Of a stretch of 34,616 nt of DNA, positions 1 through 34,616 are shown one piece after another. The position numbers and the translations under genes were made by a program. This stretch comes from a virus: IMG/VR virus record IMGVR_UViG_3300048584_000074, positions 1-34,616 of that record; one strand, 5' to 3'. Within the stretch, counting starts at the first letter, position 1. Every line of letters starts with the position of its first letter. The notes beneath the pieces were generated by a model that searched no databases, was not told the DNA's origin, and saw nothing but the letters and a program-made list of their open reading frames with translations.

Positions 1-108
1 GACCCTTTTCAGCGACAAGGCATCCGGGAACATCCGGCGCTACTCGGACACCAAGCAGCAGAACGTGTATGAAGAAATCCAGGAGCAACAAAGCGTCCGC
101 TCGGATCA
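1..108 (+). other. Probable host flank with an interrupted open frame
   Basis: An open frame enters from the window edge (frame 2) and runs through this flank into the phage, where it ends at a stop after about 70 codons. Its first 35 or so residues are hydrophilic and protein-like (for example NIRRYSDTKQQNVYEEIQEQ), and then it passes into the phage end repeats. This is what is expected if the phage inserted into a host gene. I do not recognise the protein. It could also be host DNA packaged with the phage end, or chance. Confidence 0.4.
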
Positions 109-156
109 TGTATGCGACACGCGATTTGAGAAAAACGGGCATCGATTTGAGAAAAA
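109..156. repeat. Candidate phage end with two transposase-binding repeats
   Basis: The 14-base sequence CGATTTGAGAAAAA occurs twice as an exact direct repeat at 122-135 and 143-156, 21 bases apart, about two helical turns. Thirteen bases before the first copy is TGTATGCGACAC, which begins with TG like all Mu ends. As I recall it, Mu attL begins with TGTAT, has CAC near base 12 and an A-tract reaching base 27. Here the A-tract also ends at base 27 counted from 109. MuA-type transposases bind such repeats and cut beside the terminal TG. This would be the end next to the late genes. Confidence 0.65.
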
Positions 157-172
157 ATCCATCTTCCGCCCC

Positions 173-850
173 TCATGCATACCAAATGCAAGCCCCTTGC
201 GCCCGAGCCGGATGCAGCAATGAAGTCGGCCCATCCAGCGCCACGATCGTCCGTGCAGCCAACGCGGTTTGCCAGTCTCGTATGAAGCTCATCACCCCGT
301 CCGGGCTGCGATCCAGATCCGAGCCAAGCTCAAGACACTCCGGCCTCACCAACTCGATGTTCACAAGTCTCGTCGCCATCACCTCAATCCCCTCCCTGTA
401 TTTGTCCGCCAATAGAAAAACCCGCCGAGTGCCGAGCGCGGCCGCCGCTCTGTCAGCCAGCATCACCAGCCGTCCGATGTCAAATCCCTCGGCCCGGTGA
501 AATCTCGCCACAATCGCCACGGCCGGCGCGGCTGGATCTGCTTGAACTCGCATCGCACCCATCACCCTGCGGTAGGTCATCGCCGCATGATGGTGGCAAC
601 GGCACGCCCCCCAATCCATCGCAGGCACCCCTCGAAACTCCGAAACCGCGCTACCGTTTCCTGGTAAAAAATCAACGCCCCGAATGCCGCGTGGAAACAC
701 CTCTGTCCAGGGCAAGGGGCAGTGCTCATTGATCACCCACTCAAAACCAATTCGCGGCGTCCATGTCAAAGCGTTGGCAATAGCCGCAACCCGGTTCCCC
801 AGCCCTTCGGGACATGCAATCCGTTCCCGCAAAACCGCGCCCAGGCTCAT
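173..850 (-). CDS. Putative fucosyltransferase-fold glycosyltransferase
   Basis: The protein has about 225 residues. Near the N terminus is a GLGNRVAAIANAL motif followed by FEWVINEHCPLPW and EVFP. This matches the pattern 'GLGNRL..L..A...W..N..C..PF..LF' seen in NodZ/FUT8-like and related nucleotide-sugar fucosyltransferases. The C-terminal half has the alternating hydrophobic pattern of a Rossmann domain (VAIVARFHR, RRVFLLAD) and ends with ALDGPTSLLHPARAQG, where the family has a conserved Ser-rich turn. The ATG at 850 is preferred because it forms TGATG with the fibre stop; a GTG lies one codon upstream. It is the last gene before the phage end, a usual place for cargo. It may modify host surface glycans or the fibre. 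The catalytic residues cannot be assigned by eye. Confidence 0.45.
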   Translation of the reverse strand: MSLGAVLRERIACPEGLGNRVAAIANALTWTPRIGFEWVINEHCPLPWTEVFPRGIRGVDFLPGNGSAVSEFRGVPAMDWGACRCHHHAAMTYRRVMGAMRVQADPAAPAVAIVARFHRAEGFDIGRLVMLADRAAAALGTRRVFLLADKYREGIEVMATRLVNIELVRPECLELGSDLDRSPDGVMSFIRDWQTALAARTIVALDGPTSLLHPARAQGACIWYA

Positions 851-2838
851 CACGGTCTCTTTTTGATCTCGTGGTCATCACCTTCGATGGTGATCGCGCC
901 AGCGTCAGTCGATGTCAAAAACATTTGAACTGATGTGGATTCTGCATTTATTCCACTTCTCAACCGTTGGGGCCCAATCACAGTCCCATCTGCTAATGTC
1001 ATCTTTGCATAATATGTGCCAGGAAACGCAGTTGTGCAAAATCTTCGGATATCAAGCTCATACGGCCCAGTTCTGGCATTCAGCGGAGTGCCCGATAAAT
1101 CTGAATCAAAAATCACGTTGCCGGCGGTGTAGGGTGACGCTACGGCAAAACGAATTCGCTTGGCGTTTGTGCCCGTCAGATTCCCGCAAATAGTTAAATG
1201 TTCTCTGTCACCGACTGTTAGCTGCCGTAGAAAAGTCCAAGTGCCCTTGACTGCTTCAGCTCCTCCAGCATTACTGCTAACCGCAGCATCAATGGTATTT
1301 GCCAAGGCAGCAGGTGCGCGCCCAAGGCGGCTATCCCCTGTATTAGCATTGCCCACATCAGAAATCCAACCACCCTCTGAAACTGCCGCCCCGCCAACAA
1401 ATTTATTGATGGAACCAAAAACGGTGTTGAGACTGCTTGCTGCCACATACAACCTTGTGTTAGTGGGATATGAATTCGATGAAAGCTTGGTCCCTAAGTC
1501 TGTCCTCGTCCCTGGGAAAGTGATTTGTTGACTCGCCGGATACGTTACCGCGCCGGTTTTTGAAAGTCTCCCGATCACGCTGGAGTCAGGGACATTCGAC
1601 AGCACGGAATCGGTATCATCATTAACAGTGACCCGGTGAATGATGAAGTAATTCGCATATCCTGTGGGTCCGGTGCTCTCAAGAAAAAAACTGTTGAACG
1701 CAAACTCTGAGATCCCACTATCGCGAAAAACCCACGTTTTCCCCGCAATGGAAAAAGTCATGACATCATCGGATGGAAATTTCAAGGACACCTTATATCG
1801 GGTGTCTGCGACGAGAGCACTACCATCAGCGTAATAGGTGAAATCATCCCCAACTTCGCCGTCTGCTCTGATCCTCCTAAATGTCGCACTTGGAGCGGTG
1901 GTTACGCTGACTCCCGCCCCTCCAATGCCGAATGGGAAATGAAGCATTCCTGTCTGTAGTCCAATGTTGTTAAAAACTGGCACAAGCGGATTTGGTCCCA
2001 TCCCAATTATGATTGCTGCATTTGCTCCACCAGTGCCAGTTGATTTAAGAGAAACCTCCATCACCAATGATCTGATCGGCACACCAGCGCCAACATCGGT
2101 GGCAAGGTAATAAAGACCATCGTTGACACCCACAAGCCCTTTACCAACAACGCTATCATTAACAATCGCTGGATAATTTGTGCCGCTTGCTGTCGAGCAT
2201 CTCCAACCATTGCCTCCAATATCGGTGCTTTGGGCCAAGTGAGTGAAAACTGATCCTGTGGTGAACCTCTCAAAGTTTTCACGAAACAAGGCGGAGTTGT
2301 TAGCCTTTGTCCCCAACGTAGTCGATAGGTTAGAGTTGTCGGTGGGGTGTCCGGTCAATGCCGAGAAACTACCACCGCTCGCGGCCGTTGCCGGTGCCCA
2401 TGCGCTGCCGTTCCATGCGGCGACTTGTCCATTCGTCGCCCCGGACTGAGCCAACTTACTCAACGCGATGGACCCGTCCACCGGCGACAGTGTAATCGCA
2501 TTCCCCGGCAGCGTGATGCCTGTGCCGGCGGTGTAGGTGGTGCCGCCGGTGCCTGGCACCCATGCGCTTCCCGACCACACCGGCACTTGGCCACTCGTCG
2601 CGCCCGACTGCCCCAATTTTGACAACGGAAAAACCAAAGCCGGTGCCGAGTTGAAGACCTCCAAAATCGTCGCTTTTTTAGATCCGCTCGTCCCCGCAGA
2701 GATATCGGTGACCGGAAGCAAATCAACCGCTGGATCAATTTGAGCGCCCGTGATGGCCGTGCGCTGACTGACTTTTTGCTGGGCGTGTAAGCTCAAGCCG
2801 AGGGCCATGGAAATGGCGAGGATGCGTAGTGTTTTCAT
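850..2838 (-). CDS. Tail fibre protein with an N-terminal signal peptide
   Basis: This 662-residue protein is probably the receptor-binding fibre. Two copies of a fibre-type repeat (SGATSGQVPVWSGSAWVP and SGATNGQVAAWNGSAWAP, about residues 78-155) are followed by a Gly/Ser/Thr-rich beta region typical of fibre shafts and by lectin- or Ig-like C-terminal segments. The first 20 residues (MKTLRILAISMALGLSLHAQ) have a basic start, a hydrophobic core and Ala at a plausible cleavage site, which is very unusual for a phage fibre. The start is firm, because it lies 11 bases after the previous stop and no other early start fits as well. It sits at the distal end of the tail operon. Confidence 0.75.
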   Translation of the reverse strand: MKTLRILAISMALGLSLHAQQKVSQRTAITGAQIDPAVDLLPVTDISAGTSGSKKATILEVFNSAPALVFPLSKLGQSGATSGQVPVWSGSAWVPGTGGTTYTAGTGITLPGNAITLSPVDGSIALSKLAQSGATNGQVAAWNGSAWAPATAASGGSFSALTGHPTDNSNLSTTLGTKANNSALFRENFERFTTGSVFTHLAQSTDIGGNGWRCSTASGTNYPAIVNDSVVGKGLVGVNDGLYYLATDVGAGVPIRSLVMEVSLKSTGTGGANAAIIIGMGPNPLVPVFNNIGLQTGMLHFPFGIGGAGVSVTTAPSATFRRIRADGEVGDDFTYYADGSALVADTRYKVSLKFPSDDVMTFSIAGKTWVFRDSGISEFAFNSFFLESTGPTGYANYFIIHRVTVNDDTDSVLSNVPDSSVIGRLSKTGAVTYPASQQITFPGTRTDLGTKLSSNSYPTNTRLYVAASSLNTVFGSINKFVGGAAVSEGGWISDVGNANTGDSRLGRAPAALANTIDAAVSSNAGGAEAVKGTWTFLRQLTVGDREHLTICGNLTGTNAKRIRFAVASPYTAGNVIFDSDLSGTPLNARTGPYELDIRRFCTTAFPGTYYAKMTLADGTVIGPQRLRSGINAESTSVQMFLTSTDAGAITIEGDDHEIKKRP

Positions 2839-2848
2839 GTCTGTTTTT

Positions 2849-3067
2849 TTAAGCTTCAGTGGTGGAAAATTGACCGCCTTCGGTCAGTTCAGGAGTGCCG
2901 TCTTCATTGAGCACGGCGTTCGGCGGAATGTGCGGCTCGTCGTCCAAAATCAAGTTAAAAGTCGCCACCTCCCGCACCACGATGGCCGTCGTGCAATCGT
3001 CCAGAACGACCGTCGTGCTCGTCGTGGCGAAGGCGATTTCCAGCGTGGTGTATTTGCGGCAAGCCAT
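2849..3067 (-). CDS. Small tail-tip protein, unknown function
   Basis: The product has 72 residues and starts MACRKYTTLEIAFATTSTT. The start at 3067 was chosen because it lies four bases after the stop of the preceding gene; a longer reading would run back through that gene. The sequence is rich in Thr and Val at first and acidic later, with no recognisable motif. It lies between an Ig-like tail protein and the fibre, so a role in attaching or assembling the fibre is a reasonable guess from position only. Confidence 0.6.
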   Translation of the reverse strand: MACRKYTTLEIAFATTSTTVVLDDCTTAIVVREVATFNLILDDEPHIPPNAVLNEDGTPELTEGGQFSTTEA

Positions 3068-3071
3068 GGTG

Positions 3072-3422
3072 TTAGACGGTTTCCAAGACCTCCAATGTAT
3101 CGGCGAAATAGGTCGTCTTCTTGCCCTCCGCATCCGTCACTCGAATGCGCCACGCCCACTTGCCCGCAGTCAACCCCGGCACCTCTTGCGCAGGCACCTC
3201 GAAGATCCATTCCGATGGGCTGGTGATCGTCACCCCTCCGTCATCTTCCGATGTTAACTCGATGACTTCCGATGGCACCGCACCTGCCTTCTTAAACCGC
3301 ATGGTCACCAGCGCGATCGCACTTGCGGGAGCCGCCTCACTCACGCGGATTTGCAGGCTCGGAGTGCCATCAAAGGTGTCGCCTTCAGTGAAGGGTGTCA
3401 ATGCAAGTTTTGATGGGATCAT
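3072..3422 (-). CDS. Small Ig-like tail protein (BppU N-terminal type)
   Basis: The 116-residue product looks like one beta-sandwich domain. The pattern VTMRFKKAGAVPSEVIEL, then WIFEVPAQEV, then GKWAWRIRVTDAEGKKTTYF and TLEVLE matches small phage proteins related to the N-terminal domain of baseplate upper protein BppU, where a 'W.I..TDA.G...T...G.l.V' segment closes the fold. Such proteins connect receptor-binding proteins to the tail tip. It follows the hub-like gene by six bases and precedes the fibre cluster, which fits. The assignment rests on pattern, not on an alignment. Confidence 0.5.
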   Translation of the reverse strand: MIPSKLALTPFTEGDTFDGTPSLQIRVSEAAPASAIALVTMRFKKAGAVPSEVIELTSEDDGGVTITSPSEWIFEVPAQEVPGLTAGKWAWRIRVTDAEGKKTTYFADTLEVLETV

Positions 3423-3428
3423 GATGGT

Positions 3429-5210
3429 TTATCCTGCTTCGTAATTATCCTCCACCGGGATGCGCAGCCGGTCCACGAGGGAGGTGAAATCTTGGCGCGG
3501 CGAGGGGCCGATGGTCACGGTGGAGACTTGGGTCCGCAGGTCGGTGGACGTCTCTGCCACGGGGGCTTTCATGCTCGCCCATTCGGCGGGCACTTCAGCG
3601 CCCCGGATGGAAATGAAATCCCCAGGAGCGGGGACGGTTTTGGCACTCGGCACCAGAGTCAGTGTGCCTTTGTAGGGCGTCCAATCCTGACGGGCGAAGT
3701 AGTTTGACGCGAGGTTCGGCGGGGCCTCCACGAACTCCGCACGGGTGATGAAGGATGATGATGCAGAGTTCGCCGCCGCGATCACCGCCGCCGCCACCGC
3801 AGCCGGGGCCATGTTGATCGCATCGACTGCCATATTGATTCCATGCCGCACATATTTACGGTATTGAGCATCCTCGAAGCTCTGGCCAGCGACACCGCCA
3901 ACCAACCAACCCGCGAGGGCGCCTGTCGTCGATGAGTAACTGCTCTGGAGGACATTCATTCCAGCATTATTCTCGCCGCTCCCGCGCACGGCGGTGAAAT
4001 CCCCGGTGATGTAGCGCGTCTCTTTCGTCGCGCCGGCCGTTGCCAATTCCGCTGGCGTGAATGCTCCTGTTTCGATCGGCCACCATCCAGTGGCCAGTGA
4101 GCCACCTGATGTCCTCAATGCCAGGCTTGTGGTCGTCATCGACTGGGTGGTCGTCACTGGGGACGATGGCGGCCAGCTGATGCCCGTGAACACCGTAAAA
4201 GTCTGACCGAGTCCCGGCGACATGAAGAACCCCGCTTGCGCCGCCACTGCTGCCTGCAAGCTCGCTACTTTCGGTAGCAACGCCGCCCACGTCAGGGGTA
4301 TCTGCGCCGATGCCGCCGCCGCCGTGATGGATGCCCCCACCGCGTCCACGCTGGCTTGTGCCATCGCCACCGCTTTTTGTGCCGTCGTTAGAGCTTCACT
4401 CACCAACAGATCAGACCGCTCTTGCCCGCTGAGATAGAGGGAGATTTTCCGGTTGGCCTCGGCGGAATCGTCGCCTGCCTTTTGCACGAGGAACTGAATC
4501 ACATCGTCGCCCTGGCGGCGGGCATAGGCGATGGACACGCTGAGTGCCCGCGCTTCGGGGAAGGCGCTCAAGGTGACGTCGGAGGCTTTGTTGGAATCCG
4601 CGTCCAGGTCGATGACCATTTCCCGCGCCGCCTGGCGGGTTTGGAAGCGCAGGGTCGGCGGGCTGGTCGAGTAATCCGCCCGCGTCACGGCATCCGGCAC
4701 CCACTTCATAGAGTCCTCGATCGCTGCGGCGATGGAGGATGAGCGGAAGGCCATTTTGGGCACGGCATAGAACTCGGGAAAATCCGCCGGTGCTTGGAAG
4801 GGCAGGCCGCGTGAAACCCCTTGCGCCATGAATCCTGCAAGCGTCGTGCTAAGGTCTTGCGCAGGCACCGCCACGAAGGCGCGGTCGCCGGTGAGCAGCG
4901 GGGTTTCGGTGAGGCCTTGATAGAAATTGGCGGCTTCGAATTGATAGATCCGCGAGCGGTAGGTGTAGGACCGCTTGACGAGTCCGACGAAGAGCACTTG
5001 CCCCGCGTCGTCCAGCAGCGTCACCCATTGGTTATCGTCCACGATCACCGCCGCCGTCGTCGCCCGTTGGGAAAAGGTCAGCACATCGGGAGCCATCGAC
5101 GCCTGCTTCAGCACCGCGTCCACGATCCCGAGTTGAGCAAGCGAGTAGCTCCGCAGCCCGAGGGCTTTGCCTTCTTCACCCTTGAGGTGATATGGTGGGG
5201 TTCCTAACAT
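3429..5210 (-). CDS. Baseplate hub / tail-tip protein
   Basis: The 593-residue product begins with a segment (ASMAPDVLTFSQRATTAAVIVDDNQWVTLLDDAGQVLFVGLV, around residues 37-80) that reads like the first domain of tail hub proteins, which form a ring at the tail tip. This is followed by beta-rich regions, an Ala-rich helical stretch near residues 270-330, and a C-terminal region with VPAPGDFISIRG and VSTVTIGP that again looks beta-rich. It lies directly after the tape measure gene, with one base between stop and start, where siphophages encode distal tail and hub proteins. No peptidase motif was seen. Confidence 0.55.
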   Translation of the reverse strand: MLGTPPYHLKGEEGKALGLRSYSLAQLGIVDAVLKQASMAPDVLTFSQRATTAAVIVDDNQWVTLLDDAGQVLFVGLVKRSYTYRSRIYQFEAANFYQGLTETPLLTGDRAFVAVPAQDLSTTLAGFMAQGVSRGLPFQAPADFPEFYAVPKMAFRSSSIAAAIEDSMKWVPDAVTRADYSTSPPTLRFQTRQAAREMVIDLDADSNKASDVTLSAFPEARALSVSIAYARRQGDDVIQFLVQKAGDDSAEANRKISLYLSGQERSDLLVSEALTTAQKAVAMAQASVDAVGASITAAAASAQIPLTWAALLPKVASLQAAVAAQAGFFMSPGLGQTFTVFTGISWPPSSPVTTTQSMTTTSLALRTSGGSLATGWWPIETGAFTPAELATAGATKETRYITGDFTAVRGSGENNAGMNVLQSSYSSTTGALAGWLVGGVAGQSFEDAQYRKYVRHGINMAVDAINMAPAAVAAAVIAAANSASSSFITRAEFVEAPPNLASNYFARQDWTPYKGTLTLVPSAKTVPAPGDFISIRGAEVPAEWASMKAPVAETSTDLRTQVSTVTIGPSPRQDFTSLVDRLRIPVEDNYEAG

Positions 5211-5211
5211 G

Positions 5212-6708
5212 TTATCTCAGGCGCGCGAAAATTTGGGAAATTTTTTGATCTTGCACGGCCACCTTCTGACTCAAGGCCCCGATGGTATTGGCGGCATTCG
5301 TCAGCGCCGTGATGATCGCATTGCCCTGGGTGGTTTGGGCGGTAGAGACCGCTTGCACCGCGTTGACAATCGCCTGCGTATCCTGCGGAGTCGGGGCGAG
5401 GGTTTGGACCGCTTGCACCGTCCCGGCGCGTTCGGTCTCGACGGCGGCTTTGACTTCCGTGGCTTTGGCTGTGGCTGCATCTTGAATGATTCCTGCCTCG
5501 ACCTGAATCTGTTGGATGACGGGTGCCGTCGCCGTTGAAAGGATGTTGGGCAGGGTATTAAAAACCTCGTCGAGCCTTGCCTTCGCTATCGGGCTGATTT
5601 TACCTTCAAATTCTTTGTCTGCCTCAGCGATGGCGATCTCCGTTTTTCTTACGGCCCCTTCCACCCCTTGTTTAAATTTTGCTTCAGCCCCCGCTAAAGT
5701 CTCGCTGGCGACTGTGCTGGCGCGTTCGGCGGTAGTGATGGCATCCTTTGTTAACTGGATCGCTTCGTCATCAGCTTTACGAATACCCGCTTTGACTTCG
5801 TCCTGGATGAGCTTTAGCTCACTCTTCGCGTCAGCCTCAGTCTTTAGAGCTTTTTCCGCTTCGGTCTTTGCCAGCAGTAAATTATCGTTCAGTCCTTGGA
5901 TATCCGCCGCAAGTCTAACAGCGATGGCATTGGCCTCCGCTAAGGCCACATCGCCACCATTGAGTTTTGCTAAAGTCACTTCATCTTCCGCCGCGCTCAC
6001 CTCCCCGGCGGATAACTCCGAGCGGAGACCCACCAATCGCTCCATCTTCGCGATCTGTGTATCGAGCGCTAGATTCTCTTTTGCGATGTTCTCCGACTGA
6101 GTGATAGCCACTAGATTTTTTTTACGAAACTCGATGGTCTTGAGAAGCTGAAGCTGAGAGACGCCCGCAGCCTTTTCGGACGTATCCGCCGCTTTTTGGA
6201 GTTTGGACATTTCGCCATAGGCTTTGATCACATCCGCGCTCATGGCCGCAACCCCGGCTGCAATCGCCGCGAATGGATTGCCTGTCGTTGCGAACGTGCT
6301 CAACCCTACCGAGAGGCCGCTTACTGACGTGCTCACCCCTTCAATCACGCCTTTGAGTGGCGCTAATTCCTTTGCGAACGCGCCCCCCTCTGCCGTCGCT
6401 TTGTTAAGTCCTTCTGCGACTTTCCCGAGAAACTCCGCTTTCCCTAGCAGGGCGATGGCTTTGGTTTGTTGCTCTAGCCGTTTAAGGCTTTCGGCGGCTG
6501 GGCCAGCTTTATCCTTCAGGGCACCCGTTTCGTCCGCGAGTTTTTTTTGTGAGGGTGCCGCCTCATCATTCGCGCGTTTCAGATCATCCGTCTGCGTCTC
6601 CACCTTTTTGACAGACTCCTGAGTCTGGTCCAAAGCGGTCGTCACCTCCTCCGCACCCTTGGTGTCGGCGGTGGTCCGCATCCCGATCTCGATGTCCTTG
6701 TCCGCCAT
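5212..6708 (-). CDS. Tail tape measure protein, short
   Basis: The 498-residue protein is largely helical with long heptad-like stretches rich in Ala, Glu and Lys. One hydrophobic segment lies at about residues 122-165 (GVIEGVSTSVSGLSVG to AAIAAGVAAMSADVIKAY). This layout, the position between tail tube and hub genes, and the size (the longest protein of this part of the tail module after the hub) point to the tape measure, which sets tail length and is ejected ahead of DNA. At about 0.15 nm per residue it would span roughly 75 nm, short for a siphophage. No lytic domain is visible. Confidence 0.65.
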   Translation of the reverse strand: MADKDIEIGMRTTADTKGAEEVTTALDQTQESVKKVETQTDDLKRANDEAAPSQKKLADETGALKDKAGPAAESLKRLEQQTKAIALLGKAEFLGKVAEGLNKATAEGGAFAKELAPLKGVIEGVSTSVSGLSVGLSTFATTGNPFAAIAAGVAAMSADVIKAYGEMSKLQKAADTSEKAAGVSQLQLLKTIEFRKKNLVAITQSENIAKENLALDTQIAKMERLVGLRSELSAGEVSAAEDEVTLAKLNGGDVALAEANAIAVRLAADIQGLNDNLLLAKTEAEKALKTEADAKSELKLIQDEVKAGIRKADDEAIQLTKDAITTAERASTVASETLAGAEAKFKQGVEGAVRKTEIAIAEADKEFEGKISPIAKARLDEVFNTLPNILSTATAPVIQQIQVEAGIIQDAATAKATEVKAAVETERAGTVQAVQTLAPTPQDTQAIVNAVQAVSTAQTTQGNAIITALTNAANTIGALSQKVAVQDQKISQIFARLR

Positions 6709-6714
6709 GGCCGT

Positions 6715-7437
6715 TTATCCGCGCTTGATGTGATGGACCATGGAAGCGGCTTCCATGGTGACGAAGGAGGCGGCGGTGTTAGCGGATGCCGTGAGGGAAA
6801 GCCTCACCAAGCCCGTCACCCCGCTCACCTTGTAAAAGCCCGTCACCCTCACCAGGTAAACCTGGTTGGCGGCCGGGACGCTTGTCCTGACAGCGAGGTT
6901 GGCGGGAGTGCCACTCGTCAGAGCCGTCACCACCTCATCGGCGATTACCGCGCCATCGGCACCATAGACCACGCAATGCAGGCCGCACACGGCCAGTGTC
7001 GGCCCGGAGAGGGCGAGCGTGTAGCCCACCGCTGTATTGTTGGACCGCACCAAAAACAGCCCGTCGAAGGAATAAACCCCATTGGCATCCGGGGTGAAAT
7101 CGAAGTCCGTCAGCGCGATCGCCGTCGTCGTCGCCGTGGGGGTGTTCGTCGTCGCCGCAAGGAGCTTGACCACCTCGGGGAAAAGAGTCCCCGACGCGTC
7201 AGCGATCGCCACGGCACCGCCGCCAGTGGCCAATGACGAAAGCGTGATTTTGGTCGCGCCGCCCAGCTGTAGGGTTTCGACGCCGATCCCCGTGGGAGTC
7301 ATGTCCACCGGCAGGGTGGTCCCGTCTCCGAGGCGCAGCGTGTAAGTCCCGCCGACTGTGCCGGTGCCGATGTGGATGAGTTGGTCCTTGGTGTTCGCCG
7401 GAGTGTTTCCGGTGCCTGATAGTGTGTTGGAAGCCAT
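6715..7437 (-). CDS. Tail-associated structural protein
   Basis: The 240-residue product is rich in Ala, Thr, Gly and Val with repeated beta-strand pattern. The C-terminal part (VYLVRVTGFYKVSGVTGLVRLSL then ASFVTMEAASMVHHI) resembles the jelly-roll-like ends of phage structural proteins. It lies between a repeat-containing tail protein and the tape measure gene, in the slot where other phages encode accessory tail tube proteins. I do not recognise a named family. Confidence 0.5.
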   Translation of the reverse strand: MASNTLSGTGNTPANTKDQLIHIGTGTVGGTYTLRLGDGTTLPVDMTPTGIGVETLQLGGATKITLSSLATGGGAVAIADASGTLFPEVVKLLAATTNTPTATTTAIALTDFDFTPDANGVYSFDGLFLVRSNNTAVGYTLALSGPTLAVCGLHCVVYGADGAVIADEVVTALTSGTPANLAVRTSVPAANQVYLVRVTGFYKVSGVTGLVRLSLTASANTAASFVTMEAASMVHHIKRG

Positions 7438-7450
7438 AAAATTTCAGTGT

Positions 7451-7963
7451 TTAAAAAGTATCCCAGCTCATGGTTAAATCATCCCAGTCCTGCAAGATCC
7501 ACTGCCACGGGATGCCCGGATAAATCGCCAGCGGAGCCTCCGGCATGAGTTCCCCGCCGCCGCACGAGTAAGCCGTCACGGTTTCGAAGGCCCCGCTGTC
7601 CATCAGCGGTTGAGGGGTGCTGGAGCTCAGGACCGCGCCTGTCATGACCCAGACCTCGCCGCCGCTCACCTCCACCCGCAGCGTGCCGACTTTCCCGCTC
7701 GGAAAGCCCGCTGCATGGCGCAGGCAGAAGCTATGCAGGGCCGCATGGTTCCCGTGGTCTCGGACGTGGGACCATGAGATCACCGTCTCCGCACCGCCCT
7801 CCGCCGAGTTCTCACTCCAGTCCGCGCCGATCGCACGGTAGCGCGTCTCCCCCTGCTTGACGGAGATCTCCACCGGGGTCGGCACAATCGCCCCGATGTC
7901 CAGCAGGCGTGTTGGCACGCCGCCGAAAACGAAGTCGATTTGATAGAAGCTCTCGTGGTCCAT
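7451..7963 (-). CDS. Putative minor tail protein
   Basis: The product has 170 residues from the start MDHESFYQIDFVFGG at 7963, six bases after the stop of the preceding gene. Upstream in-frame codons only overlap that gene. The sequence is mixed alpha/beta with aromatic residues, ending PGIPWQWILQDWDDLTMSWDTF. No motif is recognised. Its place between the tail tube and tape measure genes makes a minor tail or tail-assembly role likely. Confidence 0.5.
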   Translation of the reverse strand: MDHESFYQIDFVFGGVPTRLLDIGAIVPTPVEISVKQGETRYRAIGADWSENSAEGGAETVISWSHVRDHGNHAALHSFCLRHAAGFPSGKVGTLRVEVSGGEVWVMTGAVLSSSTPQPLMDSGAFETVTAYSCGGGELMPEAPLAIYPGIPWQWILQDWDDLTMSWDTF

Positions 7964-7968
7964 AAAGG

Positions 7969-9021
7969 TTATGCTAAAATGCTCGCCGGTGGCGCTGGCC
8001 CGCCAAGCACCTTTGGCACGCCCGATTCCTCTCCATCTTGCACCCACTCGTAGTAGCCCGGAATGTTCAGGAAGTTGCCCCCACCCCTCCAATAAGAATC
8101 TGTTGTGTAATGCGATAGTTGATACTGCTGGTATTGATGCAGGTAACTCAAAGCCACCTCAATAACCCCTACCTCCTCATAATAATACTCAGGCTTCGTC
8201 GGGTCCTCCGGATTAAACCCCCAGAAAGGAATCGGCGGGAAAACCACCGGCACCCCACCATTGGATAGAACTCCCGTGACATAAATGTAAGCAGGAACCG
8301 CGCGGGTATTGGGCAGTAACACCACCGGTGCGGCGGGCGCGGACCCACCGCTCACGGCGGGCAGCGACACCACCGGGGCGGAAGGCGCGGACCCACCGCT
8401 CACGGTGGGCAGCGACACCACTGGGGCGGTGGGAGCGGAGCCACCGCCGAGGGTGATCGGACCGAAGGATACATCCGTGTCCGCTGGTTGGCAGATGTTG
8501 CCGGCACCGGAGTTGCCGGCAGCGAACGCCACTGTCACCAGCGCACTCGCCGCCGTGCTCGCCTCGACGAGCGTTTTTATATTTGCCGCGGTCGAATAGT
8601 TGGCGGAAAAATTCATCGATAGGCGGATGCTGATTGCCGTCCCCAAGACCGTCACTTCAGTGGCCCCCAGATTTCCCATGAAAAACCGGATGGATGCCAC
8701 GCCCACGCCTTCCCCCAGAGTAAACCTCAAATCATTATTCGCACCCGCGAAAGCCGTCTCTAAAAAGGTAGGCTCACCTTCGACGGTGACCACCACCTCG
8801 GGTAAAATGGCCGATGGCGCCGATACCGCACCCCCACCGCTCACGGCAGGCAGCGACACCACCGGTGCAGCGGGCGCGGACCCACCGCTCACGGCGGGCA
8901 GCGACACCACCGGAGCGGATGGTGCGGACCCACCGCTCACGGCGGGCAGCGACACCACCGGGGCAGCGGGCGCGGACCCACCGCTCACGGTGGCCAAGAT
9001 AGCGACGGGCGAATCAGGCAT
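7969..9021 (-). CDS. Tail protein with Pro/Ala-rich 16-residue repeats
   Basis: The start is placed at 9021 (MPDSPVAILATVSGG), just after the tail tube stop; a reading from 9081 would overlap that gene. The 350-residue product has two blocks of a 16-residue repeat, VSGGSAPAAPVVSLPA: four units near the N terminus and three more after an inserted globular domain of about 115 residues. That domain (FTLGEGVGVASIRFFMGNLG onward) looks beta-rich. The C terminus is rich in Tyr and Gln (YLHQYQQYQLSHYTTD). Such extended Pro/Ala linkers occur in virion decoration or fibre proteins. Its order in the operon suggests the tail shaft. Confidence 0.6.
   Translation of the reverse strand: MPDSPVAILATVSGGSAPAAPVVSLPAVSGGSAPSAPVVSLPAVSGGSAPAAPVVSLPAVSGGGAVSAPSAILPEVVVTVEGEPTFLETAFAGANNDLRFTLGEGVGVASIRFFMGNLGATEVTVLGTAISIRLSMNFSANYSTAANIKTLVEASTAASALVTVAFAAGNSGAGNICQPADTDVSFGPITLGGGSAPTAPVVSLPTVSGGSAPSAPVVSLPAVSGGSAPAAPVVLLPNTRAVPAYIYVTGVLSNGGVPVVFPPIPFWGFNPEDPTKPEYYYEEVGVIEVALSYLHQYQQYQLSHYTTDSYWRGGGNFLNIPGYYEWVQDGEESGVPKVLGGPAPPASILA
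8308..8451 (-). repeat. Tandem 48-base repeats, second block (3 units)
   Basis: Three in-frame units of the same 48-base repeat occur 345 bases after the first block, on the other side of an inserted domain. The units match those of the first block closely, so the two blocks probably exchange by recombination. Confidence 0.9.
8797..8988 (-). repeat. Tandem 48-base repeats, first block (4 units)
   Basis: Four in-frame units of 48 bases encode variants of VSGGSAPAAPVVSLPA in the tail protein gene. The first three units differ by one residue (AAP/SAP) and the fourth is diverged. Perfect length periodicity suggests recent expansion by slippage or recombination. Confidence 0.9.
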
Positions 9022-9034
9022 CGGATCGCTCAGG

Positions 9035-9610
9035 TTAGGATTCCACCGGGAAGACGATGGTGTTTCCGGCCACGGCGACACCGCCGTAAGTTTTCAGGAT
9101 GGTGCAGCGGATTTCCGGCTCAGTGACCGAGTCCTCGCCTTTGATGCCGCCGGTGAGTTCCACGTCGCAAAGCACGTCGGCGATGCAGAGGTCCAGGCCA
9201 TCTTCCTTGCGGGAATGGAACTTGAGCCAGCCGGTGACTTTGCGCTCGGAGGCCGCGAAGGGAGTCTGCGCCGTGCCGAGCACGATCGCCCCGGTCAGGC
9301 CGAATTGCAGGCGCATGAGCATCTCGCCCATTTCGCGGGTGCGGATGTCCAGGAAGTCCTGGACCACGGTGGTCTTGTTGCGCTTGGACCAGCCGCCGCC
9401 CGCATCCGGGCCGAAGTAGCTCCGGTCCTTGGTCTCCACCCCAGGGGCGAAGCTCAGGACGGTGCCGAGGTTGTAGTCCGTCCAGTTCGTGGTCGGGGAG
9501 CCGTTAGGTTTCGCCGTCGCACTGACGGGAACAGCATCTACAGTCACCCCCAGCGGGATGAAGTAGCAGAAGGAACCCAGATAGAGTTCTTGAAGTGATG
9601 GAGCAGCCAT
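9035..9610 (-). CDS. Major tail tube protein
   Basis: The 191-residue product is a beta-rich protein starting MAAPSLQELYLGSFCYFIPLG. It contains the stretch TVVQDFLDIRTREMGEMLMRLQFGL and then KVTGWLKFHSRKEDG and ADVLCDVELTGGI, a layout seen in siphophage tail tube proteins, where many copies stack to make the tube. It follows the tail terminator-like gene and precedes the tape measure by three genes, the usual order. No sheath gene is adjacent, which supports a non-contractile tail. Confidence 0.6.
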   Translation of the reverse strand: MAAPSLQELYLGSFCYFIPLGVTVDAVPVSATAKPNGSPTTNWTDYNLGTVLSFAPGVETKDRSYFGPDAGGGWSKRNKTTVVQDFLDIRTREMGEMLMRLQFGLTGAIVLGTAQTPFAASERKVTGWLKFHSRKEDGLDLCIADVLCDVELTGGIKGEDSVTEPEIRCTILKTYGGVAVAGNTIVFPVES

Positions 9611-9634
9611 AGTTTTGTTTTTTCGTGTTCGTGT

Positions 9635-10093
9635 TTACAGGGTGACCGGGATGGTGACATCGCAGTCATAGATGAGAAAACTCGTTGAGGGACTCACTCC
9701 CCCTTCAGTGGGCAGCGCCTCGCCGAAGGCGTGGCCACCTTTCGGCCGCCACTGCCACATCCGCAGGATGATCGACTTGCGCACCAGGTCAGCAGGTAGG
9801 TTCCCCGCGTCGATGATCGGCTTGGACCAGACGGCGATGTTATAGGTCTCCACCAGCTTCGGCCTGCCGGCATTCTTCTCCGCCGTGCGGAATCCGGAAT
9901 ACTCGATCACCACCGCGCAGCCGCTCGCCTTCGCCACCGCCGCCTTGATTTCGGAGTCCAGCGAGAGTTGCTGATAGACCAGCACCTCGGCCTTGGTCAG
10001 ATCCACCAGCGTGGCGAACTCATCCGCACCTGGCGGCGTCAGCAGCCGCTCGCGGATGAGTTTACCCATGTCGGTATTGGTGCTTGGGATCAT
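9635..10093 (-). CDS. Tail terminator / tail completion protein
   Basis: The 152-residue product has the features of small tail-completion proteins: an N-terminal helix (DMGKLIRERLLTPPG), a central strand-rich part (GCAVVIEYSGFRTAEKNAGRPKLVETYNIAVWSKP) and a C terminus ending YDCDVTIPVTL. It overlaps the preceding virion-morphogenesis gene by ATGA and comes just before the tail tube gene, where Mu-like siphophages encode the protein that caps tail polymerisation and joins tail to head. Assignment is by position and fold pattern. Confidence 0.5.
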   Translation of the reverse strand: MIPSTNTDMGKLIRERLLTPPGADEFATLVDLTKAEVLVYQQLSLDSEIKAAVAKASGCAVVIEYSGFRTAEKNAGRPKLVETYNIAVWSKPIIDAGNLPADLVRKSIILRMWQWRPKGGHAFGEALPTEGGVSPSTSFLIYDCDVTIPVTL

Positions 10094-10704
10094 GCCTGGT
10101 TAAAATAAATCCGGTTGGAAATCCACGCCAAGGCAGACTTCCTGGCCACATCCACCCATTCCGCGTCCGGGGGCAGGAGCGTCCGATCCTGCTTCTGCTT
10201 GACCTCCTTCTTCAGCCAAAAAGCCACCCGGCCTTTCAAGTGGGTCGCGGTCGTCTGCGTCCACACCAGCGCCGGGAACCGACCGCCCACGATCGCAAAC
10301 CGAAAAGTCCCCTCCGGGAAATTATCCCTCACCGTCTTGCCATAGGTCTCCTTGTGGTCTGGAATGGTTAGAAATTTCTTCCCCCCTCCAGGGCGGATCG
10401 TTACCGCGCCGAATGCCCGCCCGAGTCCCGTCGATCGCGGAATCCTCACCACCGCCATGCTGTCGTTGGAATCCGCCTGCACCCGCTTCGCTGCCTTGAG
10501 GTGGTGGCCTGAGGGCTTCGCCTTCAGCCGCTCCGCCGTCTTGTGCCGGTTCAGGCCTCTGAGGTATTGGCGCGTGAATTCCGCCGTGTCCGCCGCCATC
10601 TTGGCGTGCATCGGACGCCTGTTTGCAAGCGCGTTGCGGAACTCGTGCAGCTCGCGATCCGTCTGCTGCATTCCCTTCAGGTTGATCTCCAAGGTCAGAC
10701 TCAT
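10090..10704 (-). CDS. Phage virion morphogenesis protein (Mu gpG-like)
   Basis: The 204-residue product starts MSLTLEINLKGMQQTDRELHEF. It has a basic helical N-terminal half and a C-terminal half with FGAVTIRPGGGKKFLTIPDH and FAIVGGRFPALVWTQT, resembling tail-completion or virion morphogenesis proteins of the Mu gpG/HK97 gp10 type. Such proteins act at head-tail joining. It overlaps both neighbours by ATGA. Basic pI and position support the role, but the family call is tentative. Confidence 0.5.
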   Translation of the reverse strand: MSLTLEINLKGMQQTDRELHEFRNALANRRPMHAKMAADTAEFTRQYLRGLNRHKTAERLKAKPSGHHLKAAKRVQADSNDSMAVVRIPRSTGLGRAFGAVTIRPGGGKKFLTIPDHKETYGKTVRDNFPEGTFRFAIVGGRFPALVWTQTTATHLKGRVAFWLKKEVKQKQDRTLLPPDAEWVDVARKSALAWISNRIYFNQA

Positions 10705-11678
10705 GCAGCCCCCTTTCTGTAAGCCTCATCGGCCGCCTTCAGCGACCTGGCAAGGTTTTCCGAAAAATCCACCACCATCGGCTTCCCTGGGCGCGATGTC
10801 CCGAAAGTCGATTTTTTGAAACTCTCCACCATCTCCGGATCCACGCCATCCATCGACACTTGAGGCATCGGCAGCGGCAACTCTCCCGCCATCACTCGTG
10901 GACGCTTGGCGCCGCCATGGAACTCCTCGATCGACTCGCCGTTTGGCCCCGTGATTCCAAGCGCCAGACACCGCGCCCTGCTCACCGGCTCCAGCGTCAT
11001 TTCCGAGTTGAAGTAGAAGGGAGCGTAATCCACCCCCAGCGCGTCCTTGAAATTCTCAAACGAGCCAAGCTCACCCCACACCGGATCACCCACCAAGGCG
11101 ATCATCCCGCTCTTCGCGCCCACTATCTTGTAAGACTCCACGGGATGCCCCTCACGGATCGGCTTCCCTCCAGCGATCGCCCAGCGGCTCGGCCAATCCC
11201 GAGCCACTTCCACCGGCAAGCCCCGCACCAGTTCCTGTGCTGGGAACTCAAGGAGATTCTCAGGCAGCATCGCCCGGTATTGGACTCCTGCGCCCTGCAT
11301 CAGAGCAAGCTGCGTCCGGATGATCAAATCCATCCGCCGGAAACTCCGCAGATCCTGCAAAGTCCCCCGCAAGCCAGGCTCCAATTCCTCCCCAGGGAAT
11401 CCGCCCTTTTCCACATCATACCCCAGGATGTCGAGCACCTCATACATGGCCGTCCGAGCCTGCCCCTCACCGATGTCTCCCGCCGCCAGCTTGTCCACCA
11501 CTTCTTTCAGTTTGGAGGCAAAAATCGCATTCGTTGCTCGCGCCGAAAAAACACTCCGCGCCAGCACCCCCACACCCAGCTCACGCAGCTCCGCCGTGCC
11601 GAGATCAGTCGGCATCGGTGACCGCTCCGCAGAAATGCGGAAGGCGTCGAGCAGGGAGGTGATGAGGGCCTTTAGCAT
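10701..11678 (-). CDS. Minor head / head-tail protein (MuF-position)
   Basis: The 325-residue product has a helical N-terminal part (LARSVFSARATNAIFASKLKEVVDKLAAGD, then SFRRMDLIIRTQLALMQGAGVQYRAM). A conserved-looking central part follows: VEVARDWPSRWAIAGGK, GMIALVGDPVWGEL, and VDYAPFYFNSEM. I have seen this order of motifs (RDW..RW..AGG, GRMIALK.DPVW, PF.F.S.M) in minor head proteins of Mu-like phages of diverse bacteria. In Mu the F protein is beside the portal; here it comes after the capsid gene and carries no toxin domain, which instead is fused to the portal. Confidence 0.5.
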   Translation of the reverse strand: MLKALITSLLDAFRISAERSPMPTDLGTAELRELGVGVLARSVFSARATNAIFASKLKEVVDKLAAGDIGEGQARTAMYEVLDILGYDVEKGGFPGEELEPGLRGTLQDLRSFRRMDLIIRTQLALMQGAGVQYRAMLPENLLEFPAQELVRGLPVEVARDWPSRWAIAGGKPIREGHPVESYKIVGAKSGMIALVGDPVWGELGSFENFKDALGVDYAPFYFNSEMTLEPVSRARCLALGITGPNGESIEEFHGGAKRPRVMAGELPLPMPQVSMDGVDPEMVESFKKSTFGTSRPGKPMVVDFSENLARSLKAADEAYRKGAA

Positions 11679-11681
11679 GGA

Positions 11682-12122
11682 TTAGAGTCCTGATAGTTTT
11701 TCACGGGTCGCTTGGCGTTCGTGCGTTGAGATCGTTTCGATGGTTTGCTGTGGTCCGCTGTCGTCGGTGGCCCCGGTGGGCAGTTCGACTTGCACCTTGC
11801 CGTCTGCCACGCGCTCGAAAAAACGCAGGGCTTCCTTCGCATCGTCCAACCGGTCTTTGGACACTTCCAGATCCAGCCGCGTGAGCAGATCCTTGCGAAT
11901 GAGATGCAGCGCGGGGCGCAGGCACCGCTCTGGCAGCGTCACTCCCTCGGCGAGCTGGTTGGACGGATGGTCCGCGATGTAGCCTCGGGCGTGATTCACC
12001 ACCTGCCCGATGACGTCCGCCAGCACATCTTGCCCGCTGCCGGTGGCCGCAGACTGATAGGCCGCAGACTCAGGTTCACTGAGCACGCCAAGCACGTCTG
12101 CTTCTGTAAGTTCTCTCCACAT
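11682..12122 (-). CDS. Gp36-like head-tail connector (DUF1320 type)
   Basis: The 146-residue helical protein begins MWRELTEADVLGVLSEPES. It continues with a helix rich in VIGQVVNHARGYIADHP, LPERCLRPALHLIRKDLLTRLDL and DDAKEALRFFERVADGKVQVELP. This sequence order is typical of DUF1320/Mu gp36 proteins, neck components joined to the portal. It lies directly after the major capsid gene, as gp36 does in Mu. Its leader holds two AAAAGCTGA-type repeats instead of a clear ribosome binding site. Confidence 0.6.
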   Translation of the reverse strand: MWRELTEADVLGVLSEPESAAYQSAATGSGQDVLADVIGQVVNHARGYIADHPSNQLAEGVTLPERCLRPALHLIRKDLLTRLDLEVSKDRLDDAKEALRFFERVADGKVQVELPTGATDDSGPQQTIETISTHERQATREKLSGL

Positions 12123-12130
12123 TTTTTGGT

Positions 12131-12162
12131 AAAAGCTGAAATTCTGAAAAGCTGAGATTCAG
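12131..12162. repeat. CTGAAA-type repeat in leader of connector gene
   Basis: The plus strand reads AAAAGCTGAAATTCTGAAAAG and then CTGAGATTCAGA, a degenerate array of the CTGAAA motif that recurs at five other places in the window. It lies just in front of the start codon at 12122. Confidence 0.6.
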
Positions 12163-12174
12163 ATCCCCGGTGAT

Positions 12175-12222
12175 GTCCCTGGGGTTTGGCCTCGCTTTGA
12201 GCGTATCAGCCTCCCCAGGGAC
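12175..12222 (-). promoter_or_regulatory. Hairpin after major capsid gene
   Basis: GTCCCTGGGG at 12175-12184 pairs perfectly with CCCCAGGGAC at 12213-12222. Inside the 28-base loop a smaller hairpin forms (CGCT-TTG-AGCG). It lies 16 bases after the capsid stop and is not followed by a T-tract in the minus-strand direction. It is therefore more likely an RNA-processing or stabilising element, or a weak attenuator, than a full terminator. It could raise capsid expression relative to downstream genes. Confidence 0.6.
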
Positions 12223-12238
12223 ACGGACCGGAGCCTGA

Positions 12239-13282
12239 TCAGCTCACGGTGATTTTACGCAGGCCCAGCGTGCTGGTGATCTTGATGATCTCGTAGCAAC
12301 CCACGGCGATGACGTGGCGCTTGGCACTGATGCGCTGGCTATAAACCTGGAAGGGTCCGCCGCCTTCTTCGGCGCTGCCGTTGGAAACGAAGCGCTTGAT
12401 GTTGGAGGCGTCTTCCGTGTCCATGCCGGAGCTTGCGTTGAACATCAGCACGAGGTTGCCCACGCTTTGAGTCTTGGCGGTGGCACCGGAGGTGTAGCGG
12501 CTCTTGGAGAAGAGAACGCTGTCCACACCCAGCAACCCGGCGATCTGGGCCTCGTTCATCGCGGCGCTGGCGAAGCCGCCGGCGCTGTTTTGCGCACGGT
12601 GGGCAAGCTGGCGCTTGGAGGCGGAGGTGTCGCCGTAGCCGACGCGGTTCGGTTTCACCCCGGCGGTATCCGCTGCGGTGATGAGCGCGACGAGCACGTC
12701 CTGGTCCGGGTCTTTACCTGCCGTGGTGTCCCACGTCTTGGCATCGTTGGTGCCGGTGGCCAGGAGTGCGATCGCACGCCGGAGGCTGTTGCGCTTGATG
12801 CGGCGCAGCAGCTTCTGGGTGTAGTATTCCTCCCAGTTGGCGCGGCCCTTGAGTTGGTCGAGATCCAAGGTGATCTGGAGACCCCGGTTGCGGGTTTTCT
12901 CCTGGACCTTGGTTTCAGTGTATTCCACGTCCTTGAAGTCACCCTTGATCGGGCGCTCGTCGTCCAGGTAATCGCTCAGAAACTCCTCGGCGTTATCCGC
13001 CACGGCGTATTCGAAGCGCTCCGAGACGGGCACGGCCGGCGCGAAGAACTCCAGCTCCGCATCCAGTTCCGCGTCCCGCCAGCCGACTGCGAAGTCGGTG
13101 AGAGGTTGTTGGAAGTAGGCTTCGGTGGCCAGGGCGGCGTTGAACTCGGTAACGCGTTCGTGGATGTTGAGATCCGCAGTGGTCGGCGCGGCTTCGTAAC
13201 TTGCGTTTTCGATGCGGCGCAGCGTGTTGTGAAGGCTCTCGCGAGCGGCGATGGCCTGTGCGATATTGATTTTTGATTTCAT
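12239..13282 (-). CDS. Major capsid protein
   Basis: The 347-residue product is the best candidate for the HK97-fold capsid protein. It has an N-terminal helix (IAQAIAARESLHNTLRRIENASYEA) and a glycine-poor acidic E-loop-like region (DAELEFFAPAVPVSERFEYAVAD). These are followed by a spine-helix-like segment (YYTQKLLRRIKRNSLRRAIALLA) and a C-terminal part with GVDSVLFSKSRYTSG, FQVYSQRISAKRHVIAVGCYEIIKI typical of capsid A-domains. It lies right after a decoration-type protein and the protease/scaffold gene, the order found for Mu gpT. A hairpin follows the gene. Confidence 0.75.
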   Translation of the reverse strand: MKSKINIAQAIAARESLHNTLRRIENASYEAAPTTADLNIHERVTEFNAALATEAYFQQPLTDFAVGWRDAELDAELEFFAPAVPVSERFEYAVADNAEEFLSDYLDDERPIKGDFKDVEYTETKVQEKTRNRGLQITLDLDQLKGRANWEEYYTQKLLRRIKRNSLRRAIALLATGTNDAKTWDTTAGKDPDQDVLVALITAADTAGVKPNRVGYGDTSASKRQLAHRAQNSAGGFASAAMNEAQIAGLLGVDSVLFSKSRYTSGATAKTQSVGNLVLMFNASSGMDTEDASNIKRFVSNGSAEEGGGPFQVYSQRISAKRHVIAVGCYEIIKITSTLGLRKITVS

Positions 13283-13316
13283 ACGTTTTCTTGATTTCAG
13301 ATTTTAAGGGTTCACC

Positions 13317-13811
13317 TCACAGCGTGGCGGCGGCGTTGATCAGCGGGAAGCTGGGAGCCACTTCGATGAGGTCTCCATCCGCAGCGGCGGCAGTGAGGGC
13401 GCGGCCGACGAGGAAGAGGGTCGCTCCATAGGTGGGGCTCACTTTCCCGGCGGCGGCGGTGTAAACCATCGCCCCGGCCGTAATAGGGGCATTGGCCACC
13501 ATCTTCAGGGTGCCAGGCACGGCCCCGAGGATCGCCACGGCGGCGGCCTCGTCGATGCCGGGCTCATCGAGCACGACTCCGAGCGGGCGCGTAGTCGCAT
13601 CCCCCAGGGTGATCTGGTTGTCTGCCGTTCCCTTCTTCACCAGGGCATAGCGCAAGGTGATGGCGGAGGTTTGGGCGTAGTAAGTCACCTTGCCGTTTTC
13701 GTGGGTGCCCACGGTGCTGGCGACGTTATAGCATTCCTCGCGTGCTCCGAGACGGAACACCGAGACGATGGCGAGCATGATCATGCTCAGGATGTGTAGT
13801 AGTGTTTTCAC
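13317..13811 (-). CDS. Capsid decoration protein with signal-peptide-like start
   Basis: The 164-residue product resembles DUF2190-type capsid cement proteins. After residue 23 it reads EECYNVASTVGTHENGKV, then RYALVKKGTADNQITLGDATTRPLGVVLDEPG and PITAGAMVYTAAAGKVSPTYG, the small beta fold used to lock capsomers. Such proteins normally start directly at that domain. Here a GTG start adds a leader, MKTLLHILSMIMLAIVSVFR, that looks like a secretion signal and is close in DNA sequence to the leader of the tail fibre. A shorter start at internal ATGs (residues 10 or 12) would keep most of the hydrophobic part. Confidence 0.6.
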   Translation of the reverse strand: MKTLLHILSMIMLAIVSVFRLGAREECYNVASTVGTHENGKVTYYAQTSAITLRYALVKKGTADNQITLGDATTRPLGVVLDEPGIDEAAAVAILGAVPGTLKMVANAPITAGAMVYTAAAGKVSPTYGATLFLVGRALTAAAADGDLIEVAPSFPLINAAATL

Positions 13812-13851
13812 TTTATCGTGTTGGTTCTTGTTTGTCTTTGTGTTCCGCCTC

Positions 13852-13870
13852 GGGCCGGGTAGTCCGGCCC
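13852..13870 (-). promoter_or_regulatory. Intergenic hairpin between small head gene and decoration gene
   Basis: GGGCCGG at 13852-13858 pairs with CCGGCCC at 13864-13870 around a five-base loop. It lies between two head genes, after the stop of the small upstream gene, and lacks a following T-tract. It may be a processing or pausing site. Confidence 0.5.
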
Positions 13871-13885
13871 TTGGCAGGAAATGGT

Positions 13886-14116
13886 TTACTTCTTGGCCTT
13901 CGCTTCTTTCGCCAGGGTGGCGTCGTAGTCGCGTTGGAGTTGGATGGATTGAATAGCTTGGTCCCGCGTGAGTCCCACTTGCGTGCGTTCGCGGATTTCT
14001 TCCTCGGTAATGCCTTTCGGCGCTTGGGCAGGTGTCATGGCCGCCACTTCGTCAGCGGCGGCGGCGTCCACCGGATCAAGCTCCGGGGCGGTTTCGTCAG
14101 TTTGTTTCTTGGCCAT
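13886..14116 (-). CDS. Small head-module protein, unknown
   Basis: This 76-residue, highly charged product has an acidic Ala/Asp-rich first half (DETAPELDPVDAAAADEVAAM). A helical second half, TEEEIRERTQVGLTRDQAIQSIQLQRDYDA, ends in a lysine-rich tail. No family is recognised. It lies between the protease/scaffold and decoration genes. Its low complexity and charge suggest an accessory assembly factor. Confidence 0.6.
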   Translation of the reverse strand: MAKKQTDETAPELDPVDAAAADEVAAMTPAQAPKGITEEEIRERTQVGLTRDQAIQSIQLQRDYDATLAKEAKAKK

Positions 14117-14143
14117 GGTGTTGGTCTGTTCGTTGTCTGTGGA

Positions 14144-15559
14144 TCAGCTTTCGCGGTTGAAGTAGGTGGCGAACTTGGCGTCCTTCTTGACGGTGCTCCA
14201 TGCGTCCACGTAGCTGAGGCCGCGCTTCTGTTGGAGTTCTGTCACGGCATTGGCCACTTGCTCGCGCATGGTGTCGCTTTGCTCGCGGTCCTGGCGGGAT
14301 TGTCCTCCGCCCAGCGCCTGGGTGTTGAGCTTCGGCGTCATCGTTGTGAGTGAGTTGACGGCTTCGTCGCGCTTGTCGCCGGTGAGCTTGGTTTGCCACG
14401 CGGGGCGCTCGGCCTTGGTGATCTTGCCATCGCGCTCTGCCAGATCCAGCAGCGCATTGTTGTGAGCTTCGCGCAGGTTCACGATGTTCGTCTCTGCGGT
14501 GGTGAGGGCGCAAGCCATGTCATCCTTGGCCTTGGTGGCGTCGGTGGCGGTGGTCTTGGCATTTTCCAACTCGGGGGCCATCGCTTCCTTTTCGGTTGCG
14601 GCGGCGATGAGGCTGTCGATCTTGGCGAGGACTTCCTCGTCGGTGGCTTCCGGCGCGAGGCCGAGTTTTTCGCGGATTAGTGTAGGGTCCATGATGTTGT
14701 TTTTATTGTCTAGCAGTGAATTGAAGACCGGCTCGCTTTCGAGAATCCGGGGCGTGTTGGTGAGGCCGATGGAGATCAGGCGATCCGGCGCGAAGGAGCT
14801 TTTCCCCGCAGGCGCGTCCCAGCGCGGACTCGGATAGATCCACCAGCCCTCCGCCTTGTTTTCCTGGCCGATGGAGTTCCACTCCGCCAGTCCCCACAAG
14901 CCATCGGGCCGGGCTTCCAGCTTGGTGATTTTTCCGATGCGCCGGTCATCCGTCCAGATCTCCGGATCCACGTCCGGATGGCCGTGATAGATCGGCACGC
15001 CCCGGAAGGCGCGGCCCAGCTTGCCGAGCACGGAGTTAAACTCTTCCACCATCGCGGCGGCGTTCTCCTGGGAAACCGTCTGCGGCCGACCTGGCACCTT
15101 GCCCCGGAATTGGCCGTAAGGGGAGATTTTGAACCACCCGTCCGCCGTGTCTGAAAAGTCGATGGCTTCGGAGGGATCAAGCGCGTTGGCGATCGCGGCT
15201 TCACGGGCCTCGGCGGCGGCGCTGTTGGCAACGCTTTCCCGCTTGGCAAGCCACGCAGCGTCCCGCAGGCTCATTTCATGCCAGACCCGAGCGACTTCCT
15301 GAAGAGTGCCGAATACATAGCCCTGCTTGACAAGCTCGTCGAGGGAGGCTGGGTCACCACGGTCATACGCCACGAGAGCGGCCAATTCCGTTTCACTTGG
15401 ACTCCCCGCGGTGTGCAAGGAGCAAGCCTCATGAAGGCGATAGCGCGAGACCTTTCCCTTGGACCCAAAGGACTTCACGCCCTGCTCGTCTTTTGTGAAA
15501 TCCATGGCAAGGATCTTCCTGACGATTTTGAATAATGAGTTGATGAATGTTGGTTTCAT
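14144..15559 (-). CDS. Mu gpI-like prohead protease with scaffold domain
   Basis: The 471-residue product combines a protease and a scaffold, as in Mu gpI. The protease half (to about residue 270) holds the His motif RGVPIYHGHPDVD and the Ser motif DRLISIGLTNTPRI, which match the conserved His and 'S..LTN.P' patterns of Mu-like proteases. The second half is an acidic coiled coil (DEEVLAKIDSLIAAATEKEAMAPELENAK onward), the scaffold around which the capsid assembles. An internal ATG at the domain boundary (MDPTLIREKLGL, near 14692) could give a separate scaffold like Mu gpZ. The first 18 residues (MKPTFINSLFKIVRKILA) precede a second ATG with GGAAG nine bases before it, at 15505, which may be the true start. 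Confidence 0.8.
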   Translation of the reverse strand: MKPTFINSLFKIVRKILAMDFTKDEQGVKSFGSKGKVSRYRLHEACSLHTAGSPSETELAALVAYDRGDPASLDELVKQGYVFGTLQEVARVWHEMSLRDAAWLAKRESVANSAAAEAREAAIANALDPSEAIDFSDTADGWFKISPYGQFRGKVPGRPQTVSQENAAAMVEEFNSVLGKLGRAFRGVPIYHGHPDVDPEIWTDDRRIGKITKLEARPDGLWGLAEWNSIGQENKAEGWWIYPSPRWDAPAGKSSFAPDRLISIGLTNTPRILESEPVFNSLLDNKNNIMDPTLIREKLGLAPEATDEEVLAKIDSLIAAATEKEAMAPELENAKTTATDATKAKDDMACALTTAETNIVNLREAHNNALLDLAERDGKITKAERPAWQTKLTGDKRDEAVNSLTTMTPKLNTQALGGGQSRQDREQSDTMREQVANAVTELQQKRGLSYVDAWSTVKKDAKFATYFNRES

Positions 15560-15585
15560 GATATTGGTTTTGTCCTGGCGGCACC

Positions 15586-15618
15586 CAGAGAGAAACCAGG
15601 CATATAGGGTTCTCTCTG
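15586..15618 (-). promoter_or_regulatory. Hairpin between portal and protease genes
   Basis: CAGAGAGAA at 15586-15594 pairs perfectly with TTCTCTCTG at 15610-15618 around a 15-base loop. It lies in the 106-base gap after the portal stop and shortly before the protease start. No T-tract follows. It could be a processing site or a leader structure of the protease gene. Confidence 0.5.
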
Positions 15619-15665
15619 CGTAGACGGGAGCGGAATATACTGCCCCGCCACCCGCCTTGAATTTT

Positions 15666-17735
15666 TCATTTCTTGAGTGGCGTTAGTTTTCCGATGGTTT
15701 TGGGGTCTTCTAGTCCAGTGACAACCCAGCCGTGTTTGCTGCCCTTCCGCTGGATCACGATCATCAAGTCGCCCTTGGCGATGATTGCTTTGTTCTCTTC
15801 CTTGTTGTGGTAGTAACCCTTGCCTTCCACTAAGGTTGCCGGAATCCGGTGCCATGAGTCCGGGTGTTTTTCCTTCAAGTGGGAAAGCCCCCAGCCGGTT
15901 TCCTTGGACGGGTTGCCGTAGTCGAACTGGATTTCTCCAAGATCTTCACGCACCACTGCCATAGGTGCCTTGCCCTGAGTGGCCATCACATGCTCCATGC
16001 CGCGCCATGCCCGGTCTTGTTGCTGGCCGATGTCCATCGGGTTCTCCTTGGATGGCACGGGGCCGAATTGATCCCTATGTCCTCCGCCGCGTAATTCCCG
16101 CGAGCGATTCCATGGGATAAACCAGCCACGCGCTCCTTTATCCTGCGGATTGTATCGAGCGGCATTCTCCACATCTTCCGCCCCATCCCCCAGGAACGCA
16201 TCCGTGAACTGCCCCACCAGCACTTCCGCTAGATTCTCCGCATCCCCCGCCAGCTCTGGCATGTTCGCAGAAATCTTCTTCAACGCGGCTTGCATTGCCG
16301 GAAAATCACCCGCCTGCAAAGCCCCTGCGAGGGCCTCGCCAAGCGGTTGCAGATCTGAACTCAAAGCCGCTGTTAGCCGTCCGGTTAAATTTTCAGGATC
16401 CTCCGCATTCTGCAAATCTTCTTTCAGCATTTCAGGTTTCAGCGTTTCAGCTTTTACCCCGCCGAGCACATCCGCATCATCCTTGGCCTCGGGAATGTTG
16501 GCACGTTCCATGAGCGCGGAGATGGAGACACGGGCACCTTTTTCAGCGAGCGCGACTCCTGCGGTAATGACCTTGCTGGTATCTTCCTGCACCGGCACCA
16601 CCAGTTCCACGCGGGCCAGCGGTTCCACTCCGTTCCCGAAGTGCCACTCGATCACCATCCGGGAGACTTCCTCCAACGTCTCGGCGATGGTTTCCGCATC
16701 ATCGCGGCGTAGGATGTCGGTTTCCTTTTCCTGGAGGCTTGCGCCGGTGCCGTCGCCCTGGTTGGACGACATCGAGGAAAGATCCGCGCCCCGATAGAGT
16801 GCGGCGAACTTGCGATCTACCCGCTCCACAACCGCAGGCATCGGCATTCCTGTTGGGTTGCCATTCGCCTGCACCAGTTCGATGGGCTTGGCGTGCGTGC
16901 CGTCGTCGCCATAGATCACGGCCATCCAATCGTGGCCGAAGGATTCCACGGCGGCCTTCATGGCCTCCGCCTCCGGGCTGCCTTTCTTGGCCGTCGTCCG
17001 GCCCATCACGCCAGGCACGCTGAATTTTTCAGAGAAGATCAGCCAGTCGTTGAACGCGCTACGCTTGGCCAGGTAGCCGATGCAGCAGGAAATCATCAGC
17101 CCGTCGCCGGTGGTCACCATCCATTCGCCATCCGCCAGGATCTCACCGCCGATGGCGGAAAGACTGGGAAGGTAGCGCAGGCGGCCGGTCCGGTTTTCAA
17201 ACTGCCACAGCGGCACAAATTCAAAAGTTGCCCGCAGCTCTCCATCCGGACGCGGCTGCCAGATAATGTGATGGGCGGCATAGCGATAACTCACCGCCGT
17301 CATCATCTGCTTGATCAGCCGGCGGAATCCGCCGCGCTCATTCCGGTCGTAGCTGTTCACGCAGCGCACGTTTTTCCAGAAGCTGTTCAGCACGTCCTTG
17401 TGGGCGTCTCCCTCAGCGCCTGCGTCTGCCGCGACTACCACCTGCATGTCCAGCTGGCTCACATCCTTCTCACGCTTCGGCTTCACGCTGGCGATCACGT
17501 CATCCCGCTCCGCGATTTTTTCCCACAACAGGCAGGCCTCGCGCAGATACCCGTGCTCAAACTGATCGAGCACCCGCGCCAGCATGTCCGGCTTCAGATA
17601 GGGCAGGGGATTGTGCTTGTTCTGGCGCAGCGTGCGCAGCGCCTCCGCGCTGGTCGTAAGCGGAGCGCTGCCCACGGCCGGGGGAGCCGTGTTTGCCACC
17701 GATTTCCGGCGACTTCTGGCGGCAGGGCCACTCAT
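15666..17735 (-). CDS. DUF935 portal protein fused to a PBECR-type nuclease domain
   Basis: The product has 689 residues. The start at 17735 is firm: GAGAGGAGG stands six bases upstream of the ATG, the best ribosome site in the window. Residues of about 30-440 match Mu gp29-type DUF935 portals (LREACLLWEKIAERDDVIAS, YAAHHIIWQPR, FSEKFSVPGVMGRTTAKKGS, VVERVDRKFAALYRGADLSS). A helical linker follows, including VKAETLKPEMLKEDL encoded by CTGAAA-type repeats. The last 96 residues (from about 594) read LGEIQFDYGN, GWGLSHLKEKHP, VEGKGYYHNKEENKAIIAKGD and GWVVTGLE. This is the pattern of phage Barnase-EndoU-ColicinE5/D-RelE-like (PBECR) nuclease domains, usually carried by MuF proteins. Candidate catalytic residues are His619 and His624. 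Confidence 0.8.
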   Translation of the reverse strand: MSGPAARSRRKSVANTAPPAVGSAPLTTSAEALRTLRQNKHNPLPYLKPDMLARVLDQFEHGYLREACLLWEKIAERDDVIASVKPKREKDVSQLDMQVVVAADAGAEGDAHKDVLNSFWKNVRCVNSYDRNERGGFRRLIKQMMTAVSYRYAAHHIIWQPRPDGELRATFEFVPLWQFENRTGRLRYLPSLSAIGGEILADGEWMVTTGDGLMISCCIGYLAKRSAFNDWLIFSEKFSVPGVMGRTTAKKGSPEAEAMKAAVESFGHDWMAVIYGDDGTHAKPIELVQANGNPTGMPMPAVVERVDRKFAALYRGADLSSMSSNQGDGTGASLQEKETDILRRDDAETIAETLEEVSRMVIEWHFGNGVEPLARVELVVPVQEDTSKVITAGVALAEKGARVSISALMERANIPEAKDDADVLGGVKAETLKPEMLKEDLQNAEDPENLTGRLTAALSSDLQPLGEALAGALQAGDFPAMQAALKKISANMPELAGDAENLAEVLVGQFTDAFLGDGAEDVENAARYNPQDKGARGWFIPWNRSRELRGGGHRDQFGPVPSKENPMDIGQQQDRAWRGMEHVMATQGKAPMAVVREDLGEIQFDYGNPSKETGWGLSHLKEKHPDSWHRIPATLVEGKGYYHNKEENKAIIAKGDLMIVIQRKGSKHGWVVTGLEDPKTIGKLTPLKK
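16421..16455 (-). repeat. CTGAAA-type repeat inside portal gene
   Basis: The plus strand reads CTTTCAGCATTTCAGG, TTTCAGCGTTTCAGCTTTT, four or five copies of TTTCAG (CTGAAA on the coding strand). In frame it encodes KAETLKPEMLKED in the linker between portal and nuclease domain. The same motif is found in intergenic regions of the window, so this looks like a repeat that has entered a permissive linker. Confidence 0.75.
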
Positions 17736-17875
17736 GCGGCACCTCCTCTCACCAGGCAGCCTTGCACAGCCTTGCAAACCTCTTGCAAATCGCTCTTGCA
17801 CGCGCTTTGGCACATTGACGCGGAAAAGGCGTTACCCCCGCCTAGAATCGCCTTAAAATGGATTGCTGTCATCAT
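17732..17875 (-). CDS. Small Cys-rich protein between terminase and portal
   Basis: An open frame of 47 residues starts at an ATG doublet (MMTAIHFKAILGGGN), 13 bases after the terminase stop, and ends by an ATGA overlap with the portal start. That overlap supports translation. It has four Cys residues in its second half (SMCQSACK, EVCKAV, GCLV), placed on one face of a predicted helix, and ends in RGGAA, where the portal ribosome site lies. No ribosome site is seen for it. Function unknown; it may mainly couple terminase and portal translation. Confidence 0.45.
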   Translation of the reverse strand: MMTAIHFKAILGGGNAFSASMCQSACKSDLQEVCKAVQGCLVRGGAA

Positions 17876-17888
17876 ACGAAATAGTTGC

Positions 17889-19913
17889 TCACCCGGCGAA
17901 GCGCACGCCCCGGCGAATGTTAAAGGTTTCCAGCTCCACTGGAGCCGCTTCCACCACCCCCAAGACCAGATGCTCCGCCAATCCCGAGTAGGCATTCGCC
18001 AGCAAGAGGTGGTTGTCGCACTTGTCCACGTAGTCGCCCTTTTCCCCATCCACCTCGTCGCGGGCGGATCCCGTGATCAGGTGACGGTCGAGAGTCTCGA
18101 CGATCTTGTCGCTGCCATCCACCCGGCGCGGCAGCAGCATCACCGGCTCCTGATAGACGTTCCCGTTATGGCTCCGGTAAAAATTTTCCTTCGGCGTTAG
18201 AAATTCGGAAATCACCCGGTCGATGGTATCGAACCGGCTGCATTGGATGATCGGGAAAAACTTCGTCACCCCATCCGCCTGGTCCTGCCCGATCTTCTGG
18301 ACGATCCCCATGCCTGGCTTCCGTGTGAACTCCACCACCGCGCAGCGCAGGTTGATCCACTCGCCCTTTTCCCCATTCCATTCCAGGCCACCGGGGAACT
18401 TGATCCGCTTGTTTTCCGGATCGGTCACCACAGGCCACTTGATCCCCTCCAGGCCGTTCAGCGCATAGGTGATCATCCGCGCTTCATTCACCGCAGGCCG
18501 CGCATCAATGAAAAGCGCCGTCAGCCCGATCTTGCTGAAGAGCGTGACAGCTCGGTTCACCACACCACCCAAAGGAATATCCTCCGCATGAATGATGCGC
18601 TTCTCGACCTCACTCACCACTTCCCGCGCCACGAACCAACACGAGTTGCCCGTATCCAGTCCACCATACCCGACCGCACCAGGGCGCAGCGACAAGCTCG
18701 TATCGAACGGAATCCCCGCAGCACGGCTTCTTGTTAAAATCTCAGGACTCAATCCCTGAGTCGTATTCATCGGCAGTGCCAGCACCTCACAACGGAAGGC
18801 CACCATCGTCACCGGATCTTTGATCGCCTTCTGCCACCGCGCCAACGTCTGATCCAGACCATAAGCGCTCATCCCCAGGTGGGAAAAACTAAACGACCAA
18901 TCCCGCATCTCGATGCGCTCAGGCTTCAGATGCAACTCAATCGGCTTCGTCCGATCAATCACCGCTCCCGTCTCCGGATCCGCCAGATAGTAAGTCTGCC
19001 CAGGCTTGTAGGAAAACTTCTCCACATGCGGATCTTCCCCGCGTTGGAAGTCTCCCACATAGGTCAGCTTCGGATCGCTCGCTTGCGGCTCAGCTCCTAA
19101 CTGCAACCGGCAAACCTGCGGCCAATGCTCCTCAGGCCGGATCGTCTTCCCATCACCCACGTCGAAAACGAAGATCCCCTGAGATCCATCCTGCCACTCC
19201 TTGTTCTGCCCGGCCCCATGCAAGCGCTGCGTGCCGATGGAAATCCGGAACCGCAAATCAGAAGCACCCATCCGGCCTTCCAGATACTTCGAAAACTTCG
19301 ACTCGATGTCATCCTTCTCATCCTCGATCGCAATCGACATCGAGAAAGACGTCGGAACCTTGTTCAGCCCCATCACCAAGCACTCCGAGGTCCGGCCGCT
19401 ATCCTTGAACATCACCGCACCCTTGCGGTTCACCAGGCGGCCTCGCTTGTCCTTGCCTTTGCCCAGCGTCATCAGCGGCCCGAGGAAATCCACCCGCTCA
19501 ATCACGTCCGGGCGGAACTTCCCGTCCACGATCCCATCGACGAGTTTGTCATCCGGCAGATAGAGGCCCACGTTCATGAACCGCACCCCACCGGCATACG
19601 CCATCAAGTTACACTCGATGATCGTCTTCCCAAGCTGTGCTCCGCCACCCAGGGAAAGCTTCGCGTCCTTGAGCATCTCCCCGGTATGCGATCCGAGAAC
19701 CAAGTCGATCACCCGCACCGCACAAAGCAGCGCCTCACGCCCCTCCAGGGAGTAGCGGACGAATGTTCCATCCGGCTTGCGCACCTCCGCATACTCCAAC
19801 AAAAATTGCTCGAAGCTTTTGATGTCCGGCACATGGCTGCTAGGGTTTTCACCCAACGCCTGATCCAGCCGCGACACCGCATGACCCTTCTTCGTCTCTG
19901 CCACCGCGCTCAC
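17889..19913 (-). CDS. Terminase large subunit
   Basis: This 674-residue ATP-driven DNA packaging motor starts at a GTG overlapping the small subunit stop (GTGA). The ATPase domain has a Walker A-like motif LGGGAQLGKTIIE near residue 90 and an acidic Walker B-like motif SMSIAIEDEKDDIE near residue 195. The nuclease domain includes GYGGLDTG, ALFIDARPAVNEA and, near the C terminus, YVDKCDNHLLLANAYSG, which supply the acidic metal ligands expected of a headful or Mu-type terminase nuclease. Length is normal for Mu gp28-like proteins, slightly long. It sits between the small subunit and the portal. Confidence 0.85.
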   Translation of the reverse strand: MSAVAETKKGHAVSRLDQALGENPSSHVPDIKSFEQFLLEYAEVRKPDGTFVRYSLEGREALLCAVRVIDLVLGSHTGEMLKDAKLSLGGGAQLGKTIIECNLMAYAGGVRFMNVGLYLPDDKLVDGIVDGKFRPDVIERVDFLGPLMTLGKGKDKRGRLVNRKGAVMFKDSGRTSECLVMGLNKVPTSFSMSIAIEDEKDDIESKFSKYLEGRMGASDLRFRISIGTQRLHGAGQNKEWQDGSQGIFVFDVGDGKTIRPEEHWPQVCRLQLGAEPQASDPKLTYVGDFQRGEDPHVEKFSYKPGQTYYLADPETGAVIDRTKPIELHLKPERIEMRDWSFSFSHLGMSAYGLDQTLARWQKAIKDPVTMVAFRCEVLALPMNTTQGLSPEILTRSRAAGIPFDTSLSLRPGAVGYGGLDTGNSCWFVAREVVSEVEKRIIHAEDIPLGGVVNRAVTLFSKIGLTALFIDARPAVNEARMITYALNGLEGIKWPVVTDPENKRIKFPGGLEWNGEKGEWINLRCAVVEFTRKPGMGIVQKIGQDQADGVTKFFPIIQCSRFDTIDRVISEFLTPKENFYRSHNGNVYQEPVMLLPRRVDGSDKIVETLDRHLITGSARDEVDGEKGDYVDKCDNHLLLANAYSGLAEHLVLGVVEAAPVELETFNIRRGVRFAG

Positions 19914-20455
19914 TTGCCGCCTCCTTTCTTCTTCAGCCGCTCATTGAGCTTGCGGATCAGCTCCTCGGCCTCCTTGTCACCCTTGGCCGCTTCGACCAGC
20001 GCATCAATACCGGCTTCCTCTTTCGTCTGTGCCGCCTGTTTCGTCTTGGCCTCATTGCCCTTCTGCGTCCGGATCTTCACCCACTCCCGCACATAGGCCG
20101 CCTTTGTCTTTGCGTCCACCTCCTGGCCGTTCAGCAGTTCAAACGTCGTCTGCCGCATCAACTCCTCAGTCGCAGAGTCCCAGTCCACCGCTCCAATGCG
20201 GTCGATCATCCCCTCCGCCACCGCAACCGTTAGGCTGACTTCCTCATCCTTGATCGGCTGGCATTCCAGCGCCCAGAAGCGACCCAGCGCATCGCCGGTG
20301 GTTGTCTCCTGGCAATGCTCCCAAAGCCAATCCTTGGCCTCCTTGTAAGTCGCACCGCCCAGCAGTAAATCACGCAACTCCAAAACCCGGCTTTCAGGCT
20401 TCAGACTGTGGAGCTTCGAATCGCCCCTCACCTTGCGTTTGCGTTTACGAATCAT
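19910..20455 (-). CDS. Terminase small subunit (Mu gp27-like)
   Basis: The 181-residue product starts MIRKRKRKVRGDSKLHSL at 20455, in ATGA overlap with the upstream gene. A very basic start is followed by a helix-turn-helix-like stretch (LKPESRVLELRDLLLGGATYKEAKDWLWEHCQETTTGDALGRFW). A long helical body and a Lys-rich C terminus (LNERLKKKGGGK) follow. This resembles DUF3486/Mu gp27 proteins, the DNA-recognition subunits of Mu-like terminases. Overlap with the large subunit supports the pairing. Confidence 0.75.
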   Translation of the reverse strand: MIRKRKRKVRGDSKLHSLKPESRVLELRDLLLGGATYKEAKDWLWEHCQETTTGDALGRFWALECQPIKDEEVSLTVAVAEGMIDRIGAVDWDSATEELMRQTTFELLNGQEVDAKTKAAYVREWVKIRTQKGNEAKTKQAAQTKEEAGIDALVEAAKGDKEAEELIRKLNERLKKKGGGK

Positions 20456-20682
20456 TCGGCGATGCGTGCCAGCCCCTCGGCTGTGATTTTGATCAGGGTG
20501 AAATCCTTGGTTTCGATGATGGTCACCTCTTTGGCGCTCTCCAGATTGCTGCAGTGCCTTTGCATGTCCGTCAAAGACATCGGCGTCCCACGCAACCGCA
20601 GCTCGCTGTGCAACACCGGCTCGCGCAACCCACGCGGGTGGCACGGCTCCAACGCTGCGAGAATATTCAGTTCAGGGTTCAT
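20452..20682 (-). CDS. Mu gp26-like winged-helix protein
   Basis: The 76-residue product is a compact winged-helix-like protein: MNPELNILAALEPCHPRGLREPVLHSEL, then TPMSLTDMQRHCSNLESAKEVTII, then FTLIKITAEGLARIAE, where the last segment is the wing ('ikITaeG...'). Mu-like phages encode such a protein between gp25 and the terminase small subunit. It overlaps both neighbours by ATGA. It may bind DNA during packaging; this is inferred from fold and place. Confidence 0.65.
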   Translation of the reverse strand: MNPELNILAALEPCHPRGLREPVLHSELRLRGTPMSLTDMQRHCSNLESAKEVTIIETKDFTLIKITAEGLARIAE

Positions 20683-21119
20683 CGTGTTCCTGGGGGTTTC
20701 CGGTTCATTGCGATATCGAGCAGGCGGGAAACATTTTTGGAGACCTCTTCCACGGACCCTTGGAGGGTGGCCGTTACCTTCGTTTGGATGTCCAGCCGCT
20801 CATGAATCCTGCTCAGTGCCGTCCGCGCAATCCCGCGCTCCGACTGGATCGCCTCCCAGATGTCATGGATCTGCCGCTCAGTCCGCTCGATGTGCTCCAC
20901 GAGCTCCGGCTTCGTCGCCCATGCCGGCTCTTCGCGTGTTAGAATCGTCGGCACCGGCTTCTTCAGCGTCACCGCGTTTTCCACCTCGTTTTTGCCCGAG
21001 GATTTGCCCTTCAGCCACACCCCGCCGATCACCGGGATAATCGCCACCAGCACCGCAATCAGCCACTTCCCCGAAATCTGAAAATCCTCAGTCGGAACCT
21101 GTGCGAAAAAATCAATCAC
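20679..21119 (-). CDS. Mu gp25-like membrane coiled-coil protein (DUF2730 type)
   Basis: The 146-residue product has one transmembrane segment near the N terminus (WLIAVLVAIIPVIGGVWL, about residues 19-36). A long helix follows (ELVEHIERTERQIHDIWEAIQSERG, then LSRIHERLDIQTKVTATLQGSVEEVSKNVSRLLDIA) predicted to form a coiled coil. This layout and the position before gp26-like and terminase genes match DUF2730. It starts at a GTG overlapping the upstream stop (GTGA). The topology would also suit an inner-membrane spanin, a possible alternative given the nearby lysis genes. Confidence 0.65.
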   Translation of the reverse strand: MIDFFAQVPTEDFQISGKWLIAVLVAIIPVIGGVWLKGKSSGKNEVENAVTLKKPVPTILTREEPAWATKPELVEHIERTERQIHDIWEAIQSERGIARTALSRIHERLDIQTKVTATLQGSVEEVSKNVSRLLDIAMNRKPPGTR

Positions 21120-21346
21120 GCATCACCTCCCTCTGTAAAGCCCACCATCGCCACCCACCGCCGGTAACCCTCCACGATCACCCGCCCCAGCACATCCCCC
21201 ATCACGTTAGATTCGTGAGCACCCTCACGCACCAACCACCCACCCAGCTCCCGCAGTCCGCGGCTGGTCATATCCGTGATCACCTGGTCAACATCCTGCG
21301 CATCGCGGACCGACTCATAAAATTCCTTCAGCTGCTCCTCGTTCAT
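21116..21346 (-). CDS. Small helical protein, unknown
   Basis: The 76-residue product starts MNEEQLKEFYESVRDAQDVDQ at 21346 in ATGA overlap with the endolysin. It is predicted helical, mildly acidic, with no membrane segment (DMTSRGLRELGGWLVREGA, DVLGRVIVEGYRRWVAMVGF). I recognise no family. It sits between the endolysin and a Mu gp25-like gene. Confidence 0.6.
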   Translation of the reverse strand: MNEEQLKEFYESVRDAQDVDQVITDMTSRGLRELGGWLVREGAHESNVMGDVLGRVIVEGYRRWVAMVGFTEGGDA

Positions 21347-21930
21347 GCCTTCCCCTTGGAGGTTGAGATTCCAAAATGTTTCCGCACCCCAGCAGCCAAA
21401 GCCCTGGCCGATGCCGATTGATTCGCCGGATTCCGAAGCCACGCCTCGCCCGCAACCGTGTGGATAAACTCCAACTCGAAAAGCACCGCCATCATGTGCG
21501 TCTTGCGCAGCACCGCGAAACCAGCCTCCTTGTCCGGATCGCCATCGCTCATGTCCATGCGCCGGCGCTTCGATGGAAACCCATGGCCAAAAGCCCGGAA
21601 AAGCTCCGTCGCAAAGTCATCCGCACGGGTATCGCCTAAAGTGGTGAAAACCTCGAACCCATCCCCCTTACCTGGAGGCCCCGAGTTGCAATGGATCGAG
21701 AGGAAAGCATCCGCCTCCCAGTCATTCGCGATCATCGCCCGCTTGCCCAGGTCAACAAAAGTATCATCGCGCCGGGTATAGTTGATCTCGAACTCACCCA
21801 GCAGCATCGCCCCCAGCAGCATCGCCACCGCAAGAGCCACGTCCGATTCTTTCAAACCGTTGGGCCCCACCGCTCCCGAGTCATGTCCCCCATGCCCCGC
21901 GTCGATCATTAGCTTCGGCCTCCGTTTCAC
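21343..21930 (-). CDS. Endolysin, N-acetylmuramoyl-L-alanine amidase (Amidase_3)
   Basis: The 195-residue enzyme cuts the amide bond between muramic acid and the stem peptide to open the cell wall at lysis. All zinc-site motifs of Amidase_3 (AmiC/CwlV type) are visible: IDAGHGGHDSGA with the first His, Glu at KESDVA, SIHCNS with the second His, and the catalytic Glu in VLFELEFI. It starts at a GTG overlapping the stop of a one-TM small gene. No signal peptide is present, so it needs a holin. The zinc-amidase type is common for phages of Gram-negative hosts with thin walls. Confidence 0.9.
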   Translation of the reverse strand: MKRRPKLMIDAGHGGHDSGAVGPNGLKESDVALAVAMLLGAMLLGEFEINYTRRDDTFVDLGKRAMIANDWEADAFLSIHCNSGPPGKGDGFEVFTTLGDTRADDFATELFRAFGHGFPSKRRRMDMSDGDPDKEAGFAVLRKTHMMAVLFELEFIHTVAGEAWLRNPANQSASARALAAGVRKHFGISTSKGKA

Positions 21931-22079
21931 GCCCGTGGATTCCTTCCCAGATCACAGTTCATCAAAATTTCATTCTGCTCTTTCCGCATCTCCGCATCCT
22001 CCCCCGTCCGCCGACGACGCAGACACAGCAGGAGCGCCAGCACTCCTATCGCAATACATGTCTGTGTCGTCGGCTCCAT
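21927..22079 (-). CDS. Tiny membrane protein, candidate holin/lysis protein
   Basis: This 50-residue frame begins MEPTTQTCIAIGVLALLLCL and runs into RRRRTGEDAEMRKEQNEILM. It has one transmembrane segment of about 14-18 residues followed by four arginines and a charged helix, and its stop overlaps the endolysin GTG start (GTGA). Such small one-TM proteins beside an endolysin are often holins, antiholins or inner spanins. The overlap strongly suggests it is translated. It is the only frame of note between the holin-like gene and the endolysin. Confidence 0.6.
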   Translation of the reverse strand: MEPTTQTCIAIGVLALLLCLRRRRTGEDAEMRKEQNEILMNCDLGRNPRA

Positions 22080-22186
22080 CGTCTGGCGGTCTTTTCGTTG
22101 TTGGTAATGTTAGAGTGTGGGAGCAGGGTCCAAGGTTTCCGGTTACTCACGGCCTCTCATGCCTGCCCCTCTAAATTTTTTCTTCC

Positions 22187-22215
22187 TGCAAACTGAAAAC
22201 TGAAAACTAGCAACT
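22187..22215. repeat. CTGAAAACT repeat downstream of holin-like gene
   Basis: The plus strand reads CTGCAAACTGAAAACTGAAA followed by ACTAGCAACT. It is nearly identical to copies at 25981, 26258 and 29158, but here it lies after the stop of the minus-strand gene at 22215, so the motif is not tied to one orientation. Confidence 0.8.
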
Positions 22216-22673
22216 CACTTCCCCGATCGCGCATCCACCGCCACCGTCACCCCGTCCGCCGTCGAGTAGCACACCGTCCCGTAGTCGGTTTCCGCGCACG
22301 TCCTCAGCGGGAAGGCCCTCACCGCTGCCACCTGGTCAGCCGAGCATGACGGCAGCGCTGTCCCCAACACCGCCGCCATGCCTAGCAATCCAACCATGAG
22401 CGGAGTCATCCCCCCGGATGATCCGTTGTCGTCATCTCTCTCTTCCCCGGCACTGCGCCGGAAAATCTTTGTTACCCAGGGCAAGGCCAGCCGCGTCAAA
22501 AGCGCCGCCGCCAAGCCCCCGAAAACCGTCAACGGCTCCACCATCGCCGCCCCCGCCGTCTGCGCCGCCTCGATCTCCGAGGGCGCGGTTAGAAAACTCA
22601 CGAAAAAAGCGACGAAGATGCCGACCGCGTAAGTCACCGCATGTCGCACGATTGAGGATAAGGAATTTTTCAT
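22215..22673 (-). CDS. Holin-like membrane protein with Cys-containing C-terminal domain
   Basis: The 152-residue product has three hydrophobic segments: about residues 11-30 (AVTYAVGIFVAFFVSFLTA), 46-66 (PLTVFGGLAAALLTRLALPWV) and 89-108 (MTPLMVGLLGMAAVLGTALPS). A loop rich in Arg, Asp and Ser joins the second and third. The third ends in LPSC, close to a lipobox, and is followed by a small domain with three more features (RTCAETDYGTVCYSTADGVTVAV). It may be a holin or a fusion of holin and outer-spanin-like functions. It lies upstream of the endolysin, in the lysis cluster. The fusion idea is inference. Confidence 0.55.
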   Translation of the reverse strand: MKNSLSSIVRHAVTYAVGIFVAFFVSFLTAPSEIEAAQTAGAAMVEPLTVFGGLAAALLTRLALPWVTKIFRRSAGEERDDDNGSSGGMTPLMVGLLGMAAVLGTALPSCSADQVAAVRAFPLRTCAETDYGTVCYSTADGVTVAVDARSGK

Positions 22674-22710
22674 AGGTGTGTTTCAGTGGCGGAACCACCT
22701 AACCACACCT
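22674..22710 (-). promoter_or_regulatory. Leader hairpin directly before holin-like gene
   Basis: AGGTGTG at 22674-22680 pairs with CACACCT at 22704-22710, and inside it GTGG pairs with CCAC. On the minus strand the hairpin ends at the base just before the ATG at 22673, so it could hide the start codon and delay lysis protein synthesis. Confidence 0.45.
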
Positions 22711-22794
22711 CTCCCGCACCGCCGCCGCACCTCCCACAGCTCAATCACAAATCGTAAATCCTCCCCGGAATCCCGGCGGAAGAAACCTACCGGC

Positions 22795-23124
22795 TCACGC
22801 CTCCAAGCGCCCAAGCGCCTCGCGTTCCGCCTTATACCGCAGCACGCTTTCGGAATCAAGCCTCAGCGAGGCATTGCTCGCCTTCCCGTCCTTCCGTTTC
22901 ACGCGGGCCCCCGGTTTGAAACCCTTCAGCAGCCCCAGCCGGTATAGATCCCCAACCGTCCACACCGTCACCCCTAACACCGCCGCCGCACGCTTCGTGC
23001 TCATCACACTCAGCGGCCGCTTCGCCACCAGCTCCATCTTCCCGTCGCCCTTGGCCACGAGTTCGGATTCCCAGATCAGCGTGAGCTGTTCGGCGCGTGC
23101 ATGGGGCGTGCGGATCTCTTGCAT
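22795..23124 (-). CDS. HTH regulator heading the late region
   Basis: The 109-residue product, starting MQEIRTPHARAEQL at 23124, has a MerR/excisionase-like helix-turn-helix in its middle. It reads MSTKRAAAVLGVTVWTVGDLYRLGLLKGFKPGARV, then a basic loop and RLDSESVLRYKAEREAL, the typical 'd.esv..y...r' end. It lies at the head of the late genes, where Mu has Mor and C, so it may activate late transcription; it could also be an excision-type architectural factor. A palindrome lies just upstream, between it and a divergent gene. Confidence 0.55.
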   Translation of the reverse strand: MQEIRTPHARAEQLTLIWESELVAKGDGKMELVAKRPLSVMSTKRAAAVLGVTVWTVGDLYRLGLLKGFKPGARVKRKDGKASNASLRLDSESVLRYKAEREALGRLEA

Positions 23125-23132
23125 GGCCACAT

Positions 23133-23164
23133 CATAGCACACCAGTCTCCGGGTGTGTGCTATG
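23133..23164. promoter_or_regulatory. Palindrome between divergent genes, possible operator
   Basis: CATAGCACAC at 23133-23142 is a perfect inverted copy of GTGTGCTATG at 23155-23164, with a 12-base spacer. It fills most of the 51-base gap between the divergent starts at 23124 and 23176, as expected of an operator controlling both genes. It might be bound by the HTH protein of 22795-23124. Confidence 0.6.
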
Positions 23165-23175
23165 CTATCCACATC

Positions 23176-23658
23176 ATGGAACTAATCGACTACGCGGAAC
23201 AACAAGGCCAAGCCAACTTCGCCTGGCAGACCAAGGTGAATGAAACCACCCGCCAGGAGGCGAACCTCACCCTCGGCTTCCTCATCACCGGCGGCGGCGC
23301 TGCCGTGGCATGGGTGATCAACCAGTTGGCTGGCCCGTCTCCAGACGCTACACTCGCCTTCGCGGTGTTCGTCATGGCGCTGTGGCTCTTCGCGCTGGCC
23401 GCCAGCGTGCAGTTCAAGTGCCTGAAATTCAAGTTGGCCATGCCGCCCGCGAACCAGCCGCTGCACGTTTACCAGCCGCAATACAACACCCTCTCCCTGC
23501 GCGCCCAGCAGCTAAGCCACCTGGAACAGGCCATCATCTACTGTGTGGAAACGGGACAGGAAAAAGCCAAAGCCTTGAGACGCCTCCGCATGGCCGCCTG
23601 CTTCACTCCTCTCGTATTTCTGGCGGCGTGGGTCTTGGCGGCTTGCTGTTTTCAATAA
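23176..23658 (+). CDS. Three-TM membrane protein on the opposite strand
   Basis: The 160-residue product starts MELIDYAEQQGQANFAWQTK. After a charged stretch with TRQEANLT come three hydrophobic segments: LGFLITGGGAAVAWVINQL, LAFAVFVMALWLFALAASVQF and FTPLVFLAAWVLAACCF at the C terminus. Similar phage and prophage proteins (Glu/Gln-rich start, 'EA..TLN.LL.G.GGALA', two or three TM segments) are common but poorly characterised. It is the only convincing plus-strand gene in the late region, so a moron role such as superinfection exclusion is possible. A holin role is the alternative. Its 3' end overlaps a minus-strand gene by 56 bases. Confidence 0.6.
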   Translation: MELIDYAEQQGQANFAWQTKVNETTRQEANLTLGFLITGGGAAVAWVINQLAGPSPDATLAFAVFVMALWLFALAASVQFKCLKFKLAMPPANQPLHVYQPQYNTLSLRAQQLSHLEQAIIYCVETGQEKAKALRRLRMAACFTPLVFLAAWVLAACCFQ

Positions 23659-23791
23659 GCTCACGATCCGCGCTTTTTGCCCGGATCGCCTCGTTCCGGC
23701 GCTCATCCTGGCGGCTTGCATCCAGTCGCATGATCGGCGGCTCCACGCTGCCTAACGGCGCGTCCGGCTTGGTGTTGTCTGAGTCAGTCAT
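23603..23791 (-). CDS. Small hydrophilic protein after repressor
   Basis: The 62-residue product (MTDSDNTKPDAPLGSVEPP start) is Pro- and Arg-rich and probably disordered, ending RPTPPEIREE. It begins four bases after the repressor stop, which favours a real gene in the same transcript. Its end overlaps the convergent membrane gene. No function can be assigned. Confidence 0.45.
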   Translation of the reverse strand: MTDSDNTKPDAPLGSVEPPIMRLDASRQDERRNEAIRAKSADRELIENSKPPRPTPPEIREE

Positions 23792-23795
23792 AAGT

Positions 23796-24197
23796 TCATT
23801 CTTCGGATTGATCCGCCAACCTTTCCAGTGCCGTCGCGATCCGCTGGTTCGTTTTCAGCAGTTCACCCAACACGGCTAACAACTCCGGATCGGAAGATGA
23901 ATCGAAACGCGGAGGCGCGGAGGACGCAGAGGGAGACGCGGAGGGATGAGGGTCGGGGGCTTCGGGACTGCGAAAACTGCGAAGAGTGAAACCTTCAGCT
24001 TCCGCAGTTGCTTCCGCCTGTTCTAACTTTCTCCAAGCCTTGTCTGATATGGGGTTTCCTCCTGTCCTATAGGCATAAAACATCCTGTCGGAAATGCCGA
24101 TCTTCACAGGCAGATCCTTCAGGAGCACACCCATCGCGGACGCCAGATTTTCTGTGCGTTGCGAAAAATGCGATGAACTGCGATTTTGTTGTTGCAT
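23796..24197 (-). CDS. Putative phage repressor (HTH)
   Basis: The 133-residue product has an N-terminal helix-turn-helix-like stretch (LASAMGVLLKDLPVKIGISDRMFYAYRTGGNPISDKAWRKLEQAE, about residues 17-62), a disordered Pro/Ser linker and a C-terminal helix (LLAVLGELLKTNQRIATALERLADQ) that could mediate multimerisation. It is divergent from the Cro/Ner-like gene at 24348 and stands between leftward and rightward operons, the place of a lysogeny repressor. Repeated ACTGCG sites lie at its start and inside its gene. Confidence 0.6.
   Translation of the reverse strand: MQQQNRSSSHFSQRTENLASAMGVLLKDLPVKIGISDRMFYAYRTGGNPISDKAWRKLEQAEATAEAEGFTLRSFRSPEAPDPHPSASPSASSAPPRFDSSSDPELLAVLGELLKTNQRIATALERLADQSEE
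23966..23981. promoter_or_regulatory. ACTGCG repeat pair inside repressor gene
   Basis: The plus strand reads GACTGCGAAAACTGCG, two ACTGCG copies nine bases apart. The same arrangement recurs 233 bases away near the repressor start. A further inverted copy (CCGCAGTT) lies at 24002-24009. This may be an auxiliary operator allowing looping, or a by-product of the coding sequence. Confidence 0.4.
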
Positions 24198-24214
24198 TAA
24201 CTGCGGAAACTGCG
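24176..24214. promoter_or_regulatory. Putative operator region with AACTGCG repeats
   Basis: Three direct copies of AACTGCG lie at 24176-24182, 24199-24205 and 24208-24214, around the repressor start codon and in the divergent control region. The last two are nine bases apart. This spacing matches that of the pair at 23966. They are candidate binding sites for the repressor or the Cro/Ner-like protein. No convincing -35/-10 pair was identified. The rest of the region up to 24347 holds only a nine-residue open frame at 24314-24343 (MNPIALTLL), a possible leader peptide. Confidence 0.5.
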
Positions 24215-24347
24215 ATTCCTTCTCCCGTGCCGGTTACGGAATCCGAAACCTAGTCATCCCACCACCCCACCGCAAGCCAAAAGAATCCTTAACACAACCA
24301 AACCAACCCCACCATGAACCCCATCGCCCTCACCTTACTCTAACATC

Positions 24348-24554
24348 ATGGCAAACTCCTACATCAACGGTGCCCCGCACCAATCCCTAAAGGCCCGCTT
24401 CCCTGGCATCAGCCTCGCCGCCACGGATCTCGGCGTCACCCGCTCCCACCTCTGGCAAGTCCTAGCAGGCAAGCGCGAGAGCAAGCCCCTGCTCGCCCGC
24501 TGGAAAACCTGGCTCGCCAGTCACCCCGAGTTCGCCCGTCTGCAATCCCGCTAA
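24348..24554 (+). CDS. Cro/Ner-like HTH protein
   Basis: The 68-residue product is little more than one DNA-binding domain: PGISLAATDLGVTRSHLWQVLAGKRESKPLLARWKTWL. The first part reads as helix-turn-helix (LAATDLGV-TR-SHLWQVLAG) and the rest packs as a third and fourth helix. As first gene of the rightward early operon, opposite the repressor, it stands where Mu has ner, which turns down early transcription. Its start follows a nine-codon open frame by four bases. Confidence 0.65.
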   Translation: MANSYINGAPHQSLKARFPGISLAATDLGVTRSHLWQVLAGKRESKPLLARWKTWLASHPEFARLQSR

Positions 24555-24566
24555 CCCCGCCTAACC

Positions 24567-25091
24567 ATGCACCCCACTGACCTCATCACAGCCATTCTGG
24601 AACTGCTTCAATGCCATAAAACGGAAACGGCCCCACCAGTTCAATCGCCACCAGTTTCATCCAGCTATCCCCCCGCCGGTGCCACGACTCCGTTAGTAGC
24701 CACCGCGCCAGCCTTGGTGCATCCCATGCCTGCGGCAGCTCACCCACAGGACTCTCCCGACACTCTTCAGGAAACAACTGCCCCACGAAATCGCAGGCAC
24801 ATTCCGCTCGAAGAAATAATTGCCACGCAATTTCGGGCGAAGTGGCTTCTGCAATACCACCACTCGCTACTAACTGCACAGCCGCAAGATCTGTCAGCGC
24901 TCGATGTCGCCTTCCTTCAGCAAACAGGTGCAGGCACAGCGGGGCAAAACCTTTGGCAATCACAGGCTTCAGTTCCAGCAATGCCGGTATCGCCTGAACC
25001 CTCAGTCCTTCCCGTGCCCTACCCAGAAAGCCGAGCGCATGAATCCATCCCTGTGGGCATTCCATGTCGCCAATGTGGCCACCCCTTTTAA
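24567..25091 (+). CDS. Uncertain early protein, Pro-rich
   Basis: A 174-residue frame starts 12 bases after the Cro/Ner-like gene. It has a Pro/Ala-rich disordered part (about residues 20-70) and a more protein-like helical part (IPLEEIIATQFRAKWLLQYHHSLLTAQPQDLSALDVAFLQ), then ends CRQCGHPF. The opposite strand also holds a long open frame here (24586-25392), part of which looks plausible. Base use at codon third positions is mixed on both strands, unlike the neighbours. The plus strand is preferred for its fit with the operon. Confidence 0.4.
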   Translation: MHPTDLITAILELLQCHKTETAPPVQSPPVSSSYPPAGATTPLVATAPALVHPMPAAAHPQDSPDTLQETTAPRNRRHIPLEEIIATQFRAKWLLQYHHSLLTAQPQDLSALDVAFLQQTGAGTAGQNLWQSQASVPAMPVSPEPSVLPVPYPESRAHESIPVGIPCRQCGHPF

Positions 25092-25150
25092 TTCCCGCAA
25101 TCCAAAATCCACCGCCACCTCTTCCACCTCCCACTTCCCACTCGTCACTC

Positions 25151-25414
25151 ATGCCAGATCCCCACACAGACCCAGACGACGACACCCTGGCGACCGCACT
25201 CGCCGCCGCCCTCGACGCTGCCGACCTCGACGATCTGACCATCTGCGACGGCATCCCCGCCGCCGACGTCGCCCGCCAACTCGGGATCAGCGAGCGCACC
25301 GTCGCCAACATCACCGCCACCTTCCGCGCCCGCCTCGTCGTCCGCCTCCTGGCCGATCCCGCCACCCCCCGCCTCATGATTCTCCACGCCAAAAAAATCC
25401 TCAGCCAACTCTAA
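25151..25414 (+). CDS. Small HTH regulator
   Basis: The 87-residue product starts MPDPHTDPDDDTLATALAAAL with an acidic first part and has a clear helix-turn-helix: DGIPAADVARQLGISERTVANITATFRARLVVRLLADP. The second helix (SERTVANI) would be the recognition helix. The start at 25151 follows a CACTTCCCACTCGTCACTC leader that resembles other leaders in this arm. It is probably a DNA-binding early regulator; target unknown. Confidence 0.6.
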   Translation: MPDPHTDPDDDTLATALAAALDAADLDDLTICDGIPAADVARQLGISERTVANITATFRARLVVRLLADPATPRLMILHAKKILSQL

Positions 25415-25418
25415 CACT

Positions 25419-25637
25419 ATGAGCACGCACACCCAACCGACACAAGCCAACGTCATCCTTGCCGAGCTGGAAAAAAACATCGGCCAATGGGTGCCAATGC
25501 CACACCTCGCCCGGATCTCAGGAGCCTATGCCGTCCATTCCAGAATCGCAGAGCTTCGCAAGCGAGGCCACTCCATCGGCACCCACGTCAAGAATGTCGG
25601 TCACCTCAAGCACTCCTTCTACCGCCTCTCCCTCTGA
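25419..25637 (+). CDS. Winged-helix protein (HTH_39 type)
   Basis: The 72-residue product matches the small winged-helix domains used in phage regulation and replication: NVILAELEKNIGQWVPMPHLARI, then GAYAVHSRIAELRKRGHSIG, then a wing ending HLKHSFYRLSL. 'SRIAELRKRGHSI' is the diagnostic segment. It starts four bases after the previous gene and has a TCACTTCTCACT-type leader region after it. Confidence 0.65.
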   Translation: MSTHTQPTQANVILAELEKNIGQWVPMPHLARISGAYAVHSRIAELRKRGHSIGTHVKNVGHLKHSFYRLSL

Positions 25638-25686
25638 ACACTTCTCACTTCTCACTCGTCACTTCTAACCACCAACCACCAAAACC

Positions 25687-25854
25687 ATGATCGCACTATA
25701 CATCATCACCGCCTCACTCCTCGGATGCGCCATCGGCTTTATGGGAGCTGCTCTCATGGCCTCCCGCAAAATCCAGCGCCTCGAAGCCGACACCTGGCAA
25801 GCCGCCAACCGTTACTATTCCCGCCGCTACAAAGACCGCGAATCCGTTCTCTAA
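25687..25854 (+). CDS. Small one-TM protein
   Basis: This 55-residue open frame begins MIALYIITASLLGCAIGFMG, with one transmembrane segment of about 25 residues. A basic and aromatic cytoplasmic tail follows (SRKIQRLEADTWQAANRYYSRRYKDRE). The start is preceded by the CCACCAAAACC-type leader used by neighbouring genes. An early membrane protein may act in superinfection exclusion or host takeover; this is a guess from topology and timing. Confidence 0.6.
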   Translation: MIALYIITASLLGCAIGFMGAALMASRKIQRLEADTWQAANRYYSRRYKDRESVL

Positions 25855-25865
25855 CATAACACAAC

Positions 25866-25929
25866 GGGGCGGATGGCCAAAAGCGCAAGCTCCGGCTCGG
25901 TCTTAGATAGCCGCACTAGCATCCGCCCC
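25866..25929 (+). ncRNA. Candidate structured RNA with three-way junction
   Basis: GGGGCGGATG at 25866-25875 pairs perfectly with CATCCGCCCC at 25920-25929 (ten pairs). The 44-base interior folds into AGC-GCAA-GCU (25882-25891), a short stem with a GNRA tetraloop, and CGGCU/AGCCG (25893-25897 with 25909-25913) with an 11-base loop, making a three-way junction. No open frame crosses it convincingly. It lies between a small membrane gene and the acyl carrier protein gene. It may be a small RNA, a cis-regulatory element or a processing site. It matches no RNA family I can name. Confidence 0.55.
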
Positions 25930-25980
25930 ACCTCTTCCATTTCTCACTTCTCACTGATCACTCGGCACTTCTTCCTCTTC

Positions 25981-26011
25981 CCTGAAAACTGAACACTGAA
26001 AACTAGCAACT
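25981..26011 (+). repeat. CTGAAAACT repeat before acyl carrier gene
   Basis: The sequence CCTGAAAACTGAACACTG continues AAAACTAGCAACT and ends nine bases before the ATG of the acyl carrier protein. It is preceded by TCACTTCTCACTGATCACT. The same leader precedes MuB. Confidence 0.85.
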
Positions 26012-26019
26012 CTCTTCCC

Positions 26020-26277
26020 ATGTCCGCCTGCCCCACACTCACCAATCTCCTTTCCATCATCTCCGAGTTCGCCGTCGTCGATTCCGAATCCATCGGTTTC
26101 ATGGACACCCTCGCCAGTCTCGGCCTCGACTCCATCGACACCCTCGAACTCCGCATCGAGATCGAAGATCAATTCGAAATCGACCTCCCCGAAGCCCTGC
26201 TCGTCCTACCCACCACCACCATCGCCACTCTCCACGACGCCATCCAAGCCGCCTCTTCCCTGAAAACTGAAAACTGA
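26020..26277 (+). CDS. Acyl carrier protein
   Basis: The 85-residue product is a clear acyl carrier protein. The motif SLGLDSIDTLELRIEIEDQF contains the DS(I/L) serine, here Ser38, to which holo-ACP synthase attaches 4'-phosphopantetheine. A helix III region (EALLVLPTTTIATLHDAI) follows. It carries acyl groups for fatty acid, lipid A or acyl-modification pathways in the cytoplasm. The last residues (SLKTEN) and the stop are encoded by a CTGAAAACT repeat. It lies in the early transposition operon with no partner synthase or transferase nearby, so it must work with host enzymes. Confidence 0.85.
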   Translation: MSACPTLTNLLSIISEFAVVDSESIGFMDTLASLGLDSIDTLELRIEIEDQFEIDLPEALLVLPTTTIATLHDAIQAASSLKTEN

Positions 26278-26290
26278 ACACTAACAACTT
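26258..26290 (+). repeat. CTGAAAACT repeat at end of acyl carrier gene
   Basis: CCCTGAAAACTGAAAACTGA is followed by ACACTAACAACTT and the ATG of the next gene. The TGA inside the repeat ends the acyl carrier gene, so the repeat is both coding and leader. Confidence 0.85.
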
Positions 26291-26989
26291 ATGTCAACTA
26301 CCACCGTCGAAATCCTCACCAAAGCCCAAGCCGCCGCCCTCGATCTCCGCGACCACTCCAACGCGATCAACGAGACGCTCGATCTCATCGTCAAATTCGA
26401 GGAATCATTTGAGGAATCCACCCTCGAACCCCGCCTCCTCATCGGCCTCGAAATAGCCAAGGCGCAGGCGAAGTTTGGCATGACCGTTCAGGAGGGCGGA
26501 AAGCTCGGTGGCAGGCCATCGTCCGAAACCTTGTCACAGTGTGACAAGGTTATCGACCCCGCCACCGCCTCCATGGGATTCACCGGCTGGCTCGCCCGTG
26601 AAACCCCGCGCCTCAAGCGTCCCACGGCCATCAAATACGCCCACGCTTTCGCCTCACTCGGCATCCCGGCAGACAAGGCCACGCCCGCACTTATCCGTGC
26701 CAAGATCAAGGACATCCGCCACCATTGCGGAAAAAACAGCCTGCCCATGCCCAGCCTGCACAGCCTCTACAAAGCAGGCAAACCCAAGCCGCTACAAATC
26801 GAAACCACCGAGGAAAAGGAAGATCCGACACGCCTCGGAGACGCCCGAGAGGCGTGGTTCCTATGGCGCGAGCGGGCGGAGAAGCTCGTCGCCAACGGCG
26901 TTCTCGATGACCTGGACAAGCCAGGCGTGGAAGCCCTCAAGGAATTCAACCTGTGGCTGCGCGACCGCATCAACGCCCGCCTCAAATAA
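26291..26989 (+). CDS. Early protein of unknown function before transposase
   Basis: The 232-residue product is helical and charged. It begins MSTTTVEILTKAQAAALDLRDHSNAINETLDLIVKFEESF. The middle part (LLIGLEIAKAQAKFG, then GFTGWLARETPRLKRPTAIKYAHAFASLG) resembles the plasmid/phage DUF3102-like pattern, in which a protein counts or recognises DNA-bound partners. A C-terminal helical part (DAREAWFLWRERAEKLVANG) follows. It lies 23 bases before the transposase. It may be a transposition accessory or regulator. Family membership is uncertain. Confidence 0.55.
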   Translation: MSTTTVEILTKAQAAALDLRDHSNAINETLDLIVKFEESFEESTLEPRLLIGLEIAKAQAKFGMTVQEGGKLGGRPSSETLSQCDKVIDPATASMGFTGWLARETPRLKRPTAIKYAHAFASLGIPADKATPALIRAKIKDIRHHCGKNSLPMPSLHSLYKAGKPKPLQIETTEEKEDPTRLGDAREAWFLWRERAEKLVANGVLDDLDKPGVEALKEFNLWLRDRINARLK

Positions 26990-27012
26990 AAACCCTCTGA
27001 CTCATCATACCC

Positions 27013-29142
27013 ATGACCTGCATCACATCGCTCGACTACGCCTCGCCACTCTGGGAATCCATCCCCGGCGATCACCGGGAAGAACTGCGCCGCATCGTTG
27101 CGGCCATCAGCGAGGCCCCGGCGAGCGGTGTCACCAGGTGGATGCAGCAAACCGCGCCCCAGTTAGGCCTCAGCTACCAAGCGTTTCGCCGGCACTATTA
27201 CAGCATCAAGAATAACGGCGGTGACTGGACGGTCATCATCGACAAGCGAAAGGCACCGGAACACCGCGCCGCCACCGCCCTTGCCAGGCAACCTCACTTC
27301 ATGGCCGCGCTCGCCAAGATTGTCGAAGAGCATCAACGCAACAATCAGGCAGGCTTCCGCGCTCTCCGCCGCCGCTGGGCATCTCGCCGCGTCGCCATCC
27401 CCGGCTATGAGACATGGCCAGGCTGGCCCAAGATCCCGGCTGGCTGGACGGATGGAAACCTCGGGAGGATCGTTAAGGAGCAAACCAACCTCGCCCGCAT
27501 GCGCTCAATCCGCGTAGGGACATCGAGCAAGACCAATATCTATCTCCCCACCGTCATCACCACCCGCGCCAATCTCTGGCCCGGTGCCGTCATCCAGTTG
27601 GACGACGTCTGGCATAAAAATTTCGTGACCCTCGGCAAAAAGCGCGAGGTCGTTAGGGTTCTCGAACTCGGTGCGCTCGACCTCTTTTCCGCCTGCCGTT
27701 TCCACTTTGGAGCCAAGCCACGGCGCAAGCGCGATGGTGGGTCCTACGAAACCATCGGCGGCAGCGATATGAGGATGTTCCTCGCCGGGTTGTTCCACCG
27801 CACCGGCTATTCACCGCAAGGCACGATGCTCATGTCCGAGCATAACACCGCCAAAGTCTCCGAGGATATCGCCAGAATCCTCTACGATGCCACCGGCGGA
27901 ATGATCCGCGTGGACTACCAGCCCATCGAAGGCAAGCAGGCCGCTCTATCAGGCTATTGGGCAGGCAGCGAGGGCGGAAACTTCCGCGCCAAAGCCTGCC
28001 TCGAATCCACCCACAGCCTCATGGCTAACGACCTCGGCGCACTGCCGATGCAGTCCGGCCACAACACCCACGGGCTACAAGGCCCCGTCACCACCGACCG
28101 CATCGCCGCCTACATCCAGCGCATCGTCAAGAGCGTCTTGGAAAAAGTCCCGCACCGCGAACACCTGCTCAAACTGCCCGCCCTGGACTTCCACACCCAG
28201 TTCTATCCGTTTCTTGTGGACTACTATCAGTTTGGTCTCAACGCCCGCACCGATCATGACTTGGAAGCCTGGGAAATGCTCGGTCACGTCGTCAACGAAT
28301 ACACCACCATTCCCGGCAGCGGGCATTTTTTCAGCGAGGATGTTTTCCTCAAGCTGCCTGCACCATCCCAAACGGCCATCCGCCACGCCGCCGCCGCAGA
28401 TCCTCAGTCCTGGAGCCGCCGTCGCAAACTCTCCCCTGGCGAGGTATGGGATAGCAGACGCGACTTCCTGCCGATACCTCCCGTCGTCCTGTGCGACATC
28501 CTCGGCGGCGATCTTGCCCGCGAAGTCACTGCCAGAAAAGGCTTCCTTGAATTCTCCGATCAGGAAATCTCGTGCGATCCGCTCATCTATCAGGCCCGCT
28601 TTTGTTGCGGCCCTCGCCATGGCCGCGAGATCCCCCACGGCGAAAAAATCAAGATGTTCGTCCTCCCTTTTGACGACAAGACCGCCATCGTCGTGGACTC
28701 CAAGGAAAGATATCTCGGCGAGGTGCCGCTCTACCACCGCGTCACTCCCATCGACCCGGATGCCTTCGGTTCCGCCGCGCCGTTTGAAGAGCGTCCCGAG
28801 ATCCGCAGTGAAGCACTCCGCAATGCCGCTGGAGAAAAGCACTCCCGCATCGCAGACATCCTGGAACCCTCCCGCATCATCCATGCAGACCGCGTGCAGG
28901 ATGCTCGGGATCTGCGGGAACATAACCGCCGCGTCGTCACCGGCGCACCCGTCACCCCCGACGAGATCCACGCCGCCCGCATTGCAGCAGGCCAGCAAGG
29001 CCAGCGCACCGCCGCTGCCAACCGCCTGCAAGCCCACGGCGAGGCCACCGACTGGGACACCTCCGACCTCTCCTCCGTCCCTGTCGCATCCACCGCATGG
29101 GATGATCTCCCCGACGACGAACCTCTCCCCGACGCTCTCTAA
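27013..29142 (+). CDS. MuA-like DDE transposase
   Basis: The 709-residue enzyme cuts the phage ends and joins them to target DNA. The catalytic core lies at about residues 190-340: Asp198 in VIQLDDVWH, Glu276 in MLMSEHNTA and Glu331 in CLESTHSLMAN. Spacings of 78 and 55 residues compare with 67 and 56 for MuA D269, D336 and E392, so the third residue fits well. Where most enzymes have a second Asp, this one has Glu276. The N-terminal 150 residues carry HTH-like DNA-binding parts (LGLSYQAFRRHYYSIKNN) and the C-terminal part holds the beta-barrel (FDDKTAIVVDSKERYLGEV). It is followed by the MuB-like gene. Confidence 0.9.
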   Translation: MTCITSLDYASPLWESIPGDHREELRRIVAAISEAPASGVTRWMQQTAPQLGLSYQAFRRHYYSIKNNGGDWTVIIDKRKAPEHRAATALARQPHFMAALAKIVEEHQRNNQAGFRALRRRWASRRVAIPGYETWPGWPKIPAGWTDGNLGRIVKEQTNLARMRSIRVGTSSKTNIYLPTVITTRANLWPGAVIQLDDVWHKNFVTLGKKREVVRVLELGALDLFSACRFHFGAKPRRKRDGGSYETIGGSDMRMFLAGLFHRTGYSPQGTMLMSEHNTAKVSEDIARILYDATGGMIRVDYQPIEGKQAALSGYWAGSEGGNFRAKACLESTHSLMANDLGALPMQSGHNTHGLQGPVTTDRIAAYIQRIVKSVLEKVPHREHLLKLPALDFHTQFYPFLVDYYQFGLNARTDHDLEAWEMLGHVVNEYTTIPGSGHFFSEDVFLKLPAPSQTAIRHAAAADPQSWSRRRKLSPGEVWDSRRDFLPIPPVVLCDILGGDLAREVTARKGFLEFSDQEISCDPLIYQARFCCGPRHGREIPHGEKIKMFVLPFDDKTAIVVDSKERYLGEVPLYHRVTPIDPDAFGSAAPFEERPEIRSEALRNAAGEKHSRIADILEPSRIIHADRVQDARDLREHNRRVVTGAPVTPDEIHAARIAAGQQGQRTAAANRLQAHGEATDWDTSDLSSVPVASTAWDDLPDDEPLPDAL

Positions 29143-29157
29143 CCTCTCTCTTATTCT

Positions 29158-29191
29158 TCCCTGAAAACTGAACACTGAAAACTAGCAACTC
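29158..29191 (+). repeat. CTGAAAACT repeat before MuB-like gene
   Basis: CCCTGAAAACTGAACACTG continues AAAACTAGCAACT and ends seven bases before the MuB ATG. It is nearly identical to the copy at 25981. Confidence 0.85.
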
Positions 29192-29197
29192 CAAAAC

Positions 29198-30244
29198 ATG
29201 TCAACCACCCAGATCGCCCCCGCCGCCAACACAGGAAGCCTTTCAATCTCTGCCGCAGATTTTGAATTGGTGCTCTCCTCCAGTTACCCAGAAGACCAGC
29301 AAGAGACACTCCGCTTCTGGTTCTTCACCGCCAAGGAACACAACTGGGGCCTCAAAAAGCTTCATGCAATGACCGGCCTCTCCACCACCGTCCTTTATCG
29401 ACTCTTCCGTGGCGAGTATCCAGCCGACGCCACCTTATCCATTCAAAAACTTGCCCGCGCCCGCGAGAACTTCCACGAGAACGCAGACAATCCCGAGTTC
29501 ATCCACACATCGCTTGCCGCCCGCCTCTTCGTCATCTTCGACAAGACCCGCGCTCTCCGCAACGTCTCGATCCTGTGGGGCCGCATGGGCATCGGAAAAA
29601 CCGAGTGCATCAGCGAGTACCAACGCCTTAACAACCACGGACGCACACTCGTCGTTAGATTCCCCGCCGGTGCCACCTTCGCGTTTTTCGTATCTCACCT
29701 GGCCCGCGCTTGCGGAGTCGCCACCCGCTCACAATCCGCCTTCGATCAGCGCTCCAAAATCATCAGCGTCCTTTCCGCCGGTCAACGCCTCCTCATCATC
29801 GACGAACTGCACCAGGCATTCCTAACCACCCGCACCGACACCGCCGTAAAATGCTGCGAGCTACTTCGCGAAATCGCCGACTCAGCCAACTGCGGCCTTG
29901 TCCTGGTAGGAACCGAATTGCTCGAAGAAAACTTCTTCCGTGGCCAGCACAAGGACGCTCTCAAGCAGCTCGTGGATCGTGGCACCGTCCAAGTCCCGCT
30001 TCCCTCCAAGGCCACCAAATCGGACTATCAGAAATTTCTTGCAAACTACGGCCTGAAACTTCCAGACCCCGCAGAATTTCCGGAAGCCTCCGACATCCTC
30101 GGCGACATCATCAAATCTGCCGGCCTGCGCAAGCTCACCCTTCACCTCCGCGATGGCGCCGCCTACGCAGCCAAGCGCACTGAAGCCTATACTTGGCAGC
30201 ATTTCGTCTCCGCCTTCGAAGCCATTCAATCTCTCAGCAAATGA
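29198..30244 (+). CDS. MuB-like AAA ATPase, transposition target selector
   Basis: The 348-residue ATPase polymerises on DNA and delivers target DNA to the transposase. An N-terminal HTH (HNWGLKKLHAMTGLSTTVLYRLFRGEYP, about residues 48-75) precedes the AAA domain with Walker A GRMGIGKT (128-135) and Walker B LLIIDE (198-203). A sensor-like VLVGTELLEENFF follows. A small C-terminal helical domain completes the MuB layout. MuB itself has 312 residues, so length fits. It overlaps the start of the next frame by ATGA. Confidence 0.9.
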   Translation: MSTTQIAPAANTGSLSISAADFELVLSSSYPEDQQETLRFWFFTAKEHNWGLKKLHAMTGLSTTVLYRLFRGEYPADATLSIQKLARARENFHENADNPEFIHTSLAARLFVIFDKTRALRNVSILWGRMGIGKTECISEYQRLNNHGRTLVVRFPAGATFAFFVSHLARACGVATRSQSAFDQRSKIISVLSAGQRLLIIDELHQAFLTTRTDTAVKCCELLREIADSANCGLVLVGTELLEENFFRGQHKDALKQLVDRGTVQVPLPSKATKSDYQKFLANYGLKLPDPAEFPEASDILGDIIKSAGLRKLTLHLRDGAAYAAKRTEAYTWQHFVSAFEAIQSLSK

Positions 30245-30270
30245 TTCCCCCTCAAATCCACCAACCTACC

Positions 30271-30561
30271 ATGACTCCCCAAGAAATCATCGGCCTAGTC
30301 GCCATCGAAACCGGCATCCCAGCCCCGGCGATCACCAACGGTAAATACCGTAACGCCGCCGTCTCACTGGCCCGCCGCCTCGTCGTCGTTCTCATCTCGG
30401 AAACCAACAAGCACCTGTCCATGCAGATGATCGGCGAAGCCATGGGGACGACTCACGGCAGCGTGAAACACCACCTGGATTGCGCCCCCGCAACCCGCGC
30501 CACCAACCCCGCTTACAGCGCTCAGTTGACCAACCTCCAGCGTGTCATTCCTTCCGCATGA
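30271..30561 (+). CDS. Stand-alone DnaA domain IV-like DNA-binding protein
   Basis: The 96-residue product matches the C-terminal DNA-binding domain of DnaA. EIIGLVAIETGIPAPAI is like the first helix pair, KYRNAAVSLARRLVVVLISE like the basic helix preceding the HTH, and LSMQMIGEAMGTTHGSVKHHL like the 'IG..fGg.dHsTV.ha' signature, with T-HGSVKHH in place of DHSTVLHA. No ATPase domain is present. A start at 30241, overlapping the MuB stop by ATGA, would add ten residues. It may recruit or block DnaA-box DNA, or regulate phage genes. Confidence 0.75.
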   Translation: MTPQEIIGLVAIETGIPAPAITNGKYRNAAVSLARRLVVVLISETNKHLSMQMIGEAMGTTHGSVKHHLDCAPATRATNPAYSAQLTNLQRVIPSA

Positions 30562-30791
30562 ACACCCTCACCCCTGCCGCTAAATCCACCCTGGAAATGG
30601 CCATCCTTCGCGATCTCCGCATTGGACCATCCTCCGCAGACTCCACCGCAGGCCGGCTCAAAACCGATCTTCGAACGACCGAAGGCTTACTTGCTGGCCT
30701 CCTGACTGACGGCCTTGTCGAAACCAGCATGATCGCTTTGACCATTACCGTCTATCGCATCACCCCAAACGGCCTCATCGCCCTATCCTAA
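30558..30791 (+). CDS. Small winged-helix protein
   Basis: The 77-residue product overlaps the preceding gene by ATGA and reads as one winged helix: TPAAKSTLEMAILRDLRIGPSSADSTAGRL, then LRTTEGLLAGLLTDGLVETSM, then a wing, TITVYRITPNGLIALS. It probably binds DNA as an early regulator. Function beyond that is unknown. Confidence 0.6.
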   Translation: MNTLTPAAKSTLEMAILRDLRIGPSSADSTAGRLKTDLRTTEGLLAGLLTDGLVETSMIALTITVYRITPNGLIALS

Positions 30792-30792
30792 C

Positions 30793-31101
30793 ATGCCAGC
30801 CCCGGACCTACAAACTCCCCGACTCGTCAGCCAACCCCGCGAGCAATATCTCCGCAAGGAGGAAACCCGCATCCGCAGCGCCGCCATCGCCATGCTCGCC
30901 GCTGGACCGTCCCCCGACATCCGCGCCGCCCTGGACGCCGTCCTCCATGCCGAGGATCTCCACGACATCCACGACGTCACTGCCACCTTCTACGGCCAAC
31001 GCGGGCAATCCGCCAAAAACCAAAACCACACCCGCTACGCCACCCAGGCCATGCAGCTCAAACTCCGCGCCCTCGATCAACTTTCCCACCTCGTCATTTA
31101 A
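30793..31101 (+). CDS. Early protein, unknown
   Basis: The 102-residue product begins two bases after the previous stop. It is helical and basic (REQYLRKEETRIRSAAIAMLAAG, DIRAALDAVLHAEDLHDIHDV, HTRYATQAMQLKLRALDQLSHL). No motif is recognised. It is coexpressed with the transposition genes. Confidence 0.6.
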   Translation: MPAPDLQTPRLVSQPREQYLRKEETRIRSAAIAMLAAGPSPDIRAALDAVLHAEDLHDIHDVTATFYGQRGQSAKNQNHTRYATQAMQLKLRALDQLSHLVI

Positions 31102-31118
31102 CCAAAACACACCACATC

Positions 31119-31370
31119 ATGCCATCGAAAAGCACATCCCACGAAGCCGCCCAGCGCAAAGTCTGGCAATCGGAACTCAGCCTCCTCGCCAAGAACGAAA
31201 AGGCAGTCCTAAGAGATTTCAGACAAGCCCGCGCCCCACTGGACAAAGCCGCCAAACTCGCCGCCAAAAAACTCGCCGCCTTCGACGCCCGCAGCAACCG
31301 CCAACTCCCCCGCACCCTCAAAGCCATCGAGCGCCGCCAATGCATCCTCAAAGGCAAACTCGGTCTCTGA
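31119..31370 (+). CDS. Small basic helical protein, unknown
   Basis: The 83-residue product is very Lys- and Arg-rich and predicted entirely helical (KVWQSELSLLAKNEKAVLRDFR, DKAAKLAAKKLAAFDARSNR, TLKAIERRQCILKGKL). It may bind DNA or RNA. No family is recognised. Confidence 0.55.
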   Translation: MPSKSTSHEAAQRKVWQSELSLLAKNEKAVLRDFRQARAPLDKAAKLAAKKLAAFDARSNRQLPRTLKAIERRQCILKGKLGL

Positions 31371-31393
31371 TCCACCACCAAATTTTTATCCAA

Positions 31394-31894
31394 ATGACTC
31401 CCCAACAAATCGCCGCCGATGTGGACCGCCTCATCGTCATCAAAGCTCAAATTGCCGACCTCACCGCCGAAGCAAAAACCATCGAATCACGGCTCGAAAA
31501 CGCAGCCCTCCACGGCGAGCAAATCCCGCTCCAGGACAGCCAGCGTGAGGGCAAACAATTTCTCGCACGCGGTAGCTCCCTCATCGTCCCCATCCGCTTC
31601 GAGGCCGACAACCTGGTCAGCACCTTCAAGCACGATTCCGAGCTTCACAAATCCCTCAAAACCCTCCTCGGAGCAACCTTCGAAAAGTTCTTCAAAGAGG
31701 TTCACGGTTACGATCGCAAACATAAAGACGACGCCAACAAATTCCGGAAATTTGCCCGCAAGGAATTGCAGCCAGACGCCTATGCCGCCCTCATCAAAGC
31801 CTGCCTCTCCAAGGACAAAGACGGCATCCCCAAAAGCAAAACCGTCATTGCCCTCGCCGATGCAAAACCCCTCACCCAAGTCGCCACAATCTAA
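31394..31894 (+). CDS. Early protein with N-terminal coiled coil
   Basis: The 166-residue product starts MTPQQIAADVDRLIVIKAQIADLTAEAKTIES, a coiled-coil-like helix. A compact part follows (SSLIVPIRFEADNLVSTF, LHKSLKTLLGATFEKFFKEVHGY) and then a basic helical end (KFRKFARKELQPDAYAALIKACLS). In Mu the gam gene, whose product shields DNA ends, occupies a similar early place, but no specific Gam motif is seen. Function unassigned. Confidence 0.55.
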   Translation: MTPQQIAADVDRLIVIKAQIADLTAEAKTIESRLENAALHGEQIPLQDSQREGKQFLARGSSLIVPIRFEADNLVSTFKHDSELHKSLKTLLGATFEKFFKEVHGYDRKHKDDANKFRKFARKELQPDAYAALIKACLSKDKDGIPKSKTVIALADAKPLTQVATI

Positions 31895-31919
31895 CTCCTC
31901 TAGGACCGGCTCTCTCAAA

Positions 31920-32153
31920 ATGATCCACCCCGACGACGTCAAAGCAACCGGCCCGAAGAACGCGAACTTGAGTGAGGCTCTGCGCGATCTCTTCGACTGG
32001 GCGGCAACTGAACGGATCATCGACCCGCCACGCGCCGCGCTGTGGGTGAAAGTCCAAGAATGGGCGCAAGGAACGGCTTGTCACTACGGCAGCGGAATGC
32101 GCCGGAATCCAAGTCCCGCGAACGCCAATGTGGATGCACCCGCACACGATTAA
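31920..32153 (+). CDS. Small early protein, unknown
   Basis: The 77-residue product starts MIHPDDVKATGPKNANLSEAL with a helical middle (LRDLFDWAATERIIDPPRAALWVKVQEWA) and a disordered, Asn/Pro-rich end. It fits in the early operon between neighbours by short spacing. No family is recognised. Confidence 0.45.
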   Translation: MIHPDDVKATGPKNANLSEALRDLFDWAATERIIDPPRAALWVKVQEWAQGTACHYGSGMRRNPSPANANVDAPAHD

Positions 32154-32157
32154 ACTT

Positions 32158-32490
32158 ATGGAAACCAACACAAACACACCCGAAGCCAAACAGCCTGCTA
32201 GTGCGGGTTGTCATCCCACGACTTGTTCTCCATCTTTGATTCCGTTGAAAGATACGCGCATCGAGACGGCTGGCGTAATGCGCTGCTGCCTCGCAACGGT
32301 AGCGGAAGAATATGCAGACCCGGAACATCCCGGCGTGTATGTCGGCATGAAAAGCTGCTGCCGCCACTGCTCGGAACCCTTCACGCTTCTAGCCGCCAAG
32401 CCTCATCCGAAATGGGTGCCCGATTGGATAATTCGTAAGGAGAACGCTAGGGCTATGCCGCCCGCAACTGAATCAAACCATGGAAAGTAA
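32158..32490 (+). CDS. Putative zinc-binding small protein
   Basis: The 110-residue product begins METNTNTPEAKQPASAGCHP four bases after the previous stop. It contains several Cys and His residues arranged in pairs (MRCCLATVAEEYAD, then GMKSCCRHCSEPFTLLAAKPHPKW), which could bind one zinc ion. It overlaps the next gene by 11 bases. Function unknown. Confidence 0.5.
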   Translation: METNTNTPEAKQPASAGCHPTTCSPSLIPLKDTRIETAGVMRCCLATVAEEYADPEHPGVYVGMKSCCRHCSEPFTLLAAKPHPKWVPDWIIRKENARAMPPATESNHGK

Positions 32491-32872
32491 CAGAAACGAT
32501 ATGGAGGGTCGGTCATCAGTCCCTTGTTCGGCTGGGTCAATGCTCCGCTGCTATTGGGAATTTTTGGAATACTTCCCGTGGAAAAGATCGGAGTTCCCTA
32601 CCTACGACATTTGGATCTGCTCGGATGCCGACGATGCGCGAATCTTCCGCCAAGGGTGGGCCGCCCGATGCCGCTCCGCATGGATGCCAATCGAATCCGC
32701 CCCAAAGGACGGCTCTGAAATCATCGTTTATTGCCCGCCCGCGCACGGACTGAATCACATGGCGAGCGTCTGCGCATGGCATGAGGATGCCGGATTCTGC
32801 GTTGACGAACTCCGCGAACCGACTCTCTGGATTCCTCTGCCGAACGATCAAATGGAGGCACGCCGGAAATGA
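32480..32872 (+). CDS. DUF551-like phage protein
   Basis: The 130-residue product has the signature of DUF551-type phage proteins in its second half: WMPIESAPKDGSEIIVYCPP, then a Cys/Trp/His segment (SVCAWHEDAGFCVDEL) and the closing EPTLWIPLPN. This family is widespread in phages and has no known function. The first half is Cys- and aromatic-rich (LRCYWEFLEYFPWKRSEF). Confidence 0.7.
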   Translation: MESNRNDMEGRSSVPCSAGSMLRCYWEFLEYFPWKRSEFPTYDIWICSDADDARIFRQGWAARCRSAWMPIESAPKDGSEIIVYCPPAHGLNHMASVCAWHEDAGFCVDELREPTLWIPLPNDQMEARRK

Positions 32873-32949
32873 AGCTCGAATCCACCAGAAACGTTGTCGG
32901 CGTTGCCTCCCATGCCTTGTTCGGATGCTTTTTGTTGACGGCTGCCCCC

Positions 32950-33163
32950 CTTCAGTGCCATGGTCGCGGCACTGAAAGAGAACCGGCTGACGCCCCGTTC
33001 GGCGCATTTTTTATGCCCGCACGGCCGGAGGCCGCTAAACACAAACGTCGGGTCAATAGGCAGGAATACAATACCCGCAAGGGGAATACTGCCACGGTAG
33101 TTCTCTACCGAGTTGAGGCCCGGCACCTGCGTGGGGTCTCCACGCGCACTACTGAAAGAGAAC
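32950..33163 (+). ncRNA. c4: C4-like antisense RNA leader of icd-ant operon
   Basis: The 293-base stretch after the DUF551-like gene is full of hairpins: TTCAGTGCC/GGCACTGAA (32951-32976), CGGCC-GGA-GGCCG (33022-33034), GGCAG/CTGCC (33059-33093) enclosing CCC-GCAA-GGG, CGGTAG-TTCT-CTACCG (33095-33110) and GCGTGG/CCACGC (33129-33145). A six-T run at 33007 follows a short stem. ACTGAAAGAGAAC occurs exactly twice, at 32971-32983 and over the ribosome site of the next gene at 33151-33163. GTTCTCT in a hairpin at 33100-33106 is complementary to both. In phages P1 and P7 the c4 RNA lies in the leader of icd-ant and blocks its translation by just such pairing. A long open frame crosses this region (32869-33432) but is probably not meaningful. 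Confidence 0.65.
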
Positions 33164-33165
33164 AA

Positions 33166-33432
33166 ATGAACAAAGAGACAGCCGCCCCATCATGGGGCTG
33201 CATCCTCCGTTTGGAGGATGCCATCTACCAGGCCTGCGCCGTTGCTGATCTGGTCATCAGCCGATACCTCGCGACCATTCCCGACGAGGATCAGACACCG
33301 CACCAAGGCCGCGTCTTCGCGGGGCTCTTGACGCTGGAAAGCAAAACATTCGCCGAACTGGAAGCGGCCTTCTCGGAGGTCTCTGCCTACGCCCGGCACC
33401 TGAGAGAACAAAAGGAAGTCCAAACCACATGA
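33166..33432 (+). CDS. Small protein in the icd position
   Basis: The 88-residue product starts MNKETAAPSWGCILRLEDAIYQACAVADLVISRYL. GAAAGAG stands five bases before the ATG, a good ribosome site that is also the putative target of the C4-like RNA. It continues helical (GRVFAGLLTLESKTFAELEAAFSEVSAYARHLREQ) and ends in ATGA overlap with the antirepressor. In P1 and P7 the gene here, icd, inhibits host cell division and is needed for antirepressor translation. Function here is inferred from position and resemblance. Confidence 0.6.
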   Translation: MNKETAAPSWGCILRLEDAIYQACAVADLVISRYLATIPDEDQTPHQGRVFAGLLTLESKTFAELEAAFSEVSAYARHLREQKEVQTT

Positions 33433-34127
33433 AAACTGAAACCAAGAATCCGATCCTCGACCTGCTCTTCGCGGGTCGCCAAATGCGGCTCGTCCCAAGA
33501 GAGCCGGAACCGTGGTTGGTGCTGTCTGACGTGTGCTCCGCTCTCGGGCTGAGCAACCCGTCGATGGTCCTAAAACCGATGCCGGAAAAGTGGCGATCAA
33601 CCCTAAGTATTACTGAGGGTAGATCGGGCCGAAACGCCGACAAAAAACAAGCGAAGCGCGTGACGATCATCAGCCCTGCCGGGGCGATGTTCCTCGCCTT
33701 CCGCAGCCGGAAGCCGGAGGCTCAAGCCTTGGTCGATTGGCTGCTCGAGGACGTGCTCCCGCAGATCGCCAAATACGGCGTGTATGTCGCCGGGGCCGAT
33801 CCCGCCGAACGGTGCTCGCTGCTGTATCACCGCTGGAAGCTGGAACGCGCCACGGAAATCACCACCGCCAATGCCGAATTGGAATCGCGCGGGCTGGTGA
33901 CCATCGCACTCTTCGCGGAGCTGAACCAAGTGGAGCTGCGCGACGTGCTCAGCTTCGCCCGGATCGCCTCGCAAGAGGCAATCGAGGCCGGCGAATCCCG
34001 CACGCGGGTCTATACCCGCAACGGGATGCGCCGCGCCTACAGTGACGCGGTGCTCCGCAACGCGCTCGCCCGCCTGCAACCTCAACTCCCGTGGGCTGAC
34101 GAAACCCCGGCAGCCGCTCAGGGCTAA
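33429..34127 (+). CDS. ant: Phage antirepressor (BRO-N family)
   Basis: The 232-residue product begins with a BRO-N/Ant domain (about residues 12-120): EPEPWLVLSDVCSALGLSNPSMVLKPM, then KRVTIISPAGAMFLAFRSRKPEAQALVDWLLEDVLPQIAKYGVY, which is the family signature. A helical C-terminal part follows. Antirepressors inactivate the repressor and trigger induction. It overlaps the icd-position gene by ATGA and is followed by a strong terminator, so the C4-icd-ant cassette is a complete unit. Confidence 0.8.
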   Translation: MKTETKNPILDLLFAGRQMRLVPREPEPWLVLSDVCSALGLSNPSMVLKPMPEKWRSTLSITEGRSGRNADKKQAKRVTIISPAGAMFLAFRSRKPEAQALVDWLLEDVLPQIAKYGVYVAGADPAERCSLLYHRWKLERATEITTANAELESRGLVTIALFAELNQVELRDVLSFARIASQEAIEAGESRTRVYTRNGMRRAYSDAVLRNALARLQPQLPWADETPAAAQG

Positions 34128-34132
34128 TAACC

Positions 34133-34169
34133 AGCGGCCCGGCTCTCGCAGGGCCGGGCCGCTCTTTTT
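34133..34169 (+). terminator. Rho-independent terminator after antirepressor
   Basis: AGCGGCCCGGC at 34133-34143 pairs perfectly with GCCGGGCCGCT at 34153-34163 around a nine-base loop, followed by CTTTTTG. It lies six bases after the antirepressor stop and closes the operon. Confidence 0.9.
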
Positions 34170-34188
34170 GTCTTCCGAACGCCGAGCT

Positions 34189-34293
34189 ATGACAGCGCCG
34201 CGCAAGACTCTGATTCCCGACAAGGCGCTTCCGGCGCTTGTCATCAGCGTCTTGTTGAGCCTCTTCGAATCACCTAGAACCACACCACTATGA
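34189..34293 (+). CDS. Very small protein, uncertain
   Basis: An open frame of 34 residues (MTAPRKTLIPDKALPALVIS, then VLLSLFESPRTTPL) lies after the terminator and ends in ATGA overlap with the next gene. A hydrophobic middle is present. The overlap is the only support for translation. Confidence 0.35.
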   Translation: MTAPRKTLIPDKALPALVISVLLSLFESPRTTPL

Positions 34294-34616
34294 GCGACAA
34301 AAAGCCACTGAAAGAGACCCTGAAAGAAGCCCTTGATTCCGCCCTTGGCAGCGTCTGGGAAGATGTCTGCGAGGAGTTCGAGCGCGACACCTACGCCGAA
34401 CTTGGCGGATATGACAAAGCCGAACTCCGAATCATCAACGGCACTATCGGTGCGGAATGGTGGCATCAGACCCTCGCCGAACTCGTGGACGGCTTCATGG
34501 AAATTCGCGACGGGAGCGCCGGGGCGGAAGAGGCGGAATGGTGCGAGGCTGTCGCTGCCGACTTCGAAGCGCAGGCCGCCCGAATCCGCGCACACGCTTC
34601 TGATCTTCGGCTCAAC
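34290..34616 (+). CDS. Acidic helical protein, cut by window end
   Basis: The frame starts MSDKKPLKETLKEALDSALG and stays open for 109 residues to the window edge. It is strongly acidic (VWEDVCEEFERDTYAELGG, GFMEIRDGSAGAEEAEW) and helical, of the kind sometimes found among DNA-mimic or host-takeover proteins, but no family is recognised. It shows that the phage or its operon continues beyond 34616. Confidence 0.6.
   Translation, partial: MSDKKPLKETLKEALDSALGSVWEDVCEEFERDTYAELGGYDKAELRIINGTIGAEWWHQTLAELVDGFMEIRDGSAGAEEAEWCEAVAADFEAQAARIRAHASDLRLN

Follow-up and report, generated by a model that had tools for sequence, protein, structure and literature searches.

The closest described counterparts of the locus studied here are small-RNA systems, most of them from phages. 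In P1 and P7, the antisense RNA C4 (Rfam RF01695) represses antirepressor translation from within a cassette arranged in the order a1/b1, c4, a2/b2, icd and ant1, for which Rfam holds a further family, c4-a1b1 (RF03163); the C4 precursor is a substrate of RNase P (Hartmann et al., 1995, as cited in PMC12710915). In Gifsy-1 of Salmonella, the short terminated leader IsrK activates the antirepressor AnrP in trans, by way of a 45-codon ORF that is AUGA-coupled to the antirepressor gene on a read-through mRNA (PMC4825925). The CI RNA of P4, which is compared here solely by its description in that same paper, resembles our locus as a processed antisense RNA lying between complementary copies, seqA and seqC, but differs in being the immunity factor itself and in acting by termination of replication-gene transcription. 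Another RNA, sRNA-Xcc1, was discovered in Xanthomonas campestris as a stable RNA of 88 nt whose ends were mapped (PMC2996969). Together with symE it is part of the commonest integron cassette of Xanthomonas, and publications have dealt with it as an sRNA that acts in trans and is linked to virulence (PMC12444791) or as cargo of vesicles, being found among the vesicle sRNAs of Xylella in work whose Rfam table has C4, isrK and sRNA-Xcc1 near each other (PMC12189769), not as a regulator of antirepressors. In the openly accessible papers that mention sRNA-Xcc1 most often we found no link of it to antirepressors, and an earlier proposal is possible.

In this study, we analysed a linear virus record of 34,616 nucleotides (IMG/VR IMGVR_UViG_3300048584_000074; the whole stretch is called the window below). 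It encodes a portal protein and a head maturation protease, and also the two proteins by which a phage was taken as Mu-like, a MuB-type ATPase (29198-30244, phrog_296, 3.6e-25) and a MuA-type transposase (27013-29142, phrog_310, 7.5e-7), the latter match being weak. The cassette of interest is made up of the following features:

32935-32964, plus strand: candidate sigma-70-like leader promoter (TTGACG, 18 nt, CATGGT), with a transcription start expected near 32971
32951-32976, no strand: perfect 9-bp inverted repeat, TTCAGTGCC, 8 nt, GGCACTGAA, overlapping the candidate -10
32971-32983, plus strand: upstream target copy (a1/b1-like), the exact 13-nt ACTGAAAGAGAAC
32984-33012, plus strand: leader terminator, CGG, CTGACGCCCCGTTCGGCGCA, TTTTTT, terminator-like by scan and aligning with the leader element conserved among siblings
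33047-33132, plus strand: putative antisense RNA of divergent sRNA-Xcc1 type, matching the full RF02221 model (fold z -3.05)
33100-33106, plus strand: hairpin 2 loop region GTTCTCT, complementary to both target copies
33151-33163, plus strand: downstream target copy (a2/b2-like), covering the ribosome-binding site of the 88-codon ORF
33166-33432, plus strand: 88-aa ORF in the icd position, its start codon 2 nt past the target copy, with gene-like codon usage
33429-34127, plus strand: Bro-N antirepressor of 232 aa, its ATG at 33429 overlapping the preceding stop (ATGA)
34133-34163, plus strand: intrinsic operon terminator, 14 pairs followed by CTTTTT

An earlier note, which had read this region as a P1-type C4 cassette in a Mu-like phage, had named the 13-base target repeated exactly, a complementary GTTCTCT in a hairpin, an 88-residue gene in the icd position that is ATGA-coupled to a BRO-N antirepressor, and a closing terminator, and our analysis found each of these parts at the positions given above. 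The target ACTGAAAGAGAAC has 3 matches in the whole window at up to 2 mismatches, where 0.61 are expected, and its pair of copies is the sole direct repeat within 32860-33200. A 13-nt repeat at 180-nt spacing is beyond chance. The third match, a near-copy with 1 mismatch at 34307, falls within an ORF further downstream and was put down to chance. The GTTCTCT loop sits on a CGGTAG/CTACCG hairpin and forms 7 bp with AGAGAAC of the targets, a match that is modest when taken alone (P ~0.024) and that gains its weight because the RNA family described below shows the same pairing. The domain search identifies the 232-aa protein as Bro-N (PF02498, E=1.2e-14, 55.2 bits against a cut-off of 25.6), and the protein matches several PHROG anti-repressor families (phrog_2593, 1.4e-22). 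For the 88-aa ORF, searches of phage proteins, viral contigs, Pfam, PHROGs and NCBIfam gave no significant similarity at the thresholds used, and this absence of detectable similarity to known families is a difference from P1. Close relatives of either protein were not found in the viral contigs. The closest Mu-like relative that we found (L175) has a MuB protein that is 66% identical and is without the cassette; since no close sibling with the cassette was found, the window's own locus offers no co-variation evidence.

The RNA at 33047-33132 belongs with sRNA-Xcc1. In a cmscan search of the leader run at an E-value threshold, it matched RF02221 over the complete model (1-87) with 52.5 bits and E=1.1e-8, which is 0.5 bits short of the Rfam cut-off of 53 bits; at the curated Rfam thresholds the window has no match of any kind, and we therefore call the RNA a divergent sRNA-Xcc1 relative and not a curated member. 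The conserved core AATACAATACCCGNAAGGGGAAT of hairpin 1 is exact at 33065-33087. The minimum free energy fold of the 86 nt, which is that of sRNA-Xcc1 of X. campestris and its relatives, has a closing stem, hairpin 1 with the conserved AATACAATACCCGCAAGGGGAAT, hairpin 2 and a 3' CACC, and scores z = -3.05. For C4 (RF01695) the same search gave no match in the leader at E<=10. This negative result is informative because P1, used as a control, was recovered with 68.8 bits for C4, 51 bits for c4-a1b1 and 35 bits for isrK. Furthermore, all 16 sibling loci checked by cmscan match RF02221, at 65-86 bits, and none matches RF01695. Neither RF03163 (c4-a1b1) nor RF01394 (isrK) was matched in the window leader, the latter being a difference from the IsrK system, which otherwise shares with the window a terminated leader and a small ORF coupled to an antirepressor. 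RF02221 is without a clan in Rfam. We also observed a weak partial match of Methylosinus-1 (RF03108) at 33060-33096 (13.7 bits), by way of the ATACCCGNAAGGGGAA core, and this family may be a relative of sRNA-Xcc1.

The window RNA and P1 C4 nevertheless resemble each other in plan. Both have a closing stem and two hairpins, a hairpin 2 loop that matches the ribosome site and a CACC end, and at the level of the family there is a second pairing stretch 3' of hairpin 2, as in P1, where a2 and b2 are annotated. They differ in that hairpin 1 of the window RNA carries the invariant core and that its closing stem is shorter. The operon order is that of P1 with the same 4-base overlap, that is, a predicted antisense RNA between target copies, a small ORF and an ATGA-coupled antirepressor, a likeness of plan and not of homology. 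Thus the proposal in the earlier note of an immI plan with RNA-based control stands as regards the order, the target copies, the coupling and the match with P1, and is corrected as regards the identity of the RNA, which is not C4 by the covariance-model check. Judged by its sequence, the cassette in the window is divergent but complete; it is weak at the second pairing site, which amounts to ~3 bp, although the sRNA-Xcc1 family has both sites.

The invariant core ATACNATACCCGNAAGGGGAAT was then used as a probe for the family in viral contigs and bacterial genomes, where it occurs in at least 119 and 53 stretches, respectively (at least about 170 loci). Among the 110 loci with a usable start codon, 74 have a perfect complement of at least 7 nt to their own hairpin 2 loop within 24 nt of that start, against 2.3% of swapped pairs. 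When near-identical RNAs were removed, leaving 88 loci, such a match before the downstream start codon was seen in 59 and in about 2% of the swapped controls. These 59 loci have 58 different loop sequences, and in 1518 of their 1711 pairwise combinations at least 3 of 7 positions differ, with every loop still complementary to the target at its own locus. In most cases the match lies on the ribosome-binding site, its end being 7-11 nt ahead of the start codon. The second pairing stretch, 3' of the hairpin, and a site just upstream have a mean match of 6.3 nt compared with 4.3 nt in swaps. We had also ranked own against swapped targets by duplex energy, but this ranking was set aside, since the stretch taken as target ran into the closing strand of the RNA itself, which confounded the comparison. 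The proteins encoded downstream (n=79) include Bro-N (24), KilA-N (11), P22_AR_N (10), Rha (9), AntA (6) and SymE (1) types, and by these domain assignments the targeted neighbour is usually an antirepressor, from at least five unrelated families.

Several individual loci deserve mention. An unannotated RNA of sRNA-Xcc1 type lies directly before ant in two named phages, Haemophilus phage Aaphi23 (1501-1749 of the sequence examined) and Escherichia phage Rac-SA53 (1501-1584). At five loci (L023, L019, L046, L129 and L169) the RNA occurs twice, with different loops where both could be read, and the duplicates are possibly second-immunity or decoy copies. In a Mu-like record (L031, 7248-8165, minus strand) and a Zhongshania genome (L173, 4846-5716, minus strand) three small ORFs follow the RNA, and just downstream of it we saw no recognizable antirepressor. 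The Mu transposase domain PF02914 is present in two other viral records with the RNA. The RNA in a transposable phage is therefore uncommon but not unique, which weakens the suggestion of the earlier note that the pairing had no described counterpart in such phages.

Upstream of the RNA, 39 of 56 loci contain the paired 7-mer a second time, compared with 49 of 3528 swaps (1.4%). In sibling loci this upstream 7-mer is part of a leader element that consists of a promoter, target copies, CGG, an intrinsic terminator, a T run and (A/G)TGCC. By its AGTTGAG the window RNA falls into a second subtype, and in siblings of this subtype the -10 mostly ends 12-16 nt before the upstream target copy. The candidate promoter of the window, TTGACG-18-CATGGT, has the element spacing of most of these siblings and, in keeping with them, ends 12 nt before the upstream paired 7-mer; a strict consensus promoter scan did not report it. 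A leader covariance model built from both subtypes without the window matched most other loci tried; it missed the window at default filters and, with filters off, gave 8 bits and E=1.1, its best match in the window. A sequence model of the second subtype (14 leaders, window excluded) matched 32933-33018 with 14.2 bits and E=0.0011, the next match having E=2, a result that should be weighed as a second attempt made after the mixed model. The mixed model, built solely from sRNA-Xcc1 leaders, also matched the a1b1/isrK leader of P1 (241-318 of the stretch examined) at E=4.1e-6. This match suggests that the C4 and sRNA-Xcc1 systems share a leader element, which would be a hint of shared origin.

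Two further observations concern the leader. The inverted repeat formed by TTCAGTGCC and GGCACTGAA has no second full site in the window, so that its position is what speaks for a role as an operator; it is possibly an operator for the phage repressor, or possibly a hairpin masking the upstream target copy. In three Xanthomonas loci, L130 (RNA 5687-5778, minus strand), L132 (3927-4018, minus strand) and L140 (motif at 4637), an 8-nt match between RNA and leader has been kept, and no match of the RNA was found at the downstream start. Leader pairing is thus retained on its own at these loci, which suggests either a role for leader pairing alone or targets in trans.

Taken together, the loop/target co-variation, the antirepressor neighbours and the recurring leader target argue that sRNA-Xcc1 works like C4, holding down antirepressor translation by antisense pairing, and that a short terminated leader is its likely decoy. 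For the window, we consider it likely that the cassette is an RNA-based immunity system controlling the Bro-N antirepressor. The parts, their order and pairing, the family-wide co-variation, the duplicated target in a terminated leader and the coupling overlap are the observations from which we infer how it is transcribed, processed, coupled and repressed, and how its decoy would act. A promoter near 32935-32964 would give rise to a leader RNA of ~42 nt, which begins with a target copy and would mostly end at the T run at 33007-33012. Read-through would produce a long RNA, from which a stable antisense RNA of ~85 nt (33047 to ~33130) would be cut, RNase P probably making its 5' end at the tRNA-like stem with 3' CACC. 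The loop of hairpin 2 would then pair with AGAGAAC before the 88-codon ORF and block ribosome entry, and via the ATGA overlap this block would be passed on to the antirepressor, so that the phage repressor would remain active in the lysogen. The terminated leader, which carries the same target, could titrate the antisense RNA and thereby free the antirepressor when leader transcription rises; IsrK is the nearest tested precedent for such a decoy step.

It is also possible, though we regard it as distinctly less likely, that the antisense RNA acts mainly on transcription, in the manner of the P4 CI RNA, and that the block of translation is secondary. Pairing with both copies would in this case make transcription stop at the leader terminator and also within the 88-codon ORF, which would be left untranslated, much as CI RNA is described to cause termination by pairing with seqA upstream and seqC downstream (PMC4825925). 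The upstream copies of sibling loci directly precede an intrinsic terminator, and the three Xanthomonas loci, matched in the leader and not at the start codon, would be consistent with this idea. However, the downstream copy lies on the ribosome-binding site, 7-11 nt before the start, in most phage loci, which points to translation, and the conserved CGG past the upstream copy could form a competing hairpin of just 3-4 bp.

An unlikely alternative to translational control of the antirepressor is that the cassette has decayed, RNA and target having been inherited while the window copy no longer controls its gene. The single good pairing site, the score just under the Rfam cut-off and the weak leader match with the mixed model would fit such a history. 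Against this, the loop still fits both target copies without a mismatch along 7 nt, and the copies themselves are identical along 13 nt. Codon usage is good in the 88-codon ORF as well as in the antirepressor gene, and their overlap is intact.

It is very improbable that 32869-33432 encodes one 187-aa protein and that the hairpins are incidental. No stop codon interrupts its 187 codons, and in the upstream part of the frame the codon bias is weakly positive, at 0.13 bits per codon, but this value is ambiguous, since the median for real genes is 0.50 and off-frame values go up to 0.18; the 88-codon ORF reaches 0.46. Of 85 related loci, only 15 keep the equivalent frame open through the RNA, and the downstream start shares the phase of that frame in 20 of 68, near one third. 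The 187-aa product had no family or homologue in the protein searches named above, and neither the exact conservation of the RNA core nor the full-model match to RF02221 would be expected on this reading. The 187-codon frame is most likely a chance open frame. Least probable of all is a true P1-type C4 RNA, for which the P1-like operon order and three-part fold with its second-hairpin pairing loop and CACC end would speak, but on which the C4 model is silent despite a working control and siblings that are uniformly RF02221.

The results presented here indicate that what appears to be new lies at the level of the family, namely sRNA-Xcc1 as a C4-like regulator of neighbouring antirepressors. 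We think it likely that sRNA-Xcc1 is at root a widespread phage immunity RNA, with a three-part circuit of decoy leader, processed antisense RNA and antirepressor target, whose pairing specificity changes fast, which has been plugged onto unrelated antirepressor folds and carried into bacterial integrons, and of which the Xanthomonas loci examined would have kept the leader pairing alone. An orphan Rfam family would thereby gain a concrete, testable job. Pipelines annotate sRNA-Xcc1 in Xanthomonas, Xylella and Pasteurellaceae, and its targets have been sought in papers among host genes or in plants, while the co-varying loop suggests that its first target is the adjoining gene. RNA-based control of lysogeny would then extend beyond P1, P7 and a few enterobacterial prophages to many phages of proteobacteria, Mu-like phages included, and since the loops differ between loci, many separate RNA immunity groups would be expected among them.
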